64,000 nt of DNA from Micromonospora musae. Its GTDB lineage: Bacteria > Actinomycetota > Actinomycetes > Mycobacteriales > Micromonosporaceae. Position numbers and translations under genes: made by a program. Under the pieces are notes generated by a model. The model was not told the origin of the DNA, did not search any database, and saw nothing but the letters and a program-made list of their open reading frames with translations. This document shows positions 1 to 64,000 of this stretch, piece after piece. The stretch covers positions 248,001-312,000 of the forward strand of contig NZ_RAZT01000010.1 in the NCBI RefSeq assembly GCF_003626635.1, written 5' to 3'. Each line of letters starts with the position of its first letter. Position 1 is the stretch's first letter.

Positions 1-765
1 CGGGAGCTGCGCCGCGCGCGGGACCTCATGGAGCGTGACCTCGATCAGCTCGCCGAGCAGGCCGATGAGTACGCCGGGCCGGTCAAGCTGCAGGCCGGCG
101 GGCCGTTCACCCTCGCCGCCGCCCTCGAACTGCCGATCGGCGGCCGGATGCTGCGCGATCCGGGCGCGGTACGGGACCTGACCGGCTCCCTCGCCGAGGG
201 GCTGCGCGAGCACGTCGCGGCGGTGGCCCGGCGGCTGCCCCGTGCGTCGGTGCTGCTCCAACTCGACGAGCCGTCGCTGCCCGCGGTGCTCGCCGGAAGG
301 GTGCGCACCGAGAGCGGGCTCGGCACGTACCCGGCTGCGGAGCCCGAGGTCGTGGCGGGCCTGCTGCGCTCGCTCATCGAGGCGGTGGGGGTGCCGACCG
401 TGGTGCACTGTTGCGCGCCGGAGGTGCCGGTGGAGCTGATCCGCTCCACCGGAGCCGTCGGCCTGGCCCTCGACCTGTCCCTGGTCACCGATCTGGACCC
501 GCTCGGCGAGGCGATCGACGCCGGGCTCGGGCTGCTCGCCGGCGCCGCGCCCACCCGCCCGCCGTCGACCGGTCGGGCGCCGACCTCCGCGGAGGTGGCC
601 GACCGGGTACGCACGCTCTGGGACCGCCTCGGCTTCCCCCGCGCCCGCCTGGCCGAGCAGGTCGTGGTCACCCCCGCCTGCGGGTTGGCGGGCGCCCCGG
701 CGGAGTACGCCCGGGCCGTGCTGAAGGCCTGCTACGACGCCGGCCGGCGGCTCGCCGAGGACTGA
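1..765 (+). CDS. MetE-like cobalamin-independent methionine synthase family protein (3' part)
   Basis: The reading frame is open from the first base, so the gene starts upstream; the last 254 codons are present. The product resembles the C-terminal, zinc-binding barrel of cobalamin-independent methionine synthase, which transfers a methyl group from folate to homocysteine. Visible features are the phrase LLQLDEPSLPAVL, a VVHCCAPEV segment (His and Cys as likely zinc ligands) and a late VVTPACGLAGAP segment with the final Cys. Actinobacteria often carry a short protein of this family in place of full-length MetE, and methionine synthesis is not proven for those. A 36-bp gap separates it from the next gene. 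Confidence 0.8.
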   Translation, partial: RELRRARDLMERDLDQLAEQADEYAGPVKLQAGGPFTLAAALELPIGGRMLRDPGAVRDLTGSLAEGLREHVAAVARRLPRASVLLQLDEPSLPAVLAGRVRTESGLGTYPAAEPEVVAGLLRSLIEAVGVPTVVHCCAPEVPVELIRSTGAVGLALDLSLVTDLDPLGEAIDAGLGLLAGAAPTRPPSTGRAPTSAEVADRVRTLWDRLGFPRARLAEQVVVTPACGLAGAPAEYARAVLKACYDAGRRLAED

Positions 766-801
766 GTTTCCCTGTCGTACCCGCTGGGCAGAATCACCGG
801 C

Positions 802-1164
802 ATGATTGGACAGCTGCGTTCGACGGTGATCGACTGCCCGGATCCGCACGCCCTGGCCACGTTCTACTCGGAGCTGCTCGGCCTGCCCGTGACGCATGCC
901 GACGAGGACGACTGGGTGGTGCTCGGCGGCCCGCCCGGCCAGCATCCGCGCGTGGCGTTCCAGAAGGCGCCCGACCTGCGCCCGCCGACGTGGCCGGCTC
1001 CGGAGGTCCCGCAGCAGCTCCACCTCGACGTGACGGTGACCGACATCGAGGCCGCCGAGAAGGCGGCGCTCGCGCTGGGGGCCCGGCGGCTGCCCGGCGA
1101 GGGCGAGGGCTTCCGGGTCTACGCCGACCCCGCCGGCCACCCGTTCTGCCTCTGCTGGGACTGA
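802..1164 (+). CDS. VOC-superfamily (glyoxalase/bleomycin resistance-like) protein
   Basis: This 120-residue protein has the size and pattern of a single-subunit vicinal oxygen chelate protein. It opens with a beta strand, LRSTVIDCPDPHALATFYSE, typical of the first beta-alpha-beta-beta-beta module. It then has QLHLDVTVTDIEAAEKAAL (the second module) and ends with VYADPAGHPFCLCWD, the usual glutamate-less end of the actinobacterial subfamily. No substrate can be assigned. It lies between the MetE-like gene and the ADP-ribosylglycohydrolase with about 40 bp on each side, so the three may be cotranscribed. Confidence 0.85.
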   Translation: MIGQLRSTVIDCPDPHALATFYSELLGLPVTHADEDDWVVLGGPPGQHPRVAFQKAPDLRPPTWPAPEVPQQLHLDVTVTDIEAAEKAALALGARRLPGEGEGFRVYADPAGHPFCLCWD

Positions 1165-1209
1165 CGAGCCCGCCGCGCCGCCGCCTGGCGGTGGTCGCAC
1201 CCGACGGGC

Positions 1210-2217
1210 ATGATCACCGGCATGATCGATTCCTCGCGCGACCGGGTGGCCGGATCACTCTTCGGGCTCGCCTACGGTGACGCCCTCGGCAAGGAGACCG
1301 AGTTCCTGCCGGTCGCCGAGATCGTCCGGCGGCACGGGCCGACCGGCCCGCGGGAGCTGGTCGGCGACCCGGCGCTGGTCACCGACGACACCCAGATGGC
1401 ACTGGCCGTGGCCTGGGCGCTGCGTACCGCCCCCGAGCTGACGCCGGCGGCGGTGGAGCCGGCGCTGCGCCGGCGGTTCCTCGACTGGGCGGCGAGCCCG
1501 GAGAACAACCGGGCGCCGGGGATGACCTGCCTGCGGGCCTGCGGCGACCTGGCCCGGGGGCTGCGCTGGCAGGAGGCGACCGTGGCCGGCTCGAAGGGCT
1601 GCGGGGCGAACATGCGGGTCACCCCGGTCGGGCTGCTCGACGTCGATCTGGACACTCTCGCCGGGCTCGCCCAGCTTCAGGCCGGTCTCACCCACGGGCA
1701 TCCGACCGGGCTGGCCGCGAGCGAGCTGACCGCGTACGCCGTGCGGCTGCTGCGCGACGGCGCCGCCGTCGACCAGCTGCCCGACCTGCTCACCGACCGG
1801 GCACGGGAGCAGCGCCACCGCTACCGCGCCGAGTGGCTGGGCGACCTGTGGCAGCGCTCCGGCTCGACGGACCCGGCGCAGTTCATCGCCCGGGGCTGGG
1901 ACGAGTGCCTCGCCGTGCTGGGTCGGCTGACCGACGCGCTGGCCCGGCCGGATGACGGTGGCGACCCGTGCCGACTGACCGGCGAGGGCTGGGTGGCCGA
2001 GGAGGCGCTCGCCACCGCCCTGTACTGCGCGCTGCGGCACGCCGACGACCCGGTCGGCGCGCTGGCCCGGGGCGCCACCACCGCCGGTGACTCGGACTCC
2101 ATCGCGGCGCTGGCCGGCGCGTTCGTGGGCGCGGCCGTGGGCATGTCCGCCTGGCCGGCCGACTGGGCCACCCGCATCGAGTACGCCGACCAACTAACCA
2201 CCCTCACCACCCCCTAA
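1210..2217 (+). CDS. ADP-ribosylglycohydrolase family protein
   Basis: This 335-residue protein belongs to the DraG/ADP-ribosylglycohydrolase fold, which removes ADP-ribose from proteins or small molecules with a Mg-Mg centre. Metal-binding motifs are visible: GLAYGDALGKETEF near the N-terminus, VTDDT with Asp59-Asp60-Thr61, GCGANMRVTPVGLL, and AGDSDSIAALAG near residue 294. Two in-frame ATG codons lie four codons apart (1210 and 1222). The second could be the true start, since no strong ribosome site marks either. A long hairpin follows the stop codon. The target is unknown. Confidence 0.88.
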   Translation: MITGMIDSSRDRVAGSLFGLAYGDALGKETEFLPVAEIVRRHGPTGPRELVGDPALVTDDTQMALAVAWALRTAPELTPAAVEPALRRRFLDWAASPENNRAPGMTCLRACGDLARGLRWQEATVAGSKGCGANMRVTPVGLLDVDLDTLAGLAQLQAGLTHGHPTGLAASELTAYAVRLLRDGAAVDQLPDLLTDRAREQRHRYRAEWLGDLWQRSGSTDPAQFIARGWDECLAVLGRLTDALARPDDGGDPCRLTGEGWVAEEALATALYCALRHADDPVGALARGATTAGDSDSIAALAGAFVGAAVGMSAWPADWATRIEYADQLTTLTTP

Positions 2218-2239
2218 CCCCCCGGCCCCCGCTCCGCGC

Positions 2240-2300
2240 GTCGATCATGAAGTTGTTGTCGACCGAAGCGGCGTGTCGCGGCAACAACTTCATGATCAAC
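2240..2300. terminator. Long palindromic hairpin after the ADP-ribosylglycohydrolase gene
   Basis: The arms GATCATGAAGTTGTTG (2243-2258) and its exact complement (2282-2297) are 16 bp and perfect, and pairing continues a few bases inwards and outwards. No T tract follows. Position just after a stop codon fits a transcription stop. Related palindromes occur at 11112-11176 and 55888-55955, so this is also a repeat family (see findings). Confidence 0.7.
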
Positions 2301-2360
2301 GGGTGGGGCGGGCCGGCGGGTGGGTGGTTGTCGTATCCGCCGGTTACCGTGCCCGGGTAG

Positions 2361-4535
<2,175 letters not shown>

Positions 4536-4742
4536 GGCTCGCTTCCGCGACCGCGGGTGAACCGGCGAGCCGCCGGCCGGGAAGTCCGGGAACGCCGCGC
4601 GCCTGCGCCGGCTGGGGCGTATACCAAGTTAATTACGACTACGACCGATTCGTGACTGTCATACCGGGAAAGCCGGCACCGAGGGCGTTTCATTGGTGCA
4701 CGGCGTGTGAAGGTCCACGCCGACCGCTGTCCGGGAGGTGCG

Positions 4743-7358
4743 ATGGAGGTCGCGGACCCGCGCAACGTCGTTCCGCCGGGACGCGTGGCGCCGTTTCTCG
4801 CCTTCATCGGCGCCATCCTCGCCCTGGCGTTGCTGGTCGCGGCCGGTCCACTGGTGACACTGCCGGATCAACTGCCCGACCTGCCGGTGGCGTTCTGGAC
4901 GATGGCGGCGCTCGCGGTGGTCTGCGACGCCCGCCCGTTCGTACCGCCCGGCCGGCGGCAGTCGTCGGCGGTCTTCCCGTCCACCTGCTTCACCTTCGCC
5001 ATCCTGCTCGGCTGGGGACTGGGACCGGCGGTGGCGGTGCAGGCGGTGGCCGTGATCGTCTCCGGCTGGCGGCTACGGCACGCCATCTGGCGTACGGCGT
5101 TCAACGTCGGGCAGTACGCCTGCGCCCTCGCCGCCGCGTACGCGGTCACCCGACTCGGGCCGGGCACCGTCTTCTCCGGCGGTGTGCTGCACACCTCCGA
5201 CGTCGTGGTGGTGGGCAGCGCGACGCTCGTCTGGTTCCTGGTCAACTACGTGTTGGTCAGCACGGCGGTACGGCTGCGCTTCGGCGGCCGCTGGTGGCCG
5301 AGCTTCCGGCAGGGCCTCGGCTTCGAGCTGCTCTCCACCGGTTCGCTGCTGCTGCTCGCCCCGGTGCTGGTCGCCGCGGCCCGCACCAGCGCCGCGCTGA
5401 TCCCACTGGTGCTGGTGCCGCTCTTCGCCGTCTACCGGATGGCCCGGCTCACCGTCGAGCAGCAGCAGCTCGCCTCCCTGGACCCGTTGACCGGCCTGCC
5501 GAACCGCAAGGCGCTGCTGGCCGAGGTCGCCGAGCAGGTGCACCTGCACGCCGAGCGGTCGGGGCGGGGCGAGCCCGACGCTCACCTCGCGCTGCTGCTG
5601 ATCGACCTCGATCGGTTCAAGAACGTCAACGACGCCCTCGGCCACGCGGTGGGGGACCGGCTGCTGGTCGAGGTCAGCCAGCGGCTGACCGCGCTGGTCG
5701 GTGGGCGCGACATGGTGGCCCGGCTGGGCGGCGACGAGTTCGCCATCGTGATGACCGGGCTCACGACGGTCGCCGAGGCTCGTGAACTCGCCGACCGGGT
5801 GGTCCGGACGCTCGCCGAGCCGGTGCCGCTGGACGGGCTGCCGCTGGACGTCGGCGGGTCGATCGGCATCGCACTCTTCCCGGAGCACGGCGAGGACTTC
5901 GCCACCCTGATGCGCCACGCCGACGTCGCCATGTACGACGCGAAGCACCGCAACGACACGATCGCCGTCTACACCGCCGAGTCCGACCACAACTCTCCCG
6001 AGCGGCTCGGGCTCCTGGCGGATCTGCGCCGGGTGCTGGAGGCCGGCCCGGCCGTCGACGAGCCGGCCGACACCGACGAGCCGGCCGACGGCGGAGCCGG
6101 TGACTCGGCCGACGTCGCGGAGGTCCCCCTCGGCGCCGGCGGGACGCGGGGCGGGGACGGCGCGGCCCTCGCCACCGCCGCCGATCAGTCCGGCGGCGGG
6201 GTGCCGAGCGCGGAGGCGGAGGTCGGTCCCGCGTTGACCGGGGAGGTGACCGGCGTGCGGGCGAGGCGGTGGTGGTCCCGGCAGCGGGAGCGCCGCACCG
6301 ACGTGCTGCCCGAGGACGAGCTGATCAGCCGGATCGTGACCGGCGCCGACCCGACCCGCCGCCGCGGCGGCCGTACCGGGGCGGAGCTGGTCGACCGGGG
6401 CGCGGTCGTCGACCGTGGGACGCGCAACGGTCGCGAGCCGGGTACCGAGCCGGATGTGCCCGGACTCGGCGGCGCTCCCGAGGCGGTCGAGCGGGCGGCC
6501 AGCCCGGCCGCCGCGACGGGGACCGGTGGCGCCGGTCGGCACCGGCTCCGGCCGGCCGAGGCCGATCCGGCCGTCGACGTCGGCGAGATCACGATGTACT
6601 ACCAGCCGCAGATCGCCATCGCCACCGGTGAGGTGGTGGGTGTCGAGGCGTTGTTGCGCTGGCGGCATCCACGACGCGGAATGGTCGATCCGGAGGAGCT
6701 GATCCGGGTCGCCGAGCAGAGCGCCGTGATGCGGCTGCTCACCCGCCGGGTCGTCGACGACGTGGTGGAGCAGCTCGCGAAGTGGTCGGCCACCGGGGTC
6801 GGCCTGCGGGCCGCGCTCAACGTGAGCGTGCGCGACCTGCACACCGGTGAGATCGCCGACCAGATCGCCGACCGGCTGACCCGCTACGGCGTACCGCCCG
6901 AACGGCTGCAACTGGAGATCACCGAGGGTGCGCTGATGGCCGACCCGCGACGGGTGCTGGCGACCATCTCCCGGCTGCACCGGATCGGGGTGGCGATCTC
7001 GCTGGACGACTTCGGCACCGGGTACTCGTCCCTGCAGCACCTGCGCCGGTTGCCGCTCTCCGAGGTGAAGGTGGACCGCAGCTTCGTGCTCGGCATGGCC
7101 GACGACCCCGACGACGCGGCGATCGTACGGTCGATGATCGAGCTGGCGGGCGCTCTCGGCCTGCGGGTGGTCGCCGAGGGGGTCGAGGACGAACGGACCT
7201 GGCGGATGCTGCACGCCGCCGGCTGCGACGCCGCCCAGGGCTGGTTCTACGCCCGGCCGATGCCCGCCCAGGAGTTGGTCACCTGGCTGGCCCGGTACCG
7301 CCCGGTGCGCCCCACCGGCGGTCCGGACCCGGACCTGCGCCGCCGGCCCGCCCGCTGA
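4743..7358 (+). CDS. Membrane GGDEF-EAL protein (cyclic di-GMP synthesis/hydrolysis) with a split EAL domain
   Basis: This 871-residue protein starts at the ATG at 4743 because GGGAGGTG lies six bases upstream; a GTG at 4707 lacks such a site. The N-terminal 230 residues hold about six to eight membrane segments of MASE type. An intact GGDEF motif follows (329-333, [10 protein letters not shown]), then an intact EAL domain with EALLRW (635-637), LEITEG, SLDDFGTGYSSL and VAEGVED. Both activities look possible. The first EAL helix (LLADLRRVLEAG, near 425-436) is separated from the next strand (ITMYYQPQI, near 614) by about 180 low-complexity residues rich in Ala, Gly, Glu and Arg. DNA coding for the start of this insert has a short tandem repeat (EPADTDEPADGG). 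Confidence 0.93.
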   Translation: MEVADPRNVVPPGRVAPFLAFIGAILALALLVAAGPLVTLPDQLPDLPVAFWTMAALAVVCDARPFVPPGRRQSSAVFPSTCFTFAILLGWGLGPAVAVQAVAVIVSGWRLRHAIWRTAFNVGQYACALAAAYAVTRLGPGTVFSGGVLHTSDVVVVGSATLVWFLVNYVLVSTAVRLRFGGRWWPSFRQGLGFELLSTGSLLLLAPVLVAAARTSAALIPLVLVPLFAVYRMARLTVEQQQLASLDPLTGLPNRKALLAEVAEQVHLHAERSGRGEPDAHLALLLIDLDRFKNVNDALGHAVGDRLLVEVSQRLTALVGGRDMVARLGGDEFAIVMTGLTTVAEARELADRVVRTLAEPVPLDGLPLDVGGSIGIALFPEHGEDFATLMRHADVAMYDAKHRNDTIAVYTAESDHNSPERLGLLADLRRVLEAGPAVDEPADTDEPADGGAGDSADVAEVPLGAGGTRGGDGAALATAADQSGGGVPSAEAEVGPALTGEVTGVRARRWWSRQRERRTDVLPEDELISRIVTGADPTRRRGGRTGAELVDRGAVVDRGTRNGREPGTEPDVPGLGGAPEAVERAASPAAATGTGGAGRHRLRPAEADPAVDVGEITMYYQPQIAIATGEVVGVEALLRWRHPRRGMVDPEELIRVAEQSAVMRLLTRRVVDDVVEQLAKWSATGVGLRAALNVSVRDLHTGEIADQIADRLTRYGVPPERLQLEITEGALMADPRRVLATISRLHRIGVAISLDDFGTGYSSLQHLRRLPLSEVKVDRSFVLGMADDPDDAAIVRSMIELAGALGLRVVAEGVEDERTWRMLHAAGCDAAQGWFYARPMPAQELVTWLARYRPVRPTGGPDPDLRRRPAR

Positions 7359-7361
7359 ACC

Positions 7362-7422
7362 CGCCCCGGCCCGCCCGGTGGTCCCGCCCCGGCCCGCCCG
7401 GCGCTCGCCCCGGCCCGCGCGG
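7362..7422. repeat. Three short direct repeats in the gap before gatC
   Basis: A 17-bp unit, CGCCCCGGCCCGCCCGG, occurs at 7362-7378 and 7385-7401, and with one change at 7406-7422. The 372-bp gap 7359-7730 otherwise holds an imperfect inverted repeat around 7509-7577 (CCGATCGCCGG-type arms) and the promoter listed next. No gene is seen in it. Confidence 0.7.
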
Positions 7423-7642
7423 TGGTCCCGTCCCCGTCGGCTTGGCGCCCGGCACCGGCCCTCGCCCCGCCTTGGGTGATCGACACCGACCTCCTTGAAG
7501 TCGCGTTAACCGATCGCCGGGACACCCCGACCTCCCGGCAACCCGAGTCGATCATGCGATCGCCGGTGATCGGGTGGACCGGGATCGGGCGCCACGACGG
7601 CGCGGAGGGGGAGTGGGGGGACGTCACGCCGGCACGGAACAA

Positions 7643-7648
7643 TAGACT
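7643..7648 (+). promoter_or_regulatory. Likely -10 element of the gatCAB promoter
   Basis: TAGACT is a very good actinobacterial sigma-A (HrdB-type) -10 hexamer. The -35 position 17-18 bp upstream (GGACGT) is weak. Transcription from here would give a leader of about 75 nt before gatC. Confidence 0.5.
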
Positions 7649-7730
7649 CGCTCCGGTCACCGCGCGTCACTCCGCACAGCTCGCGCGGTCGCAGACCGGC
7701 CGGACACAGGACCGTCACGAAGGGGGCACG

Positions 7731-8036
7731 ATGGCCGCCATCTCCCGCGAGGAGGTCGCGCACCTGGCGCGCCTGTCGCGGCTCGCCGTAACCGAGGAGG
7801 AGCTGGACACGTTCGCCGGCCAGCTCGACGTGATCCTCCAGGCGGTCGCCCAGGTCGGCAAGGTCGCCGCCGCGGACATCCCACCGACCTCGCACTCGGT
7901 GCCGCTGACGAACGTCCTGCGTGAGGACGTCGAGACGCCGTGCCTGACGCCCGAGGAGGCGTTGTCGGGCGCGCCGGACGCCGAGCAGCAGCGGTTCCGC
8001 GTCCCCCGGATCCTGAACGAGGACTTGGCGTCATGA
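7731..8036 (+). CDS. gatC: Aspartyl/glutamyl-tRNA amidotransferase subunit C
   Basis: GatC is the small subunit that holds GatA and GatB together in the complex that turns Glu-tRNA(Gln) or Asp-tRNA(Asn) into Gln-tRNA(Gln) or Asn-tRNA(Asn). The 101-residue protein has the usual start, [21 protein letters not shown], and the end YRFRVP-like segment [14 protein letters not shown]. The ATG at 7731 is chosen because AAGGGGG lies five bases upstream and the family starts here. Its stop codon overlaps the ATG of a 22-codon mini-ORF (ATGA at 8033). Confidence 0.95.
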
Positions 8037-8101
8037 GCGAGCGAATCAGCATCATCAGCGCGCGGCGGTGCGCCGGCGAGCGAAGCGAGGCGGCGGCATG
8101 A
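8033..8101 (+). other. MSER... mini-ORF coupling gatC to gatA
   Basis: A 22-codon ORF starts at ATG 8033, inside the gatC stop (ATGA), and ends with TGA at 8099-8101, inside the gatA start (ATGA). Its peptide begins [10 protein letters not shown] and ends GERSEAAA. The same layout, with the shared DNA GAGCGAAGCGAGG and a shorter peptide, links ilvB to ilvN at 31802-31831. A ribosome finishing gatC could pass through this ORF to gatA, so a translational coupling role is inferred. Confidence 0.6.
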
Positions 8102-9573
8102 GCGATCTGACCAGGAAGACCGCGGCGGAGATCGCCGCGCTGGTGGCCGGCGGGGAGACCTCCGCCGTCGAGGTCACCCAGGCCCACCTCGACCGGATCG
8201 CGGCGGTCGACGACCAGGTGCACGCGTTCCTGCACGTCGACACCGAGGGCGCGCTCGCCGCGGCCCGGGCGGTCGACGAGCGCCGCGCGGCCGGTGAGCC
8301 GCTCGGCCCGCTGGCCGGGGTGCCGGTGGCGGTCAAGGACGTGCTCGCCACCAAGGGGGTGCCGACCACCGTCGGGTCGAAGATCCTGGAGGGCTGGCGC
8401 CCGCCGTACGACGCGACGATCGTCGAGCGGCTGCGCGCGGCCGGCACGGTGATGCTCGGCAAGACGAACATGGACGAGTTCGCGATGGGCTCCTCCACCG
8501 AGTACTCGGCGTACGGCGCGACCCGCAACCCGTGGGACCTGAGCCGGATCCCGGGTGGCTCGGGCGGCGGCAGCTCGGCGGCGCTGGCCGCGTACGAGGC
8601 GCCGCTGGCGATCGGCTCGGACACCGGCGGCTCGATCCGCCAGCCGGGCGCGGTCACCGGCACCGTCGGGGCGAAGCCGACCTACGGCGGCACCTCGCGC
8701 TATGGGCTCGTCGCCTTCTCCTCGTCGCTGGACACGCCCGGCCCGTGCGCCCGTACGGTGCTCGACGCCGCGCTGCTGCACGAGGCGATCGCCGGGCACG
8801 ACCCGCGTGACTCCACCTCGATCCCGCAGCCGGTGCCGAACGTGGTGGCCGCCGCGAAGCTCGGCGCCACCGGCGACCTGACCGGCGTGAAGCTCGGCAT
8901 CGTGACCGAGTTCGTCGGCGAGGGCGCCGAGCCGGGCGTGATGGCGGTGTTCCGGGAGGCGGTCGACGCGCTGACCAAGCTGGGCGCCGAGATCGTCGAG
9001 GTCTCCTGCCCGAACTTCACCTACGCGCTGCCGGCGTACTACCTCATCGCGCCGAGCGAGTGCTCCTCCAACCTGGCCCGGTTCGACGGCGTCCGGTTCG
9101 GCCTGCGGGTCGGCGACGACGGCAGCCGGTCGCTGGAGGAGGTCATGTCGCTGACCCGGGAGGCCGGCTTCGGCCCGGAGGTCAAGCGCCGCATCATGCT
9201 CGGCACGTACGCGCTCTCGTCGGGCTACTACGACGCCTACTACGGGCAGGCCCAGAAGGTCCGTACGCTCATCACCCGGGACTTCACCGCGGCGTTCGAG
9301 CAGGTGGACGCGCTGATCTCGCCGACCACCCCGTTCGTGGCGTTCCCGATCGGCGAGCGCACCGCCGACCCGTACCAGATGTACCTGGCCGACCTGTTCA
9401 CCATCCCGACCAACCTCTACGGCGGGCCCGGCATCTCGGTGCCGTGCGGGCTCTCCGACGGTCTGCCGGTCGGTCTTCAGGTGATGGCCCCGACGATGGC
9501 CGACGACCGGATGTACCGGGTCGCCGCCGCGTTGGAGAGCGCCGTCGGCACGTTCACCCCACCGGCACTGTGA
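8098..9573 (+). CDS. gatA: Aspartyl/glutamyl-tRNA amidotransferase subunit A
   Basis: GatA is the glutaminase/amidase subunit of the GatCAB complex. The 491-residue protein carries the amidase signature: the catalytic Lys in [11 protein letters not shown] (Lys80), the cis-Ser in [15 protein letters not shown] and the nucleophile Ser in [13 protein letters not shown]. The ATG at 8098 matches the family start ([20 protein letters not shown]). Longer upstream frames only read the mini-ORF region. It is followed after 13 bp by gatB. Confidence 0.96.
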
Positions 9574-9586
9574 GGCAGGAGCTCCG

Positions 9587-11086
9587 ATGACCACGACACT
9601 GCCCTCGTACGACGACGTCGTCGCGCGCTACGAACCGGTGATCGGCCTGGAGACCCACGTCGAGCTCGGCACCCGCACGAAGATGTTCTGCGGCTGCCGG
9701 ACCGACTTCGGCGGCGAGCCGAACACCCGGGTCTGCCCGGTCTGCCTCGGCCTGCCCGGCTCGCTGCCGGTGGTCAACAAGGCGGCCGTCGAGGCGACGA
9801 TCCGGATCGGTCTCGCGCTGAACTGCTCGATCGCGGACTGGTGCCGGTTCGCCCGGAAGAACTACTTCTATCCGGACATGCCGAAGAACTTCCAGATCAG
9901 CCAGTACGACGAGCCGATCTGCGTCGACGGCTACCTGGACGTCGAGGTGAACGGCGAGACGGTGCGCATCGGCATCGAGCGGGTGCACATGGAGGAGGAC
10001 ACCGGTAAGACGCTGCACGTCGGCGGCGCCACCGGCCGGATCCACGGCGCAACCGAGTCGCTGGTGGACTACAACCGGGCCGGCATCCCCCTCGTGGAGA
10101 TCGTCACCAAGCCGATCCCCGGCACCGGCAGTCTCGCACCCGACATCGCCCGGGCGTACGTCAACGAACTGCGGGAAGTGATCCGCTCGCTCGGCGTCTC
10201 CGACGTCCGGATGGAGGAGGGTTCGCTGCGCTGCGACGTGAACACGTCGCTGAACCTGCCCGGTCAGGAGTGGGGCACCCGGACCGAGACGAAGAACGTC
10301 AACTCGCTGCGTTCGGTGGAGCGGGCCGTCCGCTCCGAGATGCTGCGGCAGGCGTCGGTGCTCGACGCGGGGGGCCGGATCACCCAGGAGACCCGGCACT
10401 TCCACGAGGACACCGGGGACACCACCCCGGGCCGCTCGAAGGAGACCGCGACCGACTACCGGTACTTCCCGGAGCCGGACCTCGTGCCGATCGCGCCGGA
10501 CCGGGCCTGGGTGGCCGAGCTGAAGGCGGCCCTGCCGGAGCTGCCCCGGGTGCACCGCCGGCGGCTCCAGGAGCAGTGGGGCCTGTCGGACCTGGACATG
10601 CAGTCGGTGCTCAACGCCGGTGCGGTCGAGCTGATCGAGCAGACCGTGGCCGCCGGCGCCACTCCGGCCGCGGCCCGCAAGTGGTGGCTCGGTGAGCTGT
10701 CCCGGCGGGCCAACGAGACCGGCGTGGAGCTGGTCGACGTGGGCGCCACCCCGGAGCAGGTCGCGGAGCTGCAGGGCCTGGTCGACGCCGGCAAGCTCAA
10801 CGACAAGCTGGCCCGGACGGTGCTCGAGGGCGTGGTGGCCGGCGAGGGTTCGCCGACCGAGATCATGACGAGCCGGAACCTGGAGGTGGTCTCCGACACC
10901 GGCGCGCTCACCGCCGCGGTGGACGAGGCGATCGCCGCCAACCCGGAGATCGCCGACAAGATCCGCAGTGGCAAGGTCGCGGCGGCCGGTGCGCTGGTCG
11001 GCGCGGTCATGAAGACCACCCGTGGCCAGGCCGACGCGAAGACCGTCCGGGAGCTGATCCTGGCCCGGCTGAACGTCGAAGCCTGA
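9587..11086 (+). CDS. gatB: Aspartyl/glutamyl-tRNA amidotransferase subunit B
   Basis: GatB is the kinase/amidotransferase subunit of GatCAB: it activates the misacylated tRNA with ATP and accepts ammonia from GatA. At 499 residues it has the family length. Visible features are [20 protein letters not shown], the zinc-type pair in FCGC and CPVCLGLPG, the substrate-pocket segments [10 protein letters not shown] and [16 protein letters not shown], and the C-terminal YqeY-like tail ending [20 protein letters not shown] precedes the ATG. The product works with gatC and gatA just upstream, and tRNA-Gln in this window is a likely substrate. Confidence 0.96.
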
Positions 11087-11111
11087 CCCTTCCCTCCCCT
11101 TCCGCGCCGAA

Positions 11112-11176
11112 CCGATGATCATGAGGTGGGCGGCGGCCGCCGACTCCGGGGCCGCCGTCAACCTTGTGATCACCGG
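11112..11176. repeat. Imperfect palindrome after gatB
   Basis: Arms CCGATGATCATGAGGT (11112-11127) and ACCTTGTGATCACCGG (11161-11176) pair at 13 of 16 positions and enclose a GC-rich inner hairpin (GGCGGC/GCCGCC). It resembles the palindromes at 2240 and 55888 and may act as the gatCAB transcription stop. Confidence 0.55.
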
Positions 11177-11236
11177 GTGATGGACGGCGCTTCCCCCGCA
11201 CGTGGGCGTCAACGGCGACGCCCGGATGGAGTTCCC

Positions 11237-13597
11237 GTGAACCAGCACGACCTGGACGTCCTCGACGAGATTCAGCGGCGGGTGCTCTGGCTCGCCACCC
11301 GGATCGTGGACGCCGCCAACCACGACCGCGACGCCGGCGACGGCGTGAAGGTCGGCGGGCACCAGGCGTCGAGCGCCTCGCTGGTCACCGCGATGACCGC
11401 GCTCTGGTTCGCGCACCTGGACGCCGCGGACCGGGTGTCGGTGAAGCCGCACGCCTCGCCGGTCTACCACGCCATCCAGTACCTGCTGGGCAACCTCGAC
11501 CGCTCGTACCTGCCCCGGCTGCGGGCGCGCGGCGGTCTCCAGTCCTACCCGTCGCGCACCAAGGACCCGGACGGGGTCGACTTCTCCACCGGCTCGGTCG
11601 GCCTCGGCGCGGCGGCGCCGCTCTTCGCCGCCGCCACCCGCCGTTACGTGGACGCGCACTTCGGCCCCCGGCCCCGGTCCCGGTTCGTCGCGCTGATCGG
11701 TGACGCCGAACTGGACGAGGGGAACATCTGGGAGGCCGTCGCCGACCCGGCCACCACCGGGCTGGGCAACGTCATGTGGCTGGTCGACTTCAACCGCCAG
11801 TCACTCGACCGGGTGGTCCCCGGCGTGCGGATCAACCAGTGGCGGGGCCAGTTCGAGGCGGCCGGTTGGCACGTGGTGGAGGTCAAGTACGGTCGCCGGC
11901 TCGCCGCCGCGTACGAGCGCCCGGGCGGGGAGGCGCTGCGGAACTGGATCGACGCGATGCCCAACGAGCAGTACCAGTCGCTCTTCGGGCTCGCCGGGCC
12001 GGAGCTGCGCCTGCAGTTCCTCGACGGCGCCCCCGAGGCGGTCGCCACGTTCATCGCGGACGTTCCCGACGACGAGCTGGGTCCGCTCGTCACCGACCTC
12101 GGCGGGCACGATCTCACGGCGCTGCTCGACGCGTACGCCCAGTGCGACGCCGTCACGGACCGACCCAGCGTGGTCTTCGCGTACACGGTGAAGGGCTGGG
12201 GTCTGCCCATCGCCGGCAACCCGCGCAACCACTCGGCGCTGCTCACCCCGCAGCAGGTCGAGGCGCTGCGCGCCGCCCACGGCCTGACCGAGGAGACGGA
12301 GTGGGACCGGCTCGACCCGGCGTCGCCGGCCGGCATCCGGGCCGGGGAGCGCCGGGAGGCGCTGGCCCGACCGCCGCGCGAGCGTGCGCTGGGGGTCACC
12401 GTCCCGGAGACCACGAAGGTACGCGCCAACAAGCCGATCTCCACGCAGGAGGTGTTCGGCCGGGTCCTGGTGGACCTGGCCCGGGACCCGGAGCTGGGGC
12501 GGTACCTGGTGACCACCGCGCCCGACGTGGCCACCTCCACCAACCTCGCCGGTTTCATCAACAAGACCGGCGTCTTCGCGCCGACCGCCCAGCGCTCCTG
12601 GACCGAGGACCGGATGCTGCGCTGGACCGAGAGCCCCGCCGGCCAGCACATCGAGCTGGGCATCTCGGAGATGAACCTGTTCCTGCTGCTGGGGCAGCTC
12701 GGCCTGGCGTGGGACCTCTCCGGCCAGCCCCTGCTGCCGGTGGGCACGGTGTACGACCCGTTCGTGCTCCGTGGCCTGGACGCGTTCCTCTACGGGACGT
12801 ACTCGGGTTCCCGCTTCGTGGTCGCCGGCACCCCGTCCGGGATCACCCTCGCCCCCGAGGGGGGTGCGCACCAGTCGACCATCACCGCCTCGGTCGGGCT
12901 GGAGCTGCCGGGGGTGACCTTCATCGAGCCGGCGTACGCGGTCACCCTGGACTGGCTGCTCTGCGACGCCCTCGGTCAGGTGGCGGGTGGGGCGGCGCCG
13001 TCGGTGACGGCGGCACCGGCCGAGGACGGGGCGTACTACTTCCGCCTCAGCACCCGCCCCGTCGACCAGGCGCCGTTCGAGGCGGCGCGGGCCCGGCTCG
13101 GCGACGCGGTGCTGCGTCGGCAGGTGGTCGCCGGGGCGTACCGGCTGGTCGACGCCCACCAGGCGTACCCGCACCTGGCGGACGCGCCGGTGGTGCAGCT
13201 GGCCGCGTCGGGCGCGGTGCTGCCCGAGGTGCTGACCGCCGCCGCCGAGCTGGCCGACGAGGGCATCGCCGCGCACGTCGTGGACATCACCTCGCTGGAC
13301 CGGATCTACCGGGCCTGGCAGCGCACCCTGCGGCAGGGCGTGCGGACGGCGACCGTACCGAGCGTGCCCGGCGCGCTCCGCTCGGCCTTCGACGACCGCG
13401 CGCCGGTGGTGACCGTGCACGACGCGGCCTCGCACGCGATGGCCTGGCTCGGCTCGGCCCTGGGGGTGCCGACGGTGCCGCTCGGGGTGGACGAGTTCGG
13501 CCAGTCCGGCAGCGTCGCCGAGCTGTACGAGCTGCACGACCTGCTTCCCGGCAGCATCGTCAACGCCGCGCTGGCCGCGCTCTCCCTCCGCCGCTGA
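11237..13597 (+). CDS. Transketolase/pyruvate dehydrogenase E1 (AceE)-like thiamine diphosphate enzyme
   Basis: This 786-residue protein is related to homodimeric E1 (AceE) and transketolase. The thiamine diphosphate motif is present as GDAELDEGNIWEA followed by VDFNRQSLDRVVPG. FSTGSVGLGAAAPLFAAATRRYVD and ESMNLF-like ISEMNLFLLL mark the Pyr domain, and there is a C-terminal transketolase-like domain. Family members in actinomycetes are labelled transketolase or pyruvate dehydrogenase without proof. No E2 or E3 gene is adjacent, so the reaction is open. The GTG at 11237 is preferred over upstream starts because GGAG lies five bases before it and the upstream part reads the intergenic palindrome. 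Confidence 0.85.
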   Translation: MNQHDLDVLDEIQRRVLWLATRIVDAANHDRDAGDGVKVGGHQASSASLVTAMTALWFAHLDAADRVSVKPHASPVYHAIQYLLGNLDRSYLPRLRARGGLQSYPSRTKDPDGVDFSTGSVGLGAAAPLFAAATRRYVDAHFGPRPRSRFVALIGDAELDEGNIWEAVADPATTGLGNVMWLVDFNRQSLDRVVPGVRINQWRGQFEAAGWHVVEVKYGRRLAAAYERPGGEALRNWIDAMPNEQYQSLFGLAGPELRLQFLDGAPEAVATFIADVPDDELGPLVTDLGGHDLTALLDAYAQCDAVTDRPSVVFAYTVKGWGLPIAGNPRNHSALLTPQQVEALRAAHGLTEETEWDRLDPASPAGIRAGERREALARPPRERALGVTVPETTKVRANKPISTQEVFGRVLVDLARDPELGRYLVTTAPDVATSTNLAGFINKTGVFAPTAQRSWTEDRMLRWTESPAGQHIELGISEMNLFLLLGQLGLAWDLSGQPLLPVGTVYDPFVLRGLDAFLYGTYSGSRFVVAGTPSGITLAPEGGAHQSTITASVGLELPGVTFIEPAYAVTLDWLLCDALGQVAGGAAPSVTAAPAEDGAYYFRLSTRPVDQAPFEAARARLGDAVLRRQVVAGAYRLVDAHQAYPHLADAPVVQLAASGAVLPEVLTAAAELADEGIAAHVVDITSLDRIYRAWQRTLRQGVRTATVPSVPGALRSAFDDRAPVVTVHDAASHAMAWLGSALGVPTVPLGVDEFGQSGSVAELYELHDLLPGSIVNAALAALSLRR

Positions 13598-13612
13598 CCC
13601 GCCGCCGCCCGC

Positions 13613-13650
13613 GACCCCGCCCGTCACCGCCGGCAGCGGCCGGGCGGGTC
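13613..13650. terminator. Hairpin between convergent genes
   Basis: GACCCCGCCCG and CGGGCGGGTC pair with one bulge around an 17-nt loop. It lies between the rightward transketolase-like gene and the leftward metallophosphoesterase gene and may end transcription of both. No T tract is present. Confidence 0.45.
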
Positions 13651-13687
13651 CGGGTCGGCGCGACTGAAAGTCACCACCGGACGGGGC

Positions 13688-15253
13688 TCAGCGGGTGGGC
13701 GTCGGGCTGACCGGAACCTGCTCGCCCGCCTTGGGGTCCTGGATCACATGACGTTCCAGGTTCACCTGGGCCTCGCCGGTGCCGCCGACGGTGATGTCGT
13801 CGTGCGCCTGCAGCAGCTTGTCCCGGTCGAAGTAGAGCACGCTCATCGACAGCGGAGTGGGCTTCTCACCCTCCAACCCGCGCAGCCCGGCGCCGCCGGT
13901 GGAGCCCTCCACCAGCAGCTGCGTCGCCATCCGCCCCGGCTGCTCAGGCAGCTTCGAGACCTGCCGGGCGTGGGTGTGCCCGGCCAGCACCAGCGGACAG
14001 GTGCCGGAGAGCGGCCCGGCCGACGCCGGATCGTGGACCAGCGCGATGTTCACCGGGCGCGGCGACCTGCCGATCGTCTGGGCGAGCTGCTCGCCGGCCC
14101 CGATGACCTGATCGGCCACCTGCTGGGTCAGCCCACTGCCCGCCGGCGAGGTGTTCTTGTCCGGGGTGAACCGCGGGTCGCCGATGCCGGCGATGGTCAG
14201 CCCGGCGACCGTGGTGATCGAGTTGTTCAGCACGATCGCGTTCGGCTGCCGGGCGACGGCTGCGGCGGTCCGGGCCGAGTCGTGATTGCCCCGGATGTAG
14301 ACGTAGGGCTTGCGCAGCACCCCGATCGAGCCCACGAAGGACGCCTCGGGCTCACTGCCCCAGTCGGTGATGTCCCCGGTGTCGATCACCACGTCGATGT
14401 CGAACTGCTCCACCACCGTCCTGATCAGCTGCCATCCGGTCGGATTGAGGTGCATGTCGGAGACGTGCAGCACCCGGGTGGACTCGGGTGCCGGCTCGAA
14501 GACCGGCAGTGCCGACACGGTCGTGTAGAGCTGGCTGACGTTGCCCACCAGGCGCTGGAGCTGCTCGGCGTACCGGCTGTAGTCGTTGGCTATCCGCCGC
14601 GCGTCACCGACGATCGCCGGCGCGTTGACCAGCAGCCCCTCGTACCGTGGCTCCTCGATCGCCTGCGGACGCAGCGTCGCCGCGGCCGCGCCCAGGGTGC
14701 TGAGGGTGACGCCCAACGCGAGCGCGCCGGCCACCGCGGTGCGGCGCACGTTCCGGAAGACCAACGCGGCCAGCAGTAGGGTCGCCAGCACCGCGGAGGC
14801 GACGGTACGCAGACCGAGCCGCATCACCCCGGAGCGGACGTCCTCCACCGCCGAGATGCTGGCCCGCTGGATGCTCGCCGGGTCGTCGATCAACGCCTCG
14901 GTACGTCCCTGGTCGAGCGCGCCGAGCCGGACGGTCAGGTGGGTCGGCCCGTCGTGGCTGTCCAGCAGCAGGGCGCCGAGCGGTGGAATGTCGACGGTGG
15001 TCCCGCCGGAGGTGTCCGGCGTCAGGGTGAGGGTCGCCTGGAACGGGCCGATGTCCGTGTCGACCCGGCCGCCGGCGAGCACGCCGAGCGTGACCCCGGC
15101 GAGGGTGACCAGCAGCACCGCCAGGGTCACCCCGGCCATCCGCAGCGGAGTGCGCCGACCGGTCCGGTCGGTGCCGCGCCGCAGCGGCCAACGCCGGCGG
15201 GCCGCCGGGGCCTTCCCGTCGGTGGCCTGCGGCTCGTGCTGTTCGCCGTCCAT
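13688..15253 (-). CDS. Membrane-anchored metallophosphoesterase
   Basis: The 521-residue protein has a basic N-terminus, a membrane segment (MAGVTLAVLLVTLAGVTLGV), a periplasm-like stretch, a second group of hydrophobic segments near residues 155-195, and a C-terminal calcineurin-like phosphoesterase domain. All five metal motifs are visible: VSDMHLN, DTGDITDWG, IRGNHDS, LVHDP and LAGHTHARQ. The substrate is unknown. It starts 23 bp after the sugar dehydrogenase gene on the same strand, so the two probably form an operon. Confidence 0.88.
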   Translation of the reverse strand: MDGEQHEPQATDGKAPAARRRWPLRRGTDRTGRRTPLRMAGVTLAVLLVTLAGVTLGVLAGGRVDTDIGPFQATLTLTPDTSGGTTVDIPPLGALLLDSHDGPTHLTVRLGALDQGRTEALIDDPASIQRASISAVEDVRSGVMRLGLRTVASAVLATLLLAALVFRNVRRTAVAGALALGVTLSTLGAAAATLRPQAIEEPRYEGLLVNAPAIVGDARRIANDYSRYAEQLQRLVGNVSQLYTTVSALPVFEPAPESTRVLHVSDMHLNPTGWQLIRTVVEQFDIDVVIDTGDITDWGSEPEASFVGSIGVLRKPYVYIRGNHDSARTAAAVARQPNAIVLNNSITTVAGLTIAGIGDPRFTPDKNTSPAGSGLTQQVADQVIGAGEQLAQTIGRSPRPVNIALVHDPASAGPLSGTCPLVLAGHTHARQVSKLPEQPGRMATQLLVEGSTGGAGLRGLEGEKPTPLSMSVLYFDRDKLLQAHDDITVGGTGEAQVNLERHVIQDPKAGEQVPVSPTPTR

Positions 15254-15276
15254 GTTGGAAATGTCGACCCTCCGGG

Positions 15277-16452
15277 TCAGCTCCGCCCGGCTCCGCCGTC
15301 GGCGAAGACCAGCCGCAGCAGGCGATCGTCCTCCGGCACCGGGTCGCCCCGCCCGTCATGGTTGGAGGTGGAGACCCAGACCGACCCGTCGGGCGCGGCG
15401 GCCACGGCCCGAAGGCGCCCGTAACGGTTGCCGAGCAGCTCCTGCGGCTGGCCGAGCGTGGTGCCCGTGTCGGTCAGCTCGACCACCCAGAGCCGCTTGC
15501 CGCGCAGGCAGGCGGTGACCAGGAGTCGGTCCACCGCGGCCAGCCCCGAGCAGGAGGCGTCGGAGGTCGGCCACTGGGTGATCGGGTTGACGTAGCGCTT
15601 GTCGTCGCCGCGCCCCTCGACCACCGGCCAACCGTAGTTCTTCCCCGCGACGATCTGGTTGATCTCGTCCCAGGTGTTCTGGCCGAACTCCACCGCGTAC
15701 ATCCGCTTGGCGGCGTCCCAGGCGAAGCCCTGCACGTTGCGGTGCCCCAACGACCACACCGGCGAGTTGGGGAAGGGGTTGCCCGCCGCCGGTCTGCCCT
15801 CCCGGGTGATCCGCAGGATCTTGCCGCCGAGGCTCTTCACGTCCTGCGCGTTCGGGCGTTCCCCGGCGTCGCCGGTGCTCGCGTAGAGCTGGCCGTCCGG
15901 CCCGAACCCGAGCCCGCCCCCGTTGTGGACGGAGGCCTTCGGGATGCCGGTCACGATGGGCGTCGGCTCGCCGCCGAGCTGGAGCCGGGCGATCCGGTTG
16001 TCCTGCTCCGTCGTGTAGTAGACGAAGAGCGTCCGGTCCCGTTGGTAGTCCGGGGAGACGGCGATGCCCAGCAGCCCGCCCTCGCCGGCCGCGGCCACGC
16101 CGGGGACGGTCTGCGCGACCGTCACCCGCAGCCCGTCCGGCCCGGACTCCGGGCCGACCTTCAGGATCCGGCCGCTGTCCCGTTCGGTGACCAGGGCGCC
16201 GCCGTCGGGCAGGAACCCGATCGCCCACGGCACCCGCAGGCCCTTGGCCAGCACCGTGGCGACCGCCTGCCGGCCGGCCCCGCCCGGGCTGGTCGAGGTG
16301 GAGGGGGTGGGGAAGTTCGGCGGTTCGCCCGCCGGGTCGGGGTCCGGCTCGCCGAAACTGCATCCGGTGGCCGCCAGCAGCAGAGCCGCGCAACACGCCG
16401 CGAGTGCCCCACGGGCGCGGCGGACGCGGGGGGACGGGGGACGGGCGCTCAC
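15277..16452 (-). CDS. PQQ-dependent sugar dehydrogenase-like lipoprotein
   Basis: The 391-residue protein belongs to the glucose/sorbosone dehydrogenase beta-propeller family. The N-terminus is a lipoprotein signal peptide: a twin-arginine-like basic start (RVRRARG), a hydrophobic core and the lipobox LLAATGC with Cys31. Family features are [55 protein letters not shown] and [11 protein letters not shown]. Whether it binds PQQ or oxidises a sugar is not shown. It is the first gene of a two-gene leftward unit with the metallophosphoesterase. Confidence 0.88.
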
Positions 16453-16585
16453 CCGGCCCAGGGTATCCCGCCAGGCGGCTGCGGGCGCGCTGTGTGGCGC
16501 TTCGCCGTGGACGGTCGCACGAACGCGCCGGGTGGTGGAGGCGCCGGGTGCGGGTGCCGGCGGCGGACGTGGTCACCGGCGAGGC

Positions 16586-16591
16586 TATCGT
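16586..16591 (+). promoter_or_regulatory. Candidate -10 for a leaderless hydroxyacid dehydrogenase mRNA
   Basis: TATCGT ends eight bases before the GTG at 16600. That spacing puts the transcription start at or next to the start codon, and only a weak ribosome site is present. A leaderless transcript is therefore likely. Confidence 0.35.
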
Positions 16592-16599
16592 CGGCGGGC

Positions 16600-17526
16600 G
16601 TGAAGGTATGGATTCCGCACGAGGCCGGGCTGTCGCTCCTCGGCGAGCTGCCCCCGGAGATCACCGTCGAGGTCGCCGAGCAACCGGAGAAGCTTCCGTC
16701 CGAGCCGGCCGGCGTCCGGTTCTGGGTGCCGCCCTTCCTCTCCGGCGGGGACGCCGCGGCGTTCCTGAACGAGCTGCCCGACCTCGAGGTGGTGCAGCTG
16801 CTCTCCGCCGGCGCGGACGCCTGGGTGGACCGGACGCCCGAGGGTGTGACGCTCTGCGACGCCCGTGGGGTGCACGACCCGTCGACGGCCGAGTGGGTGG
16901 TCACCGCGATCCTCACCCAGCTGCGGTCGTTCCCCGCGTTCGTCCGGGCGCAGGCCCGCCGGGAGTGGGCGTACGGCGAGGTGACCCCGACCGATGAGCT
17001 GACCGGCAAGCGGGTGCTCATCGTCGGCGCCGGTTCGATCGGCACGGCGGTACGCGACCGGCTCGCCCCGTTCGGGGTCAGCTTCACGCTGGTGGCCCGC
17101 ACGGCCCGGCCCGAGCAGGGCGTGCACTCGGTCGACGAGCTGCCGCAGCTGCTGCCCGAGGCCGACGTGGTGGTGGTCCTGGTGCCGCTCACCGAGCGGA
17201 CCCGGGGGCTGATCGACGCGAAGTTCCTGGCTTCGATGCGGGACGGCGCGCTGCTGGTCAACGCCGCGCGGGGGCCGGTGGCCCGGACCGACGATCTGAC
17301 CGCCGAACTCGCCACCGGGCGGCTCCACGCCGCGTTGGACGTCACCGATCCGGAGCCGCTGCCCGCCGATCATCCGCTGTGGGAGATGCCCAACGTGCTG
17401 ATCACCCCGCACGTCGCCGGGTCGGTGCGGGGCCTGCTGCCCCGGGCGTACCGGCTCGTCGGGGATCAGGTGCGGCGGTTCGCGGCCGGCCAGCCGCTGA
17501 TCAACACGGTGGTCGACGGGTACTGA
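16600..17526 (+). CDS. D-isomer-specific 2-hydroxyacid dehydrogenase
   Basis: This NAD(P)-dependent oxidoreductase of 308 residues shows the Rossmann motif VGAGSIGTAVRD, the substrate Arg in NAARGPVARTDDL, the catalytic Glu in VTDPEPLPADHPLW and the catalytic His in VLITPHVAGS. It most resembles the group acting on glyoxylate, hydroxypyruvate or phosphoglycerate-like acids, but the substrate is not set by sequence. The GTG at 16600 is chosen because the protein then begins with the family start (VKVWIPHEA); the longer upstream frame is noncoding. It is convergent with the PH-like gene. Confidence 0.88.
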   Translation: MKVWIPHEAGLSLLGELPPEITVEVAEQPEKLPSEPAGVRFWVPPFLSGGDAAAFLNELPDLEVVQLLSAGADAWVDRTPEGVTLCDARGVHDPSTAEWVVTAILTQLRSFPAFVRAQARREWAYGEVTPTDELTGKRVLIVGAGSIGTAVRDRLAPFGVSFTLVARTARPEQGVHSVDELPQLLPEADVVVVLVPLTERTRGLIDAKFLASMRDGALLVNAARGPVARTDDLTAELATGRLHAALDVTDPEPLPADHPLWEMPNVLITPHVAGSVRGLLPRAYRLVGDQVRRFAAGQPLINTVVDGY

Positions 17527-17563
17527 GCCGGCCGCCGAGGTCGTACCGCCGTCGCGTGGTGAC

Positions 17564-17941
17564 TCAGCCGGCCGCGTCGGGAAGGGTCTGGCCGGTGGCC
17601 GAGACCAACCGGGGCAGGTCGGCGCCGCGTACCGCGGGCAGGACGATCTGCTGGCCGTCGTCGAGTCGGGCCACCGCCCGCCCGCGCGGGTCGGTGGCCA
17701 GCTCGACCACCTTGTCCCAGGCGATCCGACGCTGACCGGCCAGCGCGCGCACGCTCAGCCCCCGAGCGTCCGCGTCGGTGCCCGCCCGCCACGCCCAGAC
17801 GCCGACGGCGAGCGGGATGAGCAGCACCGGCAGCAGGTACGCCCGGACGTCGGCCAGCGGCAGGGCGCCGAAGAAGGCGATGATCGCCGCGGCCAGGAGT
17901 GCCTGGTTGTGCCGGAAGCGGACGGTGGCGGGCTTGGTCAC
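17564..17941 (-). CDS. Small PH-domain-like membrane protein
   Basis: This 125-residue protein has two hydrophobic segments (LLAAAIIAFFGALPL and VRAYLLPVLLIPLAVGVWAW). A soluble part follows (DARGLSVRALAGQRRIAWDKVVELATDPRGRAVARL) that matches the bacterial PH-like domain fused to membrane helices seen widely in actinobacteria. The function is unknown. The start is taken as the GTG at 17941, where the conserved part begins, although GGAGG sits directly against it; a longer frame reaches 18124. Confidence 0.75.
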   Translation of the reverse strand: MTKPATVRFRHNQALLAAAIIAFFGALPLADVRAYLLPVLLIPLAVGVWAWRAGTDADARGLSVRALAGQRRIAWDKVVELATDPRGRAVARLDDGQQIVLPAVRGADLPRLVSATGQTLPDAAG

Positions 17942-18012
17942 CCTCCGATGATCCCACCTCCGCCGGCAGGTTCGCGCGTCGGGCGGCATCTCGGCGGCCG
18001 ACGCACGCAAAT

Positions 18013-18028
18013 AGTGACATGAGTCACT
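18013..18028. promoter_or_regulatory. 16-bp dyad between divergent genes; possible BldD-type operator
   Basis: AGTGAC-ATGA-GTCACT is a perfect dyad with 6-bp arms in the 149-bp gap between the PH-like gene and the degenerate GGDEF-EAL gene. The Streptomyces BldD sites are described as AGTGA then TCAC at variable spacing, and BldD controls cyclic di-GMP genes, so BldD is a reasonable candidate. This is inference only. Confidence 0.4.
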
Positions 18029-18090
18029 GATCTGGTCGGCGTTCCGCGCGTAACCGCTGCCCCAGGCGGCTCGTTTCCGAACAATGGGCA

Positions 18091-20484
18091 GTGGACTCGC
18101 CGTCCGATGCCCGCACCGCCGCACCGCCCCCGTGCCCCCTCACGAAGGCGACCGCCGTGCCCCTCGCCGCCCCGCTCCGCGCCCCTCTCCTCCGTCGAAC
18201 GGTGCCGGAGGGCGCCGTGCTCGCGGCGGTCGTGCTGCTCCTGTTCGCCGGCACCACCCGACTGCTCCCGGCCGCGGCGGTGGTCGCCCTCGCCGCCGGT
18301 GCGGGCGCCACGCTCGCCGGGGTGCGGCTCACCCGGCTCGCCGTCCGCCTCCCCGGTCGCGAGCCGCGTCCGCCGGCCGGAGCCGCCGTCGAGGCGCGCT
18401 CGACACCGAGCGCTACCGCCCACCGACGCCCCGCCGTCCTGCTGCTCGACGCCGCCGTGGTGGCGGCCGGGCTCACCGCGGCGGTGCTGCCGTTGCTGGG
18501 CCCGCAGCGGCGGGCGGCGACCGCCGCCGGCCTGGTCGTGGTCGCGGTGCTCGGTCTGCTCGGTCTGCGCGGCCTGCCCGGACGCTCGCGGCCACCGGCC
18601 CGGGTCCGGCTGCGCCGGCTCGCCGACGCGGGCGCCCCGGCGGCCGGGCTGGTCCTCGCCGGCTGGCTGCTGCTGTCCCCGGCGACCGGTTCGGCACCGG
18701 AGCGGCTCGCCGCGGCCGCCCTGCTCGGCGTACTCGGCGTCGCCGGACTCACCGCGCTGACCGGAGCGCATCGCCGTCCGGGCGCGGCGACCTGCCGGGG
18801 CGGGCTGCACCTCACCCTGCTCGGGCTGGTGCTGCTCGCCGTCTTCGACCCGGCGGCGCAGTGGCCGCTGCTGCTTGCCGTACCGCCGCTGCTGGTGGGG
18901 ATGCTGCTCTTAGCCGCCGGCGCGGCCCGGGCGGTCGCCGCCGAGCCCGCGGCCCTCCACCCGGCCCCGGGCTGGCTCCGGGCGGTGGTGCCGGCGGTGG
19001 CGCTGCTGCCGGCCGTGGGTGGGCAGCTCGACGCCGGTCTGCCGACGGACCGGACCGCCGTGCTGCTCGCCCTGGCGGCCGTCCCGCCCCTCGTGCTCCG
19101 CGAGCTGCTCCGCGCCGGGGAGGCGCGCCCGGAACGTCAGCGCGGTGAACCGACCGGGGTCGCCGCCCCGGCCGGCGAGTCGCCGTCGCCGGCCACCGCG
19201 GCCGCTCCGGCGAGCCTCGTGGCCGCCCCGCTGCCGCAGCCGCTCGACGGGCTCGCCGACGGGCCCGCGCTGCTGCGGGCCCTCACCGTGCTCGGCGGGA
19301 ACCCGATGCCCGTCGGGGCGCTGCTCGTGGTGGAGCTGCACCTGCCGGACGGCGCCGGGCTACCGGCGCGGCGGGCCGGTGTGCTCGCCGAGGCGGTGCG
19401 GCGCGCCCGCGCGGTGGTCGACCGGCGGGACCTGCTGGCGCAGGTGGGTGATGCCGGGTTCGCGGTGGTCACCGAGGCGGGACCGATGCGGGCGTACGCG
19501 CTGGGCGAGCGCCTGCTCGCCGCGCTCACCCAGCCCTACCAGCTCGGCGGAGCGGCGCTCCAGGTGCCGGCGAGCATCGGCCTCGCCGAGGTCGCCACCG
19601 GTTCGCCGCAGGACGTGCTGCGGCAGGCCGACCTGGCCCGGCGGCGGGCCGTCCAGCTCGGCCGGGACCGGGTCGAGTGGTACGACGCGTTCCTGGAGGA
19701 GCAGCTGGTCCGCCGGCTCGACCTGGAGCGGGAGCTGCCGGGTGCGGTCGCCCGGGGCGAGCTGGACCTGGTCTACCAGCCGGTGCTGCGGCTGGACGAC
19801 CGGCAGCCGGTCGGTACCGAGGCGTTCCTGCGCTGGCGTAGCCCGGTGCTCGGCACGGTGCTCCCCGACGAGCTGTTCCCCGTCGCCCGGGACCTCGACA
19901 TCGTGGGGGAGCTGGAGTGGTGGGTGCTGGACCGGGCGTGCCGGCAGCTCGCCGAGTGGTCCGCGAACAGCCGCCAGCTCTGGATGTCGATAAACGTGAC
20001 CACGAGCGAGCTGACCACTCCGGACTACGTGCAGCGCACGGCGGCGGTGCTGGCCGCGTACGGCGTGCCGCCCGAGCAGCTGGTCGTCGAGGTGGCCGAG
20101 CCGCGGATCGTGGGCGAACTGTCGACTGTGGTCGCCCGGCTGGCGGGGCTGCGGTCGCTCGGCGTGCGTACCGCCCTGGACCAATTCCGCCCCGAGCACG
20201 CCTCGCTGGCCCAGCTGCGGCGGCTGCCGATCGACCTGTTGAAGGTCGGTGCCGGCCTGGTCGATCCGGCGCCGGACGCGCAGCGGCCCCTCATCGACGT
20301 GGTGGTGAACGTCGGTGACCGGCTCGGGGTCGAGATCGTGGCGGAGGAGCTGGAGTCGTCCGCCCAGGTGCAGGGCGCGCGGCGGGCCGGCTGCCGGTAC
20401 GGGCAGGGCTTCGCGCTCGCCCGACCGGCGACGGCGGAGCGGGTCGAGGCGTACCTCGAGGAGTTCCCCTCCGCGTCTCGGTGA
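18091..20484 (+). CDS. Membrane protein with degenerate GGDEF and EAL domains
   Basis: The 797-residue protein has about ten membrane segments in its first 330 residues, then a GGDEF fold and an EAL fold. Both signature motifs are broken. The GGDEF position reads GDAGF (453-457). The EAL position reads EAF (577-579), and DDFGTG is replaced by LDQFRPEHASL, so one metal-binding Asp is lost. The VEVAE and VAEEL segments remain. Catalysis is unlikely; a role as cyclic di-GMP receptor or scaffold is inferred. The start is a GTG at 18091. It overlaps no neighbour, and the GH2 gene follows after about 60 bp. Confidence 0.85.
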   Translation: MDSPSDARTAAPPPCPLTKATAVPLAAPLRAPLLRRTVPEGAVLAAVVLLLFAGTTRLLPAAAVVALAAGAGATLAGVRLTRLAVRLPGREPRPPAGAAVEARSTPSATAHRRPAVLLLDAAVVAAGLTAAVLPLLGPQRRAATAAGLVVVAVLGLLGLRGLPGRSRPPARVRLRRLADAGAPAAGLVLAGWLLLSPATGSAPERLAAAALLGVLGVAGLTALTGAHRRPGAATCRGGLHLTLLGLVLLAVFDPAAQWPLLLAVPPLLVGMLLLAAGAARAVAAEPAALHPAPGWLRAVVPAVALLPAVGGQLDAGLPTDRTAVLLALAAVPPLVLRELLRAGEARPERQRGEPTGVAAPAGESPSPATAAAPASLVAAPLPQPLDGLADGPALLRALTVLGGNPMPVGALLVVELHLPDGAGLPARRAGVLAEAVRRARAVVDRRDLLAQVGDAGFAVVTEAGPMRAYALGERLLAALTQPYQLGGAALQVPASIGLAEVATGSPQDVLRQADLARRRAVQLGRDRVEWYDAFLEEQLVRRLDLERELPGAVARGELDLVYQPVLRLDDRQPVGTEAFLRWRSPVLGTVLPDELFPVARDLDIVGELEWWVLDRACRQLAEWSANSRQLWMSINVTTSELTTPDYVQRTAAVLAAYGVPPEQLVVEVAEPRIVGELSTVVARLAGLRSLGVRTALDQFRPEHASLAQLRRLPIDLLKVGAGLVDPAPDAQRPLIDVVVNVGDRLGVEIVAEELESSAQVQGARRAGCRYGQGFALARPATAERVEAYLEEFPSASR

Positions 20485-20543
20485 CGGGTAGGCCCCGCCG
20501 TACCCTGGACCGTCCGGAGATCAGGGGAAGGCGCGGTGAGATC

Positions 20544-22985
20544 GTGAGCCAGCAACCGCTGCACGAGGGTTGGGTACTGCGGGCGGTACCGGGGTCGCAG
20601 GTACCGCCGGAGGTCGCCGACCGGGAGATCCCGGCGACGGTGCCCGGCTGCGTGCACACCGATCTGCTCGACGCCGGCCTGATCGCCGACCCGTTCCTCG
20701 ACGACAACGAGTCCAGGTTGACCTGGATCGGGCGCACCGACTGGGTCTACGAGACCACCTTCCGGCACGAGCCGGACGGCGCCGACTGGATCGACCTGGT
20801 CTGCGCCGGGCTCGACACGGTCGCCACGCTCGCCGTCAACGGGGTCGAGGTCGGCCGCACCGAGAACATGCACCGCGGCTACCGCTTCGACCTCCGGTCG
20901 CTGCTGCGGGCCGGCGACAACACCCTGACCGTACGGTTCGACTCCGCCTACCGGTACGCGCAGGCGCAGCAGGAGAGGCTCGGCGACCGGCCGAACGCCT
21001 ATCCGGAGCCGTTCCACTTCATCCGGAAGATGGCCTGCAACTTCGGTTGGGACTGGGGGCCGACCCTGGTCACGGCGGGCATCTGGCAGGAGATCACGCT
21101 GCACGCCTGGTCGACCGCGCGGCTGGCGAGCGTACGCCCGCTGGTGACCCTCGACGGCGCCGACGGACGGGTCGAGGTGCACGTGGAGGTCGAGCGGGCC
21201 GGCGACGAACCGTTGACGGTGCGCGCCGAGGTGGCCGGGGTGGTGGCGGCGGTGACGATCCCCGCGGGGGAGCGCGCGGCGGTGCTCACCCTCACCGTCG
21301 ACGAGCCGGCCCGGTGGTGGCCGCGCGGGCACGGCGAACCGACCCGGTACCCGTTGGTGGTGACCCTGCTCGACCAGGCCGGCTCCACCCTCGACGACTG
21401 GACGCGGCGGATCGGCTTCCGCTCGGTGCGCCTGGACACCGCGCCGGACGCGCACGGCTCCGCGTTCACCCTGCACGTCAACGACATCCCCGTCTTCGTC
21501 CGCGGGGTCAACTGGATCCCCGACGACACCTTTCCCACCCGGATCACCCGCGATCGGCTCGCCGAGCGCTTCGGCCAGGCCATCGAGGCGAACGTCAACC
21601 TGCTGCGCGTCTGGGGCGGCGGCCGGTACGAGTCCACGGACTTCTACGACCTCGCCGACGAGCTGGGGCTGCTGGTGCAGCAGGACTTCCTCTTCGCCTG
21701 CGCCGCCTACCCGGAGGAGGAGCCGTTCCGCACCGAGGTCGAGGCGGAGGCGCGGGAGCAGGTCACCCGGCTGACCGGGCACCCGTCGCTGGTGCTCTGG
21801 ACCGGCAACAACGAGAACATCTGGGGCTGGCACGACTGGGACTGGCAGGAGCCGCTCGCCGGGCGCACGTGGGGGCGCGGCTACTACCTGGAGCTGCTGC
21901 CCAGCGTGGTGGCCGAGCTGGACCCGACCCGGCCGTACTGGCCGGGCAGCCCGTGGTCGGGGCGGGAGGACCTGCACCCGAACGACCCGGCGCACGGCAC
22001 CACGCACATCTGGGACGTCTGGAACACCGACGACTACACGAAGTACCGCGCCTACACGCCGCGCTTCGTGGCCGAGTTCGGCTACCAGGCGCCGCCCGCG
22101 TACGCCACGCTGCGCCGGGCGCTCTCCGACGAGCCGCTCGCGCCCGACTCGCCGGGCATGGCCCACCACCAGAAGGCGACCGGCGGTGACGCCAAGCTCC
22201 AGCGCGGCCTGGACGCGCACCTGCCGGCGCCCCGCGACTTCGACGACTGGCACTTCCTGACCCAGCTCAACCAGGCCCGCGCGATCCAGCTCGGCGTCGA
22301 GCACTTCCGGTCGCTGCGCCCGGTCTGCATGGGCACGATCGTCTGGCAGCTCAACGACTGCTGGCCGGTCACCTCCTGGTCGGCGGTGGACGGCGACGGC
22401 CGGCGCAAGCCGCTCTGGCACGCGCTGCGCCGCGCGTACGCCGACCGGCTGCTCACCGTCCAGCCCCGCGACGGCGGGCTGGTCCTGGTCGCCGTCAACG
22501 ACGGCGGGACCCCGTGGCGGGCCACCGTCTCCGTGGACCGGGTGAGCCTGACCGGCGAGCCACGGGCGAAGGCGACGATGCCGCTGGACGTCCCCGCGTA
22601 CGGCACGGTGACGCTGGCGCTGCCGGCGGAGCTGGCCCGGCCGGACGACGCCCGGCGGGAGTTGGTCGTCGCCGACGCGGGAGACGGCACCGCGCGGGCC
22701 TTCTGGTTCTTCGCGGAGGACCGGGACATCGACTGGCCGGCTGCGGAGTGGGAGGCGGTCGTCGAGCCGGCCGAGGGCGGGCACCGGGTGCGGGTCACCG
22801 CCGGCACGGTCCTGCGCGACCTCAGCCTCTTCCCGGACCGCCTCGACCCGGCGGCCGAGGTGGACGAGGTCCTGGTCACCCTGCTGCCCGGCGAGTCGGC
22901 GACGTTCCACGTGCGCACCCCGCACGCGCTGGACCCGGCGGCCCTGACGAGCCGCCCGGTGCTGCGCTGCGTGAACGACATCTGA
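20544..22985 (+). CDS. Glycoside hydrolase family 2, beta-mannosidase type
   Basis: This 813-residue enzyme probably removes terminal beta-mannose from mannosides in the cytoplasm; no signal peptide is seen. It has the GH2 order: a sugar-binding jelly roll (EIPATVPGCVHTDLLDAGLI), an immunoglobulin-like domain and a TIM barrel. The acid/base is Glu424 in LWTGNNENIWGW and the nucleophile is Glu511 in FVAEFGYQAPP; NWIPDDTFP and LRVWGGGRYES are typical of beta-mannosidases. GGTGAG three bases before the GTG at 20544 decides the start over a frame beginning at 20481 inside the previous gene's end. Confidence 0.92.
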   Translation: MSQQPLHEGWVLRAVPGSQVPPEVADREIPATVPGCVHTDLLDAGLIADPFLDDNESRLTWIGRTDWVYETTFRHEPDGADWIDLVCAGLDTVATLAVNGVEVGRTENMHRGYRFDLRSLLRAGDNTLTVRFDSAYRYAQAQQERLGDRPNAYPEPFHFIRKMACNFGWDWGPTLVTAGIWQEITLHAWSTARLASVRPLVTLDGADGRVEVHVEVERAGDEPLTVRAEVAGVVAAVTIPAGERAAVLTLTVDEPARWWPRGHGEPTRYPLVVTLLDQAGSTLDDWTRRIGFRSVRLDTAPDAHGSAFTLHVNDIPVFVRGVNWIPDDTFPTRITRDRLAERFGQAIEANVNLLRVWGGGRYESTDFYDLADELGLLVQQDFLFACAAYPEEEPFRTEVEAEAREQVTRLTGHPSLVLWTGNNENIWGWHDWDWQEPLAGRTWGRGYYLELLPSVVAELDPTRPYWPGSPWSGREDLHPNDPAHGTTHIWDVWNTDDYTKYRAYTPRFVAEFGYQAPPAYATLRRALSDEPLAPDSPGMAHHQKATGGDAKLQRGLDAHLPAPRDFDDWHFLTQLNQARAIQLGVEHFRSLRPVCMGTIVWQLNDCWPVTSWSAVDGDGRRKPLWHALRRAYADRLLTVQPRDGGLVLVAVNDGGTPWRATVSVDRVSLTGEPRAKATMPLDVPAYGTVTLALPAELARPDDARRELVVADAGDGTARAFWFFAEDRDIDWPAAEWEAVVEPAEGGHRVRVTAGTVLRDLSLFPDRLDPAAEVDEVLVTLLPGESATFHVRTPHALDPAALTSRPVLRCVNDI

Positions 22986-23041
22986 GCGCAGGGGCTCCTT
23001 CCCAGACCCGAGGTGGAGGGGCCCCGCCGACCCCACCGACT

Positions 23042-23071
23042 TGAAGAATTTTGCAACTGCTAAAGTCTTCA
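23042..23071 (+). promoter_or_regulatory. Inverted repeat before the arsR-family gene (likely operator)
   Basis: TGAAGAATTT (23042-23051) and AAAGTCTTCA (23062-23071) match as an inverted repeat at 9 of 10 positions with a 10-bp spacer. It lies 23 bp before the regulator start in an AT-rich patch, as expected for an autoregulatory ArsR-type operator overlapping the promoter. Confidence 0.55.
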
Positions 23072-23094
23072 GGGTCGTCCAGAGGGGGGTGGGG

Positions 23095-23433
23095 ATGTCG
23101 GTACCGCTGTACCAGGCCAAGGCGGAGCTGTTCCGTACGCTCGGGCACCCGGTGCGGATCCGGGTGCTGGAGCTGCTCCAAGACGGACCGAAGCCGGTAC
23201 GCGACCTCCTCGCCGCGATCGACGTCGAGGCGTCCAACCTCTCCCAGCAGCTCGCGGTGCTGCGCCGCGCCGGCATGGTCAGCACCTGGCGGGACGGTCC
23301 GCTCGTTATGTACCAGCTCAGCACCCCGGACGTGGCCGACCTGCTCGCTGCCGGGCGACGCATCCTCGGCGCCGTCCTCAGCGACCGGGACGCCCTCCTC
23401 GACGAACTGCGCACCGGCCCGCCGGGTGAGTGA
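23095..23433 (+). CDS. ArsR-family winged-helix transcriptional regulator
   Basis: The 112-residue protein is an ArsR/SmtB-type regulator: AELFRTLGHPVRIRVLELLQDGPKPVRDLLAAI is the N-terminal part and VEASNLSQQLAVLRRAGMV the recognition helix region. It contains no cysteine, so it cannot be a classical thiolate metal sensor. The ATG at 23095 has GGGGGTGGGG just before it. Its stop overlaps the start of the SulP gene, so it most likely controls that transporter. Confidence 0.9.
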   Translation: MSVPLYQAKAELFRTLGHPVRIRVLELLQDGPKPVRDLLAAIDVEASNLSQQLAVLRRAGMVSTWRDGPLVMYQLSTPDVADLLAAGRRILGAVLSDRDALLDELRTGPPGE

Positions 23434-25117
23434 CGTGTTCCGGTCGATCCGCGACCGCTTACTCGGCCTCCTGCCGCAGCGCGAGGACTGGGGGGCCCTA
23501 CGCCGGTCACCCCGCCGTGACGTGATCGCCGGGCTGACCGTGGCGGTGGTGGCCCTCCCACTCGCCCTGGCCTTCGGGGTCACCTCCGGCCTGGGCGCGG
23601 AGGCGGGGCTGGTCACCGCGGTGATCGCCGGCGCGGTGGCGGCGGTCTTCGGCGGCTCCAACCTCCAGGTCTCCGGCCCGACCGGCGCGATGACCGTGGT
23701 GCTGGTACCGGTGGTCCAGCGCTTCGGTGCCAGTGGTGTGCTGACGGTCGGCGTGCTGGCCGGGCTGCTGCTGATCATCCTCGCGGTCGCCCGCCTCGGT
23801 CGATACGTCCGCTACCTCCCCGTGCCGGTGATCGAGGGCTTCACCGCCGGCATCGCCGTGGTGATCGCACTCCAGCAGGTGCCGGCCGTGCTGGGCGTCG
23901 AGGACGCAGAGGGCGAGCGGGTGTGGGCGGTCGCCGTCGACGCCGTGGTCCGCTTCGCGGCCCACCCGCACCCGGCTCCGCTCACGCTGGCGCTGGCGGT
24001 CGCCGCGCTGATGCTGCTCGGTGCCCGGTGGCGGCCCGGCTGGCCGCTCTCGCTCGCCGCGGTCGCCCTCGCCACCGGCCTGGCCGAGGTCCTCCCGGTG
24101 GATCTGGCGCGGATCGGCGCGCTGCCCACCGGGCTGCCCGCGCCGTCGTTGGACTTCCTCGACCTGGGCGCCATGGGAATGCTCCTCCCGTCCGCTCTGG
24201 CCGTGGCCGCGCTCGCCGCGCTGGAGAGCCTGCTCAGTGCGACCGTCGCTGACGGGATGACCACCGGCCAACGCCACGACCCGGACCGGGAACTCTTCGG
24301 GCAGGGCCTGGCCAACCTGGCCGCACCGGTGTTCGGCGGGGTACCGGCGACCGCCGCCATCGCCCGTACGGCGGTGAACGTCCGCGCCGGCGGCCGCTCG
24401 AAGCTCGCCGCGCTGACCCATGCCGTCGCGCTCGCCGGGATCGTGCTGGTCGCCGCGCCGGTGGTGGGGCGGATCCCGCTCGCCGCGCTGGCCGGCGTCC
24501 TGCTCGCCACCACCGTGCGCATGGTCGAAACCGGTTCGATCCGGGCACTGGCCCGGGCGACCCGCGGCGACGCCCTGGTGCTCATGCTCACCTTCGCGGT
24601 GACCGTGGCGCTCGACCTCGTCACCGCCGTCGCGGTCGGGGTCGGCGTGGCGATCATCATCGCGCTGCGCGCGGTGACCCGGGCCGCGCGGGTGGAGCAG
24701 GTGCCGTTCGACCGCGGCGCGCACAGCGCCGAGGAGCACGCGCTCCTCACCGAGCACATTGTGGTGTACCGGCTGGACGGCCCACTCTTCTTCGCTGCGG
24801 CACACAACTTCCTACGGCAGCTCTCCGACGTCGCCGACGTCCGCGTGGTCATCCTGCGGATGTCCCGGGTGTCCACGATCGATGCCACTGGTGCGCAGGT
24901 CCTCGGCGACGCCGTGCTACGGCTGCAGGGCCGCGGGATCACCGTGCTGCTCTCCGGAATCGCTCCCCGTCACGACGAGGTTCTCACCGCCCTCGGTGTC
25001 GCCGAGCAACTCCGCCGCGACGGTCTGGTCTTTCCGGACGCCTCGAGCGCGGTCCGCTACGCCCGGACCGTCGCGCTCGGCGGGGCCCAGCCGTGGGCCC
25101 CCGTCGCCGCACACTGA
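23426..25117 (+). CDS. SulP-family anion transporter with STAS domain
   Basis: The 563-residue membrane protein belongs to the SulP/SLC26 family (sulfate, bicarbonate or other anions). About ten to twelve helices are visible, with family segments DVIAGLTVAVVALPLALAFG, GSNLQVSGPTGAMTVVL, EGFTAGIAVVIALQQVP and AALESLLSATVADGMTTG. The C-terminal STAS domain runs from about residue 445 (VVYRLDGPLFFAAAHNF to STIDATGAQVLGD). Start is taken as the GTG at 23426, which overlaps the regulator stop; a second GTG at 23435 is possible. The anion is not decided by sequence, and no carbonic anhydrase gene is near. Confidence 0.92.
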   Translation: MSDVFRSIRDRLLGLLPQREDWGALRRSPRRDVIAGLTVAVVALPLALAFGVTSGLGAEAGLVTAVIAGAVAAVFGGSNLQVSGPTGAMTVVLVPVVQRFGASGVLTVGVLAGLLLIILAVARLGRYVRYLPVPVIEGFTAGIAVVIALQQVPAVLGVEDAEGERVWAVAVDAVVRFAAHPHPAPLTLALAVAALMLLGARWRPGWPLSLAAVALATGLAEVLPVDLARIGALPTGLPAPSLDFLDLGAMGMLLPSALAVAALAALESLLSATVADGMTTGQRHDPDRELFGQGLANLAAPVFGGVPATAAIARTAVNVRAGGRSKLAALTHAVALAGIVLVAAPVVGRIPLAALAGVLLATTVRMVETGSIRALARATRGDALVLMLTFAVTVALDLVTAVAVGVGVAIIIALRAVTRAARVEQVPFDRGAHSAEEHALLTEHIVVYRLDGPLFFAAAHNFLRQLSDVADVRVVILRMSRVSTIDATGAQVLGDAVLRLQGRGITVLLSGIAPRHDEVLTALGVAEQLRRDGLVFPDASSAVRYARTVALGGAQPWAPVAAH

Positions 25118-25210
25118 GCCCGACGGTCTTCGACGCCGACACCAGTCGCACCTTCCGGCCCGGGCCCGTGCCGTCGCGGTGAGCGCGGTCGTCGCGATCG
25201 GTACGGCACG

Positions 25211-25264
25211 GTGCTTCTCGTCGGCGCGCTGTCGTTTCTCCTCATCGCCCTGGTCGGGTACTGA
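25211..25264 (+). other. Possible tiny membrane peptide or gene remnant
   Basis: The GTG at 25211 opens a frame of 17 codons, VLLVGALSFLLIALVGY, which reads like one membrane helix or the tail of a lost membrane protein. The frame stays open upstream without a clear start. The rest of the 219-bp gap 25118-25336 shows only the terminator below. This may be chance. Confidence 0.2.
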
Positions 25265-25294
25265 GACGCGGCACGACTATCTCACCTGCTGATG

Positions 25295-25328
25295 AGGCCC
25301 CCTGCCACGCGATGCGACGGCAGGGGGC
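25295..25328. terminator. Bidirectional hairpin between SulP gene and ilvD
   Basis: GGCCCCCTGCC (25295-25305) and its exact complement (25318-25328) form an 11-bp stem with a 12-nt loop, placed between two convergent genes just beyond the ilvD stop. Confidence 0.65.
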
Positions 25329-25336
25329 CCCACCGG

Positions 25337-27184
25337 CTACTCCGGGACGCGCCGGTAGGCGCCGTCGCTGGCCGAGGTGGCCATCGAGGCGTACGCCCGC
25401 AGTGCGGCCGAGACCGGCCGCTGCCGGTCGGCCGGCGTGTACGGGCGGTCGCGCTTCTCCTCGGCGACGCGGCGGGCCTGGAGCACGTCCTCGGGAACGT
25501 TCAGCTCGATCGACCGGCCCGGGATGTCGATCACGATCTCGTCGCCCTCCTGGACCAGCGCGATCAGCCCGCCGGAGGCCGCCTCGGGGGAGGCGTGCCC
25601 GATGGAGAGGCCGGAGGTGCCGCCCGAGAACCGGCCGTCGGTGAGCAGCGCACAGGCCCGGCCGAGCCCGCGACCCTTGAGGAACGAGGTGGGGTAGAGC
25701 ATCTCCTGCATCCCGGGACCGCCCTTCGGCCCCTCGTACCGGATCACCACAACGTCACCGGCGACGACCTCCTTGGCCAGGATCGCGGTGACCGCGTCGT
25801 CCTGCGACTCGTAGACCTTCGCGGGGCCGCGGAAGGTCAGGCACTCCTCGGGCACCCCGGCGGTCTTCACCACGCAGCCGTCCGGCGCGAGGTTGCCGTG
25901 CAGGATGGCCAGCCCGCCGTCGGCGGAGTACGCGTGCGCCGCGTCCCGGATGCAGCCGCCGGCCCCGTCGGTGTCCAGGGACGACCAGCGGTTGGTGGTG
26001 GAGAACGCCTCGGTGGTGCGCACCCCGCCCGGTGCGGCGTGGAACAGCTCCAGCGCCTCCGGTCGGGCCGAGCCGCCCCGGACGTCCCAGTCGGCCAGCC
26101 ACTGCGGAAGCGAGGGCGAGTGCACGGAGTGGACGTCGCGGTGGAGCAGGCCGGCCCGGTCCAGCTCGCCGAGGATCGCCGGGATTCCGCCGGCGCGGTG
26201 CACGTCCTCCATGTGGTACTGGGGCGAGTTCGGGGCGACCTTCGCCAGGCAGGGGACCCGGCGGGAGATGGCGTCGATGTCGGCCACGCCGAAGTCCAGC
26301 TCGGCCTCGCGGGCGGCCGCGAGCAGGTGCAGCACCGTGTTGGTGGAGCCGCCCATCGCGACGTCCAGCGCGACCGCGTTCTCGAAAGCCGGCCGGGAGG
26401 CGATCGACCGGGGCAGCACCGAGGCGTCGTCCTGGTCGTACCACCGCTTGGCGATCTCGACGACCGTGCGGCCGGCCTCGACGAAGAGCGACTTCCGCGC
26501 GGCGTGGGTGGCCAGGGTCGAGCCGTTGCCCGGCAGGGCCAGCCCGATCGCCTCGGTGAGGCAATTCATCGAGTTGGCGGTGAACATCCCGGAGCACGAG
26601 CCGCAGGTCGGGCAGGCGGAGCGTTCGATCTCGCCGAGTTGGTCGTCGGTGACCGCCTCGTTCGACGAGGCGATCATCGCGTCGATCAGGTCGATCTTGC
26701 TGTGCACGATGCCCTCGATCGCCACCGTCTTGCCGGCCTCCATCGGGCCGCCGGAGACGAAGACGGTCGGGATGTTGAGCCGGAGCGCGGCGAGCAGCAT
26801 GCCCGGGGTGATCTTGTCGCAGTTCGAGATGCAGACCAGCGCGTCCGCGCAGTGCGCGTTGACCATGTACTCCACGGCGTCGGCGATGAGCTCCCGGCTG
26901 GGCAGCGAGTAGAGCATCCCGCCGTGGCCCATCGCGATGCCGTCGTCGACGGCGATGGTGTTGAACTCCCGTCCGACGCCGCCGGCCTCGGCCACCGCGT
27001 CGGCGACGAGGCCACCGAGCTCCTTGAGGTGGACGTGACCCGGTACGAACTGGGTGAAACTGTTGGCGATGGCGACGATCGGCTTGCCGAAGTCGTCGTC
27101 GGTCATCCCGGTGGCCCGCCAGAGGGCCCGGGCACCGGCCATCGTCCGACCGTGCGTGGAGGTCTTCGACCGCAGCTCAGGCAT
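25337..27184 (-). CDS. ilvD: Dihydroxy-acid dehydratase
   Basis: IlvD dehydrates dihydroxy acids to 2-oxo acids, the third common step of valine and isoleucine synthesis. The 615-residue length and motifs fit the long form: [13 protein letters not shown] and [19 protein letters not shown] carry the iron-sulfur cysteines, and the C-terminus has [23 protein letters not shown]. The ATG at 27184 gives the usual start [20 protein letters not shown]; a much longer frame upstream is antisense to the next gene. It is divergent from a GGDEF-EAL gene and 2.7 kb from ilvB. Confidence 0.96.
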
Positions 27185-27296
27185 GCGTACCAGTCTTGCA
27201 CCGGGCCAGCGCAGGCCCCCCGACCGCGTACGCCGTGTCCCAACAGATGCACATCCGGGGCCCCACGGAGAGCGCTCATCCGGCACAGTTAGCGGC

Positions 27297-29738
27297 GTGC
27301 ATCTCCCCCCGGGCGTGGCCACCGCCGCGGCGTTGAGCTGGCTGGTCGCCGCCTCGGCCACCGCGCTGCTCACGGTCGGTCTCCGGCGGCGTCCGGGGCC
27401 GCACCGACCGGCGCTGGCGCTGCTCGCGGTGGCCGCCGGGATCGCCCTGGTCGGCCTCGTGAGCGGGCTCGCCGCGACACTCGTCTCGATGCCGCACTGG
27501 GCGCACGAACAGGGGCAGCGCACCGGCTGGGCGACCGTCGTCTCGGTCGGCACGGCGGCGAGCGGGCTGATCTTCCTGGTCGGGCTCTTCCGGCTGCCCG
27601 GGGTGGTGGCCTCGACGGCCGCCACGGCGCGGCTGCTCCTCGACGGCCTGATGATGGCCGCCGCCATCTGGTTCGTCGGCTGGATGCTCGTCAGCGAGCC
27701 GACCCGGATCCTCGGCGGCGCCACCCCGACGGTCTGCGTGCCGATCCTGCTCGCCACGGCGAGCGCCGCGCTGACCGCCGGCATCGGCCCACTGGCCGTC
27801 TGCCGGGGCGTCGCCACCCGCGGTCGCCTGCTTCTGCTCGCCGCGGCCATCGCCACCGTGACCGCCGGCGGGCTCGGCGTCGCCGTCGGGCTCTGCCGGT
27901 CCGGACCGACCCTGGTGCTGGTCGGCGCGGGGCTCTCCTCGGTCGGCCTGCTCGCCGTGGCGCTCTCGGCGCTGCGGCTCGACCCGGCGGCGCGGTTCGA
28001 ACCGGACGGCGTCGACCGCAGCGGCGAGAACGCTCTCATCCCGATGCTCGCCATGACCGTGTCGGCGACGTACCACCTCGTCCAGGGCGGCCGGTTCACC
28101 CCGCTCAGCGTCGGAGTCTGCGCCGTCGAGGGCTTCGCCCTGGTGGCCCGCCAGTACCTCGCGGTGCGTGACGTGCGGGCGTACGCGGCCCGGCTGGCCG
28201 AGCGCGAGGCGCACTTCCGTGAGCTGGCGCACACCGACGCCCTGACCGGGCTGGCGAACCGGCGCGGGCTGCTGCGGACCCTGCACCGGCGGGCCGCGGC
28301 CGGGATCCCGTGCGTGCTGCTCGGCCTCGACCTCGACGGGTTCAAGCACGTCAACGACGTGCGCGGCCACGACGCGGGTGACGCGGTGCTCGCCGAGGTG
28401 GGACGCCGGCTGCGCGAGACGCTGGGACCCGACGACGTGGCGGCCCGATTGGGTGGGGACGAGTTCGCGGTGCTGCTCTCCGGCCGCGCCCGCGAGGCCG
28501 ACCAGGTCGCCGAGCAGCTGCTGGCCGTGCTGGGCCGGGCGCACGAGCAGCCGGAGGGGCCGGTCTTCCTCTCCGTCAGCATCGGGGTGGCGGGCTGCGA
28601 CGGGGAGCCCGAGGTGGAGATGCTGCTGCGCCACGCCGACCTGGCGCTGCGCTACGCCAAGCAGCGCGGGAAGAGCCGGATCGAGCGCTACGACGCCGCC
28701 TACGACCAGCTGCTGCGTCGCCGGACGACGCTGGAGCACGAGCTGCGCGGCGCGATCGGCCGGGACGAGCTGCGGCTGGTCTTCCAACCGGTCGCGTCGC
28801 TGCCGTCGGTACGCCCGGTCGGCGCCGAGGCGCTGCTGCGCTGGCGTCACCCTGAGCTGGGCAACGTCCGCCCGGACGAGTTCATCCCGCTCGCCGAGGA
28901 GTGCGGGATGATCGCCACGCTCGGCGCGTGGGTGCTCAACCAGGCCTGCCGGCAGCTCTCCCGCTGGCTCGCCGACGGGCACGACGTCTGGGTCTCGGTG
29001 AACGTCTCTCCCCGGGAGCTGCACGACCCGGAGTACGTGGTGCTGGTCGCCGACGCGCTGCGCAGGCACGGCGTGCCACCGCAGCGGCTGGTGCTGGAGG
29101 TGACCGAGCACGCCGTCGCCACCGACCTCGACGAGCTGATCCGGCGGCTGGCCGCGCTGCGCCGGACCGGGGTGCGGATCGCCCTCGACGACTTCGGCGC
29201 GGGTTACTCGTCGCTGGGGCAGCTGCGCCGGTTGCCGATCGACATTCTCAAGATCGACCATGGCCTGGTGGCCGAGCACGAGCCGGTCCGTCCCGAGGGG
29301 CAGGACGGGCCCGCGTTCGCGCCGATGGTCGACATCGTGATGCGCCTCGGCCACCAGCTCGGCCTGGAGGTCATCGCCGAGGGCGTCACCACGCCCACCG
29401 AACTGGCCGCGGTGGTCGCCGCCGGCTGCCGGTTCGGGCAGGGGGCGCTCTGCGGCTGGGGGGTGCCGGCCGAACACCTGGAGGCGATGCTCGAGGCGGC
29501 CACCTCGCCGGCGGCCCGGCCGGCGGGCGCCGCGTCGGGCAACCGGTCCTCGGGCCATGCCGGCCGCGCGGCGGAGGCCGATTCCCGGCCCCCGACACTG
29601 CCGCCGTCGCGCCTTCCGCAGAGCGCGTCCGGGCAGCTCACGCCGGGCGTCGCGGGCGCGTCGCGGGGCGACGCGCCGACGCCCGTGAACCAACATGTGG
29701 GATCAGTTGACTCATCGCGTGAGATGCGTCAGGCTTGA
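27297..29738 (+). CDS. Membrane GGDEF-EAL protein with intact motifs
   Basis: The 813-residue protein starts at GTG 27297 without a clear ribosome site; a leaderless mRNA is possible. About eight membrane segments fill residues 1-290. The GGDEF motif (386-390, [10 protein letters not shown]) and the EAL motif (511-513, AEALLRW) are intact, with [19 protein letters not shown] and VIAEGVT also present, so both diguanylate cyclase and phosphodiesterase activity are possible. A disordered tail of about 65 residues (from [11 protein letters not shown]) ends the protein. It is the third such protein in the window and has no link in function to the flanking ilv genes. Confidence 0.93.
29707..29735 (+). 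promoter_or_regulatory. Promoter of the ilvB leader
   Basis: TTGACT (29707-29712) and CAGGCT (29730-29735) are 17 bp apart. The -10 ends seven bases before the ATG of the leader peptide, which predicts a leaderless mRNA starting at the leader ATG, as known for some actinobacterial attenuator leaders. Confidence 0.6.
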
Positions 29739-29742
29739 GCGC

Positions 29743-29778
29743 ATGTCGTCTCACTGGTCGCTGCGAGTACTTATCTGA
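29743..29778 (+). CDS. ilvB leader peptide
   Basis: The 11-codon ORF MSSHWSLRVLI ends in Leu-Arg-Val-Leu-Ile just before its stop, so it samples leucine, valine and isoleucine charging. Its stop codon overlaps the first base of the hairpin that follows. Placement before a hairpin pair and ilvB makes it the leader of a transcription attenuator. Confidence 0.75.
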   Translation: MSSHWSLRVLI

Positions 29779-29806
29779 GCGCACTCTCCCTGATCGAGAG
29801 TGCGCT
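29778..29806 (+). promoter_or_regulatory. First hairpin of the ilvB attenuator
   Basis: AGCGCACTCTC and GAGAGTGCGCT are perfect 11-bp arms around a 7-nt loop. A ribosome stalled at the leader Leu/Val/Ile codons (29761-29775) would cover the left arm and free the right arm, which could then interfere with the terminator directly downstream. The exact antiterminator pairing was not resolved. Confidence 0.65.
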
Positions 29807-29840
29807 GGCCCCGTGCATCTGCACGAGGGCCGTTTTTATT
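29807..29840 (+). terminator. Intrinsic terminator of the ilvB attenuator
   Basis: GGCCCCGTGCA pairs with TGCACGAGGGCC (one bulged A), followed directly by GTTTTTATT. This is one of the few U-tailed terminators in the window, and it lies 80 bp before ilvB rather than after a gene, which supports attenuation. Confidence 0.85.
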
Positions 29841-29919
29841 GCCATCGGACCCAAGCGGAACGCCCGCGTTCCATCCGCACCACACGCCGCACCCACTCCA
29901 GCCGAAGGCCTGAACCGCC

Positions 29920-31800
29920 ATGACGAGACCCACGCCAGAGACCCTCGCCCACTCCGCACGTAGAGCCCGCGCGGCCGCCTCGACGGCGACCGACGCCGAA
30001 CCCGTCGCCCGGGCCGCCGCCGGTCCGGCCGCTCCGGCGGTGCGGACACCCGCCCCGGCCGAGGTCTCCGGGGCCGGCTCGCTCGTGCGGTCGCTGGAGG
30101 CGCTCGGCGTCGACGTCGTCTTCGGTATTCCGGGCGGCGCGATCCTGCCGGCGTACGACCCGCTCTACGACTCCACGGTCCGGCACATCCTCGTCCGGCA
30201 CGAGCAGGGCGCGGGGCACGCGGCCACCGGCTACGCGCAGGCGACCGGGCGGGTCGGGGTCTGCATGGCCACCTCCGGCCCGGGCGCGACCAACCTGGTC
30301 ACCCCGATCGCCGACGCGTACATGGACTCGGTGCCGATGGTCGCCATCACCGGCCAGGTCGCCCGCCCGGCGATCGGTACGGACGCCTTCCAGGAGGCGG
30401 ACATCCAGGGCATCACCCTGCCGGTCACGAAGCACAACTTCCTGGTGCAGCACGCCGAGGAGATCCCGCAGGTGCTGGCCGAGGCGTTCCACCTGGCGAG
30501 CACCGGCCGGCCCGGCCCGGTGCTGGTCGACATCCCGAAGGACGTGTTGCAGGCCAGCACCACCTTCACCTGGCCACCGACGCTCGACCTGCCCGGCTAC
30601 CGGCCGACCCTGCACCCGCACGGCAAGCAGATCCGCGAGGCGGCCCGGCTGATGGCGAGCGCCCGCCGGCCGGTCTTCTACGTCGGCGGCGGGGTGCTCA
30701 AGGCCGGCGCCACCGACGGGCTGCGGCAGCTCGCCGAGCTGACCGGGATCCCGGTGGTGACCACGCTGATGGCGCTCGGCGCGTTCCCGGACTCGCACCG
30801 GCAGCACCTCGGCATGCCGGGCATGCACGGCACGGTCGCCGCGGTCTACGGGCTGCAGAAGGCCGACCTGATCGTGGCGCTCGGCGCCCGCTTCGACGAC
30901 CGGGTCACCGGTCGGGTGGAGTCGTTCGCCCCGGACGCCACAGTCGTGCACGCCGACATCGACCCGGCGGAGATCGGCAAGAACCGGCACGCGGACGTGC
31001 CGATCGTCGGCGACGCCCGGCACGTGATCGACGAGCTGATCGCCGCGGTCACCGCCGAACGGGCGGCCGGACACAGCACGGACCTCGACGACTGGTGGCA
31101 CCAGCTCGACGACCTGCGCGAGCGTTACCCGCTGGGGTACGAGGAGCCGGCCGACGGCACCCTCTCCCCGCAGTACGTGATCAAGCGGCTGGGCGAGATC
31201 GCCGGCTCGGACGCCATCTACGTGGCCGGCGTCGGTCAGCACCAGATGTGGGCCTCACAGTTCATCTCGTACGAGAAGCCGTACACCTGGTTGAACTCCG
31301 GCGGCCTCGGCACGATGGGTTACGCGGTGCCCGCCGCGATGGGCGCGAAGGTCGGCAAGCCGGACGTGGTGGTCTGGGCGATCGACGGCGACGGCTGCTT
31401 CCAGATGACCAACCAGGAGCTGGCGACCTGCGCTCTGGAAGGCATCCCGGTCAAGATCGCCGTGATCAACAACGGCAATCTCGGCATGGTCCGCCAGTGG
31501 CAGACGCTCTTCTACGGGGAGCGTTACTCGAACACCGACCTCGGCACCCACAAGCACCGCATCCCCGACTTCGTGAAGCTGGCCGAGGCGCTCGGCTGCG
31601 TCGGTCTGCGGTGCGAGACCGCCGAGGACGTCGACAAGACCATCGCGGCGGCCATGGAGATCAACGACGCGCCCGTGGTCATCGACTTCGTGGTCGGCAA
31701 GGACGCGATGGTGTGGCCGATGGTGCCCGCCGGCACCAGCAACGACGAGATCATGTTCGCCCGCGGCGTTCGCCCGGCGTTCGACGAGGATGACATCTGA
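29920..31800 (+). CDS. ilvB: Acetolactate synthase large (catalytic) subunit
   Basis: IlvB joins two pyruvates, or pyruvate and 2-oxobutyrate, using thiamine diphosphate and FAD, the first common step of branched-chain amino acid synthesis. The 626-residue protein has an Ala/Pro-rich extension of about 45 residues before the core start ([21 protein letters not shown]). Visible are the catalytic Glu in [18 protein letters not shown], the FAD region [17 protein letters not shown] and the thiamine motif [15 protein letters not shown]...[11 protein letters not shown]. It heads ilvB-ilvN-ilvC and is preceded by the attenuator above. Confidence 0.96.
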
Positions 31801-31801
31801 G

Positions 31802-31831
31802 ATGAGTGAGCGAAGCGAGGTCACGGCATGA
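31802..31831 (+). other. MSER... mini-ORF coupling ilvB to ilvN
   Basis: A nine-codon ORF, MSERSEVTA, begins one base after the ilvB stop and ends in the ATGA that starts ilvN. GAGCGAAGCGAGG inside it can also serve as ribosome site for ilvN (GAGG, eight bases before ATG). It shares sequence and layout with the gatC-gatA linker. Confidence 0.6.
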
Positions 31832-32343
31832 CGATGCACACGCTGAGCGTGCTCGTGGAGAACAAGCCGGGTGTCCTGGCCCGGGTCTCCGGGCTCTTCT
31901 CCCGCCGCGGGTTCAACATCGACAGTCTGGCGGTCGGCGAGACCGAGAACCCGGACGTCTCCCGCATCACCATCGTGGTCAACGCGGAGTCGTCCCCGCT
32001 GGAGCAGGTCACCAAGCAGCTCAACAAGCTGGTCAACGTGCTCAAGATCGTTGAACTCGACCCGCAGGTCTCGGTCGCCCGGGAGCTGCTGCTGGTCAAG
32101 GTTCGGGCGGACCGGTCCAGCCGCAGCCAGGTGCTGGACACGGTAGGCCTCTTCCGGGCCCGGGTGGTCGACGTCGCGCCGGACACGTTGACCATCGAGG
32201 CCACCGGCACCCCGGACAAGCTGGACGCGTTGCTGCGCGACCTCGAGCCCTTCGGCATCAAGGAGATGGTCCAGTCGGGACTCGTGGCGATCGGGCGTGG
32301 TTCTCGTTCGATCACCGCCGGCCCCGCCCTGCGAGCCGCCTGA
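31828..32343 (+). CDS. ilvN: Acetolactate synthase small (regulatory) subunit
   Basis: IlvN activates IlvB and carries the valine feedback site. The 171-residue protein has an N-terminal ACT domain (HTLSVLVENKPGVLARVSGLFSRRGFNIDSLAVG) and a C-terminal half with EVRADRSSRSQVLDTV-like and DKLDALLRDLEPFGIKEMVQSGLVAI segments, the full long form. The ATG at 31828 overlaps the stop of the mini-ORF. Confidence 0.96.
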   Translation: MTMHTLSVLVENKPGVLARVSGLFSRRGFNIDSLAVGETENPDVSRITIVVNAESSPLEQVTKQLNKLVNVLKIVELDPQVSVARELLLVKVRADRSSRSQVLDTVGLFRARVVDVAPDTLTIEATGTPDKLDALLRDLEPFGIKEMVQSGLVAIGRGSRSITAGPALRAA

Positions 32344-33459
<1,116 letters not shown>

Positions 33460-33625
33460 GAGGGTGTTTGCGGAGGCCCGCCCGTAGCGAGCCGGGTGCC
33501 ATGCGGCGTCCGGCAAGGCGGAGGTTCGCCCGGATACCGGTGTTGTATCCGAGCGGACCGACAACGCCGCCGGGCGTCGCCTGGGGCCGGCGCTGTAGGG
33601 CATGGCCTTCGCAAACAACACCCTC
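33460..33625. mobile_element. MITE-like palindromic element A
   Basis: The 166-bp element begins GAGGGTGTTTGCGGAGGCC and ends with the inverted copy (left end lacks three bases). TGA flanks both sides (33457-33459, the ilvC stop, and 33626-33628), as expected for a target duplication. No coding capacity is seen. Its middle, read on the minus strand, shares blocks GGATACAACACCGG, CTCCGCCTTGCCGGA and CCGGCGGCGTTG with element B at 51181-51342. The middle folds into a 15-bp hairpin with loop AACACCG. Confidence 0.75.
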
Positions 33626-33674
33626 TGAAAGCCTTCTCCTCCGGCCGCCCGTCGGGTATGCCCCGGGCGGCCCA

Positions 33675-33724
33675 CCGACGGCCCCGACGTGGCGCTCTCC
33701 CCAGCGCCGCGCCGGGGCCGTCGG
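33675..33724. terminator. Long hairpin downstream of element A
   Basis: CCGACGGCCCCG and its exact complement are 12-bp arms enclosing a second hairpin (GGCGCT/AGCGCC). It may be the original ilvBNC terminator, pushed away by insertion of element A. The 393-bp gap 33626-34018 shows no gene. Confidence 0.6.
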
Positions 33725-33851
33725 CCATCGACGGACGGGACCGGCAGGTCTCGTCGCGAGGTGCCCCCACGATCGTCGGCGGTCGCCGATCGACCAGCTC
33801 ACCGGGTCGACGCCAGGTGAACGGGGGATTAGCGCGCTACGACAACTCCGT

Positions 33852-33865
33852 GTGAGGGCCCTCAC
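33852..33865. promoter_or_regulatory. 14-bp perfect palindrome upstream of serA
   Basis: GTGAGGGCCCTCAC is self-complementary and lies about 155 bp before serA. It could be an operator; no known regulator is assigned. Confidence 0.3.
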
Positions 33866-34018
33866 CTCGATGTCCGGGACACGTGGGGCAATGCGCCCCC
33901 TACCATCGCTCATAGGTGCGCGAAGCCGGCACCTGACGGCCATGATCCGGTTCGGCGCAGGGCGCAGTGCGGCGTCCGACGGCCCGGCCGACCGCTCTGA
34001 CTACAGCTACGAGGACCG

Positions 34019-35617
34019 ATGAATCCTGTCGTACTGATCGCCGAAGAACTCGCCCCCGCCGCCATCGAGGTACTCGCGCACGACTTCGACGTCCGTCACG
34101 TCGACGGCACCGACCGTGCCGCGCTGCTCTCCGCCCTCGCCGAGGCCGACGCCGTCATCGTGCGCAGCGCCACCCAGATCGACGCCGAGGCGATCGCCGC
34201 CGCCCCGCGGCTCAAGGTGGTCGCCCGCGCCGGCGTGGGTCTGGACAACGTGGAGGTGCCGGCCGCCACCGCGCGAGGCGTCATGGTCGTCAACGCGCCC
34301 ACCTCCAACATCGTCTCCGCCGCCGAGCAGGCCGTCGCACTGCTGCTCGCCGTCGCCCGCAACACCGCCAGCGCCAGCGCGGCGCTCAAGGCGGGGGAGT
34401 GGAAGCGGTCGAAGTACACCGGCGTCGAGATCCAGGGCAAGACGGTGGGCGTCGTCGGCCTCGGCCGCATCGGGGTGCTCTTCGCGTCTCGGATCGCGGC
34501 CTTCGGCACCCGGCTCATCGCGTACGACCCGTACATCCAGCCGGCCCGTGCCGCGCAGCTCGGCGTACGCCTGGTCGGCTTGGAGGAGCTGCTGCGGGAG
34601 AGCGACTTCATCTCCATCCACCTGCCGAAGACCCCCGAGACGGTCGGTCTGATCGGTGAGAAGGAGCTGGCCGTCGTCAAGCCGGGGGTACGCATCGTCA
34701 ACGCCGCGCGCGGTGGGCTCGTCGACGAGCAGGCCCTCGCCGACGCGATCGCCGAGGGGCGGGTCGCCGGCGCGGGCGTGGACGTCTACGCGAAGGAGCC
34801 GTGCACCTCGTCGCCGCTCTTCGCCTTCGACAACGTGGTGGCCACCCCGCACCTGGGCGCGTCGACCCACGAGGCGCAGGACAAGGCCGGCCTGGCCGTG
34901 GCGAAGAGCGTGAAGCTGGCGTTGCAGGGCGAGTTCGTGCCGGACGCGGTGAACGTGCAGGCGGGTGGCGTCGTCGCCGAGGACGTACGCCCGTTGCTGC
35001 CGCTGGCCGAGAAGCTCGGCCGGGCGTTCACCGCGGTCGCCGGTGGGATCGCCGCCAGCGTGACCGTCGAGGTGCGCGGCGAGATCGTCGAGCACGACGT
35101 CTCGGTGCTCAAGCTCGCCGCCACCAAGGGCCTGTTCAGCTCGGTGGTCGAGGAGCAGGTGACCTACGTCAACGCGCCGCACCTGGCCGCCGAGCGGGGC
35201 GTCGAGGTCACCCTGGCCGCCCAGGCCGAGACGGTCGAGCACCCGAACCTCGTCACCGTTCGCGGCGCCCTGCCCGACGGCCGTACGGTCAGCGTCTCCG
35301 GCACGGCGACCAGCGCCGGCACCCGCGACGTGCTCAAGCTGACCGAAGTGGACGGTTTCGACGTGGAGATCGGCGCGGAGGGCATCCTGGTCTTCCTCCG
35401 CTACGCCGACCGGCCCGGCGTGGTCGGCACCGTCGGCACCCTGCTCGGTGAGGCGGGCGTCAACATCGCCGCGATGCAGGTGGCGCGCCGCGAGGCCGGC
35501 GGTGAGACGCTGATGACGCTCACCGTCGACCAGGCCCTCGGCGCCGATCTGCTCACCTCGGCCGCCGACTCGATCGGCGCGACCGCGGCGAGCGCCGCTG
35601 ACCTGCGCGACGAGTGA
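34019..35617 (+). CDS. serA: D-3-phosphoglycerate dehydrogenase
   Basis: SerA oxidises 3-phosphoglycerate, the first step of serine synthesis. The 532-residue length marks the long form with an ASB domain and a C-terminal ACT domain. Visible are VGLGRIGVLFASRIAAFG (NAD site), NAARGGLVDEQALADAI (Arg), VDVYAKEPC (Glu), VVATPHLGASTHEAQ (His) and the ACT segment LRYADRPGVVGTVGTLLGEAGVNIAAMQ. Serine probably inhibits it through the ACT/ASB region. The first codons start at ATG 34019 with GAGGA before it. Confidence 0.96.
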   Translation: MNPVVLIAEELAPAAIEVLAHDFDVRHVDGTDRAALLSALAEADAVIVRSATQIDAEAIAAAPRLKVVARAGVGLDNVEVPAATARGVMVVNAPTSNIVSAAEQAVALLLAVARNTASASAALKAGEWKRSKYTGVEIQGKTVGVVGLGRIGVLFASRIAAFGTRLIAYDPYIQPARAAQLGVRLVGLEELLRESDFISIHLPKTPETVGLIGEKELAVVKPGVRIVNAARGGLVDEQALADAIAEGRVAGAGVDVYAKEPCTSSPLFAFDNVVATPHLGASTHEAQDKAGLAVAKSVKLALQGEFVPDAVNVQAGGVVAEDVRPLLPLAEKLGRAFTAVAGGIAASVTVEVRGEIVEHDVSVLKLAATKGLFSSVVEEQVTYVNAPHLAAERGVEVTLAAQAETVEHPNLVTVRGALPDGRTVSVSGTATSAGTRDVLKLTEVDGFDVEIGAEGILVFLRYADRPGVVGTVGTLLGEAGVNIAAMQVARREAGGETLMTLTVDQALGADLLTSAADSIGATAASAADLRDE

Positions 35618-35624
35618 CCTGAAC

Positions 35625-35674
35625 GCAGCACGACGGGGGGCCCGGCGGATCCGCCGGGCCCCCCGTCGTGCTGC
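35625..35674. terminator. 25-bp-arm perfect palindrome after serA
   Basis: A 50-bp perfect palindrome centred on GGATCC lies between serA and the leftward gene at 35696, so it can stop transcription from both sides. Confidence 0.85.
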
Positions 35675-35695
35675 AGCGGTAGCCGGTGCCGGGGC

Positions 35696-36073
35696 TCAGT
35701 GAGGTACGCGGGCCGGCGGCGGGTAGACCGAGCCGTCCTGCGCGTCGAAGAGCATGAGCCGGTGCTCACCGGCGAGCCGCTCGATGTCGAGCAGCACCTG
35801 GTCCTCGCAGGCGGGGTTCAGGTTCATCTCGATGTGGTCGGCGGCCGCGTGCAGCGGCGCGACCTCCCACGGGGTGCCCTGCGCCGCCGGACGATCCGGG
35901 TAGCTGGCGGTGATCGCACGGTAGAAGGCGACCAGTCGGTGATCCGGCTGGCGCTTGGCGTGTTCTCCCTGCCGGCACCGCTGCACCGCTGCTCGTACGT
36001 CCTCGGGCGTCGCCCCGTCCATCAGGGCCCACACGCTCAGATCGAAACTCACGGCGCACAGAGTGCCATTCAA
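35696..36073 (-). CDS. Conserved hypothetical protein, 125 residues
   Basis: Not recognised. The protein reads as a folded soluble domain (VSFDLSVWALMDGATPEDVRAAVQRC, then HAAADHIEMNLNPACEDQVLLDIERLAGEHRLMLFDAQDGSVYPP) with strong codon bias, so it is probably real. The ATG at 36073 or the GTG seven codons later (36052) may be the start; neither has a good ribosome site. It stands alone between serA and apbE. The 294-bp gap upstream (36074-36367) contains a direct repeat TTGCGTCGA near 36158 and the apbE terminator. Confidence 0.65.
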   Translation of the reverse strand: MNGTLCAVSFDLSVWALMDGATPEDVRAAVQRCRQGEHAKRQPDHRLVAFYRAITASYPDRPAAQGTPWEVAPLHAAADHIEMNLNPACEDQVLLDIERLAGEHRLMLFDAQDGSVYPPPARVPH

Positions 36074-36305
36074 CGTTCACCATGTCGAAACTGCCCCGCC
36101 GCAGGCCAGCCGTCTGGTTCCCGTCATCCCGCCGGGACGGTCCGCTGTGGAGACTCTTGCGTCGAGTTGCGTCGATTCGCTAGCGTACCGGTGCGGTCAC
36201 CGGCCGGGCACCGCGACGTCGACCCGTCTTCGGGTGGCGCGGTCGACCCCGGCCCGACCGGCCCGCACCCCTCGAATGCGCGAGCCACGCGCACTCGTCG
36301 CTGAC

Positions 36306-36341
36306 CGGCCCCCACGGTCGTTGCCGCGGGCGTGGGGGCCG
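36306..36341. terminator. Hairpin downstream of apbE
   Basis: CGGCCCCCACG and its exact complement form an 11-bp stem with a 14-nt loop, about 27 bp beyond the apbE stop on the minus strand. Confidence 0.6.
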
Positions 36342-36367
36342 ATCGCCGACCCGCGTATCGCAGATCC

Positions 36368-37213
36368 TCAACGACGGTCGGCGAAGAGCGCCCGGTAGTC
36401 CGAGGCCTCCTTGAACCAGGCCAGCCCCGCCGGGCCGGCCGCGTAGAGCGCCGTGGCGTACGCGTCGGCGACCGTCAGGTCCGGGCCCACCACCGTCGCG
36501 GCGAGCAGTTGTTCGGCCGGCTGCCCGGTGTGCGGGTCGACGACGTGTCCCTGCCGGCCGCTCACCCCGGAGGTGCCGACCGCGCCCGCGGTCATCTCCA
36601 GCACCAGCGGCTGACGATCGTGCTCGACCGGGTGGTGCACGGCGATCCGCCAGGGCCCACCGTGCGGGGCGTGTCCGCGTACGACCAGGTCGGCGCCGCA
36701 GACCACGGCGTAGTCGTGGACCCCGTTGGCGCGTAGCCGGGCGGCCGCGCGCTCCACCGCCCAGCCGCCGAGCAGGCCGCCCGGGTCGAAGCCGCCGGGG
36801 ACCGCCCAGGCGTCGAACCAGCCGTCGGTCGCCGCGCGCATGGCGGCGCAGCGATCCACGAGGTCGGCGAGGGGCGGGTAGGACTCGGCGCCGATCTCGC
36901 CCCGACGCAGCCGGGAGACGAGGCTGTCCGGCCGGGTCGGGCCGTAGGTGAGGTCGATCGCACGCAGTTCGGCCACCGCGTCCCGCAGTGCCTCGCCGAC
37001 GGCCCGGCGGCCCAGCCAGGTCGGCGCGTTGAGCAGCAGCGTGTACTCGGCGGTGGTCGTCCGGACGGTGTGCTGTACCGCGATCAGGTCGGGCCGGACC
37101 GAGGGGGAGCGGTCGACGCGGCGGGCGGGGCTCCCGAGCCGCAGGTCGGGTCGGCGGTGCCGGAAGGCAGCCGGGTCGGGCCAGCGGGTCCGTGGCTGCT
37201 CGTCGATGCGCAT
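36368..37213 (-). CDS. FAD:protein FMN transferase (ApbE family)
   Basis: ApbE proteins attach FMN to a threonine of flavoproteins, using FAD, usually outside the membrane. The 281-residue protein shows FDPGGLLGGWAVERAAARL, the equivalent of the conserved glycine-rich FAD site, and GHVVDPHTGQPAEQLLAATVVGPDLTVADAYATALYAAG with the metal-binding region. No signal peptide or lipobox is seen in the N-terminus, which is unusual for ApbE. The ATG at 37213 is preferred over an upstream start at 37282. Target flavoprotein is not nearby. Confidence 0.85.
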   Translation of the reverse strand: MRIDEQPRTRWPDPAAFRHRRPDLRLGSPARRVDRSPSVRPDLIAVQHTVRTTTAEYTLLLNAPTWLGRRAVGEALRDAVAELRAIDLTYGPTRPDSLVSRLRRGEIGAESYPPLADLVDRCAAMRAATDGWFDAWAVPGGFDPGGLLGGWAVERAAARLRANGVHDYAVVCGADLVVRGHAPHGGPWRIAVHHPVEHDRQPLVLEMTAGAVGTSGVSGRQGHVVDPHTGQPAEQLLAATVVGPDLTVADAYATALYAAGPAGLAWFKEASDYRALFADRR

Positions 37214-37435
37214 GGCGAATCGCCCCCTTGCGAGTGGTGGCAGCGACGGCGCGGCCACCGGCGCGGGCCCCCGTCGACCCACCCACGACCAGGCTAGGCA
37301 GCGAAGATGACTGCTTCATGAAACTCAGCTGGGAGGGTCCTGTGCATCGGCACGTCTCATGATATGGACTCCGCGTACCGGAAGGCGGGACGTCCGCGTA
37401 CCGTGGGCCGAAACGGCGAGCAGAGGAGCGCAGGC

Positions 37436-38467
37436 GTGGCACGGATCGCGGTGGTGGCCGGGGACGGAATCGGTCCCGAGGTGGTCGCGCAGGCCCGCAA
37501 GGTCCTCGACGCGGTGCTCCCCGGCGTGCAGGCCACCGAGTACGACCTCGGCGCGGCTCGCTGGCACCGGACCGCAGAGGTGCTGCCGGACTCGGTCCTG
37601 ACCGAGCTGGCACAGCACGACGCGATTCTGCTCGGCGCGGTCGGCGACCCGACCGTGCCCCCCGGGGTGCTGGAACGTGGCCTGCTGCTCAAGCTCCGGT
37701 TCGCCTTCGACCAGTACGTCAACCTCCGGCCGTCCCGGCTCTGGCCCGGAGTGCCCGGCCCGCTCGCCACCGTGAAGCCCGGCGAGGTCGACCTGGTCGT
37801 GGTGCGGGAGGGCACCGAGGGGCTCTACGCCGGGGCCGGCGGGACGCTGCACCGCGACACCCCCGCCGAGGTCGCCACCGAGGAGAGCCTCAACACCCGG
37901 CACGGGGTGGAGCGGGTGATCCGCGACGCGTTCGCCCGCGCCGGCCGTCGGGAACGCCGCAAGGTCACCCTGGTGCACAAGACCAACGTGCTCACCCACG
38001 CCGGCTCGCTCTGGTCGCGCACCTTCGAGGCGGTCGCCGCCGAGCACCCCGACGTCAGCACCGAGTACCAGCACGTCGACGCCGCCGCGATGTTCCTGGT
38101 CACCCAGCCGCAGCGCTACGACGTGGTGGTCACCGACAACCTCTTCGGCGACATCCTCACCGACATCGCCGCCGCCGTGACGGGCGGCATCGGGCTGGCG
38201 GCCAGCGGCTGCATCAACCCGGAGGGGACGTACCCCTCGATGTTCGAGCCGGTGCACGGCTCCGCGCCGGACATCGCCGGCCAGGGCGTGGCCGATCCGG
38301 TCGCCGCCGTGCTCTCCGCCGCCCTCCTGCTCGACCAGCTCGGGCACGCCGACGCCGCGACCCGGGTCAGCGCCGCCGTCGCCACCGAACTGGCCAACCG
38401 AGCGCCGGGCGTACCCGTACGCACCGCCGAGGTGGGCGACCGGCTCGCGGCCCTCGCGGCGGGCTGA
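37436..38467 (+). CDS. leuB: 3-isopropylmalate dehydrogenase
   Basis: LeuB oxidises 3-isopropylmalate in leucine synthesis and methylmalate in the citramalate route. The 343-residue protein shows [14 protein letters not shown], the Arg-rich [10 protein letters not shown], the KTNVLTHAG lysine, [27 protein letters not shown] and [15 protein letters not shown]. The GTG at 37436 has AGGAG seven bases before it and gives the family start [13 protein letters not shown]; a longer frame from 37364 reads upstream repeats (TCCGCGTACC twice). Confidence 0.95.
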
Positions 38468-38653
38468 ACCGGCGGGTGGTGGCGACCGGCCGAGCGCGGA
38501 CTCGGCCGGCAGGCTAACGGCGGCCGTCAGCGGTGGTCCCGGTGCCGGTCGAACCGGCCGGGGCTGCCGAAGCGGAGCACGCTTGCGACGCCTGCACCGG
38601 GCCCCGGTACCGTTCTTTCGGCGCAGCTCGGCGAGCCGGGCGGCGCTTTCCCC

Positions 38654-38667
38654 TGAACGAACGTTCG
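38654..38667. promoter_or_regulatory. SOS-box-like palindrome upstream of ilvE
   Basis: TGAACGAACGTTCG contains GAAC-N4-GTTC, the core of the actinobacterial LexA box (consensus TCGAACRNRYGTTCGA), with two changes at the ends. It lies about 75 bp before ilvE, an unexpected place for SOS control, and may instead serve another regulator. Confidence 0.3.
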
Positions 38668-38739
38668 GGGTAAGTTTCTGGGCACCACATCGTCGGCGTG
38701 CGGTCGCGCATGCCGTTGTCCGGTAGGGAGGTCAGCGCG

Positions 38740-39837
38740 ATGAGCGGTGGTGACAAGCTCGACTTCGAGACCCGTCCGAATCCCGCACCGGTATCCGCCG
38801 CGGATCGGGCCGCCATGCTGGCCAATCCCGGCTTCGGCCGGATCTTCACCGATCACATGGTGACCATCCGCTACGCCGACGGCAAGGGCTGGTACGACGC
38901 CCGGGTCGAGGCGCGCGCGCCGATCCCGATGGACCCGGCCGCCGCCGTCCTGCACTACGCGCAGGAGATCTTCGAAGGGATGAAGGCGTACCGCACCAGG
39001 GACGGTGGGGTGACCTTGTTCCGTCCGGAGGCGAACGCGGCCCGGTTCGCCGTCTCCGCGAAGCGGATGGCGATGCCGGTGCTGCCGCCGGAGACCTTCG
39101 TCGACTCGCTGCGGCGGCTCATCGAGATCGACCGGGACTGGATCCCGACCGACCCGGAGGGCAGCCTCTACCTGCGGCCGTTCATGTTCGCCAGCGAGGT
39201 CTTCCTCGGCGTCCGCCCGGCCACCGAGTACCTCTACGTGGCGATCGCCTCGCCCGTGGGGGCGTACTTCAGCGGCGGGGTGAAGCCCGTCTCGGTCTGG
39301 GCGACCCCGGACTACACCCGCGCCGCCCCGGGCGGCACCGGCGCCGCGAAGTGCGGCGGCAACTACGCCGCCTCGCTGGTCGCCCAGGCGGAGGCGATCG
39401 AGCACGGCTGTGACCAGGTGGTCTTCCTCGACGCGGTGGAGCGCCGCTACGTCGACGAGCTGGGCGGCATGAACGTCTTCTTCGTCTACGACGACGGGAG
39501 CGTGGTGACGCCGCCGCTGACCGGCGCGATCCTGCCCGGCATCATCCGGGAGTCGGTGCTCACGCTCGCCGCGCAGGCGGGGCACCGGGTGGAGGAGCGC
39601 CCGGTCAGCTTCGACGACTGGCAGGCGGACGCGACCAGCGGTCGGCTGCGGGAGGCCTTCGCCTGCGGCACCGCCGCCGTCGTCACCCCGATCGGCCAGG
39701 TGAAGTCCCCGGACGGCGAGTTCCTGATCGGTGGCGGTGAGCCGGGGCAGGTCACCATGGCGCTGCGTCAGCAGCTGGTCGACATCCAGCGCGGCGACGC
39801 CCCCGACCCGCACGGCTGGGTCACCCGGCTGCTCTGA
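38740..39837 (+). CDS. ilvE: Branched-chain amino acid aminotransferase
   Basis: IlvE moves the amino group from glutamate to the 2-oxo acids of leucine, isoleucine and valine with pyridoxal phosphate. The 365-residue protein fits the class IV long type: LHYAQEIFEGMKAYRT, the catalytic Lys in GAAKCGGNYAASLVAQ, VFLDAVERRYVDELGGMNVFFVYDDG and the C-terminal EAFACGTAAVVTPIGQV. The ATG at 38740 has AGGGAGGT seven bases before it. Confidence 0.96.
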   Translation: MSGGDKLDFETRPNPAPVSAADRAAMLANPGFGRIFTDHMVTIRYADGKGWYDARVEARAPIPMDPAAAVLHYAQEIFEGMKAYRTRDGGVTLFRPEANAARFAVSAKRMAMPVLPPETFVDSLRRLIEIDRDWIPTDPEGSLYLRPFMFASEVFLGVRPATEYLYVAIASPVGAYFSGGVKPVSVWATPDYTRAAPGGTGAAKCGGNYAASLVAQAEAIEHGCDQVVFLDAVERRYVDELGGMNVFFVYDDGSVVTPPLTGAILPGIIRESVLTLAAQAGHRVEERPVSFDDWQADATSGRLREAFACGTAAVVTPIGQVKSPDGEFLIGGGEPGQVTMALRQQLVDIQRGDAPDPHGWVTRLL

Positions 39838-39846
39838 GCGGAGCGG

Positions 39847-39879
39847 GCCCCTTCCCGACCGAGCCGGTCGAGAAGGGGC
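39847..39879. terminator. Hairpin between ilvE and the phosphatase gene
   Basis: GCCCCTTCCCGACC pairs with GGTCGAGAAGGGGC at 13 of 14 positions with a 5-nt loop, placed between convergent genes. Confidence 0.65.
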
Positions 39880-39931
39880 TCGCGCCAGACGTCGTACGCC
39901 ACCGCGCGGAATCCGCCGGCGCCGCCGCAGG

Positions 39932-40681
39932 TCACTCCAGCAGATGGTCGCGGAGTGCGGCGAGCTGGGCGTCGGTCACCCCGGCGTGCCGCAGGTAGCC
40001 CTCGACGGAGCCGTACCCCTCCCGCAGCTCGGCGAGGAAGAGCAGCATCGTGTCGGAGGGCGAGGCCAGGAACGGCGGCGGCAGCTCCTCGGCGGCCGGC
40101 GTCGTGGCGGCCAACCAGGCGCTGAACCGCTCCGACGCCGCGCTGCTCAGGGCGTAGTCCGCGGCGATCTCGTCGTCGGCGACACCGAGTACGGCCAGGG
40201 TCAGCGCGCAGACGATGCCGGTGCGGTCCTTGCCGGCCACGCAGTGCACCACGACCGGCCCGCTGGTGGCGTCGGAGATCAGCCCGAGCGCCTCGGCCAG
40301 CCCGGCCGTGCCGGTCTGCGCCAGGTCGGCGTAGCGGTCGGCGAGGTAGCGCGCCAGGCTCGTGCCCGACTCGTACGGCACCTGCCCCCACTCCGCGTGC
40401 TCCGGGTGGATGTGCCGGTAGGTGAGGCCCGGCCAGTCCGGCACCCGGCCGTCGCGCTCCACCTCGTGCGAGCGGCGCAGGTCGATGACCGTCCGGATGC
40501 CGAGGGCGGTGAACGCGTCCCGGTCGTCCTCGTTCAGCCGGTGCAGGGAGTCGGAGCGGTAGAGCCGGCCCCGGCGTACGGTGCGTCCGTCGTGACCGGC
40601 GTAGCCGCCGGCGTCGCGGAAGTTGAAGATCGTGCCGAAGGGGATGTGTCGATCGACCTCGGTGGCGTCCACGCCTGACAC
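39932..40681 (-). CDS. PtpB-like protein tyrosine/lipid phosphatase
   Basis: The 249-residue protein matches the PtpB/DSP-type family. HCVAGKDRTG gives the CX5R active site (Cys147, Arg153), and NFRDAGGYAGHDGRTVRRGRLYRSDSL is the usual N-terminal motif. IDLRRSHEVERDG follows. Family members act on phosphotyrosine or phosphoinositides; the substrate here is unknown. The start is a GTG at 40681. It stands between ilvE and the PRC-barrel gene. Confidence 0.9.
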   Translation of the reverse strand: MSGVDATEVDRHIPFGTIFNFRDAGGYAGHDGRTVRRGRLYRSDSLHRLNEDDRDAFTALGIRTVIDLRRSHEVERDGRVPDWPGLTYRHIHPEHAEWGQVPYESGTSLARYLADRYADLAQTGTAGLAEALGLISDATSGPVVVHCVAGKDRTGIVCALTLAVLGVADDEIAADYALSSAASERFSAWLAATTPAAEELPPPFLASPSDTMLLFLAELREGYGSVEGYLRHAGVTDAQLAALRDHLLE

Positions 40682-40735
40682 GTTACCGGCCGGCGGGGCG
40701 GTACCCCACCGGCCGATAGGAACAGGAACAACCGT

Positions 40736-41194
40736 TTACCGAGCGGTACCCGGCGGGATGGCCGAGTACGTGTCGCTGTAGTAACCACCGAGCTTCTCCC
40801 GGTAGGCCGGGTCGGTGTCGGCGGTCTCGTCGAACTCGGGCGCGGCCTTGATCTGGTCCTTGCTCCGGTCGACGTAGACCTTCCGCTCGTCGTGGTCGAC
40901 GTGGTTGACGGTTCCGGCGGGAACCATGACCTTCTTGCCGAAGATCCACGGACCGGTGTCCACCACCAGGTAGCTGGAGCTCACCTCGTGGCTGGACCGG
41001 TCCACCTTGCCGATGCCACCGTCGTTCGCCTCCACCTTGTAGCCCACCAGGTCGACGCCGGAGACCCCGGCGTCGTCCCGGTATCGCCACGGGTCGAAGG
41101 TGCCGCCGGGTGTGCCACCCGGGAAGGCGCTGCTGTCACCGGGTACGAGCGGGTCCGGCGTCCCGTGGGTCGTTCGAGGGTCGAGCCGCTCCAT
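40736..41194 (-). CDS. PRC-barrel domain protein
   Basis: The 152-residue protein has a PRC-barrel core (VDLVGYKVEANDGGIGKVDRSSHEVSSSYLVVDTGPWIFGKKVMVPAGTVNHV, in separate strands) and a charged tail with KVYVDRSKDQIKAAPEFDE. This matches the common stand-alone actinobacterial type linked to stress. The function is unknown. It lies 124 bp after ahpD on the same strand, so cotranscription is possible. Confidence 0.82.
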   Translation of the reverse strand: MERLDPRTTHGTPDPLVPGDSSAFPGGTPGGTFDPWRYRDDAGVSGVDLVGYKVEANDGGIGKVDRSSHEVSSSYLVVDTGPWIFGKKVMVPAGTVNHVDHDERKVYVDRSKDQIKAAPEFDETADTDPAYREKLGGYYSDTYSAIPPGTAR

Positions 41195-41318
41195 GGCGTT
41201 TCACTCCTCTTCTCGACTGATCGGGGGGTGGTGCCCTGTCTGTCCCATGTCCTACCCGCCGTCGAGATCGCTACACCCGGGCCGACGCGGAAATGGGTCG
41301 GGGCGGGCCGGCGGCCTT

Positions 41319-41846
41319 TCAGGCCAGCGCGGACTCCGTGTCGTACGCGACGGCGGTGGCCTGCACCACGGCGGCGATCCGGAGCCCCTCGTTCACCTGG
41401 TCCGGGCCGATGCCCGCGGCGCGCAGCTTCTGCTCGTGCGACTCCAGGCAGACCTCGCAGCCGTTGATCGCGGAGACGGCGAGGCACCAGAGCTCGAAGT
41501 CCACCTTCGGCACGCCCGGCCGGGCGACGATCTGCATCCGCAGCCGGCCGTGGATCGACAGGTACTCCTCGTCGAGCATGTGCTTCGCCCGGTAGTAGAC
41601 GTTGCTCATCGCCATGATGGTGGCGGCGCCCTTGGCCGCCTCGATCGCCTCCGGGGCGAGATGTTCGGCCGCCTCGGCGGCGATCTCCCGCAGCACCACG
41701 GGGTTGCGGGCCGCCACCGCGCACGCCAGCGCGGTGCCCCAGACCTGGGTCGGGGTGAGCGGGGAGTCCTGGATGGTCGACCGGAGGTTCTGGCCGACGT
41801 CCCTGGCGTACTCGGGCAGACCCGCCTTGACCGCGTCCACTCCCAT
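41319..41846 (-). CDS. ahpD: Alkylhydroperoxidase AhpD
   Basis: AhpD reduces peroxides or passes electrons from lipoamide to AhpC. The 175-residue protein matches the mycobacterial enzyme even in numbering: Glu118 in FELW, Cys130 and Cys133 in GCEVCLESHE, and His137. The ATG at 41846 starts the family sequence MGVDAVKAGLPEYARD; a longer frame runs into the remnant upstream. ahpC normally precedes ahpD, but here only a stub of it is present. Confidence 0.95.
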   Translation of the reverse strand: MGVDAVKAGLPEYARDVGQNLRSTIQDSPLTPTQVWGTALACAVAARNPVVLREIAAEAAEHLAPEAIEAAKGAATIMAMSNVYYRAKHMLDEEYLSIHGRLRMQIVARPGVPKVDFELWCLAVSAINGCEVCLESHEQKLRAAGIGPDQVNEGLRIAAVVQATAVAYDTESALA

Positions 41847-41847
41847 G

Positions 41848-41898
41848 TCAGGCTCCGGCGGGGTCGTAGGCGGGGAAGTGGTCACCGGCAGTGAGCAC
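41848..41898 (-). pseudogene. Remnant of ahpC (first 16 codons)
   Basis: AGGAGG stands four bases before a GTG (41898) that opens VLTAGDHFPAYDPAGA and a stop, then one base and the ahpD ATG. The peptide lines up with the start of AhpC (M-L-T-x-G-D-x-F-P pattern). The rest of ahpC, about 170 codons with both peroxidatic cysteines, is missing. This looks like a clean internal deletion that left the ribosome site and first codons. Translation of the stub may now feed ahpD by coupling. Confidence 0.6.
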
Positions 41899-42094
41899 GG
41901 CTCCTCCTGGGCAGCGGCGAACGGGCCGGGTACATCCTCCACCCGGGGGTGGCCCGGCAGCGTGTGAAGCAGCTCACGGAAGCGCTGTTCTGCCTCGTGG
42001 TGGCCGGTCCTCGCGGTGTCGGGAGGCTCCGCCGCTGTCCCGGGATGTGGATTCCGCTTCCCAAAATCAACTGACGGGTGGAAGAGTACCGAAC

Positions 42095-42127
42095 GTGACC
42101 AGCTCCGCCCTGATTCTTAGCAACTAG
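42095..42127 (+). CDS. cimA leader peptide
   Basis: The ten-codon ORF reads MTSSALILSN with a GTG start. Leu-Ile-Leu sits just before the end, as in an attenuator leader for leucine/isoleucine. AAGAGT seven bases before GTG could be a -10, so the mRNA may be leaderless; no clear -35 was found. Confidence 0.7.
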   Translation: MTSSALILSN

Positions 42128-42153
42128 CGCGCCCGGCTCCCCGCCGAGCGCGC
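42127..42153 (+). promoter_or_regulatory. First hairpin of the cimA attenuator
   Basis: GCGCGC-C-CGGC pairs with GCCG-A-GCGCGC around TCCCC. It begins at the last base of the leader stop, the same geometry as before ilvB. Confidence 0.65.
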
Positions 42154-42183
42154 AGACCTCCCGCGTCAGCGGGGGGTCTTTTT
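42154..42183 (+). terminator. Intrinsic terminator of the cimA attenuator
   Basis: AGACCTCCCGC pairs with GCGGGGGGTCT (one G-U pair) around a GTCA loop, followed by TTTTT. It lies 70 bp before cimA, so it works as a leader terminator. Confidence 0.85.
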
Positions 42184-42255
42184 GTTGCCGGGGCGGCCCG
42201 CGCGGCCGCGACCACCGCTCGTTCGTTCCCGCACCTCGGTCCAGAAAGGCACGTC

Positions 42256-43839
42256 ATGACGTTCCAGGTCTACGACACGACGTTGCGCGACGGTGCGCAG
42301 CGTGAGGGGCTCAGCTACTCGGTGGTCGACAAGCTGGCCGTGGCGCGGCTGCTCGACGAGTTCGGCGTCGGGTTCATCGAGGGCGGCTGGCCCGGTGCGG
42401 TGCCGAAGGACACCGAGTTCTTCCGGCGCGCGACCAAGGAGCTCGACCTGCGGCACGCACTGCTCGTCGCGTTCGGCGCCACCCGCCGGGCCGGCGTCCC
42501 GGTCGCCGAGGACCCGCAGGTCCGCGCCCTGCTCGACGCGGAGACGCCGGCGGTGACCCTGGTCGCCAAGGCCGACCTGCGACACGTCGAACGGGCGCTG
42601 CGCACCACCCCGGCCGAGAACCTCGCGATGATCCACGACACGGTGGCGTACCTGGTCGCCGAGGGTCGTCGGCTCTTCGTCGACGGCGAGCACTTCTTCG
42701 ACGGCTACCGGCAGGACGCCGAGTACGGCGCCGCGGTGGTGGAGACCGCGCTGGCCGCCGGAGCCGAGGCGTTCGTCCTCTGCGACACCAACGGTGGGAT
42801 GCTCCCGTCCCAGGTGACCGCCGTGATCGCCGACCTGACCGCCCGGCTCGGCGTCGGCCCCGAACGGCTCGGCATCCACTGCCAGAACGACACTGCCTGC
42901 GCGGTGGCGAACACCGTCGCCGCCGTCGAGGCCGGGGTACGGCACTTCCAGGGCACCGCGAACGGCTACGGCGAACGGCCGGGCAACGCCGACCTCTTCG
43001 CGGTGGTCGCCAACCTCCAACTCAAGCTCGGGCTGCCCGTCCTACCAGCGGGCTGCCTGGAACAGATGGTGCGGGTCTCGCACGCCATCGCCGAGATCGC
43101 CAACATCGCCCCGGACACCCATCAGGCGTACGTCGGGGCTGCTGCCTTCGCCCACAAGGCCGGGCTGCACGCGAGCGCGATCAAGGTCGACCCGTTGCTC
43201 TACAACCACGTGGACCCGTCCGTAGTGGGCAACGACATGCGGATCCTGGTAACCGAGATGGCCGGCCGGGCCAGCGTCGAGCTCAAGAGTCGCGAGCTCG
43301 GGCTGGACCTGGCCGGTCATCCGGAGACCCTGTCCCGGGTGACCCGGCGGGTCAAGGAGCTGGAGGCCGGCGGTTGGTCGTTCGAGGCGGCGGACGCCTC
43401 GTTCGAGCTGCTGGTCCGCTCCGAGCTGCCCGACGGCGCCCCGCCCCGGCCGTTCGCCCTCGAGTCGTACCGGGTCCTCGTGGAGCACCGCGAGGACGGC
43501 GCGGTGGTCTCCGAGGCCACCGTCAAGATCCGCGTACGCGGCGAACGGGTGATCGCCACCGCCGAGGGGAACGGCCCGGTCAACGCCCTGGACGAGGCGC
43601 TCCGGGTCGGTCTGGTTCGGCACTACCCGGAGCTGCGCGAGTTCGAGCTCGCCGACTACAAGGTGCGCATCCTCGACGGCAGCAGCGGCACGGACGCGGT
43701 GACCCGCGTACTGCTGGAGACGGCCGACGGCGCGGGCCGGGACTGGACCACTGTCGGTGTGCACCCCAACGTGGTCGAGGCGAGCTGGCACGCCCTCGTC
43801 GACGCGCTCACCTACGGGCTGGCCCGCAGCCGGGTCTGA
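42256..43839 (+). CDS. cimA: (R)-Citramalate synthase
   Basis: CimA condenses pyruvate and acetyl-CoA to citramalate, the start of the threonine-independent route to isoleucine. The 527-residue protein is of the citramalate/isopropylmalate synthase family: VYDTTLRDGAQREGLSYSVVDK holds the metal Asp and catalytic Arg, FVDGEHFFDGYRQDAEYG is typical of the citramalate type, and HCQNDTACAVANTVAAVEAG holds the metal His. A C-terminal LeuA-dimer domain ends it. Leucine synthase LeuA is not in the window. The start is ATG 42256 after GAAAGG. Confidence 0.92.
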   Translation: MTFQVYDTTLRDGAQREGLSYSVVDKLAVARLLDEFGVGFIEGGWPGAVPKDTEFFRRATKELDLRHALLVAFGATRRAGVPVAEDPQVRALLDAETPAVTLVAKADLRHVERALRTTPAENLAMIHDTVAYLVAEGRRLFVDGEHFFDGYRQDAEYGAAVVETALAAGAEAFVLCDTNGGMLPSQVTAVIADLTARLGVGPERLGIHCQNDTACAVANTVAAVEAGVRHFQGTANGYGERPGNADLFAVVANLQLKLGLPVLPAGCLEQMVRVSHAIAEIANIAPDTHQAYVGAAAFAHKAGLHASAIKVDPLLYNHVDPSVVGNDMRILVTEMAGRASVELKSRELGLDLAGHPETLSRVTRRVKELEAGGWSFEAADASFELLVRSELPDGAPPRPFALESYRVLVEHREDGAVVSEATVKIRVRGERVIATAEGNGPVNALDEALRVGLVRHYPELREFELADYKVRILDGSSGTDAVTRVLLETADGAGRDWTTVGVHPNVVEASWHALVDALTYGLARSRV

Positions 43840-43858
43840 ACCCGGGGCGCGTGACCGG

Positions 43859-44857
43859 TCACGAAGCGGGCAGGCTCAGGGTGGCCAGCACCGCCCGGTG
43901 GTCGCTGCCCGGCAGGCCGAACACCTCGACCGAACGGGCGGCGATCCGGCGGTCGACCAGGACGTGGTCGATGGCGACCGGAGGGATCAGGTCCCCGTCG
44001 TACGGGCCCCACGTGCCGACCAGCCCCTGGCCGGTGGCGTCGGCGGCGTCGACGTAGCCGGTGTGCAGCAGAGCACGCAACGGGCCGTGATCGAGGGTCG
44101 CGTTGAAGTCCCCGGCGAGGATCCGCAGCATCCCGTCGGGGGTGGCCGGTGGCTGGGCCGCCAGGTCGGTGCGCCAGAAGTCGACCTGGTCGATCGCGTA
44201 CGGGGCGGACGGGTGCGCGGACTCCACCCGCACCGGCGGCGCGCCGGGAACGGCGATCGTGCCGTACGCCTGGGTGAAGCCCCAACCGCCGCGGTTGTGG
44301 CGTACGCCCGCGTCGCTGATCGGGAAGCGTGAGTAGAGGCCGGAGCCGGGCGTCCCGTCGACCGCGTTGAGCTGTCGGTACGGCAGCAGCCGGTCGAGTC
44401 CGAGCCGGTCGAGGTCGGCCTGGGCAGCGGGGGTGAACTCCTGCACGACCAGCACGTCGACCCGGTTCGCCCGGACCAGTTCGGCCAGGGTGTGCGGATC
44501 CGCGGCGCCCGCGAGCAGGTTGGCGGTGAGCAGTCGTACCGCCGGACCGGCCACCGGTAGCGGCGTCGAGGAGAGCGCCCGGGGCGCCACCACCCCGACG
44601 AGCGCGACGGTGGTCACGGCGGCGACCAGCGCGGGCCAGTGGCGGCGCAGCGCGAGCGTGAGGACCAGGGGCAGGAGGCTCCCGGCCGCGACGTACGGGG
44701 TGAAGGCCAGCGCCTGCACGAGCGGCCCCCGGTCCAGCCCGATGAGCCGTATTGCCGTCCAGGTGGCGCCCGGCAGCACGGCGAGCCAGCAGAGTACGGC
44801 GATCCAGCGGCGCTGTGGGTGGCCGACCGCTCGCCGCTCCGGAACCTCGACGATCAT
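43859..44857 (-). CDS. Membrane endonuclease/exonuclease/phosphatase family protein
   Basis: The 332-residue protein has three membrane helices (WIAVLCWLAVLPGATWTAI, AFTPYVAAGSLLPLVLTLAL, LVAAVTTVALVGVVAP) and an outside EEP domain. Catalytic segments are LLTANLLAG (Asn), VLVVQEFTP (Glu), ILAGDFNATLDHG (Asp, Asn) and GSDHRAVLATL (Asp, His). Substrate is unknown; phosphodiesterase or lipid phosphatase roles are known in the family. It is convergent with cimA, 19 bp apart. Confidence 0.88.
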   Translation of the reverse strand: MIVEVPERRAVGHPQRRWIAVLCWLAVLPGATWTAIRLIGLDRGPLVQALAFTPYVAAGSLLPLVLTLALRRHWPALVAAVTTVALVGVVAPRALSSTPLPVAGPAVRLLTANLLAGAADPHTLAELVRANRVDVLVVQEFTPAAQADLDRLGLDRLLPYRQLNAVDGTPGSGLYSRFPISDAGVRHNRGGWGFTQAYGTIAVPGAPPVRVESAHPSAPYAIDQVDFWRTDLAAQPPATPDGMLRILAGDFNATLDHGPLRALLHTGYVDAADATGQGLVGTWGPYDGDLIPPVAIDHVLVDRRIAARSVEVFGLPGSDHRAVLATLSLPAS

Positions 44858-44992
44858 GTCGGAAACCTATCCCGGCGTGCCCGCCGATGGTGGCCCGACG
44901 GATCCCGCAGCCCGTTTTCGTGAATGCTGCTGGATTCGTCTTTCACAATTTTTGCGATCGGCGTAGGGCGATTTTCCAGATGGCTTCCGCTA

Positions 44993-45022
44993 TTGACTCC
45001 CTACTTTTTGCGGTGCTACGTT
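44993..45022 (+). promoter_or_regulatory. Likely promoter of the secreted-protein gene
   Basis: TTGACT and TACGTT are 18 bp apart in an AT-rich stretch. The start would lie near 45029, giving a leader of about 190 nt. The 363-bp gap 44858-45220 holds this promoter and the hairpin below, and no other gene. Confidence 0.5.
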
Positions 45023-45134
45023 CCACCTGGTCGGAGCGCCGCCACGGTGAGTAGTAATAGCTGCTCAGAGTGGGTGCAGTCATCGGGAAAACGATATTGA
45101 AGGTGCGCTGGATCTTATTTCTCGGTGATGTGTG

Positions 45135-45179
45135 GCGAGGTGCCCGACAGTTAGCAGGGCACTAACCGTCCCGCCTCGC
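45135..45179 (+). other. Structured 5' leader hairpin
   Basis: An outer stem GCGAGG/CCTCGC encloses an inner stem GTGCCC/GGGCAC and an alternative dyad GTTAG/CTAAC. It lies within the long leader, 41 bp before the start codon, and may control translation or mRNA decay. Confidence 0.45.
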
Positions 45180-45220
45180 GGGTCGGCCGAATTCGCACGG
45201 TCACACAAGGGAGACCTGTC

Positions 45221-45718
45221 ATGACCACACCATTCCGACGTAAGGCGATCGCGGTCGTGTTCGCCGTTCTCGGGCTCACCCTCGCCGGGGGCGGGATCGC
45301 CATCGCCCAGCCCGCGGCACAGGCGCCCGGCCAGCCGGCGGCCCGCGCGAGCAGCACCCAGCCGGCGGTGACGGCGGAGTCGACCCGCTCGGCCCGGGCC
45401 GCCCTCAAGGCCGGCGTGGGCACGCTCGCGGCGAGCAACGTCGGCACCGTCGTCAACGCCAACGGCACCAAGGCGCGCGGCAGCGGCGTCGTGATCAAGT
45501 ACGGAACCGGCCAGTACGAGGTCCAGTACGGCTACGTCGTCAGCTCCGCGGTCTACCAGGCCACCATCGGCCGCCCGGACGCCTGCTGCATCCCGCCGGG
45601 CGGGGAGGTCGTGGTGGCTCCGCGGCTGAGCACGCCGAACGGGGTCTTCATCCAGACCCGCAACTCCGCCGGCACCCCGGTCGACCTGCCGTTCCACCTG
45701 GTCGTCCACAGCTACTGA
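45221..45718 (+). CDS. Secreted protein of unknown function
   Basis: The 165-residue protein has a Sec-type signal peptide (KAIAVVFAVLGLTLAGGGIAIA, cut near AIA-QPA). An Ala/Ser-rich linker follows, then a domain of about 90 residues with AASNVGTVVNANGTKARGSG, YEVQYGYVVSSAVYQATIG and VFIQTRNSAGTPVDLPFHLVVHS. The domain looks like a beta-sandwich. A Cys-Cys pair (DACCIPPGG) is its only cysteine. GGGAGA lies before ATG. No family was recognised. Confidence 0.82.
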   Translation: MTTPFRRKAIAVVFAVLGLTLAGGGIAIAQPAAQAPGQPAARASSTQPAVTAESTRSARAALKAGVGTLAASNVGTVVNANGTKARGSGVVIKYGTGQYEVQYGYVVSSAVYQATIGRPDACCIPPGGEVVVAPRLSTPNGVFIQTRNSAGTPVDLPFHLVVHSY

Positions 45719-45729
45719 CGGCACCGCCA

Positions 45730-45765
45730 CGCGACCCCCGCGCGATCGCCCGCGCGGGGGTCGCG
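45730..45765. terminator. Terminator after the secreted-protein gene
   Basis: CGCGACCCCCGCGCG and its exact complement are 15-bp arms around a 6-nt loop, followed by TCGTT. It separates this gene from the moxR cluster. Confidence 0.75.
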
Positions 45766-45914
45766 TCGTTCACTTCGACCGTTTTGGCCCCGGGACTGCC
45801 GGCTCGGGGTCTGCCTTGGCCGTCCGGGTGAATCGTCCCGCTCCGGTCGTCGAAGGGTCGGCCAGGGCCGCACAATCCGACGTTTGTCGCCCGGTCGCCC
45901 GGGAAGCATGCACC

Positions 45915-46961
45915 GTGACGGACATCTCGGACACCCTGGCCAGCGTGCCCAGCCCGGTCGAAGACGAACCGACAGCCGCCGAGCTGGAACAGACCCTCTC
46001 CGAGGTCAAACGCGTGATCGTCGGGCAGGACCGGCTCGTCGAACGCCTGCTCGTCGCCCTCGTCGCCGACGGGCACTGCCTCCTGGAGGGGGTACCCGGC
46101 GTGGCCAAGACGCTGGCCGCGCAGACCCTCGCCACCGTGGTCGGCGGCACCTTCTCCCGGATCCAGTTCACCCCCGACCTCGTACCGTCGGACATCGTGG
46201 GCACCCGGATCTACCGGGCCTCCCAGGAGAGCTTCGACATCGAGTTGGGCCCGGTGATGGCGAACCTGGTGCTCGCCGACGAGATCAACCGTGCCCCCGC
46301 GAAGGTGCAGTCCGCGCTCCTGGAGGCGATGGCGGAGCGGCAGGTCTCCATCGGCGGGCGCAGCCACCCCGTACCGTCGCCGTTCCTGGTGCTGGCCACC
46401 CAGAACCCGATCGAGTCGGAGGGGGTCTACCAGCTGCCGGAGGCGCAGCGGGACCGCTTCCTCATGAAGGTCGTGGTCGACTACCCGAGCGACACCGACG
46501 AACTGGCGATCCTGTACCGGATGAGCACCGATCGCCCCAAGGCCCGGCAGGTGCTCGACCCGGACCGGCTGCGCCGCCTGCAGAGCCACGCGGAGCGGAT
46601 CTTCGTCCACCACGCCGTCGCCGAGTACGTGGTCCGGCTCATCCTGGCCACCCGGGATCCGGGACGGTTCGGGCTCACCGAGATCGAGCCGATGCTGGCG
46701 TACGGGGCGAGCCCCCGCGCCACCCTCGGCCTGGTCTCCGCCGCCCGGGCGCAGGCGCTGCTGCGCGGCCGGGGGTACGTGCTGCCCGAGGACGTCCGTG
46801 AACTGGCCGTCGACGTGCTCGCCCACCGGCTGGTGCTGACCTTCGACGCGGTCGCCGACGGCGTCACCGCCGAGTCGGTGGTACGCCGACTGGTCGAGGT
46901 GGTGCCCCCGCCACGACTCGCGCCCCAGCCCGAGCAGGCGTCGGACCTGGCGGCGGCATGA
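45915..46961 (+). CDS. MoxR-family AAA+ ATPase
   Basis: MoxR ATPases help assemble or activate partner enzyme complexes, usually with DUF58 and VWA proteins. The 348-residue protein has Walker A EGVPGVAKTLAAQ, Walker B VLADEINRAPAKVQSALLEAM, and the sensor region FLVLATQNPIESEGVYQLPEAQRDRFLMK. The GTG at 45915 is preferred over a start at 45816 because the conserved part begins after it. Its end overlaps the DUF58 gene by four bases. Confidence 0.93.
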   Translation: MTDISDTLASVPSPVEDEPTAAELEQTLSEVKRVIVGQDRLVERLLVALVADGHCLLEGVPGVAKTLAAQTLATVVGGTFSRIQFTPDLVPSDIVGTRIYRASQESFDIELGPVMANLVLADEINRAPAKVQSALLEAMAERQVSIGGRSHPVPSPFLVLATQNPIESEGVYQLPEAQRDRFLMKVVVDYPSDTDELAILYRMSTDRPKARQVLDPDRLRRLQSHAERIFVHHAVAEYVVRLILATRDPGRFGLTEIEPMLAYGASPRATLGLVSAARAQALLRGRGYVLPEDVRELAVDVLAHRLVLTFDAVADGVTAESVVRRLVEVVPPPRLAPQPEQASDLAAA

Positions 46962-47974
46962 GGCGCACGGGCCGGGGGCCCGCGGCCGTTCCGGCCGGTC
47001 CACGCCTCGCCGACCTCGCCCCCGACCAGCGTCTGCGCCGGCTGGAACTGACCGTCACCCGGCGGCTCGACGGGCTGCTGCACGGGCAGTACCGCGGCCT
47101 GCTGCCCGGACCCGGCAGCGAGCCGGCGGGCAGCCGCGAGTACCGGCCGGGCGAGGACGAGGTGCGCCGGATGGACTGGGCCGTCACCGCGCGCACCACG
47201 GTGCCGCACGTGCGAGTGGTCGACGCCGACCGGGAACTGACCACGTGGCTGCTGGTGGACGCCAGCGCCAGCATGGAGTTCGGCACCGCGGAGCTGGACA
47301 AGCGGGAGCTCTCCGTGGCGGCGGTGGCCGCCGTCGGTTTCCTCACCGCCGGAGTCGGCAACCGGCTCGGCGCCCTGCTGGCCGCGCCGACGGGGCTGCG
47401 CCGCTTCCCGGCCCAGAGCGGTCGCACCCACCTGCTCGGCCTGCTCCGCGCCCTGCTGGCCGCGCCGCGCACCGCCGACCACGACGGGGCGCCCGGCGGG
47501 CTCGAGCCGCCGGACCTCACCGACGCCCTGCGCTCCGCGGAACGGGTCGCCACCCGGCGCGGGCTCGTGGTGGTGGTCTCGGACTTCCTCGACGGACTGC
47601 CCGACGACCCCGACCAGCCTCCACCCTGGGAGCGCGGCCTGCGCCGACTGGCGGTACGGCACCAGGTGCTCGCCGTGGAGGTGACCGACCCGCGGGAGCT
47701 GGAGCTGCCCGACGTCGGGCTGATCACTCTGATCGACCCGGAGACCGGCCGCCGCCGCGAGGTGTGCACCTCGGACCGGCGGCTGCGGGAACGGTACGCC
47801 GCCGCCGCGGCCGCCCAACGCGACCAGGTACGCCACGCGTTGCGCCGCAGCGGGGCCACCCATCTGCCGTTGCGCACCGACTCGGACTGGTGCGCCGACA
47901 TCGCGCGGCACGTGCAGTCGCAGCGTCGGCTGGCGGCGGCGCCGGCCGGCTCGGCATCGGGAGGTGCGGCGTGA
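46958..47974 (+). CDS. DUF58 domain protein
   Basis: The 338-residue protein contains the DUF58 signature: GREYRPGEDEVRRMDWAVTAR-type sequence (YRPGEDEVRRMDWAVTART) and a following VWA-like fold with LLVDASASMEFGTAELDKRELS. Such proteins are found beside MoxR genes and are thought to work with them. It overlaps moxR by four bases and the VWA gene by four bases, so translation is coupled. Confidence 0.9.
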   Translation: MRRTGRGPAAVPAGPRLADLAPDQRLRRLELTVTRRLDGLLHGQYRGLLPGPGSEPAGSREYRPGEDEVRRMDWAVTARTTVPHVRVVDADRELTTWLLVDASASMEFGTAELDKRELSVAAVAAVGFLTAGVGNRLGALLAAPTGLRRFPAQSGRTHLLGLLRALLAAPRTADHDGAPGGLEPPDLTDALRSAERVATRRGLVVVVSDFLDGLPDDPDQPPPWERGLRRLAVRHQVLAVEVTDPRELELPDVGLITLIDPETGRRREVCTSDRRLRERYAAAAAAQRDQVRHALRRSGATHLPLRTDSDWCADIARHVQSQRRLAAAPAGSASGGAA

Positions 47975-48930
47975 TCTGGCTCTCGCCCACCCGCCTCTGG
48001 CTGCTGCTCGGTGTGCTCGCCCTCGCGGTGGGCTACCTGCTCGTGCAGCGACGGCGCAGCCGGTACGCCGTCCGCTTCACCAACCTGCGGCTGCTCGACC
48101 GGATCGCGCCGGAGCGTCCCGCATGGCGTCGGCACGTGCCCGCCGGGCTCTTCCTGGCCATGCTGGCGCTGCTGGTGGTCGGCTTCGCGCGGCCCACCGC
48201 CGAGGTGCGGGTGCCCCGCGAACGGGCCACCGTCATGGTGGCGGTGGACGTCTCCACCTCGATGCTCGCCACCGATGTGGACCCGGACCGGCTCGCCGCC
48301 GCCAAGGGCGCGGCGAAGCGCTTCGTGGACGGGCTGCCCGAAGAGTTCAACGTGGGCCTGGTCGCCTTCGCGGGGAGCGCGGCGGTCCTCGTGCCGCCCG
48401 GCACCGATCGCGAGGCGTTGCACGACGGGATCGGTCGGCTCGCCGACGGGATCACCGGCGTGCAGGGGACCGCGATCGGCGAGGCGATCAACACCTCCCT
48501 CGGCGCGGTGAAGGGTCTGGACAGCGAGGCGGCGAAGGAGCCCCCGCCGGCTCGGATCGTGCTCCTCTCCGACGGGGCGAACACGTCCGGCCTGGACCCG
48601 ATGGAGGCCGCCGTCGAGGCGGTCGCCGCGAAGGTGCCCGTGCACACCATCTCGTTCGGCACCCCCGGCGGCTTCGTCGACCAGGGCGGCCGGCCGATAC
48701 AGGTGCCGGTGGACGGGAAGACCCTCGAGGCGGTGGCGCAGGAGACCGGCGGGATGTTCCACGAGGCCAGCACCAGCGACGAACTGCGCGCGGTCTACGA
48801 GGACATCGGTACCTCGGTCGGCTACCGCACCGAGCGGCAGGACGTCTCGGCCCGCTTCATCGGACTCGGTCTGGTGTTCGCGATGGGCGCGGCGGCGGGC
48901 TCGATGCGCTGGTTCTCCCGCCTGCCCTGA
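47971..48930 (+). CDS. Membrane VWA-domain protein (BatA-like)
   Basis: The 319-residue protein has two N-terminal membrane segments and one at the C-terminal end, with a VWA domain between. The metal site is DVSTS at 93-97. The GTG at 47971 overlaps the DUF58 stop and has GGGAGGTG just before it. Together with MoxR and DUF58 it forms the usual moxR-DUF58-VWA set, linked elsewhere to stress tolerance and protein assembly. Confidence 0.9.
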   Translation: MIWLSPTRLWLLLGVLALAVGYLLVQRRRSRYAVRFTNLRLLDRIAPERPAWRRHVPAGLFLAMLALLVVGFARPTAEVRVPRERATVMVAVDVSTSMLATDVDPDRLAAAKGAAKRFVDGLPEEFNVGLVAFAGSAAVLVPPGTDREALHDGIGRLADGITGVQGTAIGEAINTSLGAVKGLDSEAAKEPPPARIVLLSDGANTSGLDPMEAAVEAVAAKVPVHTISFGTPGGFVDQGGRPIQVPVDGKTLEAVAQETGGMFHEASTSDELRAVYEDIGTSVGYRTERQDVSARFIGLGLVFAMGAAAGSMRWFSRLP

Positions 48931-48979
48931 GTGGGCGTCGGCGGGCCGGTCCCCGCAGGACTTTCCGTGAGGAGTACGC

Positions 48980-49846
48980 ATGGCAGTACAGACCGGACTC
49001 GGTGAGCCCCGCGGTCCGTGGTTCGTCTCGCCGGAGCTGGACCCGGAGGGGCGGGCCCGACGGGAGGCGGAGGCGGCGGCACGCGACGGCGCCGCCCGGC
49101 GCTGGCGCGGCCGGTTGCTGACCGCGTTCGCGGTGATCGCCCTCTCCACCGTCTCCGGTGCCGCGGCGGGTGGCTGGGTGGCCAGCCGCGGTGGCGCCCC
49201 GGGGGAGTCGGCGGCCTCCGCCGCCCCGGTCCCGGCGGAGCTGGTCACCGCCGCCGAACGAACCGTTCCGGGGGTGGTCTCCGTGCTGGCCGGCGGCGCG
49301 GGGACCGGCGGCGGGGCCACCGGCTCCGGCTTCGCCATCGACGACCAGCAGCACATCATCACCAACGACCACATCCTGGCCAAGGGAGGTGGTGGTTCGG
49401 TGACCGTCGAGCTGCCCGACGGTCGGCGCTACACCGCCGAGGTGGTGGGCCGGGAGCCGAGCAGCGACCTGGCCGTGCTCCGGGTGCCGCCGTCCGCCGG
49501 CTTGTCGCCGCTGCCGCTCGCCAAGCCGGGCACCACCCGCGTCGGCGAGCCTGTGCTCGCGGTCGGCTCTCCGCTCGGTTTGGCCGGCACCGTCACGGCC
49601 GGGATCGTGAGCGCCGTCGACCGGCAGGTACGGCTGGGCCAGAACCGGCACACCGCGGTACAGACCGACGCCTCGATCAATCCGGGTAACTCGGGTGGCC
49701 CGCTGGTCAACGCACGAGGCGAGGTGGTCGGGGTGAACACCGCGATCGCCACGATCGACGGCAACGGCTCGATCGGCATCGGCTTCGCCATCCCGATCGA
49801 GCAGGTGCAACAGACCGCCGACACCATCATCGGCAAGGGCGGCTGA
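48980..49846 (+). CDS. Membrane-anchored trypsin-like serine protease (HtrA-like, no PDZ domain)
   Basis: The 288-residue protein has a cytoplasmic N-terminal part, one membrane helix (about 47-66) and an outside protease domain with the triad His131 (TNDHIL), Asp163 (SSDLAVLRV) and Ser238 (GNSGGPLV). It ends with the protease domain and lacks the PDZ domain of HtrA/DegP. It follows the VWA gene by 49 bp and is probably part of the same unit, which suggests a role in envelope protein quality control. Confidence 0.9.
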   Translation: MAVQTGLGEPRGPWFVSPELDPEGRARREAEAAARDGAARRWRGRLLTAFAVIALSTVSGAAAGGWVASRGGAPGESAASAAPVPAELVTAAERTVPGVVSVLAGGAGTGGGATGSGFAIDDQQHIITNDHILAKGGGGSVTVELPDGRRYTAEVVGREPSSDLAVLRVPPSAGLSPLPLAKPGTTRVGEPVLAVGSPLGLAGTVTAGIVSAVDRQVRLGQNRHTAVQTDASINPGNSGGPLVNARGEVVGVNTAIATIDGNGSIGIGFAIPIEQVQQTADTIIGKGG

Positions 49847-49917
49847 CCGGCTGCCACCGCCGTCCGCCCACACGATCGCGCCCGGCCGGGTGGCTCGACC
49901 TGCGCCGTGCTGACACC

Positions 49918-50724
49918 ATGCCGTCCATGACGGGGGACGTGGCACGGCAGCGCAGCACCCACGAGGCTGGATTCCGTCGATGGTCCACGTGGTGGCAGGT
50001 GCTGCGGGTCGTGCTGCTCGTGCTCTGGATCTGCTGGGCGGCGTCGAGTTGGTGGTCGGCGCCACGTCAGGCGAGCACGGCACGGGCCCGAGCGGACCTC
50101 TCCGCCGGGCGGATGGTGTCCTACCAATGGGCCGCCGGGTGGGACAACACTGCCGACTGGAGCTGGGCAGAGGATCGGGGGTTGTGGCTCAGCGGCCGTG
50201 CCGGGCCGCTCTTCGTCTGGCGTACGGGTGACTGGCGGGTGCACTACGCCGAGTTCGATCGCGACTTCACCGGCCCCACCGAGCCCGGCTCCTTCGACGC
50301 GACGCAGTACTCCGGCGCGGAGGCCGCCGCCTTCGACCAGCTCCTGCAATCCGCCGAGCTGGATCGGCGGTGGCAGGGGGTGGATTCCCCACCTCCGCTG
50401 GGGAACCTGGCGGCGCTGCTCATGCTCGGCCTCCTGACGGTGCTGGTGCTCGGGCCCGCTCCCGCCCGAGGCACCCGCTGGTTCTGGTTCTGGGTGCTCA
50501 CCGGGGTTCCGTTCGGCCTCGGACTGATCTGGTGGCTCGGTCGGGAACGTCCCTGGCACCCCGCCGAGCCAGCACCACCGACCGCGGTCGGCCGCGACCC
50601 CCGGGACCGGTGGTACGCCGGCCTGCTCATCGGGATAGCGACCTCCATCGCGGCGAGCCTGCTGCTGTACGGACTGCGACAGGTGCTCGGCGAGTGGTAC
50701 GTACCCCACGACGCCGGCAGTTGA
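49918..50724 (+). CDS. Membrane protein of unknown function
   Basis: The 268-residue protein has an N-terminal membrane helix (VLRVVLLVLWICWAASSWW). An outside Trp/Asp-rich domain follows, then three helices in the C-terminal third (LGNLAALLMLGLLTVLVLG, WFWFWVLTGVPFGLGLIWWL, LLIGIATSIAASLLLYGL). No family was recognised. ATG 49918 and 49927 are both possible starts. Confidence 0.75.
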   Translation: MPSMTGDVARQRSTHEAGFRRWSTWWQVLRVVLLVLWICWAASSWWSAPRQASTARARADLSAGRMVSYQWAAGWDNTADWSWAEDRGLWLSGRAGPLFVWRTGDWRVHYAEFDRDFTGPTEPGSFDATQYSGAEAAAFDQLLQSAELDRRWQGVDSPPPLGNLAALLMLGLLTVLVLGPAPARGTRWFWFWVLTGVPFGLGLIWWLGRERPWHPAEPAPPTAVGRDPRDRWYAGLLIGIATSIAASLLLYGLRQVLGEWYVPHDAGS

Positions 50725-50787
50725 CGTTCCGTCTCTCGCGGGCGATCGGCGGAATCCGCCGTTGCCGGGGCGACCGAGGTCGGCGCG

Positions 50788-51180
50788 TTGCCGCTGGTGG
50801 GAAGGTGCCCACTGTCGGATATCCGGCGCGGGACCATCGGCCGATGGAAATATTACGCTGGGTATGGATTACTGGCGTGGGTGGAAGGTCCTCTCATCGC
50901 GGTCCTCCTGCTGGTGGGCCTGCTCATCGGAAGTGGTGTGGGGTCGGCGTACACGCGCGCGCGGCGCGGCTGGGCCGACTACCAGACGGTCAAGAAAACT
51001 GTGCCGACCGCGCGTAAGACGGCCTGGCTGCTGATCCGTGGCGTCACCACGAAGGTCGGTGTGGTCGCCCTGCTGCTGATCGGCGCCGTGGCCTACGCCG
51101 CCGTCGCCCCGGACGACGACGAGTCGGCCGGGCCGGCGCCGAGTCCGTCCGCGACCTCGAGCGAGCGGCCGGGACGCTAG
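50788..51180 (+). CDS. Small membrane protein, start uncertain
   Basis: The protein of up to 130 residues has two hydrophobic segments (VEGPLIAVLLLVGLLIGSGVG and VGVVALLLIGAVAYAAVAP), with a basic loop between them and a Ser/Pro-rich tail. Its function is not recognised. The start could be TTG 50788, GTG 50797 or GTG 50881; the last gives 99 residues and has a -10-like TATGGA about 15 bp before it. Its TAG stop directly adjoins element B. Confidence 0.6.
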   Translation: MPLVGRCPLSDIRRGTIGRWKYYAGYGLLAWVEGPLIAVLLLVGLLIGSGVGSAYTRARRGWADYQTVKKTVPTARKTAWLLIRGVTTKVGVVALLLIGAVAYAAVAPDDDESAGPAPSPSATSSERPGR

Positions 51181-51342
51181 TGCGGTGTCCAGAAACGTTC
51201 ACCGGGCCGCGCCGGGTCCAGACGACGACCGGCGGCGTTGGAGTCGGGCCTGGATACAACACCGGGATCCAGGCCCGGCTCCGCCTTGCCGGATCGCCGC
51301 CTGGACCTCGCCGCGACACCGCCAACGTTCCTGGACAACGCA
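51181..51342. mobile_element. MITE-like palindromic element B
   Basis: The 162-bp element has terminal inverted repeats TGCGGTGTCCAGAAACGTT and its near-exact complement (17 of 19), flanked by CTAG on both sides (51177-51180 and 51343-51346), which may be a target duplication or an extension of the repeat. The core shares GGATACAACACCGG, CTCCGCCTTGCCGGA and CCGGCGGCGTTG with element A. It folds into a 16-bp hairpin (GGAGTCGGGCCTGGAT with ATCCAGGCCCGGCTCC) with loop ACAACACCGGG. No transposase is encoded. Confidence 0.75.
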
Positions 51343-51355
51343 CTAGCCTCAGGGT

Positions 51356-51781
51356 GTGGATGGCGATGTGCGGGTGACCGACAGGTGGACAGTCCCCGCC
51401 GCCGAGCTGCGGGAGCGCTTCTCCCGGTCGTCCGGCCCGGGCGGGCAGGGTGTCAACACCGCCGACACCCGGGTCGAGCTGAGCTTCGACCTGGCCGGCT
51501 CGGCCAGCCTGCCCGAGTCGTTGCGGACCCGGGCGCTGGAGCGGCTCGCCGGGCGGCTCGTGGACGGCGTGCTGACCATCACCGCCAGCGAGCACCGGGC
51601 GCAGCTGGCCAACCGTGAGGCGGCTCGGGAGCGACTCGCCGGGCTGCTGCGTGAGGCGATCGCGCCACCGCCCCCGCCCCGCCGGCCGACCCGTCCGTCC
51701 CGAGGGGCGAAGGAACGCCGCCTGGCCGAGAAGAAGCGCCAGTCCCAGCGCAAACGGGACCGCCGCGTCGACGGCGAGTAG
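51356..51781 (+). CDS. arfB: ArfB/YaeJ-like peptidyl-tRNA hydrolase (ribosome rescue)
   Basis: ArfB frees peptides from ribosomes stalled without a stop codon. The 141-residue protein has the catalytic GGQ motif at 29-31 (SSGPGGQGVNTADTRVEL), and a basic tail (KERRLAEKKRQSQRKRDRR) that would enter the empty mRNA channel. It lacks the codon-reading domains of full release factors. Start GTG 51356; it begins only 14 bp after element B, which may supply or disturb its promoter. Confidence 0.88.
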   Translation: MDGDVRVTDRWTVPAAELRERFSRSSGPGGQGVNTADTRVELSFDLAGSASLPESLRTRALERLAGRLVDGVLTITASEHRAQLANREAARERLAGLLREAIAPPPPPRRPTRPSRGAKERRLAEKKRQSQRKRDRRVDGE

Positions 51782-51841
51782 CCGCCGCCGGGGCCGGCCG
51801 AGCACACCGTCCGGCGCACAACGGCACCGATCCGGGACGCC

Positions 51842-52732
51842 TCACCCGTGCGTTGTGAGCGCCGGCCCCTCGCACTCCGCGATGAGGCGCGCCCGCAGCG
51901 GCGCCGCGCGCTCCGCGAACGAGCGCTGCGCCTGCACGTACTCGTGCCTGCCCTCGACCGTCTCCACCCGCACCGGCGGGTAGCCCAGGTCGGCGAGGTC
52001 GTACGGCGACGCCCGCATGTCCAGCGTGCGGATGTCCCGGGCCAGCGCGAAGGCGTCGGCGACCAGCTCGCTCGGGACCAGCGGGGAGAGCTTGTACGCC
52101 CACTTGTAGAGATCCATGTTGGCGTGCAGGCAGCCCGGCTGCTCCAGCGCGGGCTGGGCCTCCCGGGACGGGGCGAGCAGGTTCAACGGCCGGGCCGGCG
52201 CCGTGAAGAACCGGTACGCGTCGAAGTGGCTGCACCGGATCCGGTTCGCCTCCACCGTCCGCGCGGTCTCCTCCGGGCTGAGCCGCAGCGGCCAGGCGTT
52301 GTGCCGTACCTCCGCCTGGGTCTGCCGGTAGACCATCGCCCACTCGTGCATTCCGAAGCAGCCGAGGTGCGGTTGGCGGCCGGCGGTCGCCGCGAGGAGC
52401 GTACGGATCCAGTCGATCGACTCGGCGCGCCGGGCGCGCACCGCGGCCGTGTCGAGCATCACCCCGGCGCCGCTCGCCCGGTAGTCGCGGCCGAACTCGG
52501 CCGGATCCGCGCCGCTCAGCAGCACGCCCGGACCGGGATGCCAGCGACGTAGCTGCGCCGGACGGTGCGAGTAGTAGGTGAAGAGGAAGTCCTCCACCGG
52601 GTGCTTCTCGCCCCGACGCCGTCGTGCCAGGTGCGAGGTGAGCCAGCCGTCGACCCGCTCCTCGTGGGCGTGCCGTCGCGCCCGCCAGTCGGCCGCGTCG
52701 AGCACGGCTGACGGGGTGAGGGCGGCGGTCAC
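51842..52732 (-). CDS. Conserved actinobacterial protein annotated in relatives as 3-methyladenine DNA glycosylase
   Basis: The 296-residue protein (VDGWLTSHLARRRRGEKHPVEDFLFTYYSHRPAQLRRWHPG, then GCFGMHEWAMVYRQ and GCLHANMDLYKWAYKLSPLVPSE) belongs to a family of uncertain function. It is often named 3-methyladenine DNA glycosylase in actinobacteria, but I cannot identify a glycosylase active site by eye. The GTG at 52732 is chosen because it clears the preceding gene; longer frames overlap it. Confidence 0.7.
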   Translation of the reverse strand: MTAALTPSAVLDAADWRARRHAHEERVDGWLTSHLARRRRGEKHPVEDFLFTYYSHRPAQLRRWHPGPGVLLSGADPAEFGRDYRASGAGVMLDTAAVRARRAESIDWIRTLLAATAGRQPHLGCFGMHEWAMVYRQTQAEVRHNAWPLRLSPEETARTVEANRIRCSHFDAYRFFTAPARPLNLLAPSREAQPALEQPGCLHANMDLYKWAYKLSPLVPSELVADAFALARDIRTLDMRASPYDLADLGYPPVRVETVEGRHEYVQAQRSFAERAAPLRARLIAECEGPALTTHG

Positions 52733-52766
52733 CGCACCAGCGTACGACCGCCGTCCGCTCCGCCGA

Positions 52767-54122
52767 TCAGGGCACGTCGACCCGCACACCGGGGGAGAAG
52801 ACCCCGCTGCGCAGCTCCAGCTGCTTCGGCGGCTCCCGCCCGTCGACGCTGAAGACCAGCGGCAGGACCACCCGGCTCCCGGCCTCCAGCGGCTGGGCGA
52901 AGATGTCCCGGCCGAGGTTGGCCATCCGGGTCGCCGGCTCGTCGGTCGTCACGAACCGGCCACCCGGCAGGTATGCCCGTTGCAGCTCGCCGTGCCACGC
53001 CTGATGCTCCGGGGTCAGGTTGCGCACCCCGACGGTGGCCTGACACTGACGTCGGCCGACGTCGGCCGGTCCGGCGCAGGCGACCCGGTACACGGTGAAC
53101 TCGAAGGCCGCCTCGCGCAGTGGCACCCCCATCGGCCCGGCGACGCCCTTGCCGTGCCACGCGCCGCTCGTCGGCTGGCTGTCGGTGTCGATCGAGGTGA
53201 CCTGACGGGTGGCCGTCCAGCCGGCGACCCCGATCACGCCGGCGAGCACCGCCACGGCCGAGGTGACGAGTAGCCAGACGGGCGGCTTGCGCCGTCGCGC
53301 CGTCGCCCGGGGCGCCGCCGGGCGCGGATAGATGGTGCCGCGGCCGTGCCGAGGGTCCCGGGCGGGCTCCGGGTCGCCGTCGCCGTCGGCCAGGGCGGAG
53401 GCGACCGTCCGTCGCCGTCGCCGCCACAGCCACCAGCCCGTCGCCGCGCCGAGCAGCACCACGGCGATCGGCACGCCGATCAGCACCGGCCGTTGCCACG
53501 CCGGGGTCGCCGTCTCCTTCGCCGACGGACCCGCCGCCGCGTTCCAGGTGGCGGTGGCGCAGTCGTACGGCCGCCTGCCGTCGCTGGTGAAGGCGCAGGC
53601 GGGTGCGGTCATCGGCTGACCCGTCGGCGCCTGCGCCAGCGAGGTGTTCAAGGTGGTGACGCTGTTCGCCGGCAGCTTGAGGCGCCAGGTCACCTCGCTC
53701 GCCGACTGGCCGGCGACGCGGCTGGCCTGGCCGCCGGCGGAGATGATCGAGGGCGCGGCACCGGGAGGCAACTCCTGCCGGACCGTGGTGTCCACCGGCG
53801 TGCCGCCGGTGTTGCGCACGTGGATCCGGTAGGCCGGGGCCGGCGTGGGTGCCGGGGCCACCGCCACGGTGACCGGCGGCTTCGGTGGCGGTGGCAGCGC
53901 CCGGGTGGGCGTGGGGACCGCCGGTGGCGCCGCGGGCATGCCCGGCTGCTGGGACGGCGACGGCGAAGACCCCGAGGACGAGGGCTCCGGCGCCACCGCC
54001 GGTCGTGGCCGTGCGGCGGCCGGATCGGGCAGCACCGCGGGCAGGGCCGGCACGGCGGCGAGGATTCCCAGGCAGTGTACGAACACCGCGAGGGCCTTCT
54101 GGTGTCGTGTCGATGCAGGCAT
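52767..54122 (-). CDS. Secreted or membrane-bound protein of unknown function
   Basis: The 451-residue protein has an N-terminal signal-like segment (AVFVHCLGILAAVPALPAVL), a long Pro/Ala/Ser-rich linker, a domain with YRIHVRNTGGTPVDTTVRQELP (like a DUF11 or invasin-type repeat), and a membrane helix near residues 212-232. A basic stretch and second helix (VWLLVTSAVAVLAGVIGVAGW) follow, then a C-terminal domain (FEFTVYRVACAGPADVGRRQCQATVGVRNLTPEHQAW). No family was recognised for the C-terminal domain. The 298-bp gap before the next gene (54123-54420) shows no gene. Confidence 0.75.
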   Translation of the reverse strand: MPASTRHQKALAVFVHCLGILAAVPALPAVLPDPAAARPRPAVAPEPSSSGSSPSPSQQPGMPAAPPAVPTPTRALPPPPKPPVTVAVAPAPTPAPAYRIHVRNTGGTPVDTTVRQELPPGAAPSIISAGGQASRVAGQSASEVTWRLKLPANSVTTLNTSLAQAPTGQPMTAPACAFTSDGRRPYDCATATWNAAAGPSAKETATPAWQRPVLIGVPIAVVLLGAATGWWLWRRRRRTVASALADGDGDPEPARDPRHGRGTIYPRPAAPRATARRRKPPVWLLVTSAVAVLAGVIGVAGWTATRQVTSIDTDSQPTSGAWHGKGVAGPMGVPLREAAFEFTVYRVACAGPADVGRRQCQATVGVRNLTPEHQAWHGELQRAYLPGGRFVTTDEPATRMANLGRDIFAQPLEAGSRVVLPLVFSVDGREPPKQLELRSGVFSPGVRVDVP

Positions 54123-54420
54123 ACGAACGAACCTCCGGAGCCGACGCTAGGGGCGGGGACACGTCGTGCGGGTATGACTTGCCGAAACCCGCCCCGGCGC
54201 CCGCCGAGTCGCGTACGCTCCGCGGCCCGGTCCCTCGGACGGGCGTTCCGCGCTGGCCGTCGAGCGGTGTGCCGGAGCGCGGGGTGTCCCGTCCGCCGGC
54301 CCCGTCCGCCGAGCCCATTCGGCCCCGCCCGCCGACCCGTGCCGGCCCCGCCCGGCTTCCGACGGGCCCCGCCTGTGGCGTCGACGGTGGCGGCGACGGT
54401 GGCCGGGCTAGATTTGCCGG

Positions 54421-55224
54421 GTGCGTATCGTTCGTTTCGCTCATGCCAAGGGATTTTCGTTCGGGGTCGCCGAGGGCGAGATGTCGGCTGGGCTGGAGGG
54501 CCTGACCGTCGCCGAGATCGAGGGGCACCCCTTCGGCGAGATCAAGTTCACCGGTGCCCGCTGGGCCCTCTCCGACGTGCGGCTGCTCTCGCCGATCCTG
54601 CCGAGCAAGGTCGTCTGTGTCGGCCGCAACTACGCCGAGCACGCCGCGGAGCACGGCAGCGAGGTGCCGAAGGAGCCGTTGCTCTTCCTCAAACCCTCCA
54701 CCTCGGTGATCGGTCCGCGCGACGCGATCCGGCTGCCGATCTTCTCGAAGCAGGTCGAGCACGAGGCGGAGCTCGCGGTGGTGATCGGGGCGACGGGTGC
54801 CCGCCGGGCCGACCGGGCCACCGCGGAGCGGGCGATCTTCGGCTACACCTGTGCCAACGACGTGACCGCCCGGGACCTGCAGCGCTCCGACGGCCAGTGG
54901 ACCCGGGCGAAGGGCTTCGACTCGTTCTGCCCCATCGGTCCCTGGATCACGACCGGGCTGGACGTCTCCGACCTGGAGGTCCGGTGCGAGGTGGGTTCCG
55001 ACCCGAACGCCATGGAGGTGCGCCAGCTGGGCCGTACCCGGGACATGGTCTTCGACGTGCCGGCGCTCGTCTCGTACATCTCGCACGTGATGACGCTGCT
55101 GCCCGGCGACGTCGTCCTGACCGGCACCCCGGCGGGGGTTAGCCCGCTCACCGACGGGGATACGGTCACGGTGCGGATCGAGGGGATCGGCGAGCTCACC
55201 AACCCGGTGCTGCCGGTCGCCTGA
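54421..55224 (+). CDS. Fumarylacetoacetate hydrolase family protein
   Basis: The 267-residue protein has the two-domain layout of the FAH family, with metal ligands in VVCVGRNYAEHAAE (catalytic His region), EHEAELAVVIG (Glu, Glu) and CANDVTARDLQ (Asp). PAGVSPLTDGDTVTVRIEGIG closes the fold. Family members cleave or decarboxylate acylpyruvates. Substrate is not set. Start GTG 54421. Confidence 0.9.
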   Translation: MRIVRFAHAKGFSFGVAEGEMSAGLEGLTVAEIEGHPFGEIKFTGARWALSDVRLLSPILPSKVVCVGRNYAEHAAEHGSEVPKEPLLFLKPSTSVIGPRDAIRLPIFSKQVEHEAELAVVIGATGARRADRATAERAIFGYTCANDVTARDLQRSDGQWTRAKGFDSFCPIGPWITTGLDVSDLEVRCEVGSDPNAMEVRQLGRTRDMVFDVPALVSYISHVMTLLPGDVVLTGTPAGVSPLTDGDTVTVRIEGIGELTNPVLPVA

Positions 55225-55277
55225 TCCGGCTCCGACGCCCTGAAACCACAGGTCAAGCTGGGTTTGGGGGGTTGGAT

Positions 55278-55306
55278 TTGGCCTGCTGGCGGCGTCAGGG
55301 TAAAGT
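55278..55306 (+). promoter_or_regulatory. Likely promoter of tRNA-Gln
   Basis: TTGGCC and TAAAGT are 17 bp apart, and the start would be about 20 bp before the tRNA. Confidence 0.5.
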
Positions 55307-55332
55307 TCATTCCCGGCACCGCAAGGGGCCAA

Positions 55333-55404
55333 TGGGGTATGGGGTAATTGGCAGCCCGACTGATTCTGGTTCAGTTAGTCTAGGTTCGAGTCCTGGTACC
55401 CCAG
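55333..55404 (+). tRNA. tRNA-Gln (anticodon CUG)
   Basis: The 72-nt cloverleaf has acceptor TGGGGTA/TACCCCA, anticodon stem ACTGA/TCAGT with loop TTCTGGT (anticodon CTG), and T-arm GGTTCGAGTCC. CCA is not encoded. It may be a substrate of GatCAB, also encoded here. Confidence 0.93.
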
Positions 55405-55406
55405 CA

Positions 55407-55430
55407 ACCGGTGTTCGCGAGAACGCCGGT
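55407..55430 (+). terminator. Hairpin after tRNA-Gln
   Basis: ACCGGTGTTC and GAACGCCGGT pair at nearly all positions around a GCGA loop, placed three bases after the tRNA. Confidence 0.6.
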
Positions 55431-55483
55431 CGCTGGATTCTGAAGTCCGCGCTCTGTCCCTCCGGGGGCGGGTGAGTGTCTGA

Positions 55484-55489
55484 TAGGGT
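55484..55489 (+). promoter_or_regulatory. Candidate -10 of the first tRNA-Glu
   Basis: TAGGGT lies 39 bp before the tRNA; the -35 position is weak. Confidence 0.4.
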
Positions 55490-55528
55490 TCAGCGGCGCC
55501 GCTCGCACGAGCGGTTAGGGAAGGTTCT

Positions 55529-55601
55529 GGCCCCGTCGTCTAGCGGCCCAGGACGCCGCCCTCTCAAGGCGGTAGCGCCGGTTCGAATCCGGTCGGGGCT
55601 A
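55529..55601 (+). tRNA. tRNA-Glu (anticodon CUC), copy 1
   Basis: The 73-nt gene has acceptor GGCCCCG/CGGGGCT (first pair G-U), anticodon stem CCGCC/GGCGG with loop CTCTCAA (anticodon CTC) and T-arm GGTTCGAATCC. CCA is not encoded. Confidence 0.93.
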
Positions 55602-55610
55602 CATCGGGTA

Positions 55611-55640
55611 CGGCCCGTCTCGTTTCGGCGAGGCGGGCCG
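55611..55640 (+). terminator. Hairpin after tRNA-Glu copy 1
   Basis: CGGCCCGTCTCG pairs with CGAGGCGGGCCG (one G-U) around a short loop. Confidence 0.6.
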
Positions 55641-55699
55641 TTCGCTTCTGCGCGGTCTACCCCCGCGGACCCGGTCCACACCCCTGGGCGGGGCGTCGC

Positions 55700-55705
55700 T
55701 AGACT
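55700..55705 (+). promoter_or_regulatory. -10 element of the second tRNA-Glu
   Basis: TAGACT is a near-ideal -10 located 46 bp before the tRNA, so copy 2 has its own promoter. The -35 is weak. Confidence 0.5.
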
Positions 55706-55751
55706 ACAGCGGCACCGCCCAAGCGGGTGGATGTAAGTACGAAAAGCGCCT

Positions 55752-55824
55752 GGCCCCGTCGTCTAGCGGCCCAGGACGCCGCCCTCTCAAGGCGGTAGCG
55801 CCGGTTCGAATCCGGTCGGGGCTA
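55752..55824 (+). tRNA. tRNA-Glu (anticodon CUC), copy 2
   Basis: The 73-nt gene is identical in sequence to copy 1, 223 bp downstream, with unrelated flanks except the last few bases before the gene. Confidence 0.93.
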
Positions 55825-55830
55825 CAACAG

Positions 55831-55869
55831 CGAAAAGGCCCGTCTCGCTTCGCGAGACGGGCCTTTTCG
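55831..55869. terminator. Strong bidirectional terminator after tRNA-Glu copy 2
   Basis: A near-perfect palindrome of 39 bp, with GGCCCGTCTCGC and its complement around a TTC loop, is flanked by AAAA and TTTT, so it can act in both directions. Confidence 0.85.
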
Positions 55870-55887
55870 TGTTCCGGCGGCGTCCCG

Positions 55888-55955
55888 CCCCGTTGATCAA
55901 GAGGTTCGCGTCAGCTCAGGGCCCGTTCCTGACGCAAACCTCTTGATCAACGGGG
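55888..55955. repeat. Long palindrome downstream of ndgR
   Basis: Two 27-bp arms (55888-55914 and 55929-55955) match at 26 positions with a 14-nt loop; the outer part reads CCCCGTTGATCAAGAGGTT. It belongs with the palindromes at 2240 and 11112. A G-rich run follows (55961-55995). Confidence 0.7.
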
Positions 55956-55995
55956 CGATAAGGGGGCAGGGGGGGAGGGAGGGGGATGGGGGGGG

Positions 55996-56682
55996 TTAGA
56001 GGCCGGAGAGGCGTTGGCCGGCGCGGACCACGGCCATCGCGTGGCGCTCGCCGGGGCGGCGGCCGAGGCGCTCGATCGGGCCGGAGATGCTGACCGCCGC
56101 GATCACCCGGCCGGTCCGGTCGCGGATCGGCGCCGAGACGCTCGCCACACCCGCCTCCCGCTCGGCGACGCTCTGCGCCCAGCCGCGCCGGCGCACCTCG
56201 GCCAGCGTGCGCCCGGTGAACTTGGCCCGCGGCAGCAGCGGCATCACCGCCTCCGGCGGCTCCCAGGCGAGCAGGATCTGGGCGGCCGAACCCGCCGTCA
56301 TGGGCAGCACCGACCCGACCGGAACGGTGTCGCGCAATCCGCTGGCCCGCTCCGCGGCGGCCACGCAGATCCGCTCGTCCGCCCGGCGCAGATAGAGCTG
56401 AGCGCTCTCGCCGGTGGCGTCGCGCAGCGCGGAGAGCAGGGGCTCCGCCGCGGTCAGCAGTACGTCCGGCGCCGCGTTGGCCAGCTCGCCGAGCCGGGGC
56501 CCCGGCCGCCAGCGGCCCTGGGTGTCCCGGACCAGCATCCGGTGGATCTCGAGCGCCTGCGCGAGCCGGTGCGCGGTGGCCCGGGGCAGCTTGGTGCGCT
56601 CGACGAGTTCGGCCAGGCTGGCGCCGTCCACGCAGGCGGCCAGGATGACCACCGCCTTGTCGAGAACGCCGACACCGCTCAT
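55996..56682 (-). CDS. ndgR: IclR-family regulator, NdgR type
   Basis: NdgR controls leuCD and other amino acid genes in Streptomyces. The 228-residue protein has the winged helix (GVGVLDKAVVILAACVDGASLAELV, KLPRATAHRLAQALE) and the effector domain (ESAQLYLRRADERICVAAAERASGLRDTVPVG, GWAQSVAEREAGVASVSAPI). The ATG at 56682 matches the family start MSGVGVLDKA; a start eight codons earlier (56706) is possible. It is divergent from leuC, 49 bp apart, the arrangement known for ndgR-leuCD. Confidence 0.92.
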   Translation of the reverse strand: MSGVGVLDKAVVILAACVDGASLAELVERTKLPRATAHRLAQALEIHRMLVRDTQGRWRPGPRLGELANAAPDVLLTAAEPLLSALRDATGESAQLYLRRADERICVAAAERASGLRDTVPVGSVLPMTAGSAAQILLAWEPPEAVMPLLPRAKFTGRTLAEVRRRGWAQSVAEREAGVASVSAPIRDRTGRVIAAVSISGPIERLGRRPGERHAMAVVRAGQRLSGL

Positions 56683-56719
56683 ACTGTGTCCCACAAGCCG
56701 AAACATACCTCCCAGAATT

Positions 56720-56725
56720 TAGGAT
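56720..56725 (+). promoter_or_regulatory. Candidate -10 for a leaderless leuC mRNA
   Basis: TAGGAT ends six bases before the leuC ATG, so the mRNA may start at the start codon. No -35 is recognisable, which fits a promoter needing an activator such as NdgR. Confidence 0.45.
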
Positions 56726-56731
56726 GTCCAG

Positions 56732-58177
56732 ATGGTGGGAGTCACTGCTGAGCCGAGGACCCTGGCCGAGAAGGTCTGGGACGCGCACGTCGTACGGGCC
56801 GCCGCCGGTGAACCGGATCTGCTCTACATCGACCTGCACCTCCTGCACGAGGTGACCAGCCCGCAGGCGTTCGACGGACTGCGTCTCGCCGGCCGCCGGG
56901 TGCGCCGCACCGACCTGACGATCGCGACCGAGGATCACAACACCCCGACCGGTTACGCCGACCCGGCCTTCCGTCGGCGCCGCGGCGACCTGCTCACCGT
57001 CGCCGACCCGACCTCGCGGACGCAGCTGGAGACGCTGCGCGCCAACTGCGCCGAGTTCGGGGTCCGGCTGCACCCGCTCGGGGACGAGAACCAGGGCATC
57101 GTGCACGTCATCGGTCCGCAGCTCGGGCTCACCCAGCCCGGCATGACCATCGTCTGCGGCGACTCGCACACCGCCACCCACGGCGCCTTCGGTGCGCTCG
57201 CCTTCGGTATCGGTACCAGCGAGGTCGAGCACGTCCTGGCCACCCAGACGTTGCCGCAGGGCCGGCCCAGGACGATGGCCGTGAACGTGACCGGACGGCT
57301 CGCCCCCGGCGTCACCGCCAAGGACCTGGTGCTCGCGCTGATCGCGCAGGTGGGCACCGGCGGCGGACGCGGGCACATCGTCGAGTACCGCGGCGAGGCC
57401 ATCCGTGCTCTCTCCATGGAGGGCCGCATGACCATCGCCAACATGTCCATCGAGTGGGGCGCCAAGGCCGGCATGATCGCGCCCGACGAGACGACCTTCG
57501 CGTACCTCGAGGGGCGGCCGAACGCGCCCCAGGGCGCCGACTGGGACGCGGCAGTCGCCTACTGGCGGACGCTGCCCACCGACGAGGGGGCGGCCTTCGA
57601 CAAGGAGGTGACCCTGGACGCCAGCCAGGTGACCCCCTTCGTCACCTGGGGCACCAACCCGGGCCAGGGCGCCCCGCTCAGCGCGCGGGTGCCGGATCCG
57701 GAGCAGTTCGGCACGGACTCCGAGCGGGCCGCGGCCCGGCGGGCGCTGGAGTACATGGACCTGCGCCCCGGCACGTCGCTGCGGGACCTGCCGATCGACG
57801 TGGTGTTCGTCGGCTCGTGCACCAACGGCCGGATCGAGGACCTGCGCGCCGCCGCCGACGTGCTGCGCGGGCGGAAGGTGGCCGGCGGCGTGCGGATGCT
57901 CGTGGTGCCCGGCTCCGCGGCCGTTCGGGAGGCGGCCGAATCGGAGGGGCTGGACAAGGTCTTCGCCGACGCCGGCGCCGAGTGGCGCTTCGCCGGATGC
58001 TCCATGTGTCTGGGCATGAATCCCGACACGTTGAAGCCGGGCGAGCGGTCCGCCTCCACCTCCAACCGCAACTTCGAGGGCCGCCAGGGTCGGGGCGGGC
58101 GCACCCACCTGGTCTCCCCGCCGGTAGCCGCCGCCACCGCCGTGGCGGGCCGGCTGGCCGCCCCCGCCGACCTGTGA
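56732..58177 (+). CDS. leuC: 3-Isopropylmalate dehydratase large subunit
   Basis: LeuC with LeuD isomerises 2- to 3-isopropylmalate, and citramalate to methylmalate in the CimA route. The 481-residue protein has [11 protein letters not shown] at the start, [32 protein letters not shown], and iron-sulfur cysteines in [15 protein letters not shown] and [15 protein letters not shown] 56732 or GTG 56735 may start it. Confidence 0.96.
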
Positions 58178-58190
58178 AGGGATCACGCTG

Positions 58191-58778
58191 ATGGAGAGCT
58201 TCACCACCCACACCGGTACCGCGGTTCCGCTCCGGCGTTCCAATGTGGATACCGATCAGATCATTCCGGCCGTGTACCTCAAGCGGGTGACCCGGACCGG
58301 TTTCGCCGACGGTCTCTTCAGCGCCTGGCGGGAAGATCCGGAATTCGTGCTCAACGATCAAACGTATTCCGGTGCGTCGATTCTCGTGGCCGGTCCGGAG
58401 TTCGGCACCGGCTCCTCCCGAGAGCACGCGGTCTGGGCGCTGCGCGACTGGGGGTTCCGTGCGGTGATCTCCCCACGCTTCGGTGACATCTTCCGGGGCA
58501 ACGCTCTCAAGGAGGGCCTGTTGCCGGTCGAGTTGGAATTGAAGGCGGTCGAGGAGTTGTGGGATCTCGTCGAGTCGGAACCGGGTACCCCGGTCACCGT
58601 CGACCTGACTGCCCGGGAGGTCCGTGCCGGGGACGCCACCTGGTCGTTCCCGCTGGACGACTTCAGCCGCTGGCGGCTCATGGAGGGCTTGGATGACATT
58701 GGACTCACCCTCCGGCACGGGGGCGAGATCGATGCCTACGAGGCGTCCCGGCCGCCGTTCCTGCCGTCCGTGGCGTAG
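58191..58778 (+). CDS. leuD: 3-Isopropylmalate dehydratase small subunit
   Basis: The 195-residue partner of LeuC has [45 protein letters not shown] and [23 protein letters not shown], the full family pattern. It follows leuC by 13 bp, so the two are one unit. Confidence 0.97.
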
Positions 58779-58802
58779 CCGCAGATCCGAGGCGTAGAAG
58801 CG

Positions 58803-58837
58803 ATTCGCCCCCACCGGCCCGGCCGGTGGGGGCGAAT
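58803..58837. terminator. Terminator after leuD
   Basis: ATTCGCCCCCACCGGCC and its exact complement are 17-bp arms around one base, so the tip must open to form the loop. It lies 24 bp after the leuD stop. Confidence 0.75.
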
Positions 58838-58872
58838 TCGTTGCGACACAAGGGCTTTTTTCGACCGAATGT

Positions 58873-58901
58873 TTGTGTCCAGGCAGCACAGGGCATACCG
58901 T
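58873..58901 (+). promoter_or_regulatory. Likely promoter of hup
   Basis: TTGTGT and TACCGT are 17 bp apart; the start would be near 58908, about 43 bp before the gene. Confidence 0.5.
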
Positions 58902-58950
58902 GCGCGCAGAATGGCTCGCGTCGAGTCAGTTGCACAATCGGGAGGAAGTC

Positions 58951-59601
58951 GTGAACAAGGCCGAGCTCATCGAGGCGCTCGCCGTTCGCCTGGGAGACCG
59001 GAAGATGGCGACGGCCGCGCTCGACGCGGTCCTCGCTGAGGTCCAGGCGGCGGTCACCAAGGGCGAGAAGGTGGCGATCACCGGTTTCGGAGCGTTCGAA
59101 AAGCGCGTACGGGGCGCGCGAACAGCCCGGAACCCCCGGACCGGCGAGGCGGTGAAGGTCAAGAAGACATCCGTCCCGACCTTCCGCGCCGGCGCCGGCT
59201 TCAAGGAGATGGTGGCCAGCGGCAAGGTGCCGAAGGCCACGGCCGCAGCCAAGAAGACCACCACGGCCGCCAAGACCACCGGGACCAAGGCCACCAAGGC
59301 CACCAAGGCCACCACCGCCAAGGCCACCACCGCCAAGGCCACCCGCGCCAAGGCGACCGGGACCAAGACCACCGCGGCGGCGAAGAAGACCACGGCGGCG
59401 AAGAAGACCGCGACCAAGGCCACCAAGACCACGGCGGCCACCAAGAAGGCCACGCCGGCGCGGAAGACCGCAGCGGCGGGCCGTACGGCCGCGGCGAAGA
59501 AGACCACCGCGGCGGCCAAGAGCACGACGGCGAAGAAGGCGCCGGCGAAGAAAACGGCGGCCAAGAAGGCCCCGGCCAAGAAGGCAGCCAGCCGGCGCTG
59601 A
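58951..59601 (+). CDS. HU-type nucleoid protein with lysine-rich tail
   Basis: HU bends and compacts DNA. The first 94 residues of this 216-residue protein are a complete HU domain ([69 protein letters not shown]). The rest is a histone H1-like tail of Lys, Ala and Thr with repeats such as [10 protein letters not shown] and KKAPAKK, as in mycobacterial HupB and Streptomyces HupS. The GTG at 58951 has GGGAGGA before it; a start at 58873 would be in the promoter. Confidence 0.95.
59250..59595 (+). repeat. Low-complexity repeats coding for the HU tail
   Basis: Imperfect tandem units such as ACCAAGGCC and GCCAAGGCCACC repeat through this part of hup. Their number likely varies between strains. 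Confidence 0.7.
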
Positions 59602-59612
59602 CCGGTCGGCAC

Positions 59613-59645
59613 GAAGGGCGTCCACCCCGGTGGTGGGCGCCCTTC
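59613..59645. terminator. Hairpin between hup and mutT1
   Basis: GAAGGGCGTCCACC and GGTGGGCGCCCTTC pair with one G-U between two convergent genes. Confidence 0.65.
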
Positions 59646-59689
59646 GGCATACCTGGGGCCCGGCGCGGCGGCGCCCGAAGCCCCGGAAG

Positions 59690-60559
59690 TCAGAGCGGCT
59701 CGGCGGCGAGCAGTGCGTCGCCCGCGAACGCCAGCAGCCAGCCGCCGCCCTTCGGGGTGGTGAAGTCCGCCCCGACGCGTCCGGTGAGCTGCTCCAGGGC
59801 CCCCGGAATCACCTTGCCCTGGCTGCACACCGCCGCATTCCCGCCGCCGCCCGCCAGGTCCAGCAGACGGGCGGCGAGGGCGAGGGAACGCTCGTCGCGC
59901 TGTTGGCCGGCCCGCGGCTCGTCCAGGTCGCCGCAGACCTCGATCGGCAGATCCAGCCGGGTGGCTGCCGGATCCAGGGTCTGCACGCAGCGCCGGGGCG
60001 AGGCGGAGAGCAGCCGTTGCGGGCGGACGAGCGCCACCAGCTCGGCCAGCGCGTACGCCTGAGCCCAGCCCTCGGCGTCGAGCGGGCGCGCGGTGTCCGG
60101 GCCAATTCCGGTGCCCCGCCTGCCCGCGTGGCCGTGCCGGACCAGCAGCACGGTCGCGGTCACCGGCGGAAGCGCCGCGAACGCGGCCAGCACCTCGGCG
60201 TCGTGCGGATAGCTGACCAGCCGGGCCGCCTCGTCCACCGGCAGCCAACGCACCTCGTCGACCTCGGTGTCGGGCTGGAAACCGCCGCTCGCCGCCGCCC
60301 GCATCGACCAGTAGTCGACGACCTTGGGACGCCCCTCGCTGCGGTAGTGCGCGGATGGCAGCCGGACCTGCGGCACCCCCCGCACATCCGACTCCTCGGC
60401 CACCTCGCGAACCGCGGCGGCGAGCGGGTGCTCGGTCGGCTCCAGCTTTCCCTTCGGCAGCGTCCAGTCGCCGTAGCGCGGCCGGTGCACGATGCACACC
60501 TCGGTCCCGCCGGGACGCGGTCGCCACGGAACCCCGCCGGCCGCACGGATCTCGGTCAT
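59690..60559 (-). CDS. MutT1-like Nudix hydrolase fused to a histidine phosphatase
   Basis: The 289-residue protein resembles mycobacterial MutT1, which hydrolyses 8-oxo-dGTP and diadenosine polyphosphates. The Nudix box lies at 37-59 (GKLEPTEHPLAAAVREVAEE), with Asp at the usual late Gly. The C-terminal histidine phosphatase domain starts with LLVRHGHAG (RHG 141-143). It lies 105 bp after ppk on the same strand. Confidence 0.92.
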   Translation of the reverse strand: MTEIRAAGGVPWRPRPGGTEVCIVHRPRYGDWTLPKGKLEPTEHPLAAAVREVAEESDVRGVPQVRLPSAHYRSEGRPKVVDYWSMRAAASGGFQPDTEVDEVRWLPVDEAARLVSYPHDAEVLAAFAALPPVTATVLLVRHGHAGRRGTGIGPDTARPLDAEGWAQAYALAELVALVRPQRLLSASPRRCVQTLDPAATRLDLPIEVCGDLDEPRAGQQRDERSLALAARLLDLAGGGGNAAVCSQGKVIPGALEQLTGRVGADFTTPKGGGWLLAFAGDALLAAEPL

Positions 60560-60664
60560 CGCGGCCCGCCGGCCCGCGTGGACCCGGCCCGTGGTCGCAC
60601 CCGCGAAGTCACGACGGACGGCGTACGGTGCTGGCCCATTCCGTCAGCCTATGCCCCGCCGCGG

Positions 60665-62974
60665 TCAGCCCGGGGCGCCACCAGCCCGCTCCAGCAGCAG
60701 TTCCTGGAGATGGGTCAGCGGTTCGGCAGGGGTGCCCGTCCGGTGCGTCCAGGTGCCGTCGCCGGCCAGCTCGAACGCGTCCAGCTCCGGGCTCATCGCG
60801 GCGCTCAGTACGTGGTCCAGCTCGGCCCGGGCGACCGGGTCGGTCACCTTCACCAGCGCCTCGACGCGCCGGTCCAGGTTCCGGTGCATCAGGTCCGCCG
60901 AACCGATCCAGAACTCGGCGTCGCCGTTGTTGCCGAACCGGAAGACCCGGGAATGCTCCAGGAAACGGCCGAGGATCGAACGGACCCGGATGTTCTCCGA
61001 CAGCCCCGGCACCCCGGGCCGCAGCGTGCACATCCCACGGATCAGCAGGTCGACGTGGACGCCGGCCTGGGAGGCGCGGTAGAGCGCGTCGGTGATGGCC
61101 TCGTCGACCAGCGCGTTCACCTTGAACTGGACCAGTCCGGGCATGCCCAGCCGGACGTGGGCGATCTCCCGCTCGATCCGTTCGATGAGCCCGCGGCGGA
61201 TCCCCTGCGGCGCCACCAGCAGCCGGCGGTACGCGGTCTGCCGGCTGTAGCCGGTCAGGACGTTGAACAGGTCGGTCAGGTCGGCACCGATCTCCGGGTC
61301 GGCGGTGAGCATGCCGAAGTCCTCGTAGAGCCGGGCCGTCTTCGGGTGGTAGTTGCCGGTGCCGATGTGGCAGTAGCGGCGGATCTGGTTGCCCTCCTGC
61401 CGCACCACCAGCGCGGTCTTGCAGTGCGTCTTGAGCCCCACCAGGCCGTAGACGACGTGGCAGCCGGCCCGCTCCAGCGTCCGCGCCCACCCGATGTTCG
61501 CCACCTCGTCGAAGCGGGCCTTCACCTCCACCAGCACCACCACCTGCTTGCCCGCCGCCGCGGCGTCGACCAGGGCGTCGACGATGGGGGAGTCGCCGCT
61601 GGTGCGGTAGAGGGTCTGCTTGATGGCCAGCACGTTCGGGTCGGCGGCGGCCTGCTCGATGAAGCGCTGCACGCTGGTGGCGAACGAGTGGTACGGGTGG
61701 TGCACCAGCACGTCCCCGTCGCGCAGGGTGGCGAAGACGCTGCGCGGCACCTCGCCCTCGGTGAGCCGCGGATGGGTGGCCGGCACGAACGGCTTCTCCT
61801 TCAGGTCCGGCCGATCCGCCTCCTCGTAGAGCTGCCAGAGCGCGGAGAGGTCGAGCAGGCCGGGCACCCGCAGCACGTCCTGCTCGTCCATGTCCAGTTC
61901 GCGTACGAGCAGGTCGAGCATGTTGTCGCTGATCGAGGCGGCGGCCTCCAGCCGTACCGGCGGACCGAACCGCCGCCGCGCCAGCTCCCGCTCCAGCGCC
62001 TGGAGCAGGTCCTCGTCCCGGTCCTCGTCGACCTCCACCTCGGCGTTGCGGGTCACCCGGAACAGGTGGCACTCGACCACCTGCATGCCGGAGAAGAGCT
62101 GGCCGAGGTGCACCGAGATCAGGTCCTCCACCGGCAGCATCCGTACGCCCGGCTCGTTGCGCTGCACCCGGACGAAGCGGGGCACGTTGTTCGGCACCTT
62201 CACCCGGGCGAAGAGCTCCGACCCGCCGTCCGGGTCACGGACCGCCACGGCCAGGTTCAGGGAGCGGCCCGAGATGTACGGGAACGGGTGCGCGGGGTCG
62301 ACCGCCAGCGGCGTGAGCACCGGAAAGATCTGCTCCCGGAAGTACGCGCGCAGCCGGTCCCGCTCCGTGTCACCCAGCTCGCTCCAGCGCATCACGCGGA
62401 TGTTCTCGTCCGCGAGCTTCGGCAGCACGTCGTCGACGAAGGTCGCGGCGTGCCGAGCCGCCAGGCTCGAACTCGCCTCGGCGATCGTCGCCAACTGGGT
62501 GCGCAGTGGCATCCGGTCGCCGCCGCGAACCGGCAGCCCGGCCTGCAGGCGGCGCTTCAGCCCGGCGACCCGGACCATGTAGAACTCGTCCAGGTTGCTG
62601 GCGAAGATGGCCAGGAACTTCGCGCGTTCCAGCAGCGGGGTGCGCGGGTCCTCGGCGAGGGCGAGCACCCGGGCGTTGAAGTCGAGCCAGGAGAGCTCCC
62701 GGTTGAGGAACCGGTCCTCGGGCAGCGGTGGCGCCGCCGGAGGATCCTGCCGGGGCGCCGTGGCGTCCACCGGCCCCGGGGTGGAGACCGGGTCGAGCAC
62801 CTCCTCCAACCCGCTCGACGCGGCCGCCGCGTCCGCCTCGGGCGTCTCGGCCTGGGCGTACTCGGCGGGACGTCCGGGCCGGAAGCGGCCGTCGACGCCG
62901 CGCAGACGGGCACCGTTGCGGGCCACGGCCTCATCGGTGGCGGGCGGGTCGGTCTCCTCGCGAGGGGTGCTCAC
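60665..62974 (-). CDS. ppk: Polyphosphate kinase Ppk1
   Basis: Ppk1 makes polyphosphate from ATP. The 769-residue protein has an N-terminal Gly/Asp-rich extension of about 90 residues, then the four Ppk domains: [66 protein letters not shown] and the active-site His in [17 protein letters not shown]. The GTG at 62974 is preferred because a GATTAT -10 lies six bases before it, which fits a leaderless mRNA; a TTG start at 63007 would be inside the promoter. Confidence 0.94.
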
Positions 62975-62980
62975 CTGCTC

Positions 62981-62986
62981 ATAATC
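62981..62986 (-). promoter_or_regulatory. -10 element of ppk
   Basis: GATTAT (minus strand) ends six bases before the ppk GTG. A perfect 15-bp palindrome, CACCCGA-T-TCGGGTG (62986-63000), overlaps it and the PHO-box-like repeat. Confidence 0.5.
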
Positions 62987-62992
62987 ACCCGA

Positions 62993-63014
62993 TTCGGGTG
63001 AACGCAAAATGAAC
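62993..63014 (-). promoter_or_regulatory. PHO-box-like direct repeat upstream of ppk
   Basis: On the minus strand, two 11-bp units lie head to tail: GTTCATTTTGC and GTTCACCCGAA. This is the pattern of Streptomyces PhoP sites (GTTCA-type direct repeats), and it covers the -35 position of the ppk promoter. Phosphate control of ppk is known in Streptomyces, so PhoP is the likely activator here. Confidence 0.55.
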
Positions 63015-63028
63015 TTGGCGACGACTGG

Positions 63029-63226
63029 TCAGATCATCGTCGGCAACGTCACCCGTACCACCGCGCCGGACGCATCGGTCTCCACCCGGACCCGCTGACC
63101 CAGGCGGAGCAGGCGCAGCCCGGAGGCGTCGAAGGCGCGCGCCGGGAAGGGCAGCTCGGTGCCGTCGTCGAGGAGCAGCAGGCCGCTGCGGGTCGACGCG
63201 TCGTAGGTGGCCACCGTGCCCTGCAT
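63029..63226 (-). CDS. Small cold-shock-like (OB-fold) protein
   Basis: The 65-residue protein MQGTVATYDASTRSGLLLLD... resembles a cold-shock OB fold in size and spacing (GTV, TYD, SGLLLLDDGTELPF, FDASGLRLLRLGQRVRVETD), but without the aromatic RNA-binding residues. Many actinobacteria have it next to cofC. The ATG at 63226 begins 26 bp after cofC. Confidence 0.75.
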   Translation of the reverse strand: MQGTVATYDASTRSGLLLLDDGTELPFPARAFDASGLRLLRLGQRVRVETDASGAVVRVTLPTMI

Positions 63227-63252
63227 GCGAGCACCGTACACCGGGGTGGCCG

Positions 63253-63891
63253 TCAACCGGCCGCGGCGGCGTGGTCGACGGTGAGCGCGGCGGTGCGCGG
63301 TCCCAGCCCGAGCCGGGCCGCGGCCGCGAGGTCCGCGGGCGTGTCCACGTCGCGTCGCAGGCTCGGCCACCCGCCGGTCAGCGGCAACGCCCCGCTCGCG
63401 GCGTGCGCCGCCGCCGAGCGCACCCCGAAGCGGGGCTCCAACGCCAGGCCCGGCGGCGCGGTGAGCAGCACCGTCCCGTCGCCCGGCGCGTCGGCCACGT
63501 AGCGCCGAACCGGCGGGCCGTCCTGCGCGACACGCAGCGCGTCGGCCAGTTCGGCCGGGCGCAACGCCGGCAGGTCGGCGGTGAGGCCGGCCACCCAACC
63601 CGGGCCGGCGATGTCCGCCCCGTAGCTGAATGCGGCGTTCAGCCCGGCGGCCGGCAGATCCGGCAGCACCCGCGCGCCCAGTTCCCGGGCGAGCGCGCCG
63701 ACCCGGACGTCGTCGGTGACGAGGAGCACGTCGGCGACGAGCGGGCAGGCCCGCGCCGCGCGGACCGTGTCGGCCGCCAGGGCCAGCGCCAGCTCCTCGT
63801 GCGGTACGCCCGGCAGCGCCCCCCGCAGGCGACTCTTCGCCGCCGTCAGGGGCTTCGCCGGCACCACCAGGGCCCACTTCGGCTGACTCAC
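63253..63891 (-). CDS. cofC: 2-Phospho-L-lactate (or phosphoenolpyruvate) guanylyltransferase CofC/FbiD
   Basis: CofC/FbiD activates the side-chain precursor of coenzyme F420; in actinobacteria the substrate is phosphoenolpyruvate. The 212-residue protein has the nucleotidyltransferase motif WALVVPAKPLTAAKSRL at the N-terminus, with DVLLVTDD and LTADLPAL following. Start GTG 63891. It heads the leftward set cofC, cold-shock-like gene, ppk, mutT1. Confidence 0.88.
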   Translation of the reverse strand: MSQPKWALVVPAKPLTAAKSRLRGALPGVPHEELALALAADTVRAARACPLVADVLLVTDDVRVGALARELGARVLPDLPAAGLNAAFSYGADIAGPGWVAGLTADLPALRPAELADALRVAQDGPPVRRYVADAPGDGTVLLTAPPGLALEPRFGVRSAAAHAASGALPLTGGWPSLRRDVDTPADLAAAARLGLGPRTAALTVDHAAAAG

Positions 63892-63952
63892 GCCACAATC
63901 CTGCCAGCTGGTTGTCGGCACCCTCGCTGGCCCGCACCACGGGGGAGCAGGC

Positions 63953-64000
63953 ATGATTTCGCTGCGGGTAGCGCCGGCGGTCCGGTGCGCGGTCCCGAGA
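63953..64000 (+). CDS. Start of a rightward gene cut by the window end
   Basis: GGGGGAG lies before an ATG at 63953 that stays open to the last base (MISLRVAPAVRCAVPR). It is divergent from cofC. In related genomes a lysophospholipid acyltransferase often follows cofC, but the sequence here is too short to identify. Confidence 0.4.
   Translation, partial: MISLRVAPAVRCAVPR

Follow-up and report, generated by a model that had tools for sequence, protein, structure and literature searches.

A conserved isoleucine-codon leader upstream of cimA in Actinomycetia, a candidate attenuator whose hairpin abuts the terminator

In the 64,000-nt stretch of the Micromonospora musae genome analysed here (the window), the citramalate synthase gene cimA is preceded by a ten-codon ORF, a hairpin and a U-tailed terminator. 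Do these parts form a transcription attenuator, which amino acid would it report on, and how could a ribosome on the leader keep the terminator from acting? Ahead of cimA a first-pass annotation had described a GTG-started leader reading MTSSALILSN, a hairpin running from its stop codon onward and a terminator with a U tail, and all of these are present (Table 1).

The cimA leader in the window and among relatives

By profile search the product of cimA is a TIGR00977 citramalate synthase (610.5 bits, cut-off 450), with HMGL-like and LeuA_dimer domains. The RNA of 42090-42190 folds at -49 kcal/mol (z = -4.35), a value that none of 200 shuffles equals. A terminator scan of 36000-46000 reports 3 sites, close to the shuffle mean of 2.1 (sd 1.6); with 11 stem pairs, the site in the cimA leader alone exceeds 5. 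We considered that it might be the ordinary end of an upstream gene and rejected this, because the upstream ORF (41319-41942) lies on the opposite strand and diverges from cimA; most likely the terminator acts on RNA begun in the gap 5' of cimA. Rfam at gathering score reports only three tRNAs in the whole window and no T-box, riboswitch or known leader, and its matches at 41950-42300 and in five further loci are all below threshold. The three tRNA genes stand in a row at 55333-55824, and two of them have identical covariance scores of 59.7 bits, possibly a tandem duplication.

Table 1. Coordinates of the cimA leader region and of the ilvB sister element in the window.
Feature	Position	Strand	Remarks
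ilvB sister element	29743-29837	+	leader ATG..TGA, MSSHWSLRVLI, 29743-29778
ilvB element structures	hairpin 29778-29806; terminator 29807-29831; T run 29833-29837	+	
Extended -10-like element TG-G-AAGAGT	42079-42087	+	7 nt 5' of the leader start; read from the sequence
Leader ORF, GTG..TAG	42095-42127	+	(V/M)TSSALILSN, ten codons; TAG = 42125-42127
Control codons in the leader	ATT 42113-42115; CTT 42116-42118		ATT, Ile; CTT, Leu in the window, Ile in most relatives
Hairpin A	42127-42153	+	GCGCGC stem, G+C-rich; first paired base is the last base of TAG
Intrinsic terminator	42154-42183	+	11-pair stem 42154-42179; T run 42179-42183
cimA, citramalate synthase	42256-43839	+	527 aa; ATG start; gene presumed controlled

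The leader is not peculiar to this genome. Among 61 related genomes, 57 have cimA (G041, which is 86% complete, G043, G056 and G058 give only weak family matches for it), and the element precedes the gene in 52 of these 57, namely in 37/37 within the genus and 15/20 outside. It is missing from G037, G038, G039, G053 and G054, where cimA, read by eye, follows closely behind the apparent end of leuB. To the wider set belong named Actinomycetia loci from Micromonospora, Streptomyces, Nonomuraea, Amycolatopsis, Modestobacter, Cellulomonas, Knoellia and others; not a random sample, these loci are the 80 highest-ranking of 582 confirmed matches. A terminator with an adjoining hairpin is found 5' of cimA in 72 of these 80, the loci without one being L128, L132, L133, L138, L140, L179, L184 and L189. 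The presence of the leader in relatives that carry cimA, which the first-pass annotation had named as the check to make, is thus borne out in both sets. The same parser, which asks for a hairpin 0-4 nt before a terminator, reports 14/80, 0/79, 0/77 and 1/75 in other stretches of these loci, and 1/80 in dinucleotide shuffles. The motif ATYATY occurs at most 16 nt before the hairpin in 57 of the best 80 of 582 loci and in none of the five controls. Because the element is conserved 5' of cimA so far above the controls, a chance origin is unlikely. In the related genomes and the named loci (best 80 of 582), roughly 25-290 nt separate the terminator from the point where the CimA match begins. Two of the loci, L127 and L140, are on MAG contigs titled Bifidobacterium breve and have unlike cimA regions, the element being present in L127 and not in L140, and these species labels may be wrong.

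With a threshold of E <= 0.01, a covariance model built from 22 sequences (alignment A2) matches, by score alone, 272 of the order's 397 genomes. In the source genome it matches over its full length at the cimA locus only; at E <= 10 it otherwise reports just the opposite strand of the cimA leader terminator. Searching the source genome for an exact Ile-Ile pattern yields nothing, as expected, because the second control codon in the window is CTT.

Ahead of the leader the window has an extended -10-like element, with a hexamer that starts with A and so lies outside the pattern TGN[CTG]ANNNT. In the 72 elements from the best 80 of 582 matches, this pattern stands within 16 nt ahead of an in-frame start codon at 57 loci and is absent at 15, and in 53 of the 57 the gap from pattern to start is 6-7 nt; start codons were picked by the presence of the pattern, so only the gap length is informative. 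With a -10-like pattern 6-7 nt before the start codon, the spacing suggests that the leader RNA may be leaderless, its 5' end falling at or beside the leader start codon.

Isoleucine codons and the geometry of the two hairpins

The codon content of the leader points to the amino acid. We counted codons in one fixed frame relative to the base of hairpin A, and kept a listing by the frame richest in Ile out of the statistics. The codon at -11 to -9 is Ile at 64 of the 72 loci (best 80 of 582), and the slots from -14 to -6 hold at least one Ile at 69 and at least two at 63. The other two frames give Ile at 0/72 and 3/72, the three being the Streptomyces loci L125, L131 and L141, in which a one-base shift has displaced the leader. 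At five upstream offsets, again over the 72 loci, at least one Ile is seen in 2-7 and two Ile in none. The automatic parse had taken the wrong hairpin at 8 of the 72 loci, and since the rule by which these were re-anchored by hand itself demanded an Ile-type triplet nearby, we redid the counts without them: Ile at -11 to -9 in 56/64, at least one in 61/64 and at least two in 55/64, against 0/64 and 3/64 in the other frames (best 80 of 582). With a one-base shift allowed, every locus in all 38 genus-level groups has Ile (best 80 of 582; groups assigned by hand, as named in the records). Ile codons in one specific frame imply that the leader is translated.

The leaders also favour a rare codon. 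Of their 153 Ile codons 93 are ATT, a codon used for 40 of 1207 Ile residues in the cimA coding regions that follow. Across seven window coding sequences, ATT accounts for 2 of 132 Ile codons and CTT for 0 of 321 Leu codons, and these are the two codons at the control positions of the window leader. Among the 37 leaders of the genus, 32 have Ile-Ile, 4 have Ile-Leu (the window, L004, L005 and L006) and one, L007, a single Ile; L042 and L048, outside the genus, are further examples with one Ile codon only. The run Leu, Ile, Leu that the first-pass annotation had pointed to is therefore truly that of the window leader and at the same time a local variant (4/37), the conserved codons being Ile. 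Leucine as the conserved signal is rejected, since Ile is what relatives keep at the control position. Of the proposed control of cimA by isoleucine and leucine supply, the isoleucine part is supported, with attenuation as its probable means, and leucine drops out. Between families the Ile codons are all that the leaders have in common; the rest of the peptide and the position of the stop differ, which is the pattern of conserved codons with variable flanks that the annotation had suggested looking for. From these codons and the parts around them, we consider it very likely that the element would act as a ribosome-mediated transcription attenuator coupling cimA to charged tRNA-Ile, a judgement that concerns Ile-codon attenuation as such.

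An unusual feature is how closely the two structures are set. Hairpin A and the terminator are separated by 0 nt in 71 of the 72 loci and by 1 nt in the remaining one (best 80 of 582); the 0-nt figure is 64/72 before hand re-anchoring and 63/64 when the re-anchored loci are left out. The Ile codons lie 6-14 nt from the base of hairpin A, at a nearly constant distance. The stop codon is more mobile: 26 of the 72 loci (best 80 of 582) have TAG at the base of the hairpin, and Streptomyces, Nonomuraea, Amycolatopsis and others have their stop 10-23 nt into hairpin A. L013 uses TGA as its stop, and its outermost hairpin pair shifts accordingly from G-C to A-U. A ribosome covers the RNA to about 12 nt beyond the first base of its A site. 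The observed spacing then fits a hairpin A that is whole when the ribosome is at the Ile codons, and one whose 5' arm is blocked when the ribosome is at the stop.

Covariation supports both stems. In alignment A4, which holds the window and 38 of the 48 named loci whose hairpin does not exceed 40 nt (best 80 of 582; ten close relatives of others were left out, and L188 is outside the 48), 12 of 21 pairs change on both sides. The covariation score is 0.277, against 0.140 in shuffles, none of 500 of which reaches it, and at most 0.099 in slid versions. Both-sided change is seen at 7 of 11 pairs in the terminator and at 5 of 10 in hairpin A. The A4 loci were located by their own complementarity, which favours the structure counted; in A2, with loci located by the terminator motif, both-sided change is seen at 4 of 17 pairs. 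Hairpin A's five outermost pairs, GCGCG/CGCGC at 42127-42131 and 42149-42153 in the window, are invariant in 39/39 sequences, though other G-C stems should serve; a protein contact or an alternative pairing is a possible reason.

The annotation had likened the cimA leader to another attenuator in the same stretch, and the element before ilvB, a gene identified here by NF005860 and TIGR00118, does match its layout (Table 1). The same parser finds a hairpin and a terminator 5' of ilvB in 30/30 chosen genomes, with some placements imprecise, as in L217; the 30 were hand-picked, and G047, G079, G150, G185, G187 and G277 were already known to have a second model match. The spacing between the two structures is 0 nt in 18 of 31 and 1-4 nt in the remainder. 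The ilvB leaders, read by eye, mix Val, Leu and Ile codons, so that codon content follows the gene, with Ile for cimA and Val/Leu/Ile for ilvB. A further case is at L103:1501-2722, where the leader MSLGLIIIDGAG, a hairpin and a terminator stand directly 5' of a Glu/Leu/Phe/Val dehydrogenase gene; here an Ile-codon leader precedes what may be a branched-chain amino acid dehydrogenase.

How termination would be controlled

In the attenuation we propose, RNA polymerase would start at or beside the GTG, and the leader would be translated from the 5' end of the RNA. When isoleucine is sufficient, the ribosome would clear the Ile codons and, at the stop, unwind hairpin A; the terminator would form, and transcription would stop at about 42183. 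When isoleucine is scarce, the ribosome would stall at the Ile codons, its front just reaching the base of hairpin A; this hairpin would be left folded against the terminator, and polymerase would continue into cimA. With the parts in this order, the usual feedback logic requires that hairpin A oppose termination. That a folded hairpin A could by itself impair the abutting terminator is the least certain step, because the two share no bases in fold predictions.

A leader-peptide attenuator of the classical kind has a leader ORF, a terminator between leader and gene, and an antiterminator. The leader ORF is there, with Ile in 69/72 loci and in the other 3 after a one-base shift (best 80 of 582), and so, by sequence and conservation, is the terminator ahead of cimA. 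A second unusual feature is that in equilibrium folding we find no mutually exclusive antiterminator of the trp type: by partition function over three ribosome states, no pairing that excludes the terminator appears at the 72 loci (best 80 of 582). The mean probability of the outer terminator pairs is at least 0.9 in 71/72 loci with the ribosome stalled at Ile, in 69/72 with the 5' arm covered and in 70/72 with no ribosome (best 80 of 582). Low values occur at L116 and L119 with the 5' arm covered, where by eye the loop of hairpin A resembles the terminator 5' arm, at L165 (0.88 without a ribosome), and at L188 in all states, where the script has probably misplaced the terminator end. When 15 examples were folded with the ribosome stalled, each formed hairpin A and the terminator together. 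We also tried pairing between the hairpin A loop and the terminator 3' arm as a general device and rejected it, the mean longest run being 3.8 against 3.6 in shuffled loops; runs of at least 5 occur in 10 of 48 loci (best 80 of 582).

Because the search for an antiterminator was negative, we put the last step forward as a hypothesis. The strict adjacency of the two structures suggests that a folded hairpin A might hinder closure of the terminator at the polymerase. Generalised, this would be attenuation without an antiterminator, in which a hairpin preserved by a stalled ribosome blocks the adjoining terminator by contact, at cimA (Ile) and ilvB (Val/Leu/Ile) alike and throughout the Actinomycetia; we regard that as tentative and rather doubtful.

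For the last step alone, the main rival is a true antiterminator that static folding misses, through a transient, kinetic or boundary-sharing pairing, and we hold this to be a real possibility while not expecting it. It draws on the model for C. glutamicum ilvBNC, which, as set out in the part of PMC11857589 used here, has the same part order, a near-leaderless leader and adjoining hairpins that overlap by 3 nt, the antiterminator and terminator sharing a GCC trinucleotide; in the window, too, the CU before the hairpin could pair with the AG at the base of the terminator if one A bulges out. Yet no overlap triplet of this "fast" type is conserved at cimA, despite the 0-nt spacing in 71/72 loci (best 80 of 582): TAG is replaced by xAG or other triplets in other families, the aligned terminators start with A, U or C, and the terminator forms in all three tested states in 69-71 of 72 loci (best 80 of 582). 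The same system also weighs on the abutting hairpin, which without translation predicts read-through, contrary to the report that losing the leader start codon cuts C. glutamicum ilvBNC expression by 80% (PMC11857589, in the same part); this counts against it. By analogy, the attenuation reading itself has against it a result for S. coelicolor ilvB, where replacement of leader codons is reported to be without effect (as cited in the available portion of PMC1262725). The cimA loci that lack the element (5 of 57 relatives, 8 of the best 80 of 582) and the leaders with a single Ile codon weigh the same way.

Two other accounts would do away with termination control or with the leader as a sensor. 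The leader might act on cimA translation, or bind a protein or ligand, in the style of the LEU element, itself a candidate device without a terminator in actinobacteria (PMC1262725, available portion). The sequence invariance of the outer five pairs of hairpin A (39/39), beyond structural need, would suit such binding, but a strong U-tailed terminator is conserved 5' of cimA and the frame-specific Ile codons speak for a translated leader, so that we judge this account improbable. More improbable still is a functional peptide product of the short ORF, or an ORF that arose by chance next to an ordinary terminator or small RNA. A unit of leader and terminator would indeed resemble a small RNA, and an Rfam istR match covers the element at 20.9 bits, under its cut-off of 45; against this, the families share only the Ile codons while the remaining peptide and the stop position vary, and control frames and offsets are mostly without Ile.

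Known leaders and the citramalate route to isoleucine

The nearest experimental parallel to the cimA leader is ilvBNC of C. glutamicum. The Corynebacterium ilvBNC leader (the ilvB-II motif of PMC10272879 and the "fast attenuator" of PMC11857589, as far as the available text of each goes) likewise has a short, near-leaderless ORF rich in codons for branched-chain residues, a hairpin with its base next to a U-tailed terminator, and a branched-chain amino acid gene downstream. The cimA element differs in its Ile codons, in abutting structures without a shared GCC and in its range across the Actinomycetia, and the window fold has only a 3-pair stem at the start codon, with no hairpin there of the kind described for Corynebacterium. 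The ilvB elements of Corynebacterium, Mycobacterium and Streptomyces surveyed by Seliverstov in 2005 (PMC1262725, available portion) also combine an Ile/Val/Leu short ORF with a terminator, and the ilvB element of the window looks like one of them; the cimA element departs from them in its Ile codon content, and cimA goes unmentioned in that portion, which calls the mode of regulation of the ilv leaders unclear. With the classical attenuators of the trp operon and of leuS/trpS (E. coli, and Streptomyces in the same portion of PMC1262725), the cimA leader shares a control-codon leader, a hairpin and a terminator, whereas no competing antiterminator is detected at cimA. The LEU element of leuA, on the same available text, resembles it in its runs of one branched-chain codon and in the enzyme family (LeuA/CimA), and differs by a pseudoknot that pairs the Leu codons with the leuA Shine-Dalgarno sequence (PMC1262725). 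Influence of an upstream hairpin on an intrinsic terminator is a further point of likeness, with a ribosomal leader in E. coli. In the S10 operon leader a hairpin upstream of the terminator hairpin is needed for L4 control; the controller there is ribosomal protein L4, unlike the leader peptide at cimA.

Actinobacterial leaders of ilvB, leuA, leuS, trp and others are in print (PMC1262725, PMC8079986, PMC10272879, in their available portions), and in published work on actinobacterial leaders we found none for cimA, in agreement with the annotation, which had known of ilv and leu attenuators and of none for cimA; an earlier listing is possible (Lopatovskaya 2010, Mol Biol 44:128; supplementary tables). 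Neither cimA nor citramalate occurs in the main texts of PMC8079986, PMC2965389, PMC10272879, PMC4833913, PMC8269248 and PMC2864571, and cimA does not occur in the main text of PMC11857589; in the available text of PMC12452182, on riboswitches, "citramalate synthase" appears once. What we propose is leader-peptide attenuation on a new gene and over a wide range, for which the classical antiterminator was sought and not found.

The distribution of the element can be set beside that of threonine deaminase. PF00585, the C-terminal domain of many threonine deaminases, has no match in the source genome or in 36 other members of the genus. The source genome does have a threonine ammonia-lyase (TIGR01127, 462.5 bits, cut-off 378.75), and since the one-ACT-domain enzyme of B. 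subtilis is isoleucine-sensitive (PMC3851459, available portion), the enzyme here may by analogy be so too, and cimA need not be the sole entry to isoleucine. Among the relatives that carry cimA, the attenuator is present in 49/49 without PF00585 and in 3/8 with it. The fairer figure, because the genomes are related, is that by genera: 12/12 without PF00585 against 3/7 with it (Fisher p = 0.009). The 11 related genomes with PF00585 comprise 3 without cimA, 5 with cimA and no attenuator, and 3 with both. This suggests, though it does not establish, that control at the enzyme and control of transcription divide the work between them.

With no antiterminator found, the cimA leader offers a compact system in which to ask how ribosome stalling could prevent termination. 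The element marks a LeuA-family enzyme as an isoleucine gene independently of enzyme homology, and the citramalate route to isoleucine gains a specific and widely conserved candidate control point in actinobacteria.
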